Positions 1-64,000 of a stretch of 64,000 bases of DNA are shown here, one piece after another. The stretch is taken from positions 124,001 to 188,000 of the forward strand of contig JABURS010000035.1 in the NCBI GenBank assembly GCA_014762505.1, written 5' to 3'. Both the position numbers and the translations under genes were made by a program. The stretch is from Chromatiales bacterium (lineage in GTDB: Bacteria > Pseudomonadota > Gammaproteobacteria > SpSt-1174). Positions within the stretch are counted from its first letter, which is position 1. Every line of letters starts with the position of its first letter. The notes beneath the pieces are model-generated. The model ran no database searches and was not told where the DNA came from. It worked only from the letters and a program-made list of their open reading frames with translations.

Positions 1-273
1 CTGCCCATTGCCGTTACCGTTGCCGCTGGCGAGCTCCTCCTTCTCCACCACGGCCACGTCCGAGGCATGCAGGAAGGCGGCGCGGTCCATGCCGATGTCG
101 ACGAAGGCGGCCTCCATGCCGGGCAGCACGCGGCTCACACGGCCCTTGTAGATGTTGCCGACGATGCCGCGCTTGCGGGTGCGCTCGATCCACAGCTCCT
201 GCAGCACGCCGTTCTCGACCACGGCGCTGCGCACTTCCTGTGGGGTCACGTTGATGAGGATCTCGGAACTCAT
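1..273 (-). CDS. rng: Ribonuclease G, N-terminal part (cut by window edge)
   Basis: The first 91 codons of RNase G, the S1-domain endoribonuclease that matures the 5' end of 16S rRNA and takes part in mRNA decay. The protein opens [20 protein letters not shown] and continues with [21 protein letters not shown], the start of the S1 RNA-binding domain, as in Rng/CafA. A Gly-Asn run (SGNGNGNG) occurs near residue 85 inside the S1 region. The ATG at 273 overlaps the TGA of maf (ATGA), so the two are translationally coupled; maf-rng adjacency is conserved in gammaproteobacteria. The catalytic DEAD-motif region lies outside the window. RNase E is the alternative, but the maf neighbour and the N-terminus favour RNase G. 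Confidence 0.93.
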
Positions 274-893
274 GATGCCTGTGCGTCTCCGTGCGTCGAT
301 TCGTGCAGGACGTTGATCTGGAAGGCCGACAGCAGCTGGGCGGTCTCGAACAGCGGCAGGCCCATCACGCCGGAAAAACTGCCTTCCAGCCGCGCGACGA
401 ACACCGCGCCCAGCCCCTGGATGGCATAGCCGCCCGCCTTGTCGGCCGGCTCGCCGCTGGCCCAGTAGGCCGCCGCCTCGGCCGGGTCGATGGCGCGGAA
501 GGTCACCAGGCTCTCGCTCAGCCGTACTTCGTGTCGCGCACCGTCCACCACCGATACGGCGGTGAGCACCCGGTGTGTCCGGCCGGCGAGCCGGGCGAGC
601 ATGGCCAAGCCATCGGCCCGGTCGCGCGGCTTGCCCAGGATGTGGCCCTCGAAGACCACCGCCGTGTCCGAACCCAGCACCGGCAGGCGGCCGTCGCTGG
701 CCGCGAGCCCGGCCCGCGCCTTTTCGCAGGCCAGCCGGCGCACGAAATCCTCGGGGGATTCGTCAGGATGCGGTGTCTCGTCGATGTCCACCGCGCGCGC
801 CTCGTGAACCACGCCGATCTGGTGCAGCAGCTCGCGACGGCGCGGGGAGCCGGAGGCGAGCAGCAGGCGGGGACGGGTCGGTGATGTACTCAT
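270..893 (-). CDS. maf: Maf family nucleotide pyrophosphatase (YhdE type)
   Basis: A 207-aa Maf-family house-cleaning nucleotide pyrophosphatase, predicted to hydrolyse dTTP/UTP and modified pyrimidine nucleotides to the monophosphates in the cytoplasm. The signature [12 protein letters not shown] is near residue 12, the acidic stretch [10 protein letters not shown] near 37, the GSDT motif near 74, and [12 protein letters not shown] near 150, which matches the YhdE rather than the YceF (m7GTP) subgroup. It starts 7 nt after the rlmH stop, and its own stop overlaps the rng start. Length is usual for the family (about 195-207 aa). Confidence 0.95.
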
Positions 894-900
894 GCCGCCA

Positions 901-1371
901 TTATGCGCGGTGATAGGGATGGTTCGCCAGAATGCTCCAGGCGCGGTAGAGCTGTTCGGCCAGGATCACCCGTACCAGCGGGTGCGGGAAGGTGAGCGGC
1001 GAGAGCGACCAGAGCTGGTCGGCGGCGGTCCGGCAGGCATCGGTCAGGCCCTCGGGGCCGCCCACCAGCAGGGCCACGTCGCGCCCGTCCAGCGCCCACT
1101 GCTGCATCTGTTCACTGAGCCCTTCGGTGCTCAGGCCCCTGCCCTTCACGTCCAGCGCGATCACGCGCGCGCCCTTCGGCACGGCGTCGAGCAGCTTCTG
1201 TGCCTCGCGTTCCTGGATGCGGCGGGTGTCGGCGTTCTTGCCACGCTTCTCGGCGGGGATCTCGTGCAGGACCAGTGCATACTCGGGCGGCAGGCGCCCG
1301 GCGTACTCGTCGAAGCCCGCCTGGACCCAGGCGGGCATACGCGTACCCACCGCGAGCAGATGGATACGCAT
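901..1371 (-). CDS. rlmH: 23S rRNA (pseudouridine-1915-N3)-methyltransferase RlmH
   Basis: A 156-aa SPOUT methyltransferase that methylates pseudouridine 1915 in helix 69 of 23S rRNA on assembled 70S ribosomes, using S-adenosylmethionine. It begins [17 protein letters not shown] and carries the trefoil-knot SAM-binding segment LLVGGPEGL near residue 100 and the C-terminal [18 protein letters not shown] motif. The length equals the family norm (155-160 aa). It lies 6 nt downstream of rsfS in one operon, the conserved rsfS-rlmH order. Confidence 0.96.
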
Positions 1372-1377
1372 GGCGGG

Positions 1378-1749
1378 CTACGGGGTGTCGTCGGCCCCGG
1401 CGGCCTGCGGCGGGGTCTCGGCGTCTTCCTCGGCCAGCCAGAGCTTTTCGAGGTTGTAGAAGTCGCGGATGCGCGGCAGCATCACGTGTACGACGATGTC
1501 GACGAGATCGACGAGGATCCACTCGCCCTCGCGCTCGCCCTCAACGCCCAGCGGCTGCACACCGGCAGCCTTGGCCTTGAGCACCACGTTGTCGGCAATG
1601 GATTTCACGTGGCGGCTGGAGGTGCCGCTGGCCACGAACAGCAGGTCGGTGAGCGAGGTCTTGTCGCGCACGTCGATCTCGCGGATGTCCTGCGCCTTCA
1701 TGTCCTCCAGCGCGTCGATCACCAGGGTTCTCAGTTCATCGATAGTCAT
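1378..1749 (-). CDS. rsfS: Ribosomal silencing factor RsfS
   Basis: A 123-aa RsfS/Iojap-family protein that binds ribosomal protein L14 and blocks 30S-50S joining during starvation. The start is the ATG at 1749 ([20 protein letters not shown]): it overlaps the nadD stop (TGATG) and gives the family length, so the much longer open frame upstream is only read-through in GC-rich DNA. Conserved features include [18 protein letters not shown] near residue 31, [14 protein letters not shown] near 68 and [19 protein letters not shown] near 84. The L14 target is encoded in this window as rplN. Confidence 0.95.
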
Positions 1750-2414
1750 CAGTCGTCGTCTCGGACCGTATCGTCGGCCGCTTCGGGGCGATACAGCCCG
1801 TGTTCGTGAATGTAGTCGCGCACGGCCTCGGGCAGCAGGAAGCGCGCGTCCCGCCCGCCCGCGAGCAGGTCGCGGATCTGCGTGGCGGAGATGTCCAGTG
1901 CCGTGACCGGCTGGTACCAGAGGCAGCCGGCCGGACGTGCAGCGAGCTCCCCCGCCGTTTCGGTGCGATGGTCCGCCGCCCAGTCGCGCATCTCGTCCGG
2001 AAGTTCCACGCCGTAGCCCGGGCGCTGGCAGACCACGATGTGCGCCAGTTCGATGAGCGTCTCCCACTCGTACCAGCTGGAGAGCCCGGCGAAGGCGTCC
2101 GCACCCATGATCAGACACAGCGGCACCGTGTCGCCGAACTCGCCGCGCAGCGAGCGCAGGGTGTCGATGCTGTAGGAGGGGCCCTCGCGGAAGAACTCGC
2201 GTCGGTCGAGCACGAAGCGCGGCTCGCCGCCGATGGCCCGCTCCACCATGGCCGCGCGCTGTTCCGAACGGGCCAGCGGCATGCGCCGGTGCGGCGGGAT
2301 GCGGCAGGGAATGAGGCGCAGCTGTTCGAGACCCAGCGCCTCGCACACCTCCAGCGCCGGGCGCAGATGACCGAAGTGTATCGGGTCGAAGGTACCGCCC
2401 AGGATGCCGATCAT
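1749..2414 (-). CDS. nadD: Nicotinate-nucleotide adenylyltransferase NadD
   Basis: A 221-aa nucleotidyltransferase that adenylates nicotinate mononucleotide to deamido-NAD in NAD synthesis. The ATG at 2414 gives [20 protein letters not shown] with the GGTFDPxHxGH nucleotide-binding motif at the extreme N-terminus; the C-terminal SATQIRDLL (S/T-x-x-x-I-R) motif near residue 173 contacts the phosphates. It starts 8 nt after the proA stop and its stop overlaps the rsfS start. The proA-nadD-rsfS order is also known from pseudomonads. In-frame upstream residues are proA read in another frame. Confidence 0.96.
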
Positions 2415-2422
2415 GCCCCGCG

Positions 2423-3706
2423 TCACTGGCGGATGTGTCCGTCGCCGAACACCACGTACTTGAGCGTGGTCAGGCCCTCGAGACCCACCGGGCCGCGGGC
2501 GTGCAGCTTGTCGGTGCTGATGCCGATCTCCGCGCCCAGGCCGTATTCGAAGCCGTCGGCGAAGCGCGTGGAGGCGTTCACCATCACCGAGCTCGAGTCC
2601 ACCTCGCGCAGGAAGCGGCGAGCCCTGGCCAGGTTCTCCGTGACGATGCTGTCGGTGTGATGCGAGCCATAGGTGTTGATGTGCTCCATGGCCGCGTCCA
2701 GGCCATCCACCACGCGGATGGCGAGGATGGGGGCGAGGTATTCCTCGAACCAGTCGGCCTCGGTGGCGGCGTTGATGCCGGGCAGCACCTTGCGCGTGCG
2801 CTCGCAGCCGCGCAGCTCCACGCCCTTCTCGTCGTAGTGTTCCTTCAGGCGCGGCAGCACCTGGTCGGCCACCGCCGCGTGCACCAGCAGGGTCTCCATG
2901 GTGTTGCAGGTACCGTAGCGCTGGGTCTTGGCGTTCACGGCCACGCGCACGGCCTTGTCCATGTCCGCCTCGTCGTCGACGTAGACGTGGCATACGCCGT
3001 CCAGGTGCTTGATCACCGGGATCAGGGATTCGTTGCTCACGCGCTCGATCAGGCCCTTGCCGCCGCGCGGCACGATCACGTCCACGCAGTCCTTCATGCG
3101 CAGCAGCGCACCCACCGCCGCGCGGTCGGTGGTCTCCACCACCTGCACGGCCTCGGCCGGCAGGCCCGCCGCCGCCAGGCCCTCTCGGATGCAGCGCGCC
3201 ACGGCCATGTTGGAATGGATGGCCTCCGAGCCGCCGCGCAGGATGCTGGCGTTGCCCGACTTCAGGCACAGGCCGGCGGCATCGGCCGTCACGTTCGGGC
3301 GCGACTCGTAGATGATGCCGATCACACCCAGCGGCACGCGCATGCGCCCAACCTGGATGCCCGAGGGCCGGTAGTTGAGATCCGAGATCGCGCCCACCGG
3401 GTCGGGCAGCGAGGCGATCTGGCGCAGCCCCTCGGCCATGCCCGCGATGCGCGCATCGTCCAGCGTCAGGCGGTCCAGCATGGCCGCGTCCAGGCCGTTC
3501 TTCCGCCCGGCATCGAGGTCCTTCGCGTTCTCCGCCTTCAGGGTCTCGGCAGCCGCGTCGATGGCATCGGCCATCGCCAGCAGCGCCGCGTTCTTCGCCC
3601 CCGTCTCGGCACGCGCCAGCGCGCGCCCGGCGGCACGGGCGCGCCGGCCGACCTCGGCCATGTAAGCCGCCACGTCGGATTGCAGGGTATCGGGTGTTGC
3701 GTTCAT
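2423..3706 (-). CDS. proA: Gamma-glutamyl phosphate reductase (proline biosynthesis)
   Basis: A 427-aa NADPH-dependent reductase that converts gamma-glutamyl phosphate to glutamate-5-semialdehyde, the second step of proline synthesis. It has the aldehyde-dehydrogenase-like fold with [16 protein letters not shown] near residue 125, the [13 protein letters not shown] motif near 210 and the catalytic-Cys segment [13 protein letters not shown] near 264. The N-terminus ([20 protein letters not shown]) and length match the family. It is separated from the upstream holA by 117 bp that hold an inverted heptad repeat, so it may be read from holA or from a promoter I cannot identify there. Confidence 0.96.
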
Positions 3707-3774
3707 TGAGTTGTCATCCTGGGTGTTCTATTGCTTGCTCGCCACCGGCAACGCCGGTCGCGCAGTGCATTCAG

Positions 3775-3855
3775 TGGCTGTCAGTCGTCCGTTGTCCGTT
3801 GGTGGAGACCTGATGCAGCCCCACTACGGACCACCGACCACGGACGACGGACGGG
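3775..3855. repeat. Inverted VACNGAC heptad array (alpha family) over the holA stop
   Basis: Two inverted arms of degenerate heptads. The left arm, about 3782-3804, reads as GTCCGTT-type units; the right arm, about 3824-3854, reads as ACGGACN-type units. In a common register the units are VACNGAC (AACGGAC, GACTGAC, CACCGAC, CACGGAC, GACGGAC). The spacer of about 15-20 nt holds no gene. The holA stop codon (3824-3826) and its last codons lie in the right arm, so the HolA C-terminus RPSSVVGGP is repeat-encoded. The same units recur at 28.8, 43.0 and 43.5 kb. Confidence 0.8.
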
Positions 3856-4873
3856 GCGCAGCCCCACCAAACAACGTCCGCCCGCTGAGCGAAAGGGTCA
3901 ATTGTAGCAATTCGTCCCAGGGATCGCCGCTTTCCTGGCCCTTGATGCAGCGATCGACCCGGGCACAGGCGGCGAGCAGCTGGCGCCAGTGGCGGGTGTC
4001 GCCGCGGCGGGCGGCCTGCTGCAGCAGGCCGTGACGCTTTTTCAGCACCCCCTTGCGCTGCAGGTCCACGCGCCTGTTCGCCACCTGGGCATAGGCCAGC
4101 TCGGCCAGCAGCCGGATGTCGCGGGAGAGCGCCCAGAGGATGAGCGGGGGCTCGACGCCCTCGCCGCGCAGCGTGTTGAGGATGCGCACGGCGCGGGCGG
4201 GATCGGCGGCCAGGGCCGCATCGGCCAGGTCGAAGCTGCTGTAACGGGCACTGTCGGCCACCGCCTCCAGCACCGTCTCGGCGTCCAGCGGGCCCTGGCC
4301 ATGCAGCAGGCTCAGCTTGTCGATCTCCTGGGCGGCCGCCAGCAGGTTGCCCTCCACCCGCTCCACGATGAGTCCCACCGCCTCGTCGCTCGGCTGCATG
4401 CCCCGCTTCGCCATGCGGCCCGCAACCCAGTCGCGCGTTTCCTGTGGCGAGGGGGGCCAGACCTGCACCGCCACCCCGGCCTTCTCCAGCGCCCCATACC
4501 ACTTCGACTTCGTGGCGTTGCCATCCAGCTTGCCCGACTGGATCAGCAGGATCGTGTCCTCCGGTGGCCGCTCGGCGTAGGTCTGCAGGGCCCGGGCACC
4601 GGGCTGCCCCGGCTTGCCTGACGGCAGGCGCAGATCGATGAGACGACGCTCGGCAAACAGCGACAGTGCATCCGCCGATGCCGTCAGCGTGTCCCAGTCG
4701 AAACCGGCCTCGGCATTCATCACCTCGCGCTCGGTATACCCCGCCGCCCGTGCCGCCGCCCGCACGGCGTCGGCGGCCTCCATCAGCTGGAACGGCTCAT
4801 CCCCGCTCAGGATGTAGATGGGGGCCAGCCCCTTGGCCAGCTCGGTCTCGAGTTGTTCGGGTCTCAGGCGCAT
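3824..4873 (-). CDS. holA: DNA polymerase III subunit delta
   Basis: A 349-aa delta subunit of the clamp-loader complex; it opens the beta clamp for loading on DNA. It opens MRLRPEQLETELAKGLAPIY, then ILSGDEPFQLMEAADAVR (beta-interacting region), a RarA/AAA-like middle and the helical C-terminal domain with GVLKKRHGLLQQAARRGD near residue 280. The expected length is about 340 aa; the last nine residues (RPSSVVGGP) derive from the heptad repeat that overlaps the 3' end. In most gammaproteobacteria holA directly follows leuS-lptE; here that pair is 32 kb away. The gene diverges from the 5056 reductase. Confidence 0.93.
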   Translation of the reverse strand: MRLRPEQLETELAKGLAPIYILSGDEPFQLMEAADAVRAAARAAGYTEREVMNAEAGFDWDTLTASADALSLFAERRLIDLRLPSGKPGQPGARALQTYAERPPEDTILLIQSGKLDGNATKSKWYGALEKAGVAVQVWPPSPQETRDWVAGRMAKRGMQPSDEAVGLIVERVEGNLLAAAQEIDKLSLLHGQGPLDAETVLEAVADSARYSSFDLADAALAADPARAVRILNTLRGEGVEPPLILWALSRDIRLLAELAYAQVANRRVDLQRKGVLKKRHGLLQQAARRGDTRHWRQLLAACARVDRCIKGQESGDPWDELLQLTLSLSGRTLFGGAAPRPSSVVGGP

Positions 4874-5055
4874 GGAGGTCCGGTATAGAGGTGTAGCGGG
4901 ACATTATTTCATGTCATGGGCAGGGAGTCAGGTTCAACCTGATGGCGCGGGAGGCGTCCGCACAGACCGCGGCATGCTTTGGCCCATCCACCCCCGTCAG
5001 CTAAGCTATCGCCCACTCTTTACTTCAACTTGCGCGCACAACGTCAGGAGTCCCC

Positions 5056-5829
5056 ATGAAAGACCCCATCGTCATCATCGGCCTGGGCCAGATCGGCTGC
5101 ACCTTCGCCAATGGCTTTCTCAAGGCCGGGCACCCGGTCTACCCGGTCACCCGCGACATGGACATGGCCGACGAGTCGCGCCACATCCCCGAGCCGGCGC
5201 TGGCGGTACTGGCCGTGGCCGAGGCCGACCTGCACCCGGCGCTGGAGGCCGTCCCGCCGGTGTGGCGCGACCGCCTGGCGCTGGTGCAGAACGAGCTGCT
5301 GCCGCGCGACTGGGCGGCGCACGACCTGAAGCAGCCCACCGTGGCATCGGTGTGGTTCGAGAAGAAGAAGGGGCAGGACGTGAAGATCGTGGTGCCCACG
5401 CCCGTGCACGGCCCGCATGCCGGGCTGGTGAACGCCGCCCTGGATGCCCTGGACATCCCCAACTACCGCGTCGACGACGCCGACGAGATGCGCTACGAGC
5501 TGGTGCGCAAGAATGCCTACATCCTCACCGCCAACATCGCCGGCCTGGTGGTGGGCGGCACCACCAGCGAGCTGTGGAACCAGCACGAGACACTGGCCCG
5601 CGAGGTGCTGGCCGACGTGCTCGACATCCAGGACCACCTCACCGGCTGCGAGAACGACCGCGACAAGGTCATCGCCGGCACGGCCGAGGCCTTCTTCGGC
5701 GACCCCGAGCACAAGTGCCTGGGCCGCACCGCCCCCGCGCGCCTGGAACGCGCCCTGCAGATCGCCGACGAGGCCGGGCTGGAGGTGAAGAAGCTCCGGG
5801 AGATCGCGGCGCAGGGACGGAAGGCGTGA
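5056..5829 (+). CDS. Orphan Rossmann-fold dehydrogenase, ketopantoate-reductase-like
   Basis: A 257-aa protein with an N-terminal dinucleotide-binding motif (IVIIGLGQIGCTFANGF, GxGxxG). Short conserved-looking segments follow (ALVQNELLPRDW near residue 77; KIVVPTPVHGPHAGLV near 114) and a helical C-terminal half, as in 6-phosphogluconate-dehydrogenase or PanE-like folds. I do not recognise a substrate. It is monocistronic, with its own leader and an RBS-like AGGAG (5046-5050) before the ATG, and it converges on the histidine phosphatase. Its last codons and stop lie in a GGCGTGA heptad. A role in pantothenate synthesis is not supported by the neighbours. Confidence 0.8.
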   Translation: MKDPIVIIGLGQIGCTFANGFLKAGHPVYPVTRDMDMADESRHIPEPALAVLAVAEADLHPALEAVPPVWRDRLALVQNELLPRDWAAHDLKQPTVASVWFEKKKGQDVKIVVPTPVHGPHAGLVNAALDALDIPNYRVDDADEMRYELVRKNAYILTANIAGLVVGGTTSELWNQHETLAREVLADVLDIQDHLTGCENDRDKVIAGTAEAFFGDPEHKCLGRTAPARLERALQIADEAGLEVKKLREIAAQGRKA

Positions 5830-5973
5830 GGGGTGAGACGGTCATGGCCCACCCTGTTCTACCTGCCACAGAGGACACCGAGATCACAGAGTAAAACCAG
5901 CCACGCATTCCCTCTGTGTTCTCTGTGACCTCTGTGGCGCTTAGACCTTTCGCCTAACGCCTATCGCCCTCAC
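5822..5973. repeat. Nested composite repeat between convergent genes
   Basis: The outer layer is beta heptads: GGCGTGA GGGGTGA at 5823-5836 and, in inverse orientation, CGCCTAA CGCCTAT CGCCCTC at 5951-5971. The inner layer is a delta-type inverted pair: the left arm 5865-5891 (CCACAGAGG...) and the right arm 5912-5938 with three CTCTGTG units separated by TT and AC and followed by GC. The arms enclose a spacer of about 20 bp. The stop codons of both convergent genes lie in the outer heptads. A very similar layout is present at 28641-28820, including the shared tail TAGAC-N-TTTCGCCT. Confidence 0.85.
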
Positions 5974-6553
5974 CCAACTCGAGCCAGGGACGTCCATCCG
6001 CGTAGCGCAGCCGCAGCCGTGCGGCGTAGCCCACCTTGATGCGGAAGACCTCGGCCAGGGGCGCCTGTACGGCCCAGGCGGTGGCGGCGCGCAGGGTGCC
6101 GGCGTGGGCGACGATGAGCAGCCGCCCGCCCGGGTGGCGGCGGGCGATGGCCTCCAGCGCCCGGACGCTGCGATCGAAGAAGGCCTGCGCGGGCTCGGCG
6201 CCCTCGGGCCGCCGACCCACCGGATCGGTGCGAAACGCTGCCAGCATCTGCGGGTAGCGCGCGGCCACCACCTCCGGCGTGAGTCCCTCCCAGACCCCGA
6301 ACCCCACCTCCCGCAGGTCCGCCTCGACGTCCACCGGGACACCGAGGCGTTCGCCCAGCGCCTCGGCGAAGGCCCGGCAACGGATCAAGGGGGATGTGAC
6401 GATGCGTGTCCAGGGACCGGGAGCGGCGTCCACCGCGGCCTGCATCTGGGCCCAGCCGGCCTCGCTCAGCGGGTCGTCGACGCCATTGCCCCGATAGCAG
6501 CGGCCGCCGACGGGCTCGCCGTGGCGCAGCAGGTCGAGGACCGTGGCCGGCAC
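5954..6553 (-). CDS. Histidine phosphatase family protein (CobC/alpha-ribazole-phosphatase-like)
   Basis: A 199-aa branch-1 histidine phosphatase. The phosphohistidine motif LLRHGE is at residues 8-13, the second basic cluster TSPLIRCRAFAE near 53, the acid EVGFGVWEG near 82 and the second catalytic histidine in LIVAHAGTLRA near 146. CobC-type enzymes remove phosphate from alpha-ribazole-5'-phosphate in cobalamin assembly; a cobC gene sits between nadD and rsfS in E. coli, but here no cobalamin gene is nearby. The next gene upstream encodes AmpE, a protein of the CbiB/CobD fold. The substrate is therefore open. The stop codon lies in a beta heptad. Confidence 0.85.
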   Translation of the reverse strand: MPATVLDLLRHGEPVGGRCYRGNGVDDPLSEAGWAQMQAAVDAAPGPWTRIVTSPLIRCRAFAEALGERLGVPVDVEADLREVGFGVWEGLTPEVVAARYPQMLAAFRTDPVGRRPEGAEPAQAFFDRSVRALEAIARRHPGGRLLIVAHAGTLRAATAWAVQAPLAEVFRIKVGYAARLRLRYADGRPWLELGEGDRR

Positions 6554-6572
6554 GGGCGGGTAGGCGGTGAAA

Positions 6573-7448
6573 TCAGGAGGCCCAGCCGCCCAGCGTGGCG
6601 ACGGCCAGCAGGGTGACGGCCAGCGCCAGGGTGCGCAGCACCATGGTGCTGGTGGTGGTGAAGATGAGATTCACCTGCTCGGCATCCAGCTCTTCGCTGG
6701 CCAGCTCGTCGAACTGCAGCCCGGCGATGCCGGCCTCGGCCAGCAGGGCACGGTTGGTGGCAGGGAGCGCATCGAGCGGGCCGACCAGATGGCGGCGCAA
6801 TACCGCCAGGGTGTCGTCGAAGTGGCCGGTGAGGCCGTAGAACAGGGCCACCAGACGCGCGGGGACCCAGTCGAGCAGGCCCAGCCAGTGCATGGCGGCA
6901 CGCAGCAGGCCGCTGTCGGCGGCCGCCTGCTGCGCCAGCGCATGGCTCAGGCGGTAGATCACCGCGCCCAGCGGCCCCAGGATCACGAACCAGAACACCA
7001 CCGCCAGCAGCCGGCTGTTGGCCTCGATGAACACACCCTCGACCACGGCCCGCAGGCGCGCCACCGGTTCCTCGGGCAGGGGACCATCGACCAGGCGCGC
7101 GGTGGCCCGCTCGATGCGGGCCTCGTCGCCGGACTCCAGGGCCTCGGTATAGGACTCCACGTCCTGCCGCAGATCACGCGGCCCCAGGCAGTAGAGCAGC
7201 ACGGCCACGCCGAAGATGAGCTCCAGCAGGCCGAACAGGGCGTCGTCGAAGAGCTCGCTCACGCCCCAGATCACCAGGGCGGGACCGATGAGTATCAGGG
7301 CCACGCCCGGAGCACCGTCGGCCAGGCTGCCCAGGCGCGCCTGCAGCCACTCGCCATACTGGCGGAACCAGCCCAGCTGGCGGAAGTCGTCGAGATAGCC
7401 GACGAAGCGCTCGAGCACGAGGCCGATGAGAACGGTGATCAGTGTCAT
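6573..7448 (-). CDS. ampE: AmpE-like inner-membrane protein (CobD/CbiB fold)
   Basis: A 291-aa membrane protein with an N-terminal segment MTLITVLIGLVLERF, two hydrophobic helices near residues 48-88, another pair near 145-170 and a C-terminal helix near 270-290, as in AmpE. E. coli AmpE is an inner-membrane protein proposed to act as a signal modulator with AmpD in beta-lactamase induction; the molecular activity is unknown. It follows ampD on the same strand after 90 bp, which supports AmpE over a cobalamin-synthesis CobD. The GEWLQARLG and FWFVILGPLGAVIYRL stretches match the family. Confidence 0.88.
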   Translation of the reverse strand: MTLITVLIGLVLERFVGYLDDFRQLGWFRQYGEWLQARLGSLADGAPGVALILIGPALVIWGVSELFDDALFGLLELIFGVAVLLYCLGPRDLRQDVESYTEALESGDEARIERATARLVDGPLPEEPVARLRAVVEGVFIEANSRLLAVVFWFVILGPLGAVIYRLSHALAQQAAADSGLLRAAMHWLGLLDWVPARLVALFYGLTGHFDDTLAVLRRHLVGPLDALPATNRALLAEAGIAGLQFDELASEELDAEQVNLIFTTTSTMVLRTLALAVTLLAVATLGGWAS

Positions 7449-7538
7449 GGGGCGTCCTTGGATTCTGCGTCTTGTTGTTCTGTGTCCGCGAACCGCGGTC
7501 TGTCCGGAAAACAGCAGGGTTAAAGTGTCGTCGTTCGC

Positions 7539-8105
7539 TCAGCGGCTTGCAAGTCGCGTCGCCAGCGCGGCATGCAGTCGCGCCCAGTCGAAGGCCGGCC
7601 CCGGGTCGGTCTTGCGCCCCGGTGCGATATCGCTGTGCCCCGCGATGCGCTCGGGCGAGAGTCCCGGGTAGGCGGCCAGCAGGGCCGCGATCACCCCGGC
7701 GAGGCTCTGGTACTGCAGCTCCTCGAAGGGGATGTCGTCGGCCCCCTCCAGCTCGATGCCGATGGAGAAGTCGTTGCAGTTCTCGCGCCCACAGTAGCTC
7801 GACCGGCCGGCATGCCAGGCGCGCGCGTCGAAGGGCACGTACTGCACGCACTCGCCGTCGCGGCGGATCAGCAGGTGGGCAGAGACCTCGAGCCCGGCGA
7901 TCTCGCGAAAATACGGATGCGCCTGCGGATCGAGGGTGTTGGTGAACAGGGCATCGATCCAGGGCCCGCCGAACTCGCCCGGCGGCAGGCTGATGTTGTG
8001 GATGACGATGAGCTCCGGGGCCATCCCCGCCGGCCGTTCGTTGCAGTTCGGCGAGGGCACGCGGCGCGCCCCCGCCAGCCAGCCGCCTGCCACGTCCATC
8101 CTCAC
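7539..8105 (-). CDS. ampD: 1,6-anhydro-N-acetylmuramyl-L-alanine amidase AmpD
   Basis: A cytoplasmic zinc amidase that cuts L-alanyl peptide from anhydro-MurNAc in peptidoglycan recycling. Amidase_2-domain signatures: IVIHNISLPPGEFGG with the first zinc His near residue 36, SAHLLIRRDG, the substrate segment AWHAGRSSYCGRENCNDFSIG, and GHSDIAPGRKTDPG with the second His and the Asp near residue 165. Length (188 aa) is typical. The GTG at 8105 overlaps the upstream TGA; the in-frame ATG at 8099 is equally possible (GGAGG lies 4 and 10 nt before them, respectively). It groups functionally with AmgK and MurU 16 kb away. Confidence 0.93.
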   Translation of the reverse strand: MRMDVAGGWLAGARRVPSPNCNERPAGMAPELIVIHNISLPPGEFGGPWIDALFTNTLDPQAHPYFREIAGLEVSAHLLIRRDGECVQYVPFDARAWHAGRSSYCGRENCNDFSIGIELEGADDIPFEELQYQSLAGVIAALLAAYPGLSPERIAGHSDIAPGRKTDPGPAFDWARLHAALATRLASR

Positions 8106-8476
8106 GGCGCCTCCTCGGCCGGGCGGGCGCGGGCCGCGGCGATCGCCACATCCAGGGCCGGCGCCCGCGGTTCGCTGTGCAGTTCACAGTGGAAGACGCC
8201 GTCCTGGTAGAGGTACATGCTCGGCAGGTGAAACACCCCGAACTCGCGGGCCAGCGCCAGGTCGCGCTCGGCATCCACCTCGAACACGCTGACCGGGCGC
8301 GTCTCGAGGTAGTCGGCCAGCACCCGCCGCAGCAGCTTGCAGGCCCCGCAGTGCGGGCCGGTGAAGAACACCAGGGCAAGCCCCGGCGTCTCCTCCAGCA
8401 CATGGTGGAAGTGGAACTGGTCGAGCCGGACGATGCCCGGAGGGGTACCGGCCAGGGACGTGTCGCTGGTGGTCAT
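8102..8476 (-). CDS. Thioredoxin-fold protein with CGAC active site
   Basis: A 124-aa single-domain thioredoxin-like protein. The redox motif is GPHCGACKLL near residue 39; the cis-Pro loop is HLPSMYLYQDG near residue 82. Typical thioredoxins have CGPC, so CGAC is a variant. The ATG at 8476 is preferred over the longer frame from 8584, because the extra 36 residues do not look like a thioredoxin fold or signal peptide and overlap the rep leader. A TATAAT-like hexamer sits only about 6 nt before this ATG (8483-8488, minus), so any transcript from it would be nearly leaderless. The stop overlaps the ampD GTG. Confidence 0.82.
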   Translation of the reverse strand: MTTSDTSLAGTPPGIVRLDQFHFHHVLEETPGLALVFFTGPHCGACKLLRRVLADYLETRPVSVFEVDAERDLALAREFGVFHLPSMYLYQDGVFHCELHSEPRAPALDVAIAAARARPAEEAP

Positions 8477-8595
8477 GCGGGCATTATATCGGGCGGAGGG
8501 CATCAGCGCGTGACCGGGGCCGGGTTTGGCGGATGTCAATATGCCGCTGGCCGCCGGGAGCCGATAGAATACCCCCTCGATCACGCGTGGCCCCC

Positions 8596-10620
<2,025 letters not shown>

Positions 10621-10892
10621 CCGCAGTTTCCGGCGGCAACGCCGGCCCCTTCTTTTCATCACCGGCTTTCGCGGATTCCGCTGACGCCTCATCCCGGCTA
10701 CGGGTCATCGAAGCGGTTTTGACGTTCCTCCCCCTTCATCTCGCCGAGCATCGCAGTGGAGGGAGGATCAACCCGAAGGGTTACGCGCATGGACGCGCCG
10801 AACAAAAGTACCTCGCCCGTATCCACCACACGCCGAAAAAGATCGCACCAGCCCCATAAGGACGAAAGCATCAGCGGCTCACCTGAGCGCAA
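10621..10892. other. Gene-free spacer downstream of rep
   Basis: With the adjoining terminator this is the only stretch above 300 bp without a gene in the window (rep stop to EF-hand gene stop). It contains short open frames on the plus strand that run in from the end of rep in another frame; they have no RBS or recognisable product. The text looks like a decayed repetitive remnant (a proline/arginine-rich frame around 10730-10860), but I cannot assign it to an element. No tRNA-like or heptad structure is visible. Confidence 0.5.
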
Positions 10893-10894
10893 AC

Positions 10895-10921
10895 AAAAAG
10901 CCCCCGCGTTGCGGGGGCTTT
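10895..10921 (-). terminator. Intrinsic terminator of the EF-hand gene
   Basis: An 8-bp GC stem GCCCCCGC / GCGGGGGC (10900-10907 and 10911-10918) with a 3-nt loop, extended by A-T pairs. Read on the minus strand it is followed by TTTTTGTTT, so it terminates the gene that ends at 10946. It may also stop rightward transcription from rep, with a weaker T tract. Confidence 0.85.
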
Positions 10922-10945
10922 GGTGTTCCTTTCGAGTGCCGCCGA

Positions 10946-11224
10946 TCAGTACGGCGCGGCACCCGGCTCGGGCACCTCACTCTCTTCCGGCGGGCTCATC
11001 CGCCCCTTGCCTTCGTAGGCCTGATATTCCCCGATGGTCAACCTCCCGTCGCCATCCCTGTCGATGGCGGCAAAGCCGGCCTTCAGGTCCTTGCGCGCAG
11101 CGGCCTCGGACTGGCTGATGTAACCGTTGGCGTCGCGATCCAGATCCTCGAAGGTCATGGGGACCTCGGCCATGGCGGCCGTGCCAAAGGCCACGACCAT
11201 GGCCATGAAAAGCATTCCTTTCAT
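10946..11224 (-). CDS. Secreted EF-hand calcium-binding protein
   Basis: A 92-aa small protein with an N-terminal signal peptide (MKGMLFMAMVVAFGTAAMA, cleavage likely after AMA) and a pair of EF-hand loops: DLDRDANGYISQSE near residues 28-41 and DRDGDGRLTIGEY near 55-67. Both loops keep Asp at positions 1 and 3, Asp or Asn at position 5, and Glu at 12, so both should bind calcium. The tail is Pro/Glu-rich. It is probably periplasmic. It is monocistronic with a terminator 25 bp downstream; its role is unknown. Confidence 0.85.
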   Translation of the reverse strand: MKGMLFMAMVVAFGTAAMAEVPMTFEDLDRDANGYISQSEAAARKDLKAGFAAIDRDGDGRLTIGEYQAYEGKGRMSPPEESEVPEPGAAPY

Positions 11225-11335
11225 AGTTCACCCCTCCTCGTTTTGTTGCTTGGGGTGGACTGAGTATGGGCTGCAGATTGACATGCGCCAGGTCTTTATC
11301 GGGGAAAGCTGATCCAGGTCACCTCATGGCCCCCG

Positions 11336-11665
11336 TCAGAGAGCGCGGAAAATGAGACGCCTGCCCTCGAGGTCGATATCGAGCACCACACCAACTTCGG
11401 CGGCTGCCTCGCCCACCTCGATCAGACTCTCGATACCGGTGGCCTCGGCCAGGATCTCCAGCGCCTCACCAGGATCGCAGCCATACAGCATGCCGTCGTC
11501 CTCCTCGAGGTCGCAGCCGCATTCCTCCGGGTCGACCGCAAGGTCGAGCTCGCGCGGCATGAGGAGTATGAGGTGTTCCTCGTCGAGGATGCAGGCGGCG
11601 GCCTTGGCCGCGCTGTAGTCGTCCTCCCAGTCGAGTAGCGGGTAGTCCTGGTAGTCCTCACGCAT
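11336..11665 (-). CDS. Acidic hypothetical protein
   Basis: A protein of about 109 aa that I do not recognise. It is strongly acidic (REDYQDYPLLDWEDDYSAAK at the start; DPEECGCDLEEDDG in the middle) and contains CGCDLEEDDGMLYGC, two Cys-x-Cys/Cys sites. The C-terminal half (GEALEILAEATGIESLIEVG, then VVLDIDLEGRRLIFRAL) looks like a small alpha/beta fold. No signal peptide or membrane helix. The open frame extends to 11776, but that start lies inside the ilvD terminator hairpin, so I place the start at the ATG at 11665. It is not linked to a neighbour by an overlap. Confidence 0.6.
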   Translation of the reverse strand: MREDYQDYPLLDWEDDYSAAKAAACILDEEHLILLMPRELDLAVDPEECGCDLEEDDGMLYGCDPGEALEILAEATGIESLIEVGEAAAEVGVVLDIDLEGRRLIFRAL

Positions 11666-11773
11666 ATAACGATCCTGACGGCCGCCGGCGGCGGCCGGGC
11701 TGACAGGCTTCATTCGGGTGTTTGCTGAACCTATAGCACAGCAGCCCGGGGATGCCATGGCCGCATGACCGCA

Positions 11774-11803
11774 CAAAAAAAGGGGCCGGATGATCCGGCC
11801 CCC
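11774..11803 (-). terminator. Intrinsic terminator of ilvD
   Basis: A perfect 9-bp stem GGGGCCGGA / TCCGGCCCC (11782-11790 and 11794-11802) with loop TGA. On the minus strand it is followed by a run of T residues (11774-11781), so it terminates ilvD transcription 36 bp after its stop codon. Confidence 0.88.
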
Positions 11804-11837
11804 TGTTGCGGCTGGGCTTGCGCGCAGGCGCAGTGCC

Positions 11838-13745
11838 TCAGGTCTTCGGCTCCAGCTGGCTGACGTCGCGCACCGCGCCGCGGGAGGCGGAGGTGGTCAT
11901 GGCGGCATAGGCCTTGAGCGCGTCGGAGACGACGCGGTCGCGGCCGACCGGCTTCCAGGCGTCCACGCCCTTCGCCTCCATGGCCGCACGACGGGCCGCG
12001 AGTTCCTCGTCGGTCAGCACCACGTTGATGCCGCGGTTCGGGATATCGATCTCGATGAGATCACCCTCCTCGACCAGGCCGATGGGACCGCCCTCGGCGG
12101 CCTCCGGCGAGACATGGCCGATGGACAGGCCCGAGGTGCCGCCGGAGAAGCGCCCGTCGGTGATGAGCGCACACTCCTTGCCCAGGCCCTTCGATTTCAG
12201 GTAGCTGGTCGGGTACAGCATCTCCTGCATGCCCGGCCCGCCGCGCGGCCCCTCGTAGCGGATGATGACGACGTCACCGGCCTTGATCTGGTCGCCCAGG
12301 ATGGCCTCGACGGCCGCCTCCTGGCTCTCGAAGATGCGCGCCGGGCCGGCGAAGCCGCGCAGCGTGGAGGTGGGCACGCTGGTGGTGTAGCGCAGCTCGT
12401 GGGCCTCGATCATGCTCTGCTCCACGCCCGCGGTCTTCACCACGCAGCCCTCGGGAGCGATGTTGCCGTAGAGCACGGCCAGGCCGCCGTCCCTGCTGTA
12501 GGCGTGCGCGATGTCGCGGATACAGCCGTTCTCGCGGTCCAGATCCAGCTCCGGCCAGCGCTTGTCCTGGCTGAAGGCCTCGGTGGTGCGAACGTTGCCG
12601 GGACCGGCGCGGAAGAAGGTCTTCACGCCCTCGTCACTGGTGCGCATCACGTCGTACTTCTCCAGCGCCTCGCCCAGGGTCTTGCTATGCACCGTGGGCA
12701 CGTCGCGGTGCAGCAACCCGCCGCGGTCCAGTTCGCCGAGGATGCCGATCACGCCACCGGCGCGGTGCACGTCTTCCATGTGGTACTTCTGAGTGGCCGG
12801 GGCCACCTTGCAGATGTTGGGCACCTTGCGCGAGAGGCGGTCGATGTCGGCCATGGTGAAGTCCACGCCCGCTTCCTGGGCCGCGGCCAGCAGGTGCAGC
12901 ACGGTGTTGGTGGACCCGCCCATGGCGATGTCCAGGCTCATGGCGTTCTCGAAGGCCTCGAAGGTGGCCACCGAGCGCGGCAGCACGGAGGCATCGTCCT
13001 GCTCGTAGTAGCGCTTCGCGATGTCCACGGCCAGGCGGCCGGCCTTGAGGAAGAGTTCCTTGCGGTCGGCGTGGGTGGCCAGCGTCGAGCCGTTGCCCGG
13101 CAGCGACAGGCCCAGGGCCTCGGTCAGGCAGTTCATGGAGTTGGCGGTGAACATGCCCGAGCAAGAGCCGCAGGTCGGGCAGGCCGAGCGCTCCATCTCC
13201 ATCACGTCGGCGTCGCTCTCGTTGGGGTTGGCGGCCGAGACCATGGCATCCACCAGGTCGAGGTGCACCTCCTTGCCGCCGATGATGGCCTTGCCGGACT
13301 CCATCGGCCCGCCGGAGACGAACACGGTGGGGATGTTCAGGCGCAGCGCGGCGTTGAGCATGCCGGGGGTGATCTTGTCGCAGTTGGAGATACACACCAG
13401 GGCGTCGGCGCAGTGGGCGTTGACCATGTACTCCACCGCATCGGAGATGACCTCACGCGAGGGCAGCGAGTACAGCATGCCGCTGTGGCCCATGGCGATG
13501 CCGTCGTCCACCGCGATGGTGTTGAACTCCTTGGCCACGCCGCCATGCGCCTCGATCTCGCGCGCCACCATCTGGCCCAGGTCCTTGAGGTGGACGTGGC
13601 CCGGGACGAACTGGGTGAAGGAGTTGGCAATGGCGATGATCGGCTTGTCGAAATCGCCATCCTTCATGCCGGTGGCGCGCCACAGGGCGCGGGCGCCGGC
13701 CATGTTGCGGCCATGGGTGGTGGTGCGGGAACGATACTGCGGCAT
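11838..13745 (-). CDS. ilvD: Dihydroxy-acid dehydratase
   Basis: A 635-aa Fe-S dehydratase that converts 2,3-dihydroxy-isovalerate or -methylvalerate to the 2-keto acids in valine and isoleucine synthesis. It begins [20 protein letters not shown]; iron-sulfur ligands lie in [11 protein letters not shown] near residue 122 and [16 protein letters not shown] near 194. [11 protein letters not shown] and the C-terminal [18 protein letters not shown] are family signatures. It is slightly longer than the usual 610-620 aa. It is a single-gene unit with its own terminator and is divergent from the small HMA gene; other ilv genes are not in the window. Confidence 0.96.
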
Positions 13746-13773
13746 GCTGGCTCCGTGGTACGACGGCTTGAGG

Positions 13774-13804
13774 TTGAACCCTGTATTCTACACCCGGATA
13801 TAAT
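13774..13804 (+). promoter_or_regulatory. Candidate sigma70 promoter for the HMA protein gene
   Basis: A TTGAAC hexamer at 13774-13779 and a perfect TATAAT at 13799-13804 with a 19-nt spacer, longer than the optimal 17 nt. It lies in the divergent region between ilvD and the gene at 13874, pointing to the latter. The -10 match is strong; the long spacer lowers confidence. Confidence 0.4.
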
Positions 13805-13873
13805 GCGGGGCGAAACCTCACGTGCAAAACCACAGTCGCCGCGCAGCCTTCGACCGCCGGCCAGGAGAATCAG

Positions 13874-14074
13874 ATGCAGATCGAGATCGATGCCCAGAAC
13901 ATCAAGTGCGGCGGCTGCGCCAGCGCCATCAGCACGGGGCTGCTGGAAGACCCCCGCATCAACGAGGTGAACGTCGACATCGCCAGCGGCCGGGTGACGG
14001 TGGAGGCGGACGGCGACATCCGCGCCGACATCGAGCAACGGCTCGCCGCGCTGGGCTACCCGCCGAAGGGCTGA
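13874..14074 (+). CDS. Heavy-metal-associated (HMA) domain protein
   Basis: A 66-aa single HMA domain with the beta-alpha-beta pattern. The metal site is IKCGGCASAI near residues 10-19 (CxxC: C-G-G-C). Classic copper chaperones have MxCxxC; here the residue two before the first Cys is Ile, so metal preference is uncertain. A good RBS (AGGAG at 13863-13867) precedes the ATG. No copper-transport ATPase is adjacent; it converges on the RimK-like gene 6 bp away. A cytosolic metallochaperone role is inferred from the fold alone. Confidence 0.85.
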   Translation: MQIEIDAQNIKCGGCASAISTGLLEDPRINEVNVDIASGRVTVEADGDIRADIEQRLAALGYPPKG

Positions 14075-14080
14075 CCGCCC

Positions 14081-15574
14081 TCAGCCGCCGGACGGCGCAT
14101 CGCGCCGGTCGTGGCGCACGTCCAGGCGGCGCACGAACTCGCCGACCAGGCGCTGGTAAAGCACGTCCTTCAGCACCTGGTCCTCCACGCCGGCCTCGAG
14201 GTTCGGGTTGTCGTTCACCTCGATGACCATGACCCCGCGCGCCGTCTCCTTCACGTCCACGCCATAGAAGCCGTCGCCGATCAGGTTGGCGGCCTTGAGC
14301 GCCGTCTTCACCACCTGCGCGGGCGCGTCCTCAACTGCCCAGGTCTTGAAGGTGCCCTCGTCCGGGCGACCCTGCTTGCTGTGATTGACGATCTGCCAGT
14401 GCTTCTTCGACATGAAGTACTGGCAGACGAACAGGGGTTCGCGGTTGAGCACACCCACGCGCCAGTCGAACTCGGTATAGACGAATTCCTGCGCGAGGAT
14501 GAGATCGGATTCCTTGAACAGGCGCGTGGCGATATCCTTCAGCTCGCGCGGATTCTCGGCCTTGAACACGCCACGCGAAAAAGAGCCGTCCGGGATCTTC
14601 AGCACGATCGGATAGGCGAGCTGCTCGTCCAACGTCTTCACGTTGTCGCGACTGACGATCACCGTGCGCGGCGTGCCGATCTTGTTATTGCCCAGCAGCT
14701 CGGCCAGATACACCTTGTTGGTGCACTTGAGAATGGAGTCCGGGTCGTCGATCACCACCATGCCCTCGCTGTCGGCCTTCTTGGCAAAGCGATAGGTGTA
14801 GTGATCGATCTGCGTGGTCTCGCGTATGAACAGCGCATCGTATTCGGCCAGGCGCGCATAATCGCGCCGCTCGATGAGCTCGGCATTCACTCCCTGTTCG
14901 CGTGCGGCACGGATGAACTTCTGCAGGGCACGGCTATCGGAGGGCGGCAGCACTTCGTCCGGGTTGTGCAGGATGGCGAGGTCGTAGCGCGAGGCCGACG
15001 GCGTCCGGCGCCTGCGCCAGCGACGCGCGAGGTGCTGGTCCAGCGCGGCGAAAAAAGACTCCTCCTGCGCGGCGTCGAGGCTGCGAAACACCAGCGGCTT
15101 GATGCTGGCGATGCGCCACTGGCCGGCCAGGCGGAACTCCACCCGCAGCATGGGCGCAGGGAAGGTCTCGAACAGCTGGCGCGCGAAGTCCTGCATCTCG
15201 GCCACGGCACATTGACCGAAGAAGATGTCGAGCTCGAAACCGGTGGTGGTGAGGTCCTGGCGACGCTTGCGGAAGATCTTCTGCACGATCTTGTCGAGGT
15301 CGCCCGTGTCCAGGCTGTAGATCGACTTGCGGCTCAGGTCCTGCAACGTGCGCACCGAGGGAATCACGCGATGCCGGCGCGCCTCGGCCAGCAGCGAGCA
15401 GTAATATCCCTCGCTCAGATAACGCTGACTGCGGCAGAGGTTGACCACGTGTACACCGGACTTGTTGAGCCCCGCCGCACCGGCCAGGTAGTCGCGCGCC
15501 TCCACCACCGGCAGCTTCGGGTAGTGCGGTTTCCAGTCGCTGGCGTTTTCTATCAGAATGACGTGTTCGGTCAT
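14081..15574 (-). CDS. RimK-like ATP-grasp ligase with N-terminal RLAN-type domain
   Basis: A 497-aa two-domain protein. Residues 1-200 match the preATP-grasp region of long RimK-like proteins (MTEHVILIENASDWKPHYPK). Residues about 225-485 form a RimK-type ATP-grasp: IRETTQIDHYTYRFAKKAD, CTNKVYLAELL, YPIVLKIPDGSFSRGV with the ATP Lys, and EVNDNPNLEAGVED with metal-binding Glu/Asn near 460. RimK enzymes ligate amino acids, often glutamate, to a carboxyl group of a peptide or protein. It overlaps the upstream GNAT/C39 gene by 4 nt (ATGA), so the two proteins very likely act together. The substrate is unknown. Confidence 0.88.
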   Translation of the reverse strand: MTEHVILIENASDWKPHYPKLPVVEARDYLAGAAGLNKSGVHVVNLCRSQRYLSEGYYCSLLAEARRHRVIPSVRTLQDLSRKSIYSLDTGDLDKIVQKIFRKRRQDLTTTGFELDIFFGQCAVAEMQDFARQLFETFPAPMLRVEFRLAGQWRIASIKPLVFRSLDAAQEESFFAALDQHLARRWRRRRTPSASRYDLAILHNPDEVLPPSDSRALQKFIRAAREQGVNAELIERRDYARLAEYDALFIRETTQIDHYTYRFAKKADSEGMVVIDDPDSILKCTNKVYLAELLGNNKIGTPRTVIVSRDNVKTLDEQLAYPIVLKIPDGSFSRGVFKAENPRELKDIATRLFKESDLILAQEFVYTEFDWRVGVLNREPLFVCQYFMSKKHWQIVNHSKQGRPDEGTFKTWAVEDAPAQVVKTALKAANLIGDGFYGVDVKETARGVMVIEVNDNPNLEAGVEDQVLKDVLYQRLVGEFVRRLDVRHDRRDAPSGG

Positions 15575-16686
15575 GCGCTCATCCCTTGCGTGTTCGGTGG
15601 AGCATAGAGCATCAGCACGGCACGCAGGCCGGCCCGGCCATAGCGCGCCATGCGCTGAAAGTTGCGCTTGTGGATCGGCATGTTGATCGAGTCCACCAGC
15701 GTCTCGTCGTTCTCGTAGTCCACGTACGGGTCGTTCACGTAGACGAAGTGCTCGTCAAAACCGGTGACGACCACCCAGTGGGGAAACTTCTCCTCGTAGA
15801 TCTGGTAGGAGCTGATCAGCACCACGGGGATACCGCCGGCATTGAAGCGCTGCTCCATCTCCTCCAGGCTGAGGGTGGCATAGTGGACGGGCACGCCACG
15901 CTGTGTCAGTTCCTCGCGCATATCCTCCTGCACCAGGCGGATGACCTCTTTCTTCTCCTCGCTGCGCACCGTGTCGACCAGGTGGACGCCCTCGTCGCTC
16001 ACGTACACCTCCACGTCGAAACCGCGATGCGCGGCCGCGAGTGCCAGGCCGAAGGGCCCGCAACCGCCGTGACCGGAGGTCATGTAGATGGTGGTGGCCT
16101 CGCGCCACAGGCGCAGCTCCAGCTTGCGATCCAGCGGCAGGGTCGGCGCCAGCGACTTCATGGCCATCATCAGCGCGGCGGGTCCGCAGGTGAAATCCAG
16201 GGTCTGCTCGTAGTAGGGGACGCGCGCCAGCTCGGGGGCGAGATCGGGTGCCAGCGACTTCTCGAATCGCCAGGCATCCATGTGGTCTTCGTAATAGTCC
16301 GGAAACTCGCCGAATTGCTTGTAGCCCATGGCCTGGAACAGACCCAGCGAGGCCGTATTGTCCTTGCGGATCTCCAGGCGCAAATAGGCGCATTCGCGCT
16401 CGCGGCTCTCGTGTTCGGCCGCCTCCACCAGGGCACGGCCCACGCCGCGTCCGCGGGCGGCGGGATCGACGGCAATGGAATAGAGCCGCGCCATGGAGGT
16501 GCCGCGGCTGAACAGGATCAGTACGTAACCCAGCAGTACCTCGTCTTCCTCGTAGACGAAGACCACGGCGTTGGCCTTGGTGAGCATGTAGCGGAACTGG
16601 CGCCGCGACAGCCGGTCGGTGTCGAAGCAGGTCTCCTCCAGGCGGAGCAGACGGGGAATATCGTCGAGCGTGGCGGTGCGAATCAT
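15571..16686 (-). CDS. GNAT acetyltransferase / C39-like peptidase fusion
   Basis: A 371-aa bifunctional protein. Residues 1-150 are a GNAT domain close to RimI, with the acetyl-CoA loop VDPAARGRGVGRALVEAA near residue 73. Residues about 160-360 are a C39-like papain-fold domain: the catalytic Cys in DFTCGPAALMMAM near 174, His in FPHWVVVTGFD near 305, Asp in YVNDPYVDYEND near 318. C39 domains usually cut double-glycine leader peptides; here no ABC transporter is fused. It overlaps the ATP-grasp gene. The set suggests ligation, acetylation and trimming of one peptide or protein target (inference). Confidence 0.87.
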   Translation of the reverse strand: MIRTATLDDIPRLLRLEETCFDTDRLSRRQFRYMLTKANAVVFVYEEDEVLLGYVLILFSRGTSMARLYSIAVDPAARGRGVGRALVEAAEHESRERECAYLRLEIRKDNTASLGLFQAMGYKQFGEFPDYYEDHMDAWRFEKSLAPDLAPELARVPYYEQTLDFTCGPAALMMAMKSLAPTLPLDRKLELRLWREATTIYMTSGHGGCGPFGLALAAAHRGFDVEVYVSDEGVHLVDTVRSEEKKEVIRLVQEDMREELTQRGVPVHYATLSLEEMEQRFNAGGIPVVLISSYQIYEEKFPHWVVVTGFDEHFVYVNDPYVDYENDETLVDSINMPIHKRNFQRMARYGRAGLRAVLMLYAPPNTQGMSA

Positions 16687-16821
16687 CGAAGCGGGTGGCC
16701 TTCCCCCGGTCAGGCGAAAAAAGTCGGCGCAGTATGCGCCGGGTGTAGACCCTTGTCACGGGTCTTGGTGCTAGTATCAGCGAACCGGGCAGACGCCCCC
16801 ATCACAGCCAAAGACACGACC

Positions 16822-17976
16822 ATGACCGCCAGGTTCCCAAGCCTTCAACAGATGATAGCCGAACTGGTCGCCGAGCCCTCGGTGAGCAGCGTGAGCCCCG
16901 AATTCGACATGGGCAACCGGGGCGTGATCGAACGCCTGGCGGGCTGGCTGGATGCCCTCGGTTTCCGCACCGAGGTTATCCCCGTCTCCGACTCCCCCTT
17001 CAAGGCCAACCTGATCGCCACCCTCGGCGAGGGCGAGGATGGCCTGGTGCTGGCCGGCCACACCGACACCGTCCCCTACGACGAGGGCAAGTGGCGCCAC
17101 GACCCGTTCACGGTGGTCGAGGAGGACGGCCGGCTCTATGGCCTGGGCACCTCCGACATGAAGGCCTTTCTCGCCATCGCCGTGGACGTGGCCCGCGAGG
17201 TGGACCCGACAAGACTCAAGCGTCCGCTCATCATCCTCGCCACCGCCGACGAGGAGAGCACCATGAACGGTGCACAGCTGCTCGCCCATCTCGGCCGACC
17301 GAAGGCGCGCTACGCCATCATCGGCGAGCCCACCGGCCTCACCCCCGTGCGCATGCACAAGGGCGTGGCCATGGAGGCGATCCGGCTCATCGGCCGTGCC
17401 GGCCACTCCAGCGACCCGAGTCTCGGCATCAACGCCATCGACGGCATGCACACCGTGATCGGCGAACTGATGGACTGGCGACGGGAACTGGGCGAGCGCT
17501 ACCGCAACCCGGCCTTCGCCGTACCCGTACCCACGCTCAACCTCGGCCACATCCACGGCGGCGACAACCCGAACCGCATCTGCGGCCTCTGCGAGCTGCA
17601 CTTCGACATGCGCCTGATGCCGAGCATGGAGATGACGCCGCTGCGCGAGGAACTGAAGCAGCGTCTGGGTGGACGCCTGCACGAGAGCGGGCTGCACATC
17701 GAGATGCGCAACCTCGACGTCGAGGTGCCGGCCTTCGAGACGCCGGCCGATTCGCCCCTGGTGGCCGCCGCCGAGGCGTTCACCGGACAGCCGGCCCGCT
17801 CGGTCGCCTTCGGCACCGAGGCACCCTTCCTGCAGAAGCTCGGCATCCAGACCATCGTGCTCGGCCCCGGCGACATCGAGCAGGCACACCAGCCAGACGA
17901 ATACCTGCGCGTGGACCGCATCGATCCCATGCGCCGTATCCTCGGGCAGATGATCGAACGCTTCTGCCTGCAATAG
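16822..17976 (+). CDS. argE: Acetylornithine deacetylase
   Basis: A 384-aa M20 metallohydrolase that releases acetate from N2-acetylornithine to yield ornithine. Motifs: LAGHTDTVPYDEGKW (zinc His, near residue 79), GLGTSDMKAFLA (bridging Asp), ADEESTMNG (catalytic Glu pair), IGEPTGLTPVRMHKG and near the end AFGTEAPFLQKLG. Length equals E. coli ArgE (383 aa). The ATG at 16822 gives MTARFPSLQQMIAELV; the open frame extends far upstream but only over the antisense of the GNAT/C39 gene. It is followed 76 bp later by argA. Confidence 0.95.
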   Translation: MTARFPSLQQMIAELVAEPSVSSVSPEFDMGNRGVIERLAGWLDALGFRTEVIPVSDSPFKANLIATLGEGEDGLVLAGHTDTVPYDEGKWRHDPFTVVEEDGRLYGLGTSDMKAFLAIAVDVAREVDPTRLKRPLIILATADEESTMNGAQLLAHLGRPKARYAIIGEPTGLTPVRMHKGVAMEAIRLIGRAGHSSDPSLGINAIDGMHTVIGELMDWRRELGERYRNPAFAVPVPTLNLGHIHGGDNPNRICGLCELHFDMRLMPSMEMTPLREELKQRLGGRLHESGLHIEMRNLDVEVPAFETPADSPLVAAAEAFTGQPARSVAFGTEAPFLQKLGIQTIVLGPGDIEQAHQPDEYLRVDRIDPMRRILGQMIERFCLQ

Positions 17977-18052
17977 GGCCAGCGGGCGAACGTTTCGCTC
18001 GCCCGCGCAATTCCTTATTATTCCTACAGATTCGTTTTCCCAGGACAGCACC

Positions 18053-19378
18053 GTGCCCCAGCAGCCAGGCAAGATCGACCAGCACGTCATGTGGTTTCGC
18101 AACGCCGCGCCCTACATCCACGCGCACCGCGGCCGCACCTTCGTGCTCTACTTCGGCGGCGAGGCACTGGAGGGCGAGGGCTTTGCCAGTCTGATCCACG
18201 ACATCGCCCTGCTGCACAGCCTGGGCATCCACCTCGTATTGGTACACGGCGCCCGCCCGCAGATCGAGCGCCGTCTGCGCCTGGAGGGTATCGAACCGCG
18301 TTATGCCGAGGGCCTGCGCGTGACCGACGAAAAGGCGCTGGGCGCGGTGAAGGAGGCCGCCGGTTGCGTGCGTGTGGAGATCGAGGCGCGGCTGTCGACC
18401 AGCCTGGTCAACACGCCCATGTCGGGCATACGCCTGCGGGTGGCCTCCGGCAACTTCGTCACCGCACGGCCCATCGGCGTGCGCAACGGCGTGGACTTCT
18501 GCCACACCGGCAAGGTCCGCCGCATCGATGCGGATGCCATCCGCGCGCAGCTGGCGCTGAACAACCTGGTGCTGCTCTCGCCGCTCGGCTACTCGCCCAC
18601 CGGCGAGGCCTTCAACCTGAGCGCCGAGGAAGTCGCCACCGAGACCGCCATCGCGCTCAAGGCCGACAAGCTCATCTACCTCGGCAGCGCCCGCGAAAAA
18701 CGCCCGCTGCCGGGACAGCTCGGCCTGAGCGATGCCGAACAGCTGCTGAAGCGCCGCAAGCAGCTGCATCCCGAGACGCGCCTGCACCTGGAAAATGCCA
18801 TCAACGCTGCGCAACAGGGCGTGCGCCGCATCCATCTCGTCCAGCAGCAGCGCGACGGCGCCCTGCTGCTGGAACTCTTCACCCGCGATGGGGACGGCAC
18901 GCTGGTGACCGCCGACATCTACGAGGGCGTGCGCGATGCACGCATCGACGACGTGGCCGGGATACTGGAACTCATCCGTCCGCTGGAAGAGGCCGGCACG
19001 CTGGTGCGTCGCTCGCGCGAACAGCTGGAGCTGGAGATCCAGCGTTTCGTGGTGGTGGAGCGCGACGGCATGATCATCGGCTGCGCCGCCCTCTATCCCT
19101 TCGAGGCCGAGGGCGTCGGCGAACTTGCCTGCCTGGCCATCCACCCGGACTACCGGCGCGGAGGCCGCGGCGACGTGCTGCTCGCCTACCTCGAGGCCCG
19201 CGCCCGCAAGCTCGGGCTCGCGCGCCTGTTCGTGCTCACCACCGAGACCCTGCACTGGTTCCGCGAACGCGGCTTCAACCCCGGCTCGCTCGACGACCTG
19301 CCGGTGAAGCGGCGCGAGCTGTACAACTACCAGCGGAACTCGAAGATTCTCTACAAAGCCGCAAGTCGGGAGTCATAG
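18053..19378 (+). CDS. argA: Amino-acid N-acetyltransferase (N-acetylglutamate synthase)
   Basis: A 441-aa ArgA, the first enzyme of arginine synthesis (acetyl-CoA + glutamate). The N-terminal amino-acid-kinase-like domain has LVLVHGARPQIERRL near residue 62 and gives arginine feedback in the family; the C-terminal GNAT domain has CLAIHPDYRRGGRGDVLLAYL near 360. The start is GTG at 18053 after AGGAC; no ATG in frame fits. The last codons (AASRES) and the TAG stop lie in a NNNAGTY heptad array, so the C-terminal tail is repeat-derived. Pairs with argE just upstream. Confidence 0.94.
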   Translation: MPQQPGKIDQHVMWFRNAAPYIHAHRGRTFVLYFGGEALEGEGFASLIHDIALLHSLGIHLVLVHGARPQIERRLRLEGIEPRYAEGLRVTDEKALGAVKEAAGCVRVEIEARLSTSLVNTPMSGIRLRVASGNFVTARPIGVRNGVDFCHTGKVRRIDADAIRAQLALNNLVLLSPLGYSPTGEAFNLSAEEVATETAIALKADKLIYLGSAREKRPLPGQLGLSDAEQLLKRRKQLHPETRLHLENAINAAQQGVRRIHLVQQQRDGALLLELFTRDGDGTLVTADIYEGVRDARIDDVAGILELIRPLEEAGTLVRRSREQLELEIQRFVVVERDGMIIGCAALYPFEAEGVGELACLAIHPDYRRGGRGDVLLAYLEARARKLGLARLFVLTTETLHWFRERGFNPGSLDDLPVKRRELYNYQRNSKILYKAASRES

Positions 19379-19444
19379 GTCGCTAGTCATTTGGCCGACT
19401 TGTAACTTGCGACTCGTAACTTGTAATTTGAGACTCAAGACTTC
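19361..19444. repeat. Inverted NNNAGTY heptad array (gamma family) between convergent genes
   Basis: The left arm 19361-19388 is four heptads: GCAAGTC, GGGAGTC, ATAGGTC, GCTAGTC. An 8-bp spacer follows, then the right arm 19397-19444 with GACTTGT, AACTTGC, GACTCGT, AACTTGT, AATTTGA, GACTCAA and a partial unit in inverse orientation. In a common register units are NNNAGT(C/T): three variable positions, then a near-constant AGTY. The stop codons of argA (TAG 19376-19378) and of the O-methyltransferase (19435-19437) both lie in units. No gene in the spacer. Confidence 0.85.
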
Positions 19445-20100
19445 TTCCGCGCCAGCGTGAGCCCGTCCCCGATCGGCAGCAGCGACAGCTCCACCCGCTC
19501 GTCCCGGTGCACCGCCTCGTTGAAGCGGCGGATGGCGCGGGTGCTGGCCTGCTGGTCGGTCTCGTCGGCGACGGCGCCGCCCCAGAGGGTGTTGTCGATG
19601 GCGATCACACCGCCGGGGCGCAGCAGCTCGTAACAGCGTTCGTAGTAGGCAGGATAGTTCTGCTTGTCGGCATCGATGAAGGCGAAGTCGAAGCGCCCGG
19701 CCTCGCCCTCGGCGAGCAACCGGTTGAGGGTGTCGATGCCGGGACCGATCTCGAGCCGGATGCGCCCCTCCAGGCCGGCCTCCTGCCAGTAGCGACGGGC
19801 GATCTGCGTCCACTCCTCGCTGGTATCACAGCAGATGAGCTCGCCCGTCTCGTCCATGGCCCGGGCGATACACAGTGCACTGTACCCGGTGAAGGTGCCG
19901 ATCTCCACGGCGCGTTGCACACCCAGCACCCCCACAAGCAGGCGCATGAACTGGCCCTGTTCGGGCGAGATCTGCATGCGCCCGTGCGGATGCGCCTGCG
20001 TCTCCTCACGCAGGCGTGCAAGCAGCGCGTCCTCGCGCAGCGAGACCTGCTTCAGGTAGTCGTAGAGTTCGTCGGACAGCCCCAGCGTGCGCGTCGACAT
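19435..20100 (-). CDS. Class I SAM-dependent O-methyltransferase (caffeoyl-CoA OMT family)
   Basis: A 221-aa Methyltransf_3-family enzyme. The SAM motif is AVEIGTFTGYSALCIARAM near residue 64, followed by DFAFIDADKQNYPAYYE near 136 (metal and substrate site) and GVIAIDNTLWGGAV near 167. Members methylate catechol-like small molecules in a divalent-metal-dependent way; the bacterial substrate is usually unknown, and the neighbours give no clue. Length fits the family. The TGA is within the gamma heptads; any read-through would give the low-complexity LQVTSRKLQVG string. Confidence 0.88.
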   Translation of the reverse strand: MSTRTLGLSDELYDYLKQVSLREDALLARLREETQAHPHGRMQISPEQGQFMRLLVGVLGVQRAVEIGTFTGYSALCIARAMDETGELICCDTSEEWTQIARRYWQEAGLEGRIRLEIGPGIDTLNRLLAEGEAGRFDFAFIDADKQNYPAYYERCYELLRPGGVIAIDNTLWGGAVADETDQQASTRAIRRFNEAVHRDERVELSLLPIGDGLTLARKKS

Positions 20101-20110
20101 GCCTCCTCCT

Positions 20111-20908
20111 TCATGCCGCCTCGTCCCCGTCGCCGACGAAGATGTCGCGATACCCCGTGTACATGCTCGCCAGCATGACGGGCACCATGACCAGCAGACC
20201 GAGGAAGAAGGGAATGGCAGCGAGCACGAAGAACAGGGTCATTATCAGCCCGTAGACGATCAACGGCAGGATGTTGCGCAGGCAGCCCACCAGGCTCAGC
20301 TTCATCGCCCGGATGGCGTCGACGTCGTCGTGCAACATCGCCAGCGAGGGGGCGAACCAGTAGGCCATGAGCACCGGGACGCTGAGCAGGAAGATGAACA
20401 GGCCGAAGAGGATCATGGGCAGCATCATGCTGGCCGGGTTCATGCCCTCGCCGTTGTTGGCGGCGAGAAACCCGATACCGAACAGGACGGGAACCATCAC
20501 GACCGCGGTGATGACGATGGTCGCGAGCAGGTAGAGACCACCGATGGCCGCCAGCCGTCCCAGGCGGTCGCGAAAGCCGATGAAGAGGTGGTCCACCCGC
20601 AGGCCCGTCCCCTCGCGATCCAGTGTCCATGCCCCCAGCATCAGGCCACCGGTCATGATGGCCATCAGGATGGTGGCCAGCAGACCCACCATGGGAAGAA
20701 TACTGAGAACGATGGTGATCACCATGAAGATCAGGCCGTTGAGAATCCAGATGACCGGGCTGCGGCCAAACAGGCGGAAGGCATCGGCGATCCACTTCCA
20801 GCCGTGGCCGATGGGCACGCGACGCGGCTCCACCAGGGCCCAGTCGCCGCCGGATGCCGTCACCAGATTGGCCTCCGGGGCCTGGTAGGGGTTGGTGGTC
20901 TCGTTCAT
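20111..20908 (-). CDS. Multi-helix membrane protein, BPSS1780-like, N-terminal NPYQAPE motif
   Basis: A 265-aa integral membrane protein with about six hydrophobic segments (about 48-80, 115-140, 158-182 and 205-245). The start is the ATG at 20908, which overlaps the preceding gene by ATGA. It opens MNETTNPYQAPEANLV; the sister gene upstream opens with a similar NPYQPPE motif. Mid-protein FAPSLAMLHDDVDAIRAMKLS, then an intramembrane pair, matches the BPSS1780 family of unknown function. Membrane topology and pairing suggest a heteromeric complex; no function is known. Confidence 0.8.
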   Translation of the reverse strand: MNETTNPYQAPEANLVTASGGDWALVEPRRVPIGHGWKWIADAFRLFGRSPVIWILNGLIFMVITIVLSILPMVGLLATILMAIMTGGLMLGAWTLDREGTGLRVDHLFIGFRDRLGRLAAIGGLYLLATIVITAVVMVPVLFGIGFLAANNGEGMNPASMMLPMILFGLFIFLLSVPVLMAYWFAPSLAMLHDDVDAIRAMKLSLVGCLRNILPLIVYGLIMTLFFVLAAIPFFLGLLVMVPVMLASMYTGYRDIFVGDGDEAA

Positions 20909-21705
20909 GCCGACAGGCCTCCCTCGTTCGTGGTAGTGGTTGCAACCTCTTGATCGGCACCGGCCTCGGCCACGCCGAAGACCTCCCGATACAGCACGCC
21001 GTGCACGTTGACCAGCAACGGCGCGGCCCAGATCCAGCCGATCAGCGAGACGATGCCCAGCAGCAGGATGAGCCAGCTCACCAGCAGCAGCACGAAGACC
21101 TGGAACCAGTGGCGTGTGATCCCCCGCCGGGAGGTCTCCAGCGCCTGCCAGGGCCCCAGACGGCGATCGGCGCCCAGCGGCAGCGCGAGGGTGTAGGCAA
21201 TGGCCAGGTAGATACCGGGCAGGATCAGCAGCAGGTAGCCGATGCCGGTGAGCAGGCTTTGCAGGAGCATGAGCCCGGCCAGCGGCAGGAACAGGCCGAC
21301 ATAGCCAAAGGCGGTATCGAAGGATGCCGTCAGCCCCGCCGCACGGCGCACGCCGATCATCAGGAGCCCGGCACCGAAGGGGGCCAGGACCGCATTGAGC
21401 AACAGCTGGGTGAGGTACTGTGCGGGGATACTGGCATTGAAGGCCTCCATGGAGCCCATCCACATCAGCCCCATGAAGTTGATCACCACGCTGGCCACGA
21501 TGGCGATGAGGCCGACGACCAGGGCCGCCCCCCAGAAGCTGCCCTTCATCCCGCCGGTGAGCCGCCAGGCCTCGCCCAGCACCTCGCCGATCTCCAGACG
21601 GTAGTCACCGGCCAGCCCGCCGGCGAGGGTGTTGCCGGGGCGTACGCGCCCCGTGGGATCGGAGACCGGGGATTCCGGTGGCTGGTAGGGGTTTTCCTGG
21701 GTCAT
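20905..21705 (-). CDS. Multi-helix membrane protein with N-terminal NPYQPPE motif
   Basis: A 266-aa membrane protein, first gene of a two-gene unit. After MTQENPYQPPESPVSD comes a soluble stretch of about 30 residues with DYRLEIGEVLGEAWRLT, then six or so hydrophobic helices (for example GAALVVGLIAIVASVVI near 62, GIGYLLLILPGIYLAIAYTLAL near 165, FVLLLVSWLILLLGIVSLIG near 210). The LPGIYLAIAY segment and YTLALPLGADRRLGPWQALE are seen in DUF975/YciC-like proteins. The ATG at 21705 is chosen because it places NPYQ at the N-terminus as in the sister gene. Confidence 0.8.
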   Translation of the reverse strand: MTQENPYQPPESPVSDPTGRVRPGNTLAGGLAGDYRLEIGEVLGEAWRLTGGMKGSFWGAALVVGLIAIVASVVINFMGLMWMGSMEAFNASIPAQYLTQLLLNAVLAPFGAGLLMIGVRRAAGLTASFDTAFGYVGLFLPLAGLMLLQSLLTGIGYLLLILPGIYLAIAYTLALPLGADRRLGPWQALETSRRGITRHWFQVFVLLLVSWLILLLGIVSLIGWIWAAPLLVNVHGVLYREVFGVAEAGADQEVATTTTNEGGLSA

Positions 21706-21838
21706 ACGCGCGGCGTCCCTGTTGTTGTTATGCTTGAAGAGTCTACGCGCAACCCCGGCTGCGATGCCAGTCGCACCCGTTACCTGCAAATGCCTGCCGG
21801 TCAGCCAGGACCGCGGCAGGCCCGACAGAGGATGCCCC

Positions 21839-22672
21839 GTGCAAGCCAAGCTGCTGCATCAGCTGATCGAGACGGCCCGCGCCCCCGAAGGGGAGGTGCC
21901 CCTGCTGGATACCGCCCTGGCCATTGCCATGCTGGAATACCCGAACCTGGACCGGCAGGCCTACCGTCGCCGGCTCGACGAGTGGGCCAGGACCCTGCAC
22001 CGGCGCCTGCCGGCGGACCCCGGCATCGAGGAACGCCTGCGCGCGCTCAACCAGTTCCTGTTCACCGAACAGGGCTTTGCCGGCAACCTCGAGAACTACT
22101 ACGATCCGCGCAACAGCTTCATCAACGACGTCCTCGACCAGCGCCGCGGCATCCCGCTCACCCTGTCCATCATCTACATCGAACTCGGCCGGCGGCTCGG
22201 CCTGCCGCTGGAGGGCGTGAGTTTCCCGGGGCACTTCCTCGTCCGCCTCAGCATGGAGGACGGCGCCCTGGTGCTCGATCCCTTCAACCGCGGCATGAGC
22301 CTCTCCGAGGAGGATCTCGACCGGCTGCTCCAGGACGTGGCCAGCGATCGCCCGGACGACCTCGGCCGGCTGCTGGCCGCGGCGCGCAAGCCGGAGATCG
22401 TGATCCGCCTGCTGCGCAACCTCAAGGCCGTCTACCAACGCGACGGCCAGACCGAGAAGGCCCTGGAGATCGTCAACCTGATCCTGGCCATCGACCCCAC
22501 GCAGTTGCCGGAGTACCGCGACCGCGGGCTGATCCTCACCGAACTCGACTGCAACCGGGCGGCCGCCGCCGACCTCGATCACTACCTCACCCACTACCCC
22601 ACCGACGAGGATGCGGACGCGATCCGCGCCCTGATCGCGGAACTGGCCGAGGAGCCCCAGCGCCTGCACTGA
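21839..22672 (+). CDS. SirB1 family transglutaminase-like/TPR protein
   Basis: A 277-aa protein of the SirB1/transglutaminase-like family with a TPR-like C-terminus. The core contains NYYDPRNSFINDVLDQRRGI, then PLTLSIIYIELGRRLGL and VSFPGHFLVRL near residue 130, the characteristic segment. The C-terminal 100 residues contain two or three TPR-like helical hairpins (ALEIVNLILAIDPTQLPEYR). The start is GTG at 21839, preceded by AGAGGA at 7 nt; upstream in-frame codons lack family resemblance. In gammaproteobacteria sirB1 often sits near prmC/prfA; not here. Its biochemical role is unclear. Confidence 0.87.
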   Translation: MQAKLLHQLIETARAPEGEVPLLDTALAIAMLEYPNLDRQAYRRRLDEWARTLHRRLPADPGIEERLRALNQFLFTEQGFAGNLENYYDPRNSFINDVLDQRRGIPLTLSIIYIELGRRLGLPLEGVSFPGHFLVRLSMEDGALVLDPFNRGMSLSEEDLDRLLQDVASDRPDDLGRLLAAARKPEIVIRLLRNLKAVYQRDGQTEKALEIVNLILAIDPTQLPEYRDRGLILTELDCNRAAAADLDHYLTHYPTDEDADAIRALIAELAEEPQRLH

Positions 22673-22730
22673 CCGTGGCATGCCATCGCCCGGCTGCGAA
22701 TGTCCCGCGGCCCTGTGCGATACTGTGCGC

Positions 22731-23992
22731 ATGAACGACCTCGAGACCTTTTACACCTTGGGCGTGGCCCTCGCGCTCGGCCTGCTGATCGGCGTGGAGC
22801 GCGGCTGGAAGGAGCGCGAGCTGGCCGAGGGCCGGCGCGTGGCCGGTATCCGCACCTTCGCCCTCATCGGCCTGCTCGGCGGGGTCTGGGGCCTGCTCTC
22901 CGAACAACTGGGCACCGCGGTGCTGGCCGTGGCCTTCGCCACGCTCGCGGCCGTGCTGGTGGGGGCCTATGCCCTGAGCCAGCGGCTGGACACCGACATC
23001 AGCATCACCGGCATCATCGCCGGCCTGCTGGCCTTCGCCTTCGGCGCCATGGCCACGCTGGGGCACACCTCGCTGGCGGCGGCCGGGGCCGTGGTGACCA
23101 CCATCCTGCTCGGCGTGAAACCCGTGCTGCATTCCTGGATCAACCGCCTGGAGCAGAAGGAACTCTACGCCACGTTCAAGCTGCTGCTGATCTCGGTGGT
23201 CATCCTGCCGCTGCTGCCCAACGAGGGATACGGCCCCTGGGCGGTACTCAACCCCTACAGGATCTGGTGGATGGTGGTGCTCATCGCCGGCATCTCCTTC
23301 ATCGGCTACTTCGCCATGAAGATCGTCGGCGAACGCCGCGGCATCCTGGCCACCGGGCTGTTTGCCGGGCTGGCCTCCTCCACCGCGGTGACAGTGAACT
23401 TCGCCCGTATCGCCCGCGGCGAGCGCGGCCTGGAAAACGTGCTCGCCGCCGGCACCCTGGTGGCCTGCGCCACCATGTTCCCGCGCATGCTGGTGGTCGC
23501 CGGCATCTTCAGCTGGTCGCTGGCCCTCGCCCTGCTGTGGCCGGTGCTGGTGATGATGGTCGTCAACTACCTTGCCGCCTGGGCCTTCTGGCAGCGCGCC
23601 GACAGCCACCCGGGCGGTGAGCGCGCCCGTCTGAGCAACCCCTTCGAACTCAGGCCCGCGGTGATCTTCGCCGCGCTGCTCACCGCCATCCTGCTGCTGT
23701 CGCGTGCACTGGAGGCCTCCCTGGGCGACGCCGGTCTCTACCTGCTGGCCGCCGCCTCGGGACTGGCCGACGTGGACGCCATCACCCTCTCCCTGGCCAA
23801 CATGGTACGCGAGGGCCTGACCGTCTCCACGGCCGCGCTGGCCATCCTCATCACCGCCGTCGCCAACTCGCTGGTCAAGGGCGGGCTCGCGCTCGGCATC
23901 GGCGGCCGCCGCTTCGGCAGCCGTGTCGGCCTGACCCTGCTTGCTGTAGTATCCTCCGGCCTCGCCACCTGGTGGCTGATTTCGACTACGCC

Positions 23993-23996
<4 letters not shown>
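22731..23996 (+). CDS. MgtC/SapB-type membrane protein with DUF4010 domain
   Basis: A 421-aa polytopic inner-membrane protein. The N-terminal 140 residues resemble MgtC (LGVALALGLLIGVERGWKER, RVAGIRTFALIGLLGG) and the rest is DUF4010 (ATGLFAGLASSTAVTVNFAR near 222; ASGLADVDAITLSLA near 345). About 12 hydrophobic segments. MgtC-domain proteins are tied to magnesium homeostasis and virulence in pathogens, but the transport function of the DUF4010 fusion is not established. The start ATG at 22731 precedes MNDLETFYTL. Its TGA overlaps the amgK ATG (ATGA), which suggests co-translation with the cell-wall recycling genes. Confidence 0.88.
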
Positions 23997-25665
<1,669 letters not shown>

Positions 25666-25717
25666 TACCGGGAGCCGGTCGTGTTAAGGTTTTTGCACAT
25701 GCACGAGACGATACTCC

Positions 25718-26173
25718 ATGCCCTTTGACGAACAACGCGTCGCCGAATCCTTCGCCTTCGACCCCGCGCAGATCGACGCGCTGCGCACGGGCTGGCGCGA
25801 CCTGCTCGACCTCGCCGTCTGGGGCGACCTGAAGACGCAGAAGATCGGTGCCGTACCCCGCCTGCGCAAACGCCTGCTGGAACTCGGCGAGAACCTGCGC
25901 TCGGTGATCAACGACCGCCGCTGGATCCCGCAGGAACGCGAGCGCATCAAGGGCGCCATGGGCGCCATGCTCAACCTGCGCGACGCCCTGCTGCAGCTCG
26001 AACGCGCCGCCCAGGTCATCGACGGCGGCGAGGACTTCGCCCGCTTCGAGACGGACCTGCTCGACTTTCGCCAGCAGCTGCTGGTCTTCATCGAAAAACA
26101 CGAACGGCTCTGGGGGGACCTGCTGGAATCGCTGTACGACGAGCCGCTCGACGATGAAGACGATGACGACTGA
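25718..26173 (+). CDS. Conserved-looking helical hypothetical protein with acidic tail
   Basis: A 151-aa protein that I do not recognise. It is almost fully helical by composition, with WRDLLDLAVWGDLKTQKIG, LRKRLLELGENLRSVIND and LLDFRQQLLVFIEKHERLWG, and it ends in a poly-acidic tail (EPLDDEDDDD). No signal peptide, transmembrane helix, zinc site or nucleotide motif. It sits 52 bp after murU and 22 bp before the GCS2-like ligase in the same direction, so it may belong to the recycling or the ligase operon. Such acidic-tail helical proteins often bind partners or nucleic-acid-binding proteins, but this is a guess. Confidence 0.7.
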   Translation: MPFDEQRVAESFAFDPAQIDALRTGWRDLLDLAVWGDLKTQKIGAVPRLRKRLLELGENLRSVINDRRWIPQERERIKGAMGAMLNLRDALLQLERAAQVIDGGEDFARFETDLLDFRQQLLVFIEKHERLWGDLLESLYDEPLDDEDDDD

Positions 26174-26195
26174 GTACTAGGCAGGGAGAGGCCGG

Positions 26196-27617
26196 ATGGG
26201 ACAGGAGATCGACAGCAGCGACTTCACGCCGGCCGACTTCGCCGCCTTCCACGCCCGACTCGTCAGAGAGACCGAAACCCTGCAGCAGTGGGAGACGGGG
26301 GGACGACTCTCGCAACGCGGCCCGGTCGCCGGCTTCGAGATCGAGGCCTGGCTGATCGACCGCGACGCCCGCCCCGCTCCGCGCAACGACGCGTTTCTCG
26401 CCGCCAGCGACGACCAGCTCACCTCGCCCGAACTCGCCCGCTTCAACGTCGAGCTCAACAACCGTCCGCAGCCTCTCTGCGATCGCGCCTTCAGCCTGCT
26501 CGAGGCAGACATCGCCCAGACCTGGGAACACGCCAGCGAGATCGCCGAGGCCATCGGTACCCGCCTGGTGATGACCGGCATCCTGCCCACGGTCACGGCG
26601 GCCGATCTCAGCATGGCCAACATGTCGAATCTCAATCGCTACCGGGCGCTGAACGCCCAGGTGTTCCGCCAGCGCGAGCACCGCCCGCTGCGGCTCGACA
26701 TCGCTGGCCACGAGCACCTGCGCTGCGAGCATCACGACGTGATGCTCGAGTCCGCCACCACCTCCTTCCAGCTGCACCTGCAGACGCCCATCGAACAGGC
26801 CGTGCGCGTGTACAACACCGCCATGCGGGTCTCGGCGCCGATGGTGGCCATCGCCGCCAACTCGCCCTATCTCTTCGGCCACGAGCTGTGGGAGGAGACG
26901 CGCATCCCGCTGTTCGAGCAGGCCGTGGAGATCGGCGGCTATGCCGGGGTCACGCGGGGCCCGCTGTGGCGCGTGGGCTTCGGCTCGGGGTACGCGCGCC
27001 ACTCCATCCTCGAGTGCTTTCGCGAGAACCTGGAACACTACCCGGTACTGCTGCCCATGGCACTGGCCGACGACGGCACGCTGCCACACCTGCGCCTGCA
27101 CAACGGCACCATCTGGCGCTGGAATCGTCCGCTGCTCGGCTTCGACGAGGACGGCAGGCCACATATCCGCATCGAGCATCGCGTCATGCCGGCCGGACCC
27201 ACCGTGGTCGACCAGGTCGCCAACGCCGCCTTCTTCTACGGCCTGGTGCAGGCCCTGGCCGCCGACGACAGGGAAGCGCTCCCCTTCGCCCGGGCGCGCG
27301 ACAATTTCTATGCGGCCGCCCGTCGCGGGCTGGCCGCTACCATCCGCTGGGACGATGACCGGCACGTGCCGATGCGTGAACTCATCCTGCATACCCTGCT
27401 GCCCGCGGCACGCAAGGGTCTGCGGCAACTGGGCATCGCACCGGATGACATCGCACGCTATCTGGACATCATCCAGGCACGCGCCGAGACCACGCAGAAC
27501 GGCGCTGAATGGCAGCGGCGCTGGGTCACCGTGCACGGCCGTAACATGGCCAGACTCACCGAGGACTATCTGCGCAAACAGTGGCAGGGACAGCCAGTAC
27601 ACGAATGGGACCTGTAA
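26196..27617 (+). CDS. Glutamate-cysteine-ligase-like protein (GCS2 family)
   Basis: A 473-aa member of the GCS2 (carboxylate-amine ligase) superfamily. The entry strand VAGFEIEAWLIDRDARPAP, with metal Glu in F-E-I-E, is near residue 48; RFNVELNNRP (substrate loop) near 87; SATTSFQLHLQTP near 187 and IEHRVMPAGPTVVDQVANAA near 325. GCS2 enzymes join glutamate to amines such as cysteine. The sequence is not the classic GshA (about 518 aa, proteobacterial) form, and no gshB lies nearby, so glutathione synthesis is not the safe reading. It is followed after 2 bp by an aspartoacylase-like hydrolase: a ligase/hydrolase pair. Confidence 0.85.
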   Translation: MGQEIDSSDFTPADFAAFHARLVRETETLQQWETGGRLSQRGPVAGFEIEAWLIDRDARPAPRNDAFLAASDDQLTSPELARFNVELNNRPQPLCDRAFSLLEADIAQTWEHASEIAEAIGTRLVMTGILPTVTAADLSMANMSNLNRYRALNAQVFRQREHRPLRLDIAGHEHLRCEHHDVMLESATTSFQLHLQTPIEQAVRVYNTAMRVSAPMVAIAANSPYLFGHELWEETRIPLFEQAVEIGGYAGVTRGPLWRVGFGSGYARHSILECFRENLEHYPVLLPMALADDGTLPHLRLHNGTIWRWNRPLLGFDEDGRPHIRIEHRVMPAGPTVVDQVANAAFFYGLVQALAADDREALPFARARDNFYAAARRGLAATIRWDDDRHVPMRELILHTLLPAARKGLRQLGIAPDDIARYLDIIQARAETTQNGAEWQRRWVTVHGRNMARLTEDYLRKQWQGQPVHEWDL

Positions 27618-27619
27618 TC

Positions 27620-28654
27620 ATGCGACCCGCACTGCTCACCGAGACCGACACCCTGCCCGACGGCCTGCTCGACACCGCGGCCCGTGACCTGCATCGGGTG
27701 CTGGACGGCCCGACGCTCATCCACCTGCCGGGACGGCGGGAGGCACCGCTGTTCGTCTCCGTGCTGCTGCACGGCAACGAAGACACGGGGCTGGTCGCGA
27801 TCCAGACACTGCTGCAACGCTACGCCGGGCAGGAACTGCCACGCGCCCTGTCGCTCTTCATCGGCAACGTCGCCGCCGCCCGCGAGGGTCGCCGCCGTCT
27901 GGACGGCCAGCCCGACTACAACCGCTGCTGGCCCGGCACCGAGCTGCCGTCCTGCGAGGAAACGCGCATGATGGATTACATCGTCCAAACCATGCGCCGA
28001 CGCCGGGCCTTTGCCAGCGTGGACGTCCACAACAACACCGGCCTCAACCCCCACTACGCCTGCATCAACCGGCTGGACAACGCCTTCCTGCAGCTCGCCG
28101 TACTGTTCGGCCGCACCGTGGTCTACTTCATCCGCCCGCGCGGCGTCGCCTCCATGGCCATGGCCGAGCTCTGTCCGTCCACCACCCTGGAATGCGGCAA
28201 GCCCGGCCAGGTCTACGGCGTGGAACATGCCGTCGAATACCTCGACGCCTGCCTGCATCTCGCCGAGATCCCCTCGCATGCCGTGAGCGAACATGACATC
28301 GATCTCTTCCACACCGTCGCCCAGGTGAAGGTGCCGGACGCATTCAGCTTCAGCTTCGGCCATAGCGCCGCCCACATCGCCTTCGACCCGGAACTCGAAC
28401 GCATGAACTTCCGCGAGGTGCCGGCCGGCACCGAGTTCGGTGTCATCGACGCACTCGCCGATGCGCGACTCGTCGCCTACGACGAGACCGGCGCCGACGT
28501 CACCGACGACTACTTCGAGATCCGCGACCAGCGCATCCTGCTCAGGCGCGCCATGATGCCCTCCATGCTCACGCTGGACGAACGGGTGGTGCGGCAGGAC
28601 TGCCTCTGTTACCTGATGGAGCGAATGGGGGCGGGACTTAGGGGTGAAGTGTGA
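27620..28654 (+). CDS. Succinylglutamate desuccinylase/aspartoacylase family zinc hydrolase (M14-like)
   Basis: A 344-aa AstE/aspartoacylase-fold metal hydrolase. The zinc motif is LHGNEDTG (H-x-x-E) near residue 52 and the second His is in SVDVHNNTGLNPHY near 135; the catalytic-Glu region is TLECGKPGQ near 190. Members cut N-acyl amino acids or gamma-glutamyl-type amides. The ATG at 27620 (MRPALLTETD) begins 2 bp after the ligase stop; an ATG at 27605 in the same frame would overlap it. The operon pairing suggests it reverses or trims what the GCS2-like enzyme makes. The stop codon lies in a beta heptad. Confidence 0.86.
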   Translation: MRPALLTETDTLPDGLLDTAARDLHRVLDGPTLIHLPGRREAPLFVSVLLHGNEDTGLVAIQTLLQRYAGQELPRALSLFIGNVAAAREGRRRLDGQPDYNRCWPGTELPSCEETRMMDYIVQTMRRRRAFASVDVHNNTGLNPHYACINRLDNAFLQLAVLFGRTVVYFIRPRGVASMAMAELCPSTTLECGKPGQVYGVEHAVEYLDACLHLAEIPSHAVSEHDIDLFHTVAQVKVPDAFSFSFGHSAAHIAFDPELERMNFREVPAGTEFGVIDALADARLVAYDETGADVTDDYFEIRDQRILLRRAMMPSMLTLDERVVRQDCLCYLMERMGAGLRGEV

Positions 28655-28820
28655 GGTAGGGAGGGCCGGGCCATTCAAGCGGGTATTGTCACAGAGGTCA
28701 CAGAATAAACGGGGTTTGCCTTCCCTCTGTGCGCTCTGTGTCCTCTGTGGCGAATAGACATTTCGCCTCACGCCTCACGTGTCCTCCCACGACGGACGAC
28801 GGACCACTGACAACGGACGG
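28641..28820. repeat. Three-family composite repeat locus between convergent genes
   Basis: Beta heptads GGGGTGA AGTGTGA GGTAGGG (28641-28661) cover the end of the hydrolase gene. Then a delta pair: left arm 28688-28705 (GTCACAGAGGTCACAGAA), a spacer of 19 nt, right arm 28725-28749 with three CTCTGTG units separated by CG and TC, and ending GGCG. Next come inverse beta heptads CGCCTCA CGCCTCA (28764-28777) and four alpha heptads GACGGAC GACGGAC CACTGAC AACGGAC (28791-28818). Layout and the junction TAGAC-N-TTTCGCCT match the 5.9-kb locus. Confidence 0.87.
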
Positions 28821-28862
28821 CGCGTTCAGGCAGGCGGGCATACCAGCCCCTGCTGCACACGA

Positions 28863-29444
28863 CTACTCCTCGGTCACAGTTTCAACCAGGTACCGCCAGA
28901 CCCTGAGCGTGTCCGACCAGTGGTCGGCCGGCAGACCGGCCTTGCGCTTGAGCTGGCGCAGGAACTCGGCGGGGTCGGGCAACTGTTCCCATACGCTCGG
29001 CAGGAAGGTCCCGCGTCGCGCGCCTTCCTGCAGGATTAGGCCATCGACTCCGGGACGCAGCTGGCGGACGAGGTCGGACTCGTCCTCGAACACCAGCTCT
29101 TCGGGTGGGCCGAGGATGGCGATATCGATTGTCAGGTCGTCGAGCTCATCGGCTCGCAGCGGGGGAAAGCGGGGATCGCGAAAGGCGGCGGCGAAGGCAT
29201 GTTCGGCCACGTCCTGCGCCAGGGGTTGATGCGGCTCGAGCGTGCCGATGCAACCGCGCAGCTCGCCGTGACGCCTGAGGGTGACGAAGGTGCCGCCCGT
29301 CTTTCGCAGGCGGGGCGGCAAGTCGTCGTGCGCGAGACGGAGGGGTTGCCCGCCATGCAGGCCCTGCTCGATGGACTGCCGCGCGACATCCAGCAGCTGC
29401 CGACGCTCGCCGGCGTCGAGCGCGGCCTCAGGCACGGCGCTCAC
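28863..29444 (-). CDS. amrA: AmmeMemoRadiSam system protein A (AMMECR1 domain)
   Basis: A 193-aa AMMECR1-domain protein. The family hallmark LRGCIGTLEPHQPLAQDV is near residue 62, preceded by GTFVTLRRHGE and followed by FRDPRFPPLRADELDDLTIDI near 90. The invariant Cys in L-R-G-C-I-G is kept. The reaction is unknown; the human homologue is linked to a disease syndrome. Its ATG overlaps the stop of the MEMO gene (4 nt), and a radical SAM gene stands divergent upstream, so this is the complete three-gene set. AMMECR1-MEMO-radical SAM co-occurrence is conserved across bacteria and archaea, but its product is not settled. Confidence 0.92.
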   Translation of the reverse strand: MSAVPEAALDAGERRQLLDVARQSIEQGLHGGQPLRLAHDDLPPRLRKTGGTFVTLRRHGELRGCIGTLEPHQPLAQDVAEHAFAAAFRDPRFPPLRADELDDLTIDIAILGPPEELVFEDESDLVRQLRPGVDGLILQEGARRGTFLPSVWEQLPDPAEFLRQLKRKAGLPADHWSDTLRVWRYLVETVTEE

Positions 29445-30247
29445 TCGCAGACATAGGCCCCGTAACCCACCACCTGATCACGCGGCCCGGCGGTATCGCC
29501 GGAGCTGCGCAGGTCGATGTTCCGGCACTGCAGTCCATGGCGCTGCACCGCATTCAGCAGCCCCTGGATGGGCAGGCGGCCGCAGGCCTGTTCGGGGCGG
29601 ATCTTCCCTGGCTCCAGCGCCTCGATGGCCCGGGTGGTCCGCTCGTCCATGCGCCGCGCGGTCTGGTAGTCGTGGTAATGGCTGAGGTCGGAGCTCACCA
29701 CGATCAGCGTCTCGTCCCCGCCCCACAGGGCCTCGATCACACGGTCGACCTCCGCGGCCTCGCCCGATCCCACCACCAGAGGCACGAGTGCGAAGTCGCC
29801 GAGCGCGACCTGCAGAAAGGGCAGATGCACCTCGAGGCTGTGCTCCTGCTCGTGGGCCGGATCGAAGACGAAGACATCGGACAGGGATACCACCCGCTCG
29901 ATGGCCTCACGGTCCAGCGGCACGTCCCCGAGCGGGGTCTCGAAGTAATCCGCGCTGCTGGCGGCCACACCGTAAAAGCCCACCCGGTGGGCCGGCCCCA
30001 GCAACACCACCCGCTCGATGGGCCGCCGGCGATTGCGCAGGCGGGCATAGGCCGAGGCGGCGACGGCGCCGGAGTAGATATAGCCCGCATGGGGGGCGAT
30101 CACGGCCTTGGGCGGGAGCTCGTCACTGCGGGCCTGGTCGAGAAACCCCTCGACCATCTCGCGCAACTCGGCCGCACCGGCCGGGTAGAACATGCCGGCC
30201 ACGGCGGCGCGGCGAATCAGGGGGGCAGGCTGGGCTTGTGCATTCAT
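29441..30247 (-). CDS. amrB: AmmeMemoRadiSam system protein B (MEMO family)
   Basis: A 268-aa MEMO-fold protein, related to LigB-type non-haem iron dioxygenases. Metal-site regions: APHAGYIYSGAVAASAYA near residue 50 (His), the segment EHSLEVHLPFLQ near 135 (His/Glu) and VVSSDLSHYHDYQTA near 185 (His). Start MNAQAQPAPLIRRAAVAG MFYP-type N-terminus matches the family. It is the first gene of the two-gene minus-strand unit and shares the 257-bp divergent region with the radical SAM gene. Confidence 0.92.
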   Translation of the reverse strand: MNAQAQPAPLIRRAAVAGMFYPAGAAELREMVEGFLDQARSDELPPKAVIAPHAGYIYSGAVAASAYARLRNRRRPIERVVLLGPAHRVGFYGVAASSADYFETPLGDVPLDREAIERVVSLSDVFVFDPAHEQEHSLEVHLPFLQVALGDFALVPLVVGSGEAAEVDRVIEALWGGDETLIVVSSDLSHYHDYQTARRMDERTTRAIEALEPGKIRPEQACGRLPIQGLLNAVQRHGLQCRNIDLRSSGDTAGPRDQVVGYGAYVCE

Positions 30248-30504
30248 GGTGGTTCGTCCTTTGGTGTAAGTGATCAGGGCGTCACTGAGGCATGTTTTTC
30301 CCTACATGCTCTTTGAGAGCTCGCCCGAAGCAGGTCAGAAAACAGCCTCGGGCATGACAATGGCTCGCTGTGAAAGCTTAGTCGACAGACATCGCCTCTG
30401 CATTGATTGTAGTCATGCGACAACCGGAAAAATCGCTGGTTCCGGCCTGACCAGCAACCTATAGTCAGGCTGTGACACCCGTTTGACGCAGGGAGCGAGA
30501 GCGC

Positions 30505-31602
30505 ATGCAGACCACCATCCCCACCCGTTACTGGCACCGCCTCGAGGACGGCCGCATCCAGTGCGACGTCTGTCCCCGCTTCTGCAAGCTGCACGAGGGC
30601 CAGCGCGGCCTGTGCTTCGTGCGGGCCAACGAGGGCGACCAGATCGTGCTCACCTCCTACGGCCGCTCCTCGGGCTTCTGCGTCGACCCCATCGAGAAGA
30701 AACCGCTCAACCACTTCCTGCCGGGCACGCCGGTGCTCTCCTTCGGCACCGCCGGCTGCAACCTGGCCTGCAAGTTCTGCCAGAACTGGGACATGAGCAA
30801 GTCGCGCGAACTGGACACGCTGATGGACGAGGCCTCACCGGAGACCCTGGCGCGGGCGGCGAAGGAGCTGGGCTGCCGCAGCGTGGCCTATACCTACAAC
30901 GATCCGGTGATCTTCATGGAATATGCCATCGACACGGCGAAGGCCTGCCGCGAGCAGGGCATCAAGTCGGTGGCGGTCACGGCCGGTTACATCACCCCCG
31001 AACCCCGCGCCGAGCTCTTCCGGTGGATGGACGCGGCGAACGTGGACCTCAAGGGCTTTACCGAGGCCTTCTACTGGAAGATCTGCGGCGGCCACCTCGA
31101 CCCGGTGCTCGACACCCTGAAATACATCCGCCACGAGACCGACTGCTGGCTGGAGATCACCACGCTGCTGATCCCGGGCGAGAACGACTCCGACGAGGAG
31201 ATCGACACCATGACCCGCTGGGGGATGAAGGAGCTCGGCCCGGATGTCCCCTGGCACTTCACCGCCTTCCACCCGGACTGGAAGATGATGGACCATCCCT
31301 CGACCCCGCCGGCCACCCTCACCCGCGCCCGTGAGATCGGCCTGAAAAATGGTCTGCGGTACGTCTACACCGGCAACGTGCACGATCCGCAGGGCGGCAG
31401 CACCTATTGCCACGGCTGCGGGACACGCCTGATCGGGCGCGACGGCTACGTGATCACCGACTGGGCACTGACCGGGGACGGCCACTGCCCGCAGTGCGGC
31501 ACCGCCTGTGCCGGCGTCTTCGAGGCGCAACCGGGTCACTGGGGTGCCAAACGCATGCCGGTACGGCTGGCCAACTACGCCGCCACGCACAAACCCGCAT
31601 GA
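30505..31602 (+). CDS. amrS: AmmeMemoRadiSam system radical SAM enzyme
   Basis: A 365-aa radical SAM protein. An N-terminal cysteine cluster (IQCDVCPRFCKLHEGQRGLC) precedes the radical SAM motif GCNLACKFCQNWDMS (CxxxCxxC with Phe before the last Cys) near residue 90. A C-terminal zinc-ribbon-like region holds YCHGCGTRLIG and HCPQCGTACAG near 302-335. It resembles pyruvate-formate-lyase-activating enzymes, but no glycyl-radical partner is present. The ATG at 30505 follows GGGAG. It is divergent from amrB-amrA, the conserved arrangement. The three-gene set may act on an aromatic or thiol substrate; that is unproven. Confidence 0.93.
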   Translation: MQTTIPTRYWHRLEDGRIQCDVCPRFCKLHEGQRGLCFVRANEGDQIVLTSYGRSSGFCVDPIEKKPLNHFLPGTPVLSFGTAGCNLACKFCQNWDMSKSRELDTLMDEASPETLARAAKELGCRSVAYTYNDPVIFMEYAIDTAKACREQGIKSVAVTAGYITPEPRAELFRWMDAANVDLKGFTEAFYWKICGGHLDPVLDTLKYIRHETDCWLEITTLLIPGENDSDEEIDTMTRWGMKELGPDVPWHFTAFHPDWKMMDHPSTPPATLTRAREIGLKNGLRYVYTGNVHDPQGGSTYCHGCGTRLIGRDGYVITDWALTGDGHCPQCGTACAGVFEAQPGHWGAKRMPVRLANYAATHKPA

Positions 31603-31633
31603 CGCAGCCCGGCGAACACGTCACAATGGTGGC

Positions 31634-32434
31634 ATGGAATCGCTGACCGCCCATCTGCTCACCCTCTCGCCCATCACCCTCGGTCTGCTCGGCAGCCTGG
31701 TGGCCGGCCTCGGCACCGGCATCGGGGCGCTGCCCATGTACGTGGCCCCACGCCTCACGCCCCGCGCCCAGGACCTGCTGCTGGGGCTCAGCGCCGGCAT
31801 CATGCTGGCGGCCACCTTCTTCTCGCTGCTGCTGCCGGGCCTGGAAAGCGTGGCGGCCGACAGCCTACTCAGCCCGCCGCTGGTGATGTTCGGCGGCATC
31901 CTGCTGGGTGCGGCGGGCCTGTGGTTCATCCACAAGCACGTGCCCCACGAACATCTCATCATGGGCCACGACGGGCCCGAGATTCAGGGCATCCAGCGCA
32001 TGTGGCTGATCGTCTTCGCCATCACGCTGCACAACTTTCCGGAAGGACTTGCGGTGGGGGTGGGCTTCGGCGGGCCCGACATCAACAACGCCATCGTGCT
32101 GATGATCGGCATCGGCCTGCAGAACATGCCGGAGGGGCTGGTGGTCGCCGTGGCCCTGCTGGCCGCCGGCTACAGTCGCACGCAGGCCTTCCTGCTGGCC
32201 CTGCTCACGGGGCTGGTGGAGCCCGTCGGCGGTCTGGTGGGGGTGACGGCGGTCGGTTTCGCCGACGCCCTGCTGCCCTGGGGGCTGGCCGTGGCGGCCG
32301 GCGCCATGCTGTTCGTCATCAGCAACGAGATCATCCCCGAGACCCACCGCCGCGGCAACCAGGCCCCGGTGACCTTCACCCTGCTCGCGGGCTTTGGCCT
32401 GATGATGGTCCTCGACCAGGCCCTGGGGGCCTGA
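31634..32434 (+). CDS. ZIP family metal transporter
   Basis: A 266-aa ZIP (ZupT-like) divalent-metal permease of the inner membrane, with about eight hydrophobic helices. The metal-binding motif HNFPEGLAVGVGFG is in TM4 near residue 136 and the related QNMPEGLVVAVALL in TM5 near 163; a His-rich loop IHKHVPHEHLIMGHDGPE is near 98-115. It uptakes Zn or other divalent cations. It begins 31 bp after the radical SAM gene. No metal-responsive regulator is visible near it. The ATG at 31634 is chosen over far-upstream codons, which are amrS sequence in another frame. Confidence 0.92.
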   Translation: MESLTAHLLTLSPITLGLLGSLVAGLGTGIGALPMYVAPRLTPRAQDLLLGLSAGIMLAATFFSLLLPGLESVAADSLLSPPLVMFGGILLGAAGLWFIHKHVPHEHLIMGHDGPEIQGIQRMWLIVFAITLHNFPEGLAVGVGFGGPDINNAIVLMIGIGLQNMPEGLVVAVALLAAGYSRTQAFLLALLTGLVEPVGGLVGVTAVGFADALLPWGLAVAAGAMLFVISNEIIPETHRRGNQAPVTFTLLAGFGLMMVLDQALGA

Positions 32435-32521
32435 CCACGCAGCAGCGAAAGCCCGACTGCCGGGCAGCGGGCTGGCGGGTCGTCAGTGGATCGCCTCAAG
32501 GGCGCATGTCATCCCGATCAC

Positions 32522-32548
32522 CTCTGTGATCTCTGTGCACTCTGTGGC
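32522..32548. repeat. CTCTGTG delta array between convergent ZIP and Pit genes
   Basis: Three CTCTGTG units at 32522-32528, 32531-32537 and 32540-32546 separated by AT and CA, then GC. No clear inverse arm and no beta tail are visible here, so this is the simplest delta locus. It lies 20 bp downstream of the Pit stop codon. Confidence 0.82.
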
Positions 32549-32568
32549 AAAAGGGCTTGTCCCCGCTG

Positions 32569-34158
32569 CTAGAACCCCGCGTCCCAGAAGGTGGTGACAC
32601 GGTAGAGGATCGCCGCCAGCACCGCGGTGGCCGGCACCGTGATCACCCAGGCGGCGACGATGCACAGCACCATGGAGCGCTTCACCAGCTGGCTCTTGTA
32701 GGCCTTCTTCATGGCCTTGCGCTCCTTCTTGGCGAACACCAGCCCCGCGTCGTTCTCCTTCGCACGCTGCTTCATCTCCGCCAGCATCACGCGCTTCTCC
32801 GCCACCGGCGCGGCCTCGAAGACCTTGAGATAGGCCTCCACGGCGGTCCGGTCCTTGCCCTTGTGGCCGGCGATGATGATGGCCTCCATCTTCGCGTAGT
32901 TGGTCTTGAGGTATTCGCGCAGGAAGCCCACGCCGAACAGGGCGCCGATGGTCACGTGCGTGGTGGAGACCGGCATGCCCAGCTGGGCGGCCACGATCAC
33001 CGTGAGCGTGGCCGACATGGCGATGGCATAGGCACGCATGCGGTCGAGCTCGGTGATCTCGCGCCCCACCGTGCGGATGAGGCGGGCGCCGTAGAGTGCG
33101 AGGCCGGCGGCCAGACCCAGCGCGCCCAGCACCATGATCCACAGCGGTGCCGGGGCCTTGCTCGCTACCTGCCCGCTGATGATGGCCTCGTAGATGGCCG
33201 CCAGCGGACCGATGGCATTGGCCACGTCGTTGGCGCCGTGGGCGAAACTCAGCAGGGCAGCAGCGAAGATCAGTGGCCAGGTGAACAGCCCGTTCACGCC
33301 GTCCTTGCTGTTCTCGCTCACCACGGCGCGGCGCCGCAACGGCAGGCGCACCAGGAAATACACCGCAATAGCCACGCCCAGGCCGGTCAACAGGGCATAA
33401 CCGATGGGCAGTCGCGCGATCGCGCCCAGTCCCTTGATGAACATGTAGGTGGTAAAGGCCAGCGCCATCACCGCCACCAGCCAGGGGACCACGCGTCCGG
33501 CGGCCAGGTGCATGTCGCGGCGATAGGTGATGGTGCGCTTGATGAGGTAGAGGAAGGCGGCCGCGATCACCCCGCCCAGCAGCGGCGAAACCACCCAGCT
33601 GGCGACGATGGAACCGATGGTCGCCCAGTTGACGAGCCCCCAGCCGCCGGCGGCGATGCCGGCGCCCATCACCGCGCCGATGATGGAATGGGTGGTGGAG
33701 ACCGGGGCGCCCAGGGCGGTGGCCAGGTTCAGCCACAGCGCCGCCCCCAGCAGGGCCGCCAGCATCAGCCAGGCAAAGTCGCCCACCTGCGTGATCTGGG
33801 CGGGATCGATGATCCCCCCCTTGATGGTGCTCACCACCTCCCCGCCGGCCACGATGGCGCCCATGGCCTCGAACACGGCGGCGATCACGATAGCCCAGCC
33901 GAGCGTCACGGCCCGCGAACCCACCGCCGGGCCGAGGTTGTTGGCCACGTCGTTGGCGCCGATGTTCATGGCCATGTAGGCCCCCACCACCGCCGCGGCG
34001 ATCAGCAGCAGCAGGGCCTGGGCACCGAGGTCCGGTATCCCGTCGGTATGCCACAGGGCGTACACGAAGACGCCGATCATGAAGATCAGCCCCGCGGTCA
34101 GACGCAGGTACTCGGGGTTGCGGATGCTGGCCACGTTCGTCGACTTGCCTGTGCTCAT
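32569..34158 (-). CDS. Inorganic phosphate transporter, Pit/PHO4 family
   Basis: A 529-aa low-affinity phosphate permease. The two inverted PHO4 halves are visible: GANDVANNLGPAVGSRAVT near residue 65 and HGANDVANAIGPLAAIYE near 310, each with the GANDVAN core. About 11 hydrophobic helices; a long cytoplasmic basic region (KGKDRTAVEAYLK... KKERKAMKKAYKS) near 430-500 precedes the last helix. It imports metal-phosphate with proton symport. It is longer than E. coli PitA (499 aa) because of the charged insertion. No PhoU-like partner gene (DUF47) lies nearby. Confidence 0.93.
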   Translation of the reverse strand: MSTGKSTNVASIRNPEYLRLTAGLIFMIGVFVYALWHTDGIPDLGAQALLLLIAAAVVGAYMAMNIGANDVANNLGPAVGSRAVTLGWAIVIAAVFEAMGAIVAGGEVVSTIKGGIIDPAQITQVGDFAWLMLAALLGAALWLNLATALGAPVSTTHSIIGAVMGAGIAAGGWGLVNWATIGSIVASWVVSPLLGGVIAAAFLYLIKRTITYRRDMHLAAGRVVPWLVAVMALAFTTYMFIKGLGAIARLPIGYALLTGLGVAIAVYFLVRLPLRRRAVVSENSKDGVNGLFTWPLIFAAALLSFAHGANDVANAIGPLAAIYEAIISGQVASKAPAPLWIMVLGALGLAAGLALYGARLIRTVGREITELDRMRAYAIAMSATLTVIVAAQLGMPVSTTHVTIGALFGVGFLREYLKTNYAKMEAIIIAGHKGKDRTAVEAYLKVFEAAPVAEKRVMLAEMKQRAKENDAGLVFAKKERKAMKKAYKSQLVKRSMVLCIVAAWVITVPATAVLAAILYRVTTFWDAGF

Positions 34159-34263
34159 GGTGTCTCGCCCGGTTTGAATACTGGCCCGAATGTTACATTA
34201 ATATGACAGCCGGGACAGGGGCTACACTCCTCCCTGGCACGACCTACCACCCTGGAGAAAGGC

Positions 34264-34662
34264 ATGCTCGAATACCATCTCGTGGCCGAGCGCATCGACG
34301 AGCACGGCACGCTGGCGCAGGCCGGTGACGCACAGCTCACCCTCGATACCGACATGCAGGGTCGCGACGACGCCCTCAGCCCGCCCGAGCTACTGCTCGC
34401 CGCCCTGGCGGCGTGCATGGTGCGCGCCATCCAGCGCGCCCTGCCCCTGCTGCGCATGCAGATCGGCAGCCTGCGCATCGAGCTGCGCGGCTGGCGCCAG
34501 GACAGCCCGCCGGCCATCGCCCGCATCGAGTACACGATCACGGTGGCGACCGGGGCCGACGAGGAGACGCTCGACCTCCTGCATCGCAATGTGCAGAAGG
34601 GCACCATCTACCGCACCCTGTCCGCGGGCACCGAACTCTCGGGGCGCATTCGCCACGCCTGA
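34264..34662 (+). CDS. OsmC family protein lacking the second cysteine
   Basis: A 132-aa OsmC/Ohr-fold protein. It has the central helix SPPELLLAALAACMVRAIQR with the first Cys near residue 51 and the C-terminal strand pair. OsmC/Ohr peroxidases use two cysteines; here the equivalent of the second (usually in a motif like K-x-C-P-V/S-V-x-R-T-L) reads HRNVQKGTIYRTL, with no Cys. The protein is therefore unlikely to be a standard two-Cys peroxidase. It is the first of two same-strand genes, 52 bp before the YbaK gene. Confidence 0.87.
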   Translation: MLEYHLVAERIDEHGTLAQAGDAQLTLDTDMQGRDDALSPPELLLAALAACMVRAIQRALPLLRMQIGSLRIELRGWRQDSPPAIARIEYTITVATGADEETLDLLHRNVQKGTIYRTLSAGTELSGRIRHA

Positions 34663-34714
34663 AGCGCACCGGACTATACTCGGTGGATGGCCCATCTGCC
34701 GAGGAGGTCACGCC

Positions 34715-35185
34715 ATGGGCATCAGCACCACGCTAAAACAGTATCTCGACGACCACGGCATCGCCTACGAGCTCGTACACCACGACCCCACGCCCTCGGC
34801 CAACCGCAGCGCCGAGGCCGCCCACATCCCGGGGGACCGTCTGGCCAAGGCCGTGGTACTGGAAGACGCCGGCCACTACCTGCTCGCTGCCCTGCCCGCC
34901 ACCCACCGCCTCCAGCTCGCCCGCCTGCACCACGAGCTGGGCGAACTGGTGGGACTGGCCACCGAACGGGAGGTGAGCGCCCTGTTCGCCGACTGTGCCC
35001 CCGGCGCCGTCCCGGCCCTGGGTCCGGCCTATGGCATGGAGACCCTGGTCGATAGCAGCCTCGACACCCAGGACGACATCTATCTCGAGGCCGGCGACCA
35101 TGAATCCCTGGTCCACCTGAGCGGGTCCGCATTCCGCAACCTGCTGGGCAAGGCTCGCCACGGCGACTTCAGTGTCCATATCTGA
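34715..35185 (+). CDS. YbaK/EbsC-family aminoacyl-tRNA deacylase-like protein
   Basis: A 156-aa YbaK/ProX-fold protein, related to prolyl-tRNA editing domains that hydrolyse mischarged tRNA. Family features: VHHDPTPSANRSAEAAHIPG near residue 22, DRLAKAVVLEDAGHYLLAALPA near 42 (catalytic Lys in A-K-A-V) and LGPAYGMETLVDSSL near 110. The ATG at 34715 follows GAGGAGG at a good spacing. The target tRNA cannot be told from the sequence; INS, YbaK, ProX and unknown subfamilies exist. Confidence 0.88.
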   Translation: MGISTTLKQYLDDHGIAYELVHHDPTPSANRSAEAAHIPGDRLAKAVVLEDAGHYLLAALPATHRLQLARLHHELGELVGLATEREVSALFADCAPGAVPALGPAYGMETLVDSSLDTQDDIYLEAGDHESLVHLSGSAFRNLLGKARHGDFSVHI

Positions 35186-35367
35186 AGCACCGCATGACCC
35201 GGGATGGAATAAGCACCTCCATCCATACGTCTTTACAGTCAGTGATCGGGCGTTCGTCTCGTATCGTCACGATCACAGCCCGGTCCACTGGCCCTGGCCG
35301 GGCACATAAAAACAATGCATAACGCATGGCCAACCCTAAACAGACAGGAATGGAAGGAGTTCTACCC

Positions 35368-35811
35368 ATGAAAAGACTCGTCATGTCACTGATATCCATC
35401 GCTGCCGTCATGATTGCCTTCTCCGGCGCTGCCTTTGCCGGCGACTACGGCAAGCAGAAGGCCGTCTACCACATCAACTCCGGCGACGCCAAGACCCACA
35501 TGGCCGCCCTGCGCAACATCCAGAACCACATCAACGCCGTCGGCGCCGAGAACATGGAGATCAAGGTCGTGATGCACAGCGGCGGTGTCGACCTGCTCAA
35601 GGGCGCCAAGGCCAACGAGGACCTGCGCTCCCGCGTCGACAGCCTGAAGATGCAGAACGTCGAGTTCCAGGTCTGCGCCAACACCCTCAAGGGCAAGGGC
35701 ATCGACTACAAGAAGGACCTCTACGACGTGAAGGAAAGCGACATCGTCCCCAGCGGCGTCGCCCATCTCTCCCACCTGCAGGGCCAGGGCTACACCTACG
35801 TCAAGCCCTGA
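35368..35811 (+). CDS. Secreted DsrE-family protein
   Basis: A 147-aa DsrE/F-like protein with a clear signal peptide (MKRLVMSLISIAAVMIAFSG, cleavage after AFA). The mature part contains AVYHINSGDAKTHMAALRNIQNHI, then MEIKVVMHSGGVDLLKG and the single Cys in FQVCANTLKGKG near residue 108, as in periplasmic DsrE-like proteins found in sulfur-oxidising and other proteobacteria. The ATG at 35368 is preceded by GGAAGGAG. A bidirectional terminator follows. A role in sulfur trafficking is suggested by the family; no dsr or sox genes are in the window. Confidence 0.87.
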   Translation: MKRLVMSLISIAAVMIAFSGAAFAGDYGKQKAVYHINSGDAKTHMAALRNIQNHINAVGAENMEIKVVMHSGGVDLLKGAKANEDLRSRVDSLKMQNVEFQVCANTLKGKGIDYKKDLYDVKESDIVPSGVAHLSHLQGQGYTYVKP

Positions 35812-35832
35812 TCGGCGGCAGCAGTCGTCACC

Positions 35833-35868
35833 ACGCAAAAGGCCCGGGATCTACCGGGCCTTTTGCGT
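35833..35868. terminator. Bidirectional intrinsic terminator
   Basis: A 15-bp perfect stem ACGCAAAAGGCCCGG (35833-35847) / CCGGGCCTTTTGCGT (35854-35868) with a 6-nt loop. Each arm carries four A/T so both strands get a short T tract. It separates the convergent DsrE-like gene (stop at 35811) and the GarR-type gene (stop at 35888). Confidence 0.87.
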
Positions 35869-35887
35869 TGGGCAGACATCAACCGAT

Positions 35888-36751
35888 TCATTCGCCGAGC
35901 AACCGGAACACCGCTGAGTGGTCCAGCTCGCCGTCGATCTCCTCGACCACCCGCCGGATGAGATCGGCAGCGGCGCGCACGGCCGTGACATCGAGCCCCA
36001 GGGACTCGGCCTCGGCCAGGGCGATACCCAGGTCCTTGGTATGCAGGCGGGCCTTGAAGCCCGGCGTGTAGTTTTCGTCCAGCATGCGCTGGCCGTGGAC
36101 CTCGAGGATCTTCGAACCGGCAAAGCCGCCGAGCAGGGCCTCGCGCACACGGGCGGCATCCACCCCCTCGCGCCGGGCTAGCTGCAGGGCCTCGGCCACG
36201 CCGACCAGGGTCTGGGCGACGACGATCTGGTTACAGGCCTTGGCCACCTGCCCTGCCCCGTTGTCGCCGACGTGCACGATGTTCCTGCCCATGAGGTCCA
36301 GCAGCGGCCGCACCCGCGCCAGGGCCTCGGCCTTGCCCCCCACCATGATGGAGAGCGTGCCGGCAACCGCGCCCTGCTCGCCCCCGGAGACCGGGGCGTC
36401 GAGCATCTCGATGCCCTGCCCGGCGAGCCGGGCCGCCATCTCGCGGGTGGCGCTGGGGGAGATGGTGCTCATGTCGACGACGACACTGCCGGGTCGGGCC
36501 CCGTGGACGACACCCTGGTCACCGAGCAGCACCTCTTCCACGTCTGGCGTGTCGGACACGCAGGTGAAGATCACCTCGGCCTGCGCGGCGGCCTCGGCCG
36601 GCGAGTCCCAGGCCCTGGCGCCTGCCGCCACCAGCGGCTCGGCCGCCTCGGCCCGGCGGGCATAGACATGCATGTCGTGGCCACCGCCCATCAGGTTCAG
36701 CGCCAAGGGGCGCCCCATGATGCCGGGGCCGATAAAGGCGAGAGAGGTCAT
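35888..36751 (-). CDS. Beta-hydroxyacid dehydrogenase (GarR/3-hydroxyisobutyrate dehydrogenase family)
   Basis: A 287-aa NAD(P)-dependent beta-hydroxyacid dehydrogenase. N-terminal FIGPGIMGRPLALNL (GxGxxG), substrate motif DAPVSGGEQGAVAGTLSIM near residue 118, and the catalytic Lys in GAGQVAKACNQIVVAQ near 167. The mix of features is closest to 2-hydroxy-3-oxopropionate (tartronate semialdehyde) reductase; 3-hydroxyisobutyrate dehydrogenase is the alternative. No glyoxylate carboligase or kinase lies nearby to settle it. It sits downstream of lptE on the same strand, separated by a beta heptad array. Confidence 0.88.
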   Translation of the reverse strand: MTSLAFIGPGIMGRPLALNLMGGGHDMHVYARRAEAAEPLVAAGARAWDSPAEAAAQAEVIFTCVSDTPDVEEVLLGDQGVVHGARPGSVVVDMSTISPSATREMAARLAGQGIEMLDAPVSGGEQGAVAGTLSIMVGGKAEALARVRPLLDLMGRNIVHVGDNGAGQVAKACNQIVVAQTLVGVAEALQLARREGVDAARVREALLGGFAGSKILEVHGQRMLDENYTPGFKARLHTKDLGIALAEAESLGLDVTAVRAAADLIRRVVEEIDGELDHSAVFRLLGE

Positions 36752-36798
36752 GGACTTAAGTTAGCCCCCGGAGGGTACTCAGGCAAGCGGAGGGAGAG

Positions 36799-36817
36799 AG
36801 GTGAAGTGTGAAGTGTG
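36799..36817. repeat. Short GTGAAGT beta heptads downstream of lptE
   Basis: AGGTGAAGTGTGAAGTGTG, that is AGGTGA, AGTGTGA, AGTGTG: AGTGTGA-type units, sharing GGTGAAGTGTGA with the 28.6-kb locus. It starts 3 bp beyond the lptE stop codon (36821-36823, minus strand) and lies between lptE and the start of the next gene. Confidence 0.7.
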
Positions 36818-36820
36818 CTT

Positions 36821-37315
36821 CTAGTGCGTCTCCAGCCGGCGCAGCACGCGCTGCACCATGTCCCGCTGCATGTCCTCGCGTAGCAGGGCCTCTTCGCCGG
36901 CGGTACTGTGTACATTGGTCTCGTCGAAGCTGAGTTCGCGGGTGGCGGTGAGGGTGACAGGGGCACGCCTGAAGTCATTGCCGATGCCACGCGCGTCGAA
37001 GCGGACGCTGGTCATGAGCTCGTATTCACGCACCGTGGCCTGATTGCCGACCGAGAGTACGCGACGCGTATCGCGCCGTTCCAGGAATCGCAGCTGTGCG
37101 GTGGCCTGCTCGGGCCCATCCACCACCTCGACGCCCATGGCGCGCAGCTGGCGCTTGAGCTCCAGGAACAGGACGTCGCGCGCATCCAGGCCGCTGATGT
37201 AGGTACGCGCCATCTCGGGCGGCAGGTTGGCCGCACCGCGCAACTGGAAACCGCAGCCCGCGGCCAACAGGGCGGCGAGCAGGAGCAGGACCAGGCGCGA
37301 GGCGCGGCGCGACAC
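36821..37315 (-). CDS. lptE: LPS-assembly lipoprotein LptE
   Basis: A 164-aa outer-membrane lipoprotein that plugs the LptD barrel in lipopolysaccharide export. Signal peptide SRRASRLVLLLLAALLAAGC with the lipobox LLAAGC, then GFQLRGAANLPPEM, the LptE hallmark. It starts with GTG at 37315, one base after the leuS stop, and is co-transcribed with leuS as in other gammaproteobacteria. In most relatives holA follows directly; here it is 32 kb away and the 3' end of lptE meets a heptad array. Length is normal for a shorter LptE. Confidence 0.93.
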   Translation of the reverse strand: MSRRASRLVLLLLAALLAAGCGFQLRGAANLPPEMARTYISGLDARDVLFLELKRQLRAMGVEVVDGPEQATAQLRFLERRDTRRVLSVGNQATVREYELMTSVRFDARGIGNDFRRAPVTLTATRELSFDETNVHSTAGEEALLREDMQRDMVQRVLRRLETH

Positions 37316-37316
37316 C

Positions 37317-40022
<2,706 letters not shown>

Positions 40023-40059
40023 TTATGCTATAAGCAACCACCAGACAGGAGCGTTTGCG

Positions 40060-40578
40060 ATGACCGAAAGCCAGAAGCCGCACGAAGAGCACCGCCTCGA
40101 TCTCTATCACCGGATGATGGAGCGGGTGAAGCACTCCATCGAAGAGGCGGAGGAAAAGGCCCGACCGCGCATCGAGCATGCCCTGGAGGCGGCGCGCGAG
40201 AAGAGCATCGAGCTCGGGGAGACCACCCGCGAGGAGGCTGAGGAGATCGCCGAGTACATCCGGCGCGACCTTGCCGAGATCGGCGCCTACCTGCACGAGA
40301 GTGGCGAGGACATCGGCACCTGGTTCCACATGGACCTGGAACTGATCGAGGCCAACCTGCTCGACCTCATCACCTCCGTGGCCGACCGTACCCGCGTCGA
40401 ACTCGCCGAGATCGCCGCCCGCGCCCAGGTCGCCAACATCTACCAGACCGGCGAGATCACCGGCCCCGGCACCCTGACCTGCAGCGAATGCGGCGAGGAA
40501 CTGCACTTCAAGAAGGCCGGCCACGTCCCGCCCTGCCCCAAGTGCCACGCCACCACCTTCACCCGCAAGAGGCCCTAA
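40060..40578 (+). CDS. ybeL: Zinc-ribbon-containing YbeL-like protein (DUF1451)
   Basis: A 172-aa protein divergent from leuS, as ybeL is near leuS in E. coli. Residues 1-110 are charged helical (IEEAEEKARPRIEHALEAAR); the C-terminal zinc ribbon has TCSECGEELHF and CPKCHATTF (CxxC ... CxxC) near residues 144-168. The ATG at 40060 follows CAGGAG. The function is unknown; it is probably a small metal-binding cytoplasmic protein. It is convergent with lnt, with only 11 bp between them. Confidence 0.9.
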   Translation: MTESQKPHEEHRLDLYHRMMERVKHSIEEAEEKARPRIEHALEAAREKSIELGETTREEAEEIAEYIRRDLAEIGAYLHESGEDIGTWFHMDLELIEANLLDLITSVADRTRVELAEIAARAQVANIYQTGEITGPGTLTCSECGEELHFKKAGHVPPCPKCHATTFTRKRP

Positions 40579-40589
40579 GGCGGTCCACC

Positions 40590-42098
40590 TTACAACCTCC
40601 ACCGCAGGGCGGCCAGCAGCCCCAGCACCAGGGCCGCCATCACCACCACCGGCCAGTTCCCCCAGCGGGCATAAGGCGTCATGCCCTCGTAGGGCTGCAC
40701 CTCGGCATTGAGCACATGCCGCTCGAACTGGGGGGAGACGGCGACCAGCCGCCCCCTGGCGTCGATGATGGCGGACACCCCCGTGTTGGTGGCACGCACC
40801 ATCCAGCGCCCGCTCTCCAGGGCACGCATGCGTGCGAGTTCCAGGTGTTGCCAGGGGGCGAGGCTGTCACCGAACCAGGCGTCGTTGCTGACGTTGATGA
40901 GATAGGCCGCTTCGGGCAGGGCCTCGATCACTTCCTCGCCGAAGGCGTCCTCGTAGCAGATCGAGGCGCCGACGGGGTGGCCGTTGACCTGCAGCAGCGG
41001 CCGGCCGCTGCCGGTACCCAGGTCGGACATGGGAATGACGACGAAGCGGTCCAGCCAGCCCAGCAGTCCGCGCAGCGGCGTGTACTCGCCGAAGGGGACG
41101 AGGTGGCGCTTGTGGTAGACGTCGAGCTCGCCGTCCAGGGCGACCAGGCTGTTGTAGTAGGTACCGTCCTGCGGGTCCCGCACGAAGATCCCGGTGACCA
41201 GCGCCGTCCCCTGGGCATGGGCATCGGCGGCCAGCGGCAGCAGGTAGTCCTCGGCCACCTGCCCGAGGGTGGCGGGGATGGCCGACTCCGGCCACACGAT
41301 CACGTCACGGCCGAAGTGCGCGCGGGTCAGCTTCTCGTAGAGCGCGAGGGTCGGCTGGAACTGCTCGCGCCGCCACTTGTCCTCCTGCGCGATGGACGGC
41401 TGAACGATGCTCACGCTCAGCGTCTCGCCCACCGGTCGCGTCCAGGGCAGCGCCGTCAGCAACAGCCCGCCCAGGACCAGGGCCACGACGCCACCACCGG
41501 CCACCCAGCGTCGCCGACCGGACAGCACCAGCAGACCGACCAGCCCCGCGGCCAGCAGCGCCGCCACCAGGCTCGCGCCATAGGCACCGAGCACCGGCGC
41601 ATAGCCCATCAGCCAGGAATCGACCTGCGGATGGCCGAGCAACAGCCAGGGAAAGCCGGTGAAGAGCCAGCCGCGCACCCACTCGTGGAGCACCCAGCCG
41701 AAGGGCAGTGCCATCAGCAGGGCCGGCGTACCCAACCTGAAACGGCGGCCAAGGCCCGCCAGCAGGCGGCCGATGATCGCGGGATAAAGTGCCAGCACGG
41801 CGATGAACAGCGCGGTGAACAGCCCGGCCAGCGGCGCCACCGCATTACCGAAGAGATGGATGCTGTTGTACACCCAGGACACGCCCACCCCGAACTGTCC
41901 CAGGCCGAACAGGTAGCCGCGCCAGAAGGCACGTCGCGGGGAGACCTGCAGCCAGAGCAGGAACAGCAGCGCGGGCGAGAGGATGGACAGCAGCCGCCAT
42001 TCGAAGGGGGCGAAGGCCAGCGGCAGCAGGGCACCGGCCACGAGCGCGAGCAGGTCACCCAGTCGCGGCCGGGCCGCGAGCCACTGCAGCCAGTTCAT
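40590..42098 (-). CDS. lnt: Apolipoprotein N-acyltransferase
   Basis: A 502-aa inner-membrane enzyme that adds the third acyl chain to apolipoproteins. The N-terminal half has about six membrane helices (for example LLSILSPALLFLLWLQ, LLMALPFGWVLHEWVRGW); the C-terminal half is a nitrilase domain with the catalytic Glu in VIVWPESAIPATL, Lys in VYHKRHLVPFGEYTP and Cys in ASICYEDAFGEEVI. Length matches Lnt (512 aa in E. coli). It starts 6 bp after corC. Lnt modifies LptE-type lipoproteins, whose gene is close by. Confidence 0.95.
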   Translation of the reverse strand: MNWLQWLAARPRLGDLLALVAGALLPLAFAPFEWRLLSILSPALLFLLWLQVSPRRAFWRGYLFGLGQFGVGVSWVYNSIHLFGNAVAPLAGLFTALFIAVLALYPAIIGRLLAGLGRRFRLGTPALLMALPFGWVLHEWVRGWLFTGFPWLLLGHPQVDSWLMGYAPVLGAYGASLVAALLAAGLVGLLVLSGRRRWVAGGGVVALVLGGLLLTALPWTRPVGETLSVSIVQPSIAQEDKWRREQFQPTLALYEKLTRAHFGRDVIVWPESAIPATLGQVAEDYLLPLAADAHAQGTALVTGIFVRDPQDGTYYNSLVALDGELDVYHKRHLVPFGEYTPLRGLLGWLDRFVVIPMSDLGTGSGRPLLQVNGHPVGASICYEDAFGEEVIEALPEAAYLINVSNDAWFGDSLAPWQHLELARMRALESGRWMVRATNTGVSAIIDARGRLVAVSPQFERHVLNAEVQPYEGMTPYARWGNWPVVVMAALVLGLLAALRWRL

Positions 42099-42104
42099 GC
42101 GGGA

Positions 42105-42977
42105 TCAGGCCTCGGGCTCGTCGCCGCCGTTGGCCCGCAGGCTGAGCTGCAGCAGATGGATGCGGCGATTGTCGGCGCGCAGCACCTTGAAGTCGAAGCG
42201 GTCGACCGTGATCTCCTCGCCGCGCTTGGGCACGTGGCCGAAGCGGTTCATCAGCAGGCCGCCGATGGTGTCGAACTCCTCGTCGCTGTACTCGGTGCCG
42301 AAGTATTCGTTGAATTCGTCGATCGGCGTCAGCGCCTTGACCGTATAGCGGTTGTCGGTGTGACGCAGGATGTCGTGGCCATCGTCGACGATGTCATGCT
42401 CGTCGTCGATCTCGCCGACGATCTGCTCGAGCACGTCCTCGATGGTCACCAGGCCCGACACGCCGCCGTACTCGTCCACCACGATGGCCATGTGGTTGTG
42501 GCTGTTGCGGAACTCGTTGAGCAGCACATTGAGACGCTTGCTCTCGGGGATGAAGACCGCCGGACGCAGGTAGTCCTGGATGTCGAAGTCCTCCTCGCGC
42601 TGCTCCGCCGCGTAGAAGCGCAGCAGGTCCTTGGCCAGCAGGATGCCCTCCACGTCATCGCGACTGTCGCCCACCACGGGGAACCGCGAATGGGCCGAGT
42701 CGATGATCACCGGCAGCATCTCCGCCACCCGCGCATCGTGCTCCACCACCACCATCTGCGAACGCGGGATCATGATGTCCCGTACCTGCATCTCCGAGAC
42801 CTGCAGCACGCCCTCGATCATGGCGAGCGCGTCCATGTCCAGCAGTTCCCGCTGCTGCGCCCCGCGTAGCAGTTCGATCAACTGCTCACGATCCCGGGGC
42901 TCCCCCAGCAGCACCTGGCTCAGGCGATCCAGCCAGCGCGACTGGGAGGAAGAGGTACTAGGTCGGTCTTCTTTCAT
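42105..42977 (-). CDS. corC: CorC/HlyC-type transporter accessory protein
   Basis: A 290-aa CorC (YbeX) protein: two CBS domains (about 60-185: MLDMDALAMIEGVLQVSEMQV, then VEGILLAKDLLRF) and a C-terminal CorC_HlyC domain (RYTVKALTPIDEFNEYFG). It is tied to magnesium and cobalt efflux. The start is the ATG at 42977 (MKEDRPSTSSSQSRWL); upstream in-frame codons are repeat-derived (QRTTDNGQRT) and should not be part of the protein. An alpha heptad array stands 8-41 bp upstream of the start, so no clear Shine-Dalgarno remains (only GGACAG). The gene lies between ybeY and lnt as usual, except for the inserted IVP gene. Confidence 0.93.
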   Translation of the reverse strand: MKEDRPSTSSSQSRWLDRLSQVLLGEPRDREQLIELLRGAQQRELLDMDALAMIEGVLQVSEMQVRDIMIPRSQMVVVEHDARVAEMLPVIIDSAHSRFPVVGDSRDDVEGILLAKDLLRFYAAEQREEDFDIQDYLRPAVFIPESKRLNVLLNEFRNSHNHMAIVVDEYGGVSGLVTIEDVLEQIVGEIDDEHDIVDDGHDILRHTDNRYTVKALTPIDEFNEYFGTEYSDEEFDTIGGLLMNRFGHVPKRGEEITVDRFDFKVLRADNRRIHLLQLSLRANGGDEPEA

Positions 42978-42984
42978 TTGAAAT

Positions 42985-43018
42985 GCTGTCCGTTGTCCGT
43001 TGTCAGTGGTCCGTTGTA
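42985..43018. repeat. Alpha heptad array, downstream arm of IVP cassette
   Basis: Heptads in plus orientation: GTCCGTT GTCCGTT GTCAGTG GTCCGTT GT. In the register of the gene strand they read AACGGAC CACTGAC AACGGAC AACGGAC. It lies between the IVP stop codon and the corC start. A 16-bp stretch of it (ACAACGGACCACTGAC on the minus strand) is an exact inverted match to the other arm upstream of the IVP gene. Confidence 0.9.
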
Positions 43019-43023
43019 AAAAC

Positions 43024-43407
43024 TCAGGCCCGTGGTGCATGGCCCGACGACTTTCCGATCGATTTTAGATAGGCATTCAGCCTTGGGCTAAATTCATCCA
43101 GCGTGACCCTGAGTCGGTCGATATCCTCGTCCGACAGCAGACCGCGCGTATATGCGCGGCGAAGCCAGTGCTGGACTTCCGTCAGAGACCCACGCGCGAT
43201 CCGTACGAACCGCCGGTTATCCTGATATGACCCGCGTGCATTACCTTCAGCAATATTCGCACCAATGCTGTCAGCTGCCCTGACGAGCTGTTTCCCGACC
43301 GTGTCCCGGGGGAACGGCTGCCATCTGGAGACGACCTCCCACACGGCATCGGCCAGGGTCTCGGCGAGTGCATAAACATGCAATTTCTGAAAATTCGGCT
43401 TCTGCAT
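43024..43407 (-). CDS. Four-helix-bundle protein of the 23S rRNA IVP / Avd-like family
   Basis: A 127-aa protein matching the four-helix-bundle family (TIGR02436-type). Helix 1: LHVYALAETLADAVWEVVSRW; then FPRDTVGKQLVRAADSIGANIAEGNARGS, the family hallmark (x-x-A-A-D-S-I-x-x-N-I-A-E-G); then RRFVRIARGSLTEVQHWLRRA and LDEFSPRLNAYLKSIGK. Members are encoded in 23S rRNA intervening sequences and, as Avd, assist reverse transcriptases in diversity-generating retroelements. Here the gene is in the ybeY-corC operon, co-directional, with a strong RBS (GGGAGG) and both sides flanked by inverted alpha heptad arrays. No reverse transcriptase is in the window. The function here is unknown. Confidence 0.9.
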   Translation of the reverse strand: MQKPNFQKLHVYALAETLADAVWEVVSRWQPFPRDTVGKQLVRAADSIGANIAEGNARGSYQDNRRFVRIARGSLTEVQHWLRRAYTRGLLSDEDIDRLRVTLDEFSPRLNAYLKSIGKSSGHAPRA

Positions 43408-43482
43408 ACAACCCTCCCTGGTCGAATGTCTCTCACCACCCGTCTCGAGCCATACCAGACCTCAGGGACCGGGAGTGTAACA

Positions 43483-43510
43483 ACTGACAACGGACCACTG
43501 ACGGCGTACG
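43483..43510. repeat. Alpha heptad array, upstream arm of IVP cassette
   Basis: Plus-strand heptads AACTGAC AACGGAC CACTGAC GGCGTAC spanning about 43482-43510. It is inverse to the array at 42985-43018, with 16 identical bases. It lies between the ybeY stop codon (43515-43517) and the leader of the IVP gene. Confidence 0.88.
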
Positions 43511-43514
43511 GTCT

Positions 43515-43973
43515 TTACGCATAAGGATCGGCAAAGCCTAAACCAGCCAGAATTTCCTTTTCAATCGTCTCCATCACCTCGGCCTCGACCTCGTCGATGT
43601 GGTCGTAGCCCTGCAGGTGCAGCAGGCCGTGCACCACCATGTGCGCCCAGTGGCCTGCCTCGCTCTTGCCCTGTTCGCGGGCCTCGGCCTGCACCACCGG
43701 GGTGCAGATGACGAGATCGCCCAGGTAGCCGCCGAGGTCCTCGGCAGGCAGGCCCGGCGGGGCCTCGAAAGGGAAGGAGAGCACGTTGGTGGGCCGGTCC
43801 TTGCCGCGGTAGTCACGGTTGAGCGTCTGGCTCTCGTCGGCCTCGACCAGGCGGATGACCACCTCGGCCTCGCCCTCGCCGCGCCAGGCGGCCTCGGCCC
43901 AGCGGGCGAGATCGGCATCGGCCGGGCGTGTGCCGGCAGCGGCGTCCTGCACCTCCACGGCGAGCCGGTTCAT
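43515..43973 (-). CDS. ybeY: rRNA maturation RNase YbeY
   Basis: A 152-aa zinc endoribonuclease used in 16S 3'-end processing and ribosome quality control. The family motif H-x3-H-x5-H is in [15 protein letters not shown] (near residue 115); [17 protein letters not shown] near 55 is the other hallmark. The start ATG at 43973 overlaps the stop of ybeZ (ATGA). It is followed by the IVP cassette instead of corC. Confidence 0.95.
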
Positions 43974-44977
43974 GCCTGGCCTTCGCCCTGCTCCGCGCGG
44001 TCGTAGGCCTGCACGATGCGCTGCACCAGCGGGTGTCGAACCACGTCGTGGGCGGTGAAGAAGCTGAAGCTCACGCCGTCCACGTCCTTCAGCACCTCGA
44101 TCACGTGGCGCAGGCCGGACTTCTGGTTGCGCGGCAGATCCACCTGGGTCACGTCGCCCGTGACCACGGCCGTGGAGCCGAAGCCGATGCGGGTGAGGAA
44201 CATCTTCATCTGCTCCACGGTGGTGTTCTGCGCCTCGTCCAGCAGGATGAAGGCGTCGTTCAGCGTGCGTCCGCGCATGTAGGCCAGCGGTGCGACCTCA
44301 ATGATGTTGCGCTCGATGAGCTTGGCCACCTTCTCGAAGCCCAGCATCTCATACAGCGCGTCGTACATGGGCCGCAGGTAGGGGTCGATCTTCTGCGCCA
44401 GGTCCCCAGGCAGGAAGCCCAGGCGCTCGCCGGCCTCCACCGCCGGACGCACCAGCACCAGGCGGCGCACCATGTCGCTCTCCAGGGCCTCCACGGCGGC
44501 GGCCACGGCCAGGTAGGTCTTGCCGGTACCGGCCGGGCCCACACCGAACACCAGGTCGTGCGACTGGATGGACTTGAGATAGCGTGCCTGGCTCGGCCCG
44601 CGCGCGCGGATGTTGCCGCGCTTGATGCGCAGGGTGAAGTCTTCCTTCGCCTCGGCCCGCTGCTCCAGCAGCTGCTCCACGCCGGATTCCTGCAGCCACA
44701 GGTGCACACTCTCGGGGGTGAGCTGCTCCTCGCGGGTCGCGCGGTACAGGTCGCGCAACAGTTCGCCCGCCGCCTGGGCCGGGCGGTGTTCGCCGATGAT
44801 GTTGAAGTGGTTCGCGCGATTGTTGATCTCCACCCCCAGCCGGCGCTCCAGCTGGCGCAGATGCTCGTCGAACTGGCCGCAGAGATTGGCCAGGCGCGCA
44901 TTGTCGGCGGGTTCGAGGGTCACGGCCACGGAACTCGGGTGGTCGTCGAGAACGGTTTCGGTCTGGATCTGAGCCAA
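43970..44977 (-). CDS. ybeZ: PhoH-like ATPase (YbeZ)
   Basis: A 335-aa PhoH-family P-loop protein. Walker A is [18 protein letters not shown] near residue 145, followed by [18 protein letters not shown] and the Walker B region [11 protein letters not shown] near 238. YbeZ binds YbeY and is thought to help in ribosome maturation. The N-terminal region (about 20-110) is more variable, with [19 protein letters not shown]. First gene of the ybeZ-ybeY unit, with a REP-like inverted repeat upstream towards miaB. Confidence 0.93.
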
Positions 44978-45033
44978 GGAGCGGGTTACCTGCAGGAAAT
45001 ATCAGAGTGATGGGTCGAGTATACGTGATGATT

Positions 45034-45128
45034 CCCGTAGGAGCGCTGTTTCTGCCCTCTGGGTACGAGGCACGATTACGCCTCGCGGGGCCGGTCCAGA
45101 CAATCGCGCCCTGCGGCGCTCCTACGGG
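45034..45128. repeat. REP/BIME-like inverted repeat between ybeZ and miaB
   Basis: An exact 13-bp inverted repeat CCCGTAGGAGCGC (45034-45046) / GCGCTCCTACGGG (45116-45128) with about 69 bp between. The inner part has a second stem CGAGGC / GCCTCG (45066-45085 region) and the motif AATCGCGCC. It resembles the GTAGGAGCG-type repetitive extragenic palindromes known in gammaproteobacteria such as pseudomonads. It has no ORF. It lies in the spacer upstream of the ybeZ start and downstream of the miaB stop. Confidence 0.8.
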
Positions 45129-45155
45129 TCACAGATGGGGATATATCCAGGAAAT

Positions 45156-46523
45156 TCAAGCGCTCACCGCCACGCGCTCGCCGGTCTCGACATCCTCGAC
45201 CGCCACCACCTCGCCCCGCAGGGAGTTCGGCAGGGCCTCGGTGATGCGCACGTCGACGAAACGGCCGATCAGGCGTTCGTGGCCGTCGAAATTGACCACG
45301 CGGTTGTTCTCGGTGCGCCCGGCGAGCTGCCTCGGGTCCTTGCGCGAGGGACGCTCGACCAGCACGGACTGCACCGTGCCGACCATGGACTGGCTGATGG
45401 CCTCGGCCATCTCCAGGATGCGGGCCTGCAGGCGCGCCAGGCGGGCCTTCTTCGCCTCCAGCGGCACGTCGTCCGGCAGGGACGAGGCCGGCGTGCCGGG
45501 ACGGCGGCTGTAGATGAAGCTGAAGGAGGTGTCGAAGCCGATGTCCTCGATGAGCTTCATCGTGGCCTCGAAATCGGCGTCGGTCTCGCCCGGGAAGCCG
45601 ACGATGAAGTCCGACGACAGGCTGATCCCGGGCCGCGCCTCGCGCAGGCGACGGATCTTCTGCTTGTACTCCAGGGCCGTGTGGCCGCGCTTCATGGCCG
45701 CGAGGATGCGGTCCGAGCCGCTCTGCACCGGCAGGTGCAGGTGGCTGACGAGCTGCGGCACCTCGGCGAAGGCCTGGATCAGGGAATCGGAGAACTCCAC
45801 CGGATGGGAGGTGGTGAAGCGGATGCGGTCGATGCCGTCGATGGCCGCCACGTAATGGATCAGCAGGGCGAGGTCGGCGATCTCGCCATCGTGCATGCGC
45901 CCGCGGTAGGCGTTCACGTTCTGGCCAAGCAGGTTCACCTCGCGCACGCCCTGGGCCGCGAGCTGCACCACCTCGGCGATGACGTCGTCGAACGGCCGGC
46001 TGATCTCCTCGCCACGGGTATAGGGCACCACGCAGAAGGTGCAGTACTTCGAGCAGCCCTCCATCACCGAGACGAAGGCCGTCGGACCCTCGGCGCGCGG
46101 TTCCGGCAGGTTGTCGAACTTCTCGATCTCCGGGAAGGAGATATCGACGATGGGCATGTGGAAACGGCGCACGCCCTCGATCATCTCCGGCAGGCGGTGC
46201 AGGGTCTGCGGCCCGAAGACCACGTCCACACAGGGCGCCCGCTCCCGCAGGGCCTCGCCCTCCTGGCTCGCCACGCAGCCGCCCACGCCGATCACCAGGT
46301 CGGGTTTGCCGTCCTTCAGCGCCTTCCACTTGCCGAGCAGGGAGAATACCTTCTCCTGGGCCTTTTCCCGGATGGAGCAGGTATTCAGCAGCAGCACGTC
46401 CGCCTCCTCGGCGGACTGCGCGAGCTCCATGCCCTCAGACGCATTCAGCACGTCCAGCATCTTCGCCGAATCGTACTCGTTCATCTGACAGCCGTGGGTC
46501 TGGATGAAGACTTTCTTTGCCAT
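45156..46523 (-). CDS. miaB: tRNA-2-methylthio-N6-isopentenyladenosine37 synthase MiaB
   Basis: A 455-aa radical SAM methylthiotransferase that modifies A37 of tRNAs reading U-starting codons. The N-terminal UPF0004 domain binds a second 4Fe-4S cluster via [20 protein letters not shown] and [11 protein letters not shown]; the radical SAM motif [16 protein letters not shown] is near residue 157; the C-terminal TRAM domain covers the last 65 residues ([19 protein letters not shown]). The ATG at 46523 ([13 protein letters not shown]) is standard. In the usual operon miaB precedes ybeZ. Confidence 0.95.
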
Positions 46524-46635
46524 CGCGGAATTATACAAGGCGGGAGAAGAAGACGACAGAACGGCAGCCAGCGCCCATCGCGGCTGCCGTCTCATCGAGG
46601 CGGCAGATCAGGCCCTGCCGCCGACGCATGAAGGC

Positions 46636-47109
46636 CTAGAACGGGATGTCGTCGTCGAAGTCGTCCATCGAGGGCGCAGGCTGGCTCGGGGCCTGGGACG
46701 GGGCGGACGACTGGCTGCCGCGGCCCTGGGGCGCGGAGTCGTAGGGGGCGTCGCCACCACGCCCACCGCCGGCACCGCCACCGAGCATCTGCATCTCGGA
46801 GGCGACGATCTCGGTGGTGTAGCGGTCCTGGCCGTCCTGGCCCTGCCACTTGCGGGTGCGCAGGCTGCCTTCGACGTAGACCTGGGAGCCCTTGCGCAGG
46901 TATTCGCCGGCGATCTCGGCCAGGCGGTTGAAGAAGACCACGCGGTGCCACTCGGTGCGTTCCTGGCGCTCGCCGGTGTTCTTGTCCTTCCACTGGTCGG
47001 TGGTGGCCAGGGAGATATTGGTAACGGCGCCGCCGCTGGGCATGTACTTCACTTCGGGGTCGTTACCCAGGTTGCCGACCAGGATGACCTTGTTTACTCC
47101 GCGTGCCAT
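46636..47109 (-). CDS. ssb: Single-stranded DNA-binding protein
   Basis: A 157-aa SSB. The OB-fold covers residues 1-110 ([38 protein letters not shown]), then a Gly/Ser/Pro/Gln-rich linker, and the acidic C-terminal tip DDFDDDIPF that binds partners such as RecQ and PriA. It is a tetramer in the family. A strong RBS (AGAGGGGAGA) precedes the ATG. It lies just after the MFS gene, with uvrA on the other side of the divergent region; the ssb-MFS-uvrA cluster is conserved in pseudomonads. Confidence 0.96.
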
Positions 47110-47154
47110 GTGTCTCCCCTCTTCTTGAGATGCGTTGATGCTGATCGGCCAATT

Positions 47155-48507
47155 CTACGCAGGGCTAGCCGAGAATTCACGCAAACCCTGTTCGTCCAGT
47201 GCGTGGCGCTCGACCTTGAGGTAGGCCACGCCCTCTTCGTGGGCGATGACGGCCTCGGCCACGCCCCGCACGGCGGTGAGGCGTCGCACGAGATCGCGGG
47301 CCCGGGCGGCATCCATGGGGCCGACGTTGAGCAGGTAGCTGGAGAGATACCGCGGGTGACGCATGGTGGCCGCCACCAGCAGCCAGGCCGCCACGCTCAG
47401 GCTGGTGAACCAGAACACGCCGTCGGCGCCAAAACGGCCGGCCAGGGCCCCGCCCACCGCACCGCCGACGAAGATGCCGAGGAACTGCGCGGTGGAGTAC
47501 ACGCCCATGGCGGTGCCCTTGCGGTCCGGCGGGGCGAACTTGGCCACCAGCGAGGGCAACGAGGCCTCGAGCACGATGAAGGCCCAGAAATACAGGAACA
47601 GGGCCACGGCGAGCCCGGTCAGGCCGTCGACCAGCAGGTAGGCGAGCTGGGCCAAGCCCAGCAGGGCGATGGCGCCCAGGAACACGGGCTTCATGCGCCG
47701 GTGCTTTTCGGCCACGATGATGAACGGGATCATGGCCAGGAAGGCGATGACCAGCACCGGCAGGTAGATGAGCCAGTGCTGGGCGCCCGGCAGGCCGGCC
47801 CCGACCAGCAGCGGCGGGATGACGATGAAGTTGGCCATCATGCTCATGTGCAGGACGAAGATACCCAGGTCCAGGCGCAGCAGCTGGCCGTCACGCAGCA
47901 CGCTGCCGAGGCTGGCGGGCTCGGTCTGGGCGTCGCGGTGAAAACGCACGGCGGCCGGACGCGGCACGACGAAGGCGATGATGCCGATGGCAATCACGGC
48001 CAGCGCGGCGGTGATCCAGAAGATGCCGGGCACGCCGATCCAGCGATCCAGCACCGGGCCGCCGATCATGGCCACGGCGAAGGCAATGCCGATGCTCATG
48101 CCGATGACGGCCATGGCCTTGGCGCGGTGCTCCTCCCGGGTGAGGTCCGCGGCCAGGGCCATCAGGGCGGCCGCCACGGCCCCGGCGCCCTGCAGGGCGC
48201 GGCCGAGGATGACGCCGTGGATGGAATCGGCGGTGGCGGCCAGCACGCTGCCCAGGGTGAAGACGACCAGCCCCCCGATGATCACCGGCTTGCGGCCCAG
48301 GCGGTCGGAGAGCATGCCCAGCGGCAGCTGGAAGGCGGCCTGGGTGAAGCCGTAGACGCCCAGCGCCATGCCCACCAGGAAGGGCGTGACGCCGGCCAGG
48401 TCCTCGGCGTAGAGGGCGAACACCGGCAGGATCATGAACAGGCCGAGCATGCGCACGGCATACACGCTGCCCAGCGAGAACGCGGCACGCCTCTCGCGCG
48501 GGGTCAT
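47155..48507 (-). CDS. MFS transporter with C-terminal YAM-like domain (YajR-like)
   Basis: A 450-aa major facilitator. It has the 12-helix MFS pattern with the inter-helix motif [16 protein letters not shown] near residue 66 (motif A: G-x-L-x-D-R-x-G-R-K). After TM12 a 65-residue ferredoxin-like tail ([20 protein letters not shown], then [15 protein letters not shown]) matches the YAM domain of E. coli YajR. The substrate of YajR is unknown. The ATG at 48507 starts [10 protein letters not shown]; a TTG about 24 nt upstream is possible, as AGGAAAGG precedes it. Divergent from uvrA. Confidence 0.87.
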
Positions 48508-48790
48508 CTGGTCGGAATAACCGGACTTCAAAGCCTTTCCTTTCTGCCTGGGGAGATCGCGGGAGGCGTATCTTAACAAGATTCCCCCCGCAGCATGGTA
48601 TCGGGGACGTGAGGCGCCCGATGAACGCCCCACTCCCCCGTCTTTCCCGTGGCGACGGGAATCCTGCCGGTGCGGATCAATCCCGTGGCGTTTGTGTAGT
48701 ACACTGGGCTGTTTCGCCGGCCGCCCCCCGAGCCGGGGGATTTGACTGGCACAACAGCTCCGCCTACGAGCCACTGGATTCGGTAAGCCC

Positions 48791-51652
<2,862 letters not shown>

Positions 51653-51670
51653 CAGGGGCGCGCCTGGCGC

Positions 51671-51735
51671 GCCAAACCGGTTTGGCTCTGTCCTCTGTGA
51701 CCGCTGTGTGGCGCACAGACCTTCACGCCTAACGC
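51671..51735. repeat. 16-bp palindrome plus degenerate CTCTGTG units and beta tail
   Basis: A perfect palindrome GCCAAACCGGTTTGGC (51671-51686) overlaps the start of delta-type units CTCTGTC, CTCTGTG-AC-CGCTGTG and TGGCG (51686-51712), then CAGACCTTCACGCCTAACGCC (split as AGAC-CTTCACGCC-TAACGCC), the same junction as at 5.9 and 28.7 kb (AGAC, then CGCCT, then ACGCC). Two GGCGCGCC palindromes (51657-51664 and 51666-51673) lie just before. All of it sits between uvrA and the next gene. The first unit has lost two bases. Confidence 0.65.
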
Positions 51736-51762
51736 CGGACACGACTACGCTCCGGGGGCACC

Positions 51763-52524
51763 ATGGCAAAAACTCTCGCAGACGACGGACCACGCCCCAT
51801 GCTCCATCTCTTCACCGATTTCGGCCCGCAGGGTCCCTATGTCGGGCAGCTCCATGCCGCCATCCTGCGTGAGGTGCCGGGGCTGACCGTCATCGACCTG
51901 CTGCATGACGCGCCGATGTTCCGGCCACGGGCAGCCGCGCACCTGCTGGCGGCCTGCGCAGGAGAATCACGGCCCGGCGAGGTGTTCGTCTGCGTGGTGG
52001 ACCCCGGGGTGGGCACGGCGCGCCGGCCGCTGGCGCTGCAGGCGGAGGGACGCTGGTTCGTTGGGCCGGACAATGGCCTGCTGGACGTGGTCGCGGCCAG
52101 GTCGGCCGAGGCAGCCTGGTGGGAGATCACCTGGCGGCCGGCGCAGCTCTCGGCGAGCTTCCACGGACGCGACCTGTTCGCTCCGGTGGGCGCGCGCATC
52201 GCCGCGGGTGAGGCGCCGACGTCCTGGGGCGCTCCCTGCCCTGCCCCTCCGCAGAGCGTCGACGAGGGGCTCGCCGAGATCATCTATCTCGATGCCTACG
52301 GCAACGCCATGACGGGCCTGCGCGGCGATCAGGTGGAAAGGCATGCCCTGATGACGGCAGGCGGCGAACGCCTCTCCTATCGCCGCACATTCGGCGAGGC
52401 CGCTACCGGGGAGGCCTTCTGGTACGTCAATTCGCGGGGGCTGGTGGAGATCGCGGTGAACCACGGGAGTGCTGCGGCGCGACTGGGACTGGCAATCGGG
52501 ATGCCGGTTGGGCGTGAGGCGTGA
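51763..52524 (+). CDS. SAM hydroxide adenosyltransferase (DUF62 family)
   Basis: A 253-aa (or 241-aa) DUF62-family protein. Such enzymes hydrolyse SAM to adenosine and methionine with a water-derived hydroxide; related enzymes halogenate SAM. Typical segments: MLHLFTDFGPQGPYVGQLHA, VVDPGVGTARRPLAL near residue 80 and FVGPDNGLLDVVAA near 98, and IIYLDAYGNAMTGL near 175. The ATG at 51763 is preceded by GGGGG; the ATG at 51799 starts exactly at the family N-terminus. The extra 12 residues (KTLADDGPRP) contain an alpha-like repeat fragment GACGACGGACCACG. The stop codon lies inside beta heptads. Confidence 0.88.
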   Translation: MAKTLADDGPRPMLHLFTDFGPQGPYVGQLHAAILREVPGLTVIDLLHDAPMFRPRAAAHLLAACAGESRPGEVFVCVVDPGVGTARRPLALQAEGRWFVGPDNGLLDVVAARSAEAAWWEITWRPAQLSASFHGRDLFAPVGARIAAGEAPTSWGAPCPAPPQSVDEGLAEIIYLDAYGNAMTGLRGDQVERHALMTAGGERLSYRRTFGEAATGEAFWYVNSRGLVEIAVNHGSAAARLGLAIGMPVGREA

Positions 52525-52559
52525 GGCGTGAGGCGTGAGGCGTGAGGCGTGAGGCGAAG
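52511..52559 (+). repeat. Six perfect GGCGTGA heptads plus one degenerate
   Basis: Six head-to-tail copies of GGCGTGA at 52511-52552, then GGCGAAG. The stop TGA of the SAM hydroxide adenosyltransferase gene is the last three bases of copy two (52522-52524). This is the most regular array in the window. It lies between that gene and the terminator shared with rplQ. Confidence 0.95.
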
Positions 52560-52580
52560 AGCCTAACCGACACGGCGGGC

Positions 52581-52613
52581 ACAAAAAAGCCGGGCAACGC
52601 CCGGCTTTTTTGT
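52581..52613. terminator. Bidirectional intrinsic terminator of the alpha operon
   Basis: A 7-bp GC stem GCCGGGC / GCCCGGC with loop AAC at about 52589-52605, flanked by six A and six T that extend the stem. It terminates the rplQ transcript from the minus strand and that of the SAM hydroxide adenosyltransferase gene from the plus strand. The rplQ stop is at 52627. Confidence 0.9.
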
Positions 52614-52626
52614 TGGTGAACAGGGC

Positions 52627-53022
52627 TTATTCGCCTGCTTCGGCCTCGCCACCGGCCTGCGGCTCGGGACGGTCGACCAGTTCGACGTAGGCCATCGGGG
52701 CGTTGTCGCCGGCGCGGAAGCCGCACTTGAGGATGCGCAGATAGCCACCCGGACGCGACTCGTAACGCGGACCCAGCTCGGCGAACAACTTGCCCACCAC
52801 TTCCTTGTCACGCAGGCGCGAGAAGGCGACGCGGCGCTTGTGGACGCTGTCTTCCTTGGCCATGGTGATGAGGGGCTCGGCCACGCGGCGCAGCTCCTTG
52901 GCCTTCGGCAGCGTGGTCTTGATGGCCTCGTGGCGCAGCAGCGCGTTGGTCAGTGCCTGCAACGTCGCCTTGCGATGGCTGCTGTTGCGGTTCAGTTTTC
53001 TACCCGAATTGCGGTGACGCAT
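52627..53022 (-). CDS. rplQ: 50S ribosomal protein L17
   Basis: A 131-aa L17, last gene of the alpha operon. It opens [20 protein letters not shown], the family N-terminus, and has [21 protein letters not shown] near 36. The C-terminal 20 residues ([15 protein letters not shown]) are variable and slightly longer than E. coli L17 (127 aa). It lies at the exit region of the 50S. The gene begins 41 bp after rpoA. Confidence 0.97.
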
Positions 53023-53063
53023 GGCTGTGTTTCCTAAATCGTGCGGTTAAGACCAGGACTCGC

Positions 53064-54056
53064 TCAGGAGGCCTGCTTTTCGTCCTTCAGACTTGCCGGC
53101 GGCCAGTTCTCCAGGCGCATGCCCAGGGACAGACCGTGCGAGGCCAGCACGTCCTTGATTTCGGTGAGCGACTTCTTGCCCAGGTTCGGGGTCTTCAGCA
53201 GCTCGACCTCGGTGCGCTGGATCAGGTCACCGATGTAGTAGATGTTCTCGGCCTTGAGGCAGTTGGCCGAACGCACCGTCAGCTCCAGGTCGTCGACCGG
53301 ACGCAGCAGGATCGGGTCAATCTCGGATTCCTTGGACTCAGGCTCGGCCGCCTCGGTGCCCTGCAGGTGGACGAACACCGCCAGCTGCTGCTGGAGGATG
53401 GTCGCGGCCATGCGAATGGCCTCTTCCGGGTCCACGGTGCCGTCGGTCTCGAGCTCGATCACAAGCTTGTCGAGGTCGGTGCGCTGCTCCACGCGGGCCG
53501 CTTCCACCTTGTAGGCGACGCGGTAGATCGGGCTGAAGCTGGCATCCAGCAGCAGGTGGCCGATCGGGCGGTCCTCGCTCTCGGCGGTGCGACGGCTGGC
53601 TGCCGGCACGTAACCACGCCCCTTGGCGATCTTCAGGGTCATGTTCAGCTCGCCGGCCTTGGTCAGGTGGGCGATGACATGATCCGGATTGACGATCTCG
53701 ACGTCATGGTCGCCGACGATGTCGGCGGCGGTCACCACGCCCGGGCCCTTCTTCTTCAGGGTCACAGTGGCCTCGTCACGACTGTGCATGCGCACGGCTA
53801 GGCCCTTGAGGTTCAGCAGGATGTCGACCACGTCTTCCTGCACACCCTCGATCGAGGTGTACTCGTGGAGCACGCCCTCGATCTCCGCTTCGACCACGGC
53901 ACAACCGGGGATGGAAGACAGGAGGATGCGGCGCAGGGCGTTACCCAGGGTATGCCCGAAACCGCGCTCCAGCGGCTCGAGAATGACCTTGGCGTTACGC
54001 TCGTTTTCAGCCTGAACAACGATGTTGCGCGGCTTGAGAAGATCTTTGGCCAGCAT
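53064..54056 (-). CDS. rpoA: RNA polymerase subunit alpha
   Basis: A 330-aa alpha subunit. The N-terminal domain (1-235) nucleates assembly ([20 protein letters not shown] near residue 33); the C-terminal domain (from about 250: [41 protein letters not shown] spans 270-310) binds UP elements and activators. Length equals that of E. coli (329 aa). It lies 21 bp after rpsD and is read with it in the alpha operon. Confidence 0.97.
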
Positions 54057-54077
54057 CGAAAACCTCTTGATCCGTGA

Positions 54078-54698
54078 TTACTTGGAGTACAGCTCGACCA
54101 CCAGAGATTCGTTGATCTCGGCAGGCAGGTCGGAGCGCTCGGGTACGGACTTGAAGACACCTTCCATCTTCTTGGTGTCGACTTCCACCCACTCGGGGAA
54201 GCCAAACTGCTCGGCCAGGGCCAGGGAATCCTGGATGCGGACCTGCTTTTTGGACTTTTCGCGCACGGAAACGGTGTCGCCGGCCTTGACCTGGTAGGAC
54301 GGGATGTTCACCGACTGTCCATTCACCATGATCGCCTTGTGGCTGACCAGCTGACGCGCCTCGGAACGGGTGGCGCCGAAGCCCATGCGGTACACGACGT
54401 TGTCGAGACGGCACTCCAGCAGCTTCAGCAGGTTCTCACCGGTGGAGCCCTTGATCTGGGCGGCCGCCTTGAAGTAGTTGCGGAACTGCTTTTCCAGCAC
54501 ACCGTAGATACGGCGCAGCTTCTGCTTTTCACGCAGCTGCAGGCCATAGTCGGACAGACGCGTACGGCGATCGCCGTGCTGACCGGGGGCCTTTTCAGCC
54601 TTGCACTTGGACTCGAACGAGCGGGCGCGGCTCTTCAGGAAGAGATCCGTACCCTCACGACGACTCAGCTTACACTTGGGACCAATATACCTAGCCAT
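54078..54698 (-). CDS. rpsD: 30S ribosomal protein S4
   Basis: A 206-aa S4, a primary 16S-binding protein that nucleates the 30S body and regulates the alpha operon translationally in E. coli. Typical N-terminus [37 protein letters not shown] near 35, and the S4 RNA-binding domain [20 protein letters not shown] near 95. Length equals the E. coli protein. Any S4 binding site would lie in the rpsM leader. Confidence 0.97.
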
Positions 54699-54716
54699 CT
54701 TGAATCTCTCCCAACC

Positions 54717-55106
54717 TTAGACGCGGCGCTTTTTCGGCGGACGGCAGCCGTTGTGCGGGATCGGCGTCACGTCAGTGATGCTCTGGATCTTGTAACCGCA
54801 GTTGTTCAGCGCGCGGACCGCCGATTCACGACCCGGACCCGGGCCCTTCACGCGCACTTCCAGGTTCTTCAGACCGTAGTCCTGGGCGGCAGTGCCGGCA
54901 CGCTCCGCGGCCACCTGGGCTGCGAACGGCGTGCTCTTGCGCGAGCCACGGAAGCCCGAACCACCCGAGGTGGCCCAGGACAGGGCGTTACCCTGGCGGT
55001 CCGTGATCGTGATGATCGTGTTGTTGAAGCTTGCGTGAATGTGCGCAATGCCGTCGGTGACGACCTTTTTGACCTTCTTGCGCGTGCGAGTCGGGGCCTT
55101 AGCCAT
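54717..55106 (-). CDS. rpsK: 30S ribosomal protein S11
   Basis: A 129-aa S11 located on the 30S platform. It has the N-terminal basic stretch [43 protein letters not shown] and the conserved C-terminus [18 protein letters not shown]. The Asn-Gly within PHNGCR is the site converted to isoaspartate in E. coli S11. Order rpsM-rpsK-rpsD is standard. Confidence 0.97.
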
Positions 55107-55131
55107 AAGCCTCTAAATCCTGTCAGTACAA

Positions 55132-55488
55132 TTACTTACGAATCGGACGACGCGGGCCCTTGCGGGTACGCGCGTTGGTCTTGGTACGCTGGCCGCGCAC
55201 GGGCAGGCCACGACGGTGGCGCAGACCGCGATAGCAACCGAGGTCCATGAGACGCTTGATGTTCATGGAGATGTCGCGGCGCAGGTCACCTTCGACCGTG
55301 TACTTGGCGACTTCCTCACGCAGCTGCTCGACCTCGCCGTCGCTCAGGTCCTTGACCTTGACGGTGGGATCGATGCCGGTGGCGGCACAGATAGCCTGTG
55401 CACGCGTGCTGCCGATACCATAGATCGCCTGCAGGGCGATGACGGTATGCTTCTGCACAGGGATGTTGATACCTGCAATACGAGCCAT
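55132..55488 (-). CDS. rpsM: 30S ribosomal protein S13
   Basis: A 118-aa S13 in the 30S head that contacts P-site tRNA and the 50S. It begins [20 protein letters not shown], with [19 protein letters not shown] near 24 and the basic tail [21 protein letters not shown]. It is the first gene of the alpha operon and has its own promoter-like sequence upstream (see 55526-55554). The leader of about 30 nt could hold the S4 operator known from E. coli; I cannot confirm the pseudoknot. Confidence 0.97.
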
Positions 55489-55525
55489 TCGAAAATCTCT
55501 CCACGAAACGGCGGAAAAGCCGGCA

Positions 55526-55554
55526 ATTCTAGCCGCCTTTTCGCCCTAATTCAA
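55526..55554 (-). promoter_or_regulatory. Sigma70 promoter of the alpha operon
   Basis: On the minus strand a TTGAAT -35 hexamer (55549-55554) and a TAGAAT -10 hexamer (55526-55531) separated by exactly 17 nt. They lie between rpmJ and rpsM, the place of the alpha-operon promoter in E. coli. Transcription would start near 55518, giving a leader of about 30 nt. Confidence 0.75.
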
Positions 55555-55559
55555 CCAAG

Positions 55560-55673
55560 TTAACCCTGACGCTGCTTGTGGCGCGGGTCCTTGCAGATCA
55601 CGCGAACCACACCGTTACGGCGCACCACCTTGCAATTACGGCAGATCTTCTTGACGGAAGCACGTACTTTCAT
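55560..55673 (-). CDS. rpmJ: 50S ribosomal protein L36
   Basis: A 37-aa zinc-binding L36: [20 protein letters not shown], then [17 protein letters not shown]. All four zinc ligands (Cys11, Cys14, Cys27, His32) are present, so this is the C+ form. It lies 27 bp downstream of secY, the last gene of the spc operon. Spacing and order (secY-rpmJ-rpsM) are as in E. coli. Confidence 0.96.
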
Positions 55674-55700
55674 CGTTCTATCCTCGATGCTTACTCGGCA

Positions 55701-57053
55701 TTACCGCAACAGGCCGGTCTTGCCATAACCTTTCAGATTCGCTTTTTTCATCAGGCCTTCATACTGATGGGACATCAGATGGGCCTGAACCTGGGCCATG
55801 AAATCCATGACCACCACAACAATAATCAGCAGGGACGTACCGCCGAAGTAGAACGGCACGTTCCAGGCCAGAATCAGGAATTCCGGCAGCAGACACACCA
55901 GGGTGATGTAGATCGCACCCACCGTGGTCAGGCGCGACATCACACCATCGATGTAACGGGCGGTCTGCTCGCCCGGACGAATCCCCGGGATAAAGGCCCC
56001 GGACTTCTTCAGATTGTCTGCCGTTTCACGGGCATTGAAGACAATGGCCGTGTAGAAGAAGCAGAAAAACACGATCGCCGCCGCATAGGCCGCGACATAC
56101 ACCGGCTGACCGGGCGCTAGGGCATTGGCGATGTTCGCCATCCAGCCCATGCCCTCGGTGCGGCCGAACCAGCTGCCCAGCGTCGCCGGGAACAGGATGA
56201 TGCTCGACGCGAAGATCGGCGGAATCACCCCGGCCATGTTCAGCTTCAGCGGCAGGTGGCTCGACTGGGCCGCGTACAGCTTGCGGCCCTGCTGGCGCTT
56301 GGCGTAGTTCACCGTGATGCGACGCTGACCGCGCTCGGCGAACACCACGAAGGCCGTCACTGCCAGGGCCATCGCCACCAGTAGCAACACCACCGGGATC
56401 GACAGCTGCCCGGTGCTGGCCAGCTCCAGCGTGCCCGCAAAGGCCGCCGGAAGGCCGGCCACGATACCCGCGAAGATGATCAGCGAGATACCGTTGCCCA
56501 CCCCGCGCTCGGTGATCTGCTCACCCACCCACATCAGGAACAGGGTGCCGGTCACCAGTGTGATCGTCGTGGTGAAGACGAACGCCAGGTTCGTCTGACC
56601 ATCGGCATGCCCCAGGTCCACACCCTGCCCGTCCAGGGCGAAGGAGATACCGATCGCCTGGAACAGGGCCAGCACCACGGTGCCGTAGCGCGTGTACTGC
56701 GTAATCTTGCGCTTGCCGCGCTCGCCTTCCTTGCGCAGCTGCTCCAGCGAGGGCACCACGTGCGTCATGAGCTGCATGACGATCGCCGCCGAGATATACG
56801 GCATGATGCCCAGCGCGAACACGGAGAAACGCTCCAGCGCCCCGCCACTGAACATGTTGGCCAGGTCCAGGAAGGTGCCGCTGTTCTGGCTGAAGAAATC
56901 GGCCAGGGCCGTCGGTTCGATCCCCGGGATCGGCACGAAGGTGCCGATACGGTAGACGATCAGCGCCAGCAGCACGAACACGAGTCGCTGACGAAGCTCC
57001 TTCACCTTGCCCAGCCCACCGAGGGCCGCGGCGTTCGCACCCTTGGCTGCCAC
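55701..57053 (-). CDS. secY: Protein translocase subunit SecY
   Basis: A 450-aa channel subunit of the SecYEG translocon with ten membrane helices. Features: [20 protein letters not shown] at TM1, PIPGI plug region, the cytoplasmic loop with [19 protein letters not shown] near 245 and [18 protein letters not shown] near 360, needed for SecA and ribosome binding. The start is GTG at 57053, directly after the L15 TAA. It is 7 residues longer than E. coli SecY (443). Confidence 0.96.
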
Positions 57054-57488
57054 TTAGTCCTCGACCTTACCGCCGGCCGCCTCGATGGCCGCGCGTGCAC
57101 CCTTGGTGACGCCCAGGCCCTTGACCGTAACGGCCTTTTCCAGGCTGCCGGAGACGATCACCTTGGCCTTCTCGGTCTGCGCCGGGACGATATGGGCCGC
57201 CTTCCGGGCCGCCAGATCGATCACGTCCGCTTCCACCTTGGCCAGCTCGTTCAGGCGCACTTCCGCACGGGTGGCGGCGGCACGCGAGGTGAAGCCGATC
57301 TTCGGCAGGCGGCGCTGCAGCGGCATCTGGCCGCCTTCGAAACCGACCTTGTGGAAACCGCCGGAACGCGACTTCTGACCCTTGTGGCCACGGCCACCGG
57401 TCTTGCCGAGGCCGGAGCCGATGCCACGACCCGGGCGCTTGCCGTTGGGGCGGCTGCCCGGAGCAGCCTTGATGGTATTCAGGCGCAT
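57054..57488 (-). CDS. rplO: 50S ribosomal protein L15
   Basis: A 144-aa L15, exactly the E. coli length. The ATG at 57488 gives [20 protein letters not shown] and the Gly-rich [22 protein letters not shown] region (split: [22 protein letters not shown]). The preceding in-frame ATG at 57503 lies inside rpmD and is rejected. It is followed by secY without a gap. Confidence 0.96.
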
Positions 57489-57489
57489 C

Positions 57490-57678
57490 TTAGGCTTCCT
57501 CAATCTTCAGCATGTACGAGATCTTGTTGATCATTCCGCGGTTTTCCGGGGTGTCCAGCACTTCCACCGTGTGGTGCATGCGGCGCAGACCCAGACCGCG
57601 CGCGCAGGCCTGATGGTTCTTCAGACGACCATTCAGACTGCGGACCAGGGTAACCTTGACCTTGTTCGCGTTCGCCAT
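57490..57678 (-). CDS. rpmD: 50S ribosomal protein L30
   Basis: A 62-aa L30. The ATG at 57678 gives [20 protein letters not shown], then [21 protein letters not shown] and [12 protein letters not shown], typical of bacterial L30. In-frame codons further upstream are the end of rpsE in another frame. It starts 4 bp after rpsE. Confidence 0.96.
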
Positions 57679-57682
57679 GACC

Positions 57683-58189
57683 TTAACCCGTAATCTCTTC
57701 GACTTTCTTGCCGCGCTTGGCGGCAATGCTTTCCGGCGACGCCATGGCGGCCAGGCCACCGATGGTGGCACGCACCACGTTCATCGGGTTGCGCGAGCCG
57801 ATGCACTTGGCCAGCACGTTGCGCACCCCGGCAACCTCGAACACGGCACGCATGGCGCCACCGGCGATGATACCGGTACCTTCGGAGGCCGGCTGCATGA
57901 AGACCTTGGCCGCACCATGGCGGTGGGTCATCGGGAACTGCAGCGTGCCTTCCTTCAGGGAGACGGTGCACATGTTCTTGCGCGCCTTCTCCATCGCCTT
58001 CTGGATGGCCACCGGCACTTCACGCGCCTTGCCATAACCGAAGCCGACCTTGCCATTCCCATCGCCGACCACAGCCAGGGCGGTGAAACCGAACTGGCGG
58101 CCACCCTTGACCACCTTGGCGACTCGATTGACGGCGACCAGCTTTTCCTGCAGGCCGTCGGTATTGGACGAATTATCGAAATTTGCCAT
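57683..58189 (-). CDS. rpsE: 30S ribosomal protein S5
   Basis: A 168-aa S5 at the mRNA entry side of the 30S; it contributes to decoding accuracy (ram mutations) and mRNA unwinding. It has [20 protein letters not shown] near residue 17 (spectinomycin-site loop), [19 protein letters not shown] and [16 protein letters not shown] near 130. Length is 1 residue more than E. coli (167). Confidence 0.97.
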
Positions 58190-58201
58190 TGGTCTAACCC
58201 T

Positions 58202-58555
58202 TTAGAATTCCAGGCCGCTTTCGCGGGCAGCATCAGCCAGAGCCTTCAGACGGCCGTGGTACTTGAACCCGGACCGGTCAAAGGCCACTGCCGATACGCC
58301 CTTGGCCTTGGCACGCTCAGCAATCAGCTTGCCCACTGTCGTGGCAGCATCGCAGTTGCCGGTCGCCTTCAGGCCCTTCTTCACATCCGCCTCGACGGTG
58401 GATGCGGCGGCCACGACCTCGGAGCCATTAGGTGCGATCACCTGGGCGTAAATGTGACGCGGGGTCCGGAACACGCACAGACGGTGCTGACCCAGCTCAC
58501 GAATCTTGGCACGGGCCTTGCGGGCGCGGCGCAAACGAGTAGCTTTCTTATCCAT
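58202..58555 (-). CDS. rplR: 50S ribosomal protein L18
   Basis: A 117-aa L18 of the central protuberance that binds 5S rRNA with L5. It opens [20 protein letters not shown] and has [15 protein letters not shown] near 27 and the C-terminal [20 protein letters not shown]. Length equals E. coli L18. The 5S partner L5 is encoded upstream in the same operon. Confidence 0.97.
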
Positions 58556-58567
58556 CGCTTCAGACCC

Positions 58568-59101
58568 TTACTTCTTCTTGGCTTCCTTACGGATGATCTG
58601 CTCACCCGCGTATTTGACACCCTTACCCTTGTAAGGCTCCGGCGGACGGAAACCACGGATTTCGGCGGCCACCTGACCCACCACCTGCTTGTCGGCGCCC
58701 TTGACGACGACTTCGGTCTGGCTCGGGGTTTCGACGGTGATCCCTTCCGGCACCTCGTAGTTGATCGGGTGCGAATAACCCAGCGCCAGGTTAAGCACCT
58801 TGCCCTGGGCCTGGGCACGATAACCCACGCCGACCAGCTCGAGCTTGCGCTCGAAGCCCTGGCTAACGCCAGTAACCATGTTGTTCACCACGGCACGCAT
58901 GGTACCGGCCATGGCATAAAATGCATCGTTGCCACCACGGGGCGCGAAGTTGAGGACCTTGTCGTCCTTCTGCACTTCCACGTCGTCGTGGATGCGGTAC
59001 TCGAACTGGCCCTTGGGACCCTTGATCGACAGCACCTGGCCGTTGACGTTCACATCGACGCCGGACGGCAGTTCAATCGGTTTCTTAGCTACGCGTGACA
59101 T
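58568..59101 (-). CDS. rplF: 50S ribosomal protein L6
   Basis: A 177-aa L6 near the GTPase-associated centre. It opens [20 protein letters not shown] and ends in the family signature [20 protein letters not shown] and KEAKKK. Length equals E. coli L6. It lies 10 bp after rpsH. Confidence 0.97.
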
Positions 59102-59111
59102 CGCTCACCCC

Positions 59112-59510
59112 TTACTCGACCGTGCAGAGCACTTCGCCGCCATGGCCCGCTTCACGGGCAGCGCGATCGCTCATGACACCTTTGGACGTGGAGACAATGG
59201 CGACACCCAGCCCGCCAAGCACGGTCGGGATTTCGTCCTTGCCACGGAACACACGCAGGCCCGGGCGACTCACGCGCTTGAGCTTGGCGATAACCGGCTT
59301 GCCATCGTAGTACTTGAGCGAAACCACGAGGCTGCGCTTGTTGCCTTCCTGCTCCTCGACCTTGAAGTCGGCAATATAGCCTTCGTCCTTCATGACCTGC
59401 GCAATGGCGGCCTTGAGGGAGGAAGCGGGCATGGAAACCTGGACCTTGCCGGCCTGCTGACCATTGCGGATGCGGGTCAGCATGTCGGCGACCGGATCAG
59501 ACATACTCAT
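59112..59510 (-). CDS. rpsH: 30S ribosomal protein S8
   Basis: A 132-aa S8, a primary 16S helix 21 binder. It opens [20 protein letters not shown] and ends [20 protein letters not shown]. In E. coli S8 represses the spc operon by binding the rplE region mRNA; a like site here would be near the rplN/rplX-rplE junction, but I have not modelled it. The ATG at 59510 is used; MSDP at 59504 is an alternative start that gives the E. coli length (130). Confidence 0.96.
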
Positions 59511-59538
59511 TGTATCGATATCCTCTAGTTAAGAATGA

Positions 59539-59844
59539 TTACCAGCTGGACTTGACCAGGCCCGGCACATCGCCGCGCATGGCGGCTTCGCGGAGCTTGT
59601 TACGGCCAAGACCGAACTTGCGATAGTAGCCGTGCGGACGGCCAGTCAGGTTGCAGCGATTGCGCTGACGGGACGGGCTCGCATCACGCGGCAGCTTCTG
59701 CAGCTTGGCGACGGCCTCCATACGCTGCTCGAAGTCAACGCTCGGATCCTTGATGATTGCCTTCAGCTCAGCACGCTTGGCGGCGTACTTGGCTACCGTC
59801 TTGGTGCGCTTGAGTTCGCGCTGCAACATGGAAGTCTTTGCCAT
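59539..59844 (-). CDS. rpsN: 30S ribosomal protein S14 (zinc-free form)
   Basis: A 101-aa long-form S14 without the CxxC zinc pairs (C- type), in the 30S head. ATG at 59844: [20 protein letters not shown], then [20 protein letters not shown] and [20 protein letters not shown]. Length equals E. coli (101). In-frame codons upstream of 59844 belong to rplE in another frame. Confidence 0.96.
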
Positions 59845-59854
59845 TCGCCTAACC

Positions 59855-60394
59855 TCAGTTCTTGAACGGGAAGTTGAAAGCCTGCAGCAGGGCGCGGGCT
59901 TCCTCATCCGTCTTCGCGGTGGTGGTCACGGTGATATCCATGCCACGCAGCGCGTCGATCTTGTCGTAATCGATTTCCGGGAAGATGATCTGCTCCTTCA
60001 CGCCCATGCTGTAGTTGCCACGGCCATCGAAGGACTTGCCATTCAGTCCACGGAAATCACGGATACGCGGGATCGAGATATTGATCAACCGATCCAGGAA
60101 TTCGTACATACGCTCACGGCGCAGGGTCACCTTGCAGCCGATCGGCCAACCGTCACGGATCTTGAAGCCAGCGACGGACTTCCGCGCCAGGGTCACGACA
60201 GGCTTCTGACCGGAAATCTTGATCATGTCGCCGACGGCATTGTCGATGATCTTCTTGTCAGCGACAGCCTCGCCCAGACCCATGTTGAGCGTGATCTTGG
60301 TGATACGCGGCACTTCCATGACGCTCTTATAGCCAAAACGCTCCATGAGCTGGGCCACCACGGTATCACGATAATAATCTTTGAGTCGTGCCAT
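59855..60394 (-). CDS. rplE: 50S ribosomal protein L5
   Basis: A 179-aa L5 that binds 5S rRNA and contacts S13 across the intersubunit bridge B1b. [20 protein letters not shown] at the start; [20 protein letters not shown] near 73; [21 protein letters not shown] near 138 (two parts of the family signature). Length equals E. coli (179). Confidence 0.97.
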
Positions 60395-60406
60395 TGCCGT
60401 TTACCT

Positions 60407-60724
60407 TTATGCGTCCACTACTTCTTCGTTGGACTTGAAGTAACGGACCTTGCGGCCGTCCTCCAGAATCTTGAATCCAACGCGGTCACCCTTGCCGGTG
60501 GCCGGGTTGTACAGCATCACATTGGACACATTCAGGGGCATTTCCTTTTCGATAATGCCACCGGAAACACCCTGAGCCGGATTCGGCTTCTGGTGTTTCT
60601 TGACCATGTTGATGCCCTGCACGACGATCTTGTCGTTATCCATCACACGCTGGACGGTGCCACGACGGCCCTTGTCCTTGCCCGCGATCACGACTACTTC
60701 GTCACCTTTACGAATTCTGTTCAT
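60407..60724 (-). CDS. rplX: 50S ribosomal protein L24
   Basis: A 105-aa L24, an assembly initiator near the exit tunnel. KOW motif [20 protein letters not shown] at residues 7-26, then [19 protein letters not shown]. Length is close to E. coli (104). It lies 14 bp after rplN. Confidence 0.97.
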
Positions 60725-60738
60725 TTTTCACCCCCGCC

Positions 60739-61107
60739 TTACAGCACTTCAGGCGCAAGAGAAATGATCTTCATGAAACGCTCGGTACGCAGTTCACGCG
60801 TCACCGGGCCGAAGATACGGGTGCCGATCGGCTCAAGCTTGTTGTTGAGCAGCACGGCAGCATTGCCGTCAAAACGGATCAGCGAACCATCAGGGCGACG
60901 CACGCCCTTGGCGGTGCGAACCACGACCGCATTGTACACTTCACCCTTCTTCACCTTGCCGCGCGGGATCGCGTCCTTGACGCTCACCTTGATAATGTCG
61001 CCGATACCGGCGTAGCGGCGATGCGAGCCACCCAACACTTTGATGCACTGAATTCTGCGCGCACCACTGTTGTCGGCCACATCCAAAACGGTCTGCATCT
61101 GAATCAT
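60739..61107 (-). CDS. rplN: 50S ribosomal protein L14
   Basis: A 122-aa L14, first gene of the spc operon and the target of the silencing factor RsfS encoded at 1378-1749. It opens [20 protein letters not shown] and has [21 protein letters not shown] near 26. Length is 1 residue less than the E. coli protein. The 35-bp spacer to rpsQ shows no clear promoter, so spc may be read through from S10. Confidence 0.97.
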
Positions 61108-61142
61108 GGCGCTGTTCCGCTTGTCTGTTCGTTTTTAACCTG

Positions 61143-61406
61143 TTACTCGCTCGCGCGCTCGACGACCTTAACCAGAGACCAGGTCTTGGTTTTGGACATC
61201 GGGCGACACTCGCGGACCATGACCGTATCACCGGTCTTGCACTCGTTGTTGGCATCATGCGCATGCAGCTTGGTGGAGCGACGCACATACTTGCCATACA
61301 GCGGATGGCGAACACGGCGCTCTACGAGCACGGTGATCGTCTTGTCCATCTTGTCGGACACAACGCGCCCGGTGACGGTGCGCTCAAGTTTGGTTTCTTC
61401 ACTCAT
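61143..61406 (-). CDS. rpsQ: 30S ribosomal protein S17
   Basis: An 87-aa S17, a 16S rRNA-binding OB-fold protein. The ATG at 61406 gives [20 protein letters not shown], then [20 protein letters not shown] and [20 protein letters not shown]. An ATG at 61415 would overlap the rpmC stop and add MAV; I prefer the shorter form because GGTGATGG lies at a better spacing. Last gene of the S10 operon. Confidence 0.95.
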
Positions 61407-61414
61407 GACAGCCA

Positions 61415-61609
61415 TCACCCGTTACGTTTCTTTTCGTTCAGGACCGTCTTGATGCGCGCGATATCGCGACGCACGCTCTTGATCTGGCTGGGCGACTGCA
61501 CCTGGCCAACGGCCTTCTGCATGCGCAGCTTGAACTGGTCCTCGAGCTTGCTCAGCAGCTCACCCTGGAGCTCGTCGACGCTCTTTTCACGAAGTTCGGT
61601 CGCTTTCAT
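61415..61609 (-). CDS. rpmC: 50S ribosomal protein L29
   Basis: A 64-aa L29 at the tunnel exit, close to the SRP/trigger-factor docking site of L23. [20 protein letters not shown], then [19 protein letters not shown] and the [15 protein letters not shown] tail. The ATG at 61609 overlaps the rplP stop (TGATG); a GTG one codon earlier is possible. Length is 63 aa in E. coli. Confidence 0.95.
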
Positions 61610-62022
61610 CACATCACCGTCCGAGTGACAACCACAGTTTTCAGCGGCAGCTTGGCAGCCGCCAGCCGGAAGGCCTCACGTGCCACATCTTCGGAGACAC
61701 CTTCCATTTCATAAAGCATACGGCCGGGCTGAATCTGGGCGACCCAGTATTCGACGTTGCCCTTACCCTTACCCATACGCACTTCCAGCGGCTTGGTGCT
61801 GATCGGCTTGTCCGGGAACACACGGATCCAGATCTTGCCACCACGCTTGATGTGACGGGTCATCGCACGACGGGCCGCCTCGATCTGACGCGCCGTGATA
61901 CGACCGCGCTCAACCGCCTTCAGACCGTACTCACCAAAGCTGACCTTGTTGCCAACCTGGGCCAGGCCACGGTTGCGGCCCTTCATCTGCTTGCGAAATT
62001 TCGTTCTCTTAGGCTGCAGCAT
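61609..62022 (-). CDS. rplP: 50S ribosomal protein L16
   Basis: A 137-aa L16 at the tRNA-binding sites of the 50S. It opens [40 protein letters not shown] near 44 and the tRNA-site segment [20 protein letters not shown] near 68. Length is 1 residue more than E. coli (136). Confidence 0.97.
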
Positions 62023-62033
62023 GGTTCAACCCC

Positions 62034-62720
62034 TTAGTTTGCAGCAGTCTTCTTGTCTTTGCCGGTTTCGGTCTTCGCTTCGAGATCGAACACCTCACCC
62101 TTGAAGACCCAGACCTTCACACCGATGATGCCGTAGGTGGTGTTCGCCTCGGCAAAACCGTAATCGATATCGGCGCGCAGGGTGTGCAGCGGCACACGGC
62201 CTTCGCGGTACCATTCGGTACGGGCAATCTCAGCGCCATTCAGTCGACCCGAGACACTCACCTTCACGCCCAGGGCACCCAGGCGCATCGCGTTACCGAC
62301 AGCGCGCTTCATGGCGCGGCGGAACATGATGCGACGCTCGAGCTGATTGGCAATGCTCTCGGCCACCAGCTGCGCGTCGACCTCGGGCTTGCGGATCTCC
62401 TCGATATTGATCTTCACGTTGTTCAGATCAAGACCAAGACGCGCAGCAACTTCACGACGCAGATTCTCGATATCCTCGCCCTTCTTGCCAATCACGATAC
62501 CCGGACGGGCAGTGTGAATGGTGATGAAGCAGGCGCGCGCCGGACGCTCGATCTGAATGCGGCTCACGGAGGCCTGCGCCAGCTTTTTCTTCAGGAACTC
62601 GCGAATATCGAGATCCTGGTAGAGGAAATCGGCGTAGTCCTTGCCTTCGGCATACCACTTGGAAGTCCAGTCAGTCGCGACGCCCAGGCGAAAACCAGTC
62701 GGATGTACTTTCTGTCCCAT
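62034..62720 (-). CDS. rpsC: 30S ribosomal protein S3
   Basis: A 228-aa S3 at the mRNA entry tunnel with helicase activity shared with S4 and S5. The ATG at 62720 gives [20 protein letters not shown]; the KH domain has [20 protein letters not shown] near 65; the C-terminal domain ends [21 protein letters not shown]. coli S3 has 233 aa. The longer frame from 62747 is rejected: the preceding codons are part of the rplV spacer. Confidence 0.97.
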
Positions 62721-62733
62721 TACGAACCCCTTG

Positions 62734-63066
62734 TCACTTCTCGCCAACCGCCACAGTAATGTGGCTGGTGCGTTTCAGGATCCGGTTCGCACGGCCCTTG
62801 GCGCGAGCCTGGATACGCTTCATCGTCGGACCCTCGTCGACGTAAATCTTGGCAACCTTCAGCTCATCGATGTCGGCGCCTTCATTGTGCTCGGCATTGG
62901 CAATCGCCGATTCGAGCACTTTCTTCACAATGCGCGCCGCCTTCTTGGGGCTGAACGCCAGAACCTGGAGCGCACGATCAACCGGCATCCCACGCACCTG
63001 GTCGGCAACCAGTCGGCACTTCTGCGGAGAGATCCGCGCAAACTTCAGACGAGCTGAAACTTCCAT
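62734..63066 (-). CDS. rplV: 50S ribosomal protein L22
   Basis: A 110-aa L22 that lines the exit tunnel with a long beta-hairpin. [20 protein letters not shown] at the ATG at 63066; [20 protein letters not shown] near 68 and [20 protein letters not shown] near 88. Length equals E. coli (110). The codons before this ATG (TTG-ACG) are not a likely start. Confidence 0.97.
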
Positions 63067-63078
63067 CGTCAAACCTCT

Positions 63079-63351
63079 TTACTTGGCCTTTTTATCGGCC
63101 ACGTGGCCCTTGTAGGTACGCGTGGCAGCAAACTCACCGAGCTTGTGGCCTACCATGTTTTCGCTGACCAGAACCGGCACGTGCTGACGGCCGTTGTGAA
63201 CGGCGATCGTCAGACCCACCATCTCCGGCAGAATCATCGAGCGGCGCGACCAGGTCTTGATCGGACGCTTGTCATTGCTTTCAATGGCCTTCTGCACCTT
63301 CTGCATCAGATGCAGATCGACAAACGGGCCCTTTCTGAGTGAACGCGGCAC
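63079..63351 (-). CDS. rpsS: 30S ribosomal protein S19
   Basis: A 90-aa S19 in the 30S head, paired with S13. [20 protein letters not shown], then [20 protein letters not shown] and [20 protein letters not shown]. Length is close to E. coli (92). It lies 16 bp after rplB. Confidence 0.97.
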
Positions 63352-63367
63352 TTGGCTATCCTCTCAC

Positions 63368-64000
63368 TTACTTCTTGTTGCGACGACGGACGATCATCTT
63401 GTCCGTGCGCTTGTTGGAACGCGTCTTGTGACCCTTGGTCGGCATACCCCAGGGGCTGACCGGATGACGGCCGCCGGAGGTACGGCCTTCACCACCACCG
63501 TGCGGATGGTCGACCGGGTTCATGGCCACACCACGAACCGTCGGGCGCACGCCGCGCCAGCGCTTCGCACCGGCCTTGCCGAGCTTGCGCAGATTGTGTT
63601 CGGAATTACCGACCTCACCCACGGTGGCACGGCACTCGACCGGAACCTTCCGCATCTCGCCCGAACGCAGGCGCAGGGTGGCGTAGGCGCCTTCACGTGC
63701 GACCAGCTGCGCCGAGGTGCCAGCGGAACGCGCCAGCTGGGCGCCCTTCTGCGGCTTCATCTCGATGCAGTGCACCACGGTACCCACCGGGATGTTGCGC
63801 AGCGGCAAGGCATTGCCCGCTTTGATGGACGCATCCACGCCGGACTGCAGCTTGTCACCCGCTTCGACGCCACGGGGCGCGATAATATACCGGCGTTCAC
63901 CGTCCGCGTACAGCAGCAACGCGAGATGGGCGCTACGGTTCGGATCGTATTCCAGGCGCTCGACCTTGGCAGGAATACCGTCCTTGTCGCGCTTGAAGTC
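63368..64000 (-). CDS. rplB: 50S ribosomal protein L2, C-terminal part (cut by window edge)
   Basis: About 210 C-terminal codons of L2 (E. coli 273 aa); the N-terminus is beyond 64000. The visible part begins [20 protein letters not shown] and includes the peptidyl-transferase segment [20 protein letters not shown] near the end, with the conserved His of HPHGGGEG (His229 in E. coli). It is part of the S10 operon; rpsJ, rplC, rplD and rplW would lie beyond the window edge. Confidence 0.96.

Follow-up and report, generated by a model that had tools for sequence, protein, structure and literature searches.

The spacer between ybeY and corC in a 64,000-nucleotide stretch of a Chromatiales genome (GenBank assembly GCA_014762505.1, contig JABURS010000035.1, positions 124,001 to 188,000; hereafter the window) contains a unit of about 0.5 kb, which, judging from comparisons of sequence, is probably a mobile element of an undescribed class, made up of one gene of the IVP family between inverse heptad arrays that the IVP protein would recognise.

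Architecture of the ybeY-corC element

A preliminary description of this DNA had proposed a small gene with the family hallmark between ybeY and corC. Indeed, the 127-aa ORF, whose hallmark stretch is AADSIGANIAEG, belongs to the family by both profiles tested, scoring 96.3 bits on PF05635 (cut-off 33.8) and 91.8 on TIGR02436 (cut-off 24). The inverse heptad arrays on either side, with 16 exact bases in common, were likewise recovered (Table 1), and both arms follow the consensus GTC-N-GT-B. The IVP gene was also correctly described as co-directional with the operon, since ybeY, IVP and corC all lie on the minus strand, and as having its own likely ribosome-binding site. The genes around the element are leuS, DUF1451, lnt, corC, ybeY, phoH, miaB-like, ssb and MFS, and, as had been stated, no reverse transcriptase was found among them; the approximately 520 bp of the element itself leave no space for a second gene. 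A promoter scan detected no sigma-70-like promoter in 42900-43700, and no Rfam match was obtained for 42500-44000. When the window was searched for the two-heptad pattern with one mismatch tolerated, 14 matches were found against 0.26 expected from shuffling (at most two in 100 shuffles). Gene-less inverted arrays had been reported elsewhere in the window; one of the two loci is such an inverted pair, but the other is a single array.

Table 1. Features of the ybeY-corC element and related arrays in the window
Feature	Position	Strand	Remark
Complete element, IVP gene enclosed by inverse heptad arrays, ~0.5 kb	42985..43505	-	Same direction as the ybeY-corC operon
Array GTCCGTT-GTCCGTT-GTCAGTG-GTCCGTT-GT, GTCCGTTGTCCGTTGTCAGTGGTCCGTTGT	42988..43017	+	corC side; 3' end of the element when read along the gene
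Inverse array, GTCAGTG-GTCCGTT-GTCAGTT-GT on the - strand, ACAACTGACAACGGACCACTGAC	43480..43502	-	ybeY side; 5' end of the element when read along the gene
IVP gene, 127 aa, four-helix bundle	43024..43407	-	PF05635/TIGR02436; predicted basic, pI 10.1
GGGAGGG just before the IVP ATG	43412..43418	-	Likely ribosome-binding site, read from sequence
ybeY, host gene upstream	43515..43973	-	PF02130
corC, host gene downstream	42105..42978	-	Likely start MKEDRP at 42978, inferred from relatives
Gene-less inverted pair of the window heptad, loop ~30 nt	3780..3852	.	Candidate non-autonomous copy
Lone orphan array of the window heptad	28789..28818	-	Single array

We then compared the ybeY-corC site in relatives. 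In most of those in which both genes were located, ybeY and corC overlap or lie no more than about 85 bp apart, including a genome of the same family with a spacer of 51 bp, and a few have a longer spacer that still lacks the cassette. Relatives outside the genus are cassette-free, in agreement with the original view of the two genes as normally adjacent. Among the relatives examined, the element occupies this site only in the window genome (G000) and a congener (G001), in which the cassette (contig C74, L116/L231) is decayed: the gene is broken, its 3' half and the corC-proximal array are kept, and the ybeY-proximal part has been replaced by invading GGTAGGAGCG-type palindromic repeats. This distribution, together with the near-touching genes of the relatives, marks the cassette as a lineage-specific insertion, intact in the window genome and decayed in its congener. 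Because the nearest cassette-free relative belongs to another genus, the junction of the window copy was placed only approximately.

The two congeners were rejected as a clean empty-site pair for the window heptad, given the decayed ybeY-corC copy and the rearranged flanks at other arrays. The gene-less pair of the window and the inverted pair L228 of G001 have orthologous flanks and different sequence between their arms; synteny in G001 is broken nearby (L227/L228).

Period-7 arrays at IVP genes

The second IVP gene of the window genome (L002) lacks the window heptad and has inverse GAAGTTT arrays of its own, and the test was therefore widened from the window heptad to any heptad. To this end, 77 IVP loci from a class-wide sample and 80 named loci from many phyla were searched for period-7 arrays within 250 bp of the IVP gene, with no heptad sequence assumed, and stretches taken 1 kb from the loci served as controls. 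As a result, period 7 at a threshold of at least 17/21 was detected in 72/155 upstream and 69/149 downstream flanks versus 5/282 controls, whereas each of the other periods from 4 to 13 appeared only 0-2 times at IVP flanks at the same threshold, period 14 being a harmonic. At a threshold of at least 16/21, 112 of the 147 IVP loci carried an array on at least one side, compared with 4/122 controls and 0/29 ybeY ends. When loci with common flanks were collapsed and loci of the Xanthomonadaceae-like family added, arrays remained at 86 of 109 distinct sites, 59 of them on both sides, versus 3/88 controls; part of the IVP loci have no recognisable array. The proposed association of IVP homologues with heptad arrays thus stands, but the link is to a heptad and not to the window heptad. 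The heptad word differs among IVP types, even inside one genome, as with L002, which rules out one universal heptad.

The array-less loci were not explained by an rRNA location, as no rRNA was found in 20 loci (mostly picked as array-less) nor in L114. The latter was the copy examined from a 1.5-Mb genome (G325) in which eleven weak PF05635 matches were found, several of them equal-scoring and a few kb apart; it also has no period-7 array. A further group of IVP genes (L045, L065, L070, L073, L081, L082, L085, L087, L090-L093 and L101) shares one upstream gene through many genera, with arrays weak or absent in most members, and seems to be an old resident site with decaying arrays. A search for phage carriers of IVP elements gave no match. 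On two Calothrix brevissima plasmids (L225, L226), an S23/IVP gene lies beside a phage-type integrase in a block common to both, a setting unlike that of the array elements; these copies were discarded as proof of transposition, since the homology spans the integrase-linked gene block and extends beyond the element alone.

The two arrays of a locus proved to be inverse copies of one heptad. Read inversely, the arms of one locus agree in a mean of 5.56/7 bases, versus 3.76 in direct reading; when partners were swapped, the value fell to 3.72 and never exceeded 4.25 in 2000 swaps. A local inverse match between the arms was found at 79/148 loci versus 0/121 controls. The arrays mostly consist of 4-5 heptads, the detector being blind below 4, and the median element length from outer array edge to outer array edge is 478 bp. 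The window copy has the paired inverse arrays sharing one heptad that characterise the proposed class.

Insertion into operon spacers

In the Xanthomonadaceae-like family, IVP genes occur in 53/147 genomes, and the sampled elements occupy eight sites, among them, as named from flanking sequence, accB-accC, prfB-lysS, carA-carB, pilB-pilC and ahcY-metF. Two of these sites gave filled and empty states in the same genera. At carA-carB, the genes overlap by a TGATG stop/start in one genome (G392), and another genome of the same genus (G451) carries an element between them. At accB-accC, the empty spacers measure 10-12 bp (two genomes), whereas in the filled sites the arrays start 3-6 nt past the stop of accB and reach to, or nearly to, the start codon of accC. 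These empty sites show the arrays to be the ends of the inserted DNA, which upholds the earlier proposal that they bound the element. The comparisons of sequence thus showed that the array-gene-array is inserted as a unit into operon spacers that are empty at the orthologous position elsewhere, and they favour the original suggestion of a small mobile or RNA-level element. No target-site duplication, of the sort left by a DNA transposon or MITE, was obvious on informal inspection of the filled and empty sites, although an enzyme acting in trans may take part.

Gene-less inverted pairs were also found at the same kind of site (L353 and the pair in the window). One genome of the same genus as the accB-accC element carriers (G394) has at that site an inverted pair built from a different heptad, GGGCTGA, with no gene between its arms. 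An IVP element at ahcY-metF occurs in two families (L078, L320); in the former (G086), the heptad array encodes the MetF N-terminus MTTSPLTPYPSPTFSFEFF, and G209 has MSESRNFSFEFF.

Flanking genes were assigned by a simple rule on ORFs; on this basis, the IVP gene reads in the same direction as they do at 56 sites versus 5 (p 6e-12), which shows a strong preference for the sense orientation between co-transcribed host genes. The family is patchily distributed across phyla: the IVP tree requires 37 changes of phylum where 15 would do (76 labelled tips, 16 phyla). Within the Xanthomonadaceae-like family, one IVP lineage was found at one site through several genera, a pattern that vertical descent with losses would explain as readily as repeated insertion.

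Heptads, IVP types and orphan arrays

Heptad similarity is correlated with the identity of the IVP proteins (r=0.43, permutation maximum 0.15): it stays at background below approximately 45% identity and reaches 0.75-0.79 above 55%, across phyla. Since descent alone is not expected to keep non-coding words alike at such distance, we infer that the IVP protein reads its heptad word, although part of the co-variation could come from common descent. The commonest cross-phylum heptad type, TCAGC/T-N-N, has five informative and two nearly free positions; its loci were picked by resemblance to TCAGC, so that the freedom of the final two positions alone is an independent result.

Arrays of related words also occur away from IVP genes. 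In the class sample, IVP genes were present in 7/10 genomes with at least two matches to the window heptad and in 69/359 otherwise (p 9e-4). In the Xanthomonadaceae-like family, GGGAWTS arrays were detected genome-wide in 36/53 genomes with IVP versus 21/94 without (p 7e-8), the 21 thus having orphan arrays and no IVP gene. All 11 genomes whose sampled IVP has a GGGAWTS-type heptad carry such arrays, with 3-230 pattern matches, and they are richer in them than genomes whose IVP is of a different type (p 1e-4). By sequence, every IVP type goes with a heptad of its own, and the genomes that carry the type hold further arrays of that heptad. We infer that the gene-less pairs and single arrays are non-autonomous derivatives or remnants, which would have moved in trans.

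Heptads of this kind have been published as repeats. GGGAATC is known from Xanthomonas, where each genome has about 70 convergent pairs of it, and GGGGA(C/T)T is a Nostoc heptamer repeat (PMC4692102); the TAACTGA repeat occurs in Beggiatoaceae, cyanobacteria and Bacteroidetes, and its author suggested that an unidentified TAACTGA-binding protein might itself be the mobile element (PMC4679880). The published heptamers resemble the IVP-flanking arrays in unit length and intergenic placement; neither paper names a partner protein. GGGAATC arrays flank the IVP gene L110, whose nearest structure is XCC0516 (2GSC) of Xanthomonas campestris, and TCAGTTA, which flanks IVP genes such as L166, is the reverse complement of TAACTGA. 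In the Xanthomonadaceae-like family, genomes that have an IVP gene between GGGAATC arrays are also rich in orphan copies of these arrays. The IVP protein is the likely partner of this repeat, and known but unexplained seven-base repeats thereby gain a likely partner protein.

Protein structure and proposed mechanism

The AF2 model of the window IVP contains four helices (pLDDT 88) and best matches XCC0516 (2GSC; TM 0.80/0.87), followed by 2RLD. Avd of diversity-generating retroelements (DGRs) scores behind these two, at TM ~0.7/0.8, consistent with the earlier remark that it shares the fold. XCC0516 reportedly assembles from five bundles of four helices each (Lin et al. 2006, as cited in PMC10053308), and the window IVP is predicted to form a pentamer of the XCC0516/Avd type.

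We propose that the IVP ring would recognise the heptads, with about five read and two free bases in the best-sampled type, and would pair the two arrays, steering insertion into short operon spacers. Strand joining would be carried out by a host or trans enzyme, because the element encodes no enzyme. Transcription of IVP would be supplied by the host operon, from which the sense bias would follow. Spread by an RNA route, as for the 23S rRNA intervening sequences (IVSs), is a possible alternative.

Weighing the explanations

An element that acts at the RNA level, in which the arrays pair in the host mRNA, RNase III cuts the stem and the gene is excised, so that the stem is selected and spread perhaps proceeds via RNA, would account for the strong sense bias and for the folding prediction of the cassette RNA, in which the arms are paired (z -3.5), and it has a precedent in the excised IVP-encoding IVSs of 23S rRNA (PMC4990558). 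The order of heptad variants, however, agrees between the two arms at a level hardly above chance (z 0.27+-0.14), because of which binding sites for a protein fit better than a selected RNA stem, and the paired stem was rejected as a conserved feature and retained only within this rival. Moreover, the heptad consensus is kept with the protein across phyla, though any complementary sequence makes a stem, and the orphan single arrays, which match the resident IVP type, cannot form stems. We therefore regard an RNA-level element as unlikely. Recognition of the arrays by the protein at the DNA ends, the reading preferred here, also has to be set against a resident regulator or nucleoid protein, with the arrays autoregulating IVP, the orphan arrays forming its regulon and the patchy distribution arising from descent and loss. 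The basic IVP protein, the many orphan arrays in IVP genomes and the presence of one lineage per site through several genera all suit such a regulator, but it has no need of a matching downstream array, and the arrays lie inversely on both sides and coincide with the ends of inserted DNA. Gene-less inverted pairs at the same operon site, the coexistence in one genome of IVPs that differ in their heptads and a protein tree that disregards phylum also argue against it, and we consider it quite improbable.

It is scarcely credible that the arrays are simple sequence repeats grown by polymerase slippage with the gene as a passenger. Heptamers are the commonest 5-11-nt repeats in most genomes, for which slippage has been proposed (Mrazek et al., as reported in PMC4679880), and long perfect arrays are present at L079 and L067. 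Nevertheless, the period-7 arrays are concentrated around IVP genes, with no such enrichment 1 kb off, next to ybeY or around GxxExxY genes; the arms share one heptad in inverse orientation; and the heptad tracks the IVP protein, on which grounds slippage was discarded.

Beyond the window element, a wider scheme can be put forward tentatively, with less than even confidence: IVPs would be ring readers that take one heptad per subunit (about five read and two free bases), the array and its reader would constitute an enzyme-free mobile element present in most bacterial phyla and the source of genomic heptamer repeats, the 23S rRNA IVSs would be its rRNA branch, and a parallel class would be formed by a PD-(D/E)XK protein and words approximately nine bases long. 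If true, this would join three puzzles, namely the role of the IVP protein (the XCC0516 structure is reportedly from 2006), the origin of the heptamers abundant in Xanthomonas, Nostoc, Beggiatoaceae and numerous other bacteria, and the spread of IVSs. It would also define mobile elements with tandem-array ends and no catalytic enzyme, and the many natural protein/heptad pairs would offer a code to break, from which the reading of DNA or RNA by a small ring of helices could be learned.

Comparison with known systems

The closest known system by protein family is the 23S rRNA IVS, which in Coxiella burnetii has 428 nt, an S23/IVP ORF, terminal inverted repeats and excision by RNase III (PMC4990558). 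The window element is alike in the protein family, in size (428 nt vs ~480 bp) and in an IVP ORF between terminal inverted repeats, which are predicted to pair; both also lie, as putative selfish elements, in a conserved transcription unit with high expression. However, the IVS sits in 23S rRNA, whereas the window element sits in a protein-coding operon at ybeY-corC, and because of this location it does not, by sequence, classify as a 23S IVS. Set apart from IVSs by location, the elements described here have tandem heptad ends particular to each IVP type and related orphan arrays elsewhere. The rRNA IVSs may be one branch of the new class.

REP/BIME sequences with RAYT (TnpA-REP) provide another comparison: a gene lies between inverted copies of a short repeat, orphan copies also occur, and protein and repeat co-vary, RAYT being a catalytic HUH transposase and REPs being hairpins. 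The IVP element resembles such a REPtron in its flanking inverted repeats, orphan copies and protein/repeat co-variation, but its ends are tandem heptads and its sole gene, IVP, has no known catalytic domain, so that a Y1 HUH transposase gene is lacking. By analogy, it would work most like a REPtron without the transposase. Avd (PDB 4DWL, 8UB7) has the same fold and likewise serves a nucleic-acid element, as a pentameric accessory; a DGR, however, has a reverse transcriptase, and none lies among the neighbours of the window IVP. The window element is thus neither a DGR nor a REPtron. In the open-access literature, the IVP family and the rRNA IVSs are established, as are several heptamer repeats. 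We found no paper there that links them, and within that literature the link and the element class are new.

Arrays at GxxExxY genes

The GxxExxY genes, a small sporadic family, were taken as a negative control for period 7; this held, with 0/52 flanks, yet they turned out to have inverse arrays of their own and were dropped from that role. Genes of this family (PF13366 PDDEXK_3; the class-wide TIGR04256 loci L234-L262) lie between inverse arrays of approximately nine-base units, as in CCACAGAGGCACGGAGGCACAGAGG ... CCTCTGTGCACTCTGTGTCTCTGTGGTG, and inverse arms were detected at 16/22 loci versus 0/19 controls. They are thus like the IVP elements in having a single small gene, inverse short-tandem arrays and a location in operon spacers, but differ in the unit of about nine bases, the nuclease-superfamily protein and the lack of period 7. 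No GxxExxY gene was found in the window genome; its array loci L033, L034, L035 and L233 contain CTCTGTGTCCTCTGTGGC-type units, some as inverted pairs, beside heptad arrays. In G209, the ahcY-metF site and the L052 site (L265, L269) hold gene-less inverse GCCAAGGCG-type arrays of approximately nine-base units, and the same two sites in the congener G086 hold IVP elements with heptads. The heptad and nine-base repeat systems thus use the same operon spacers.
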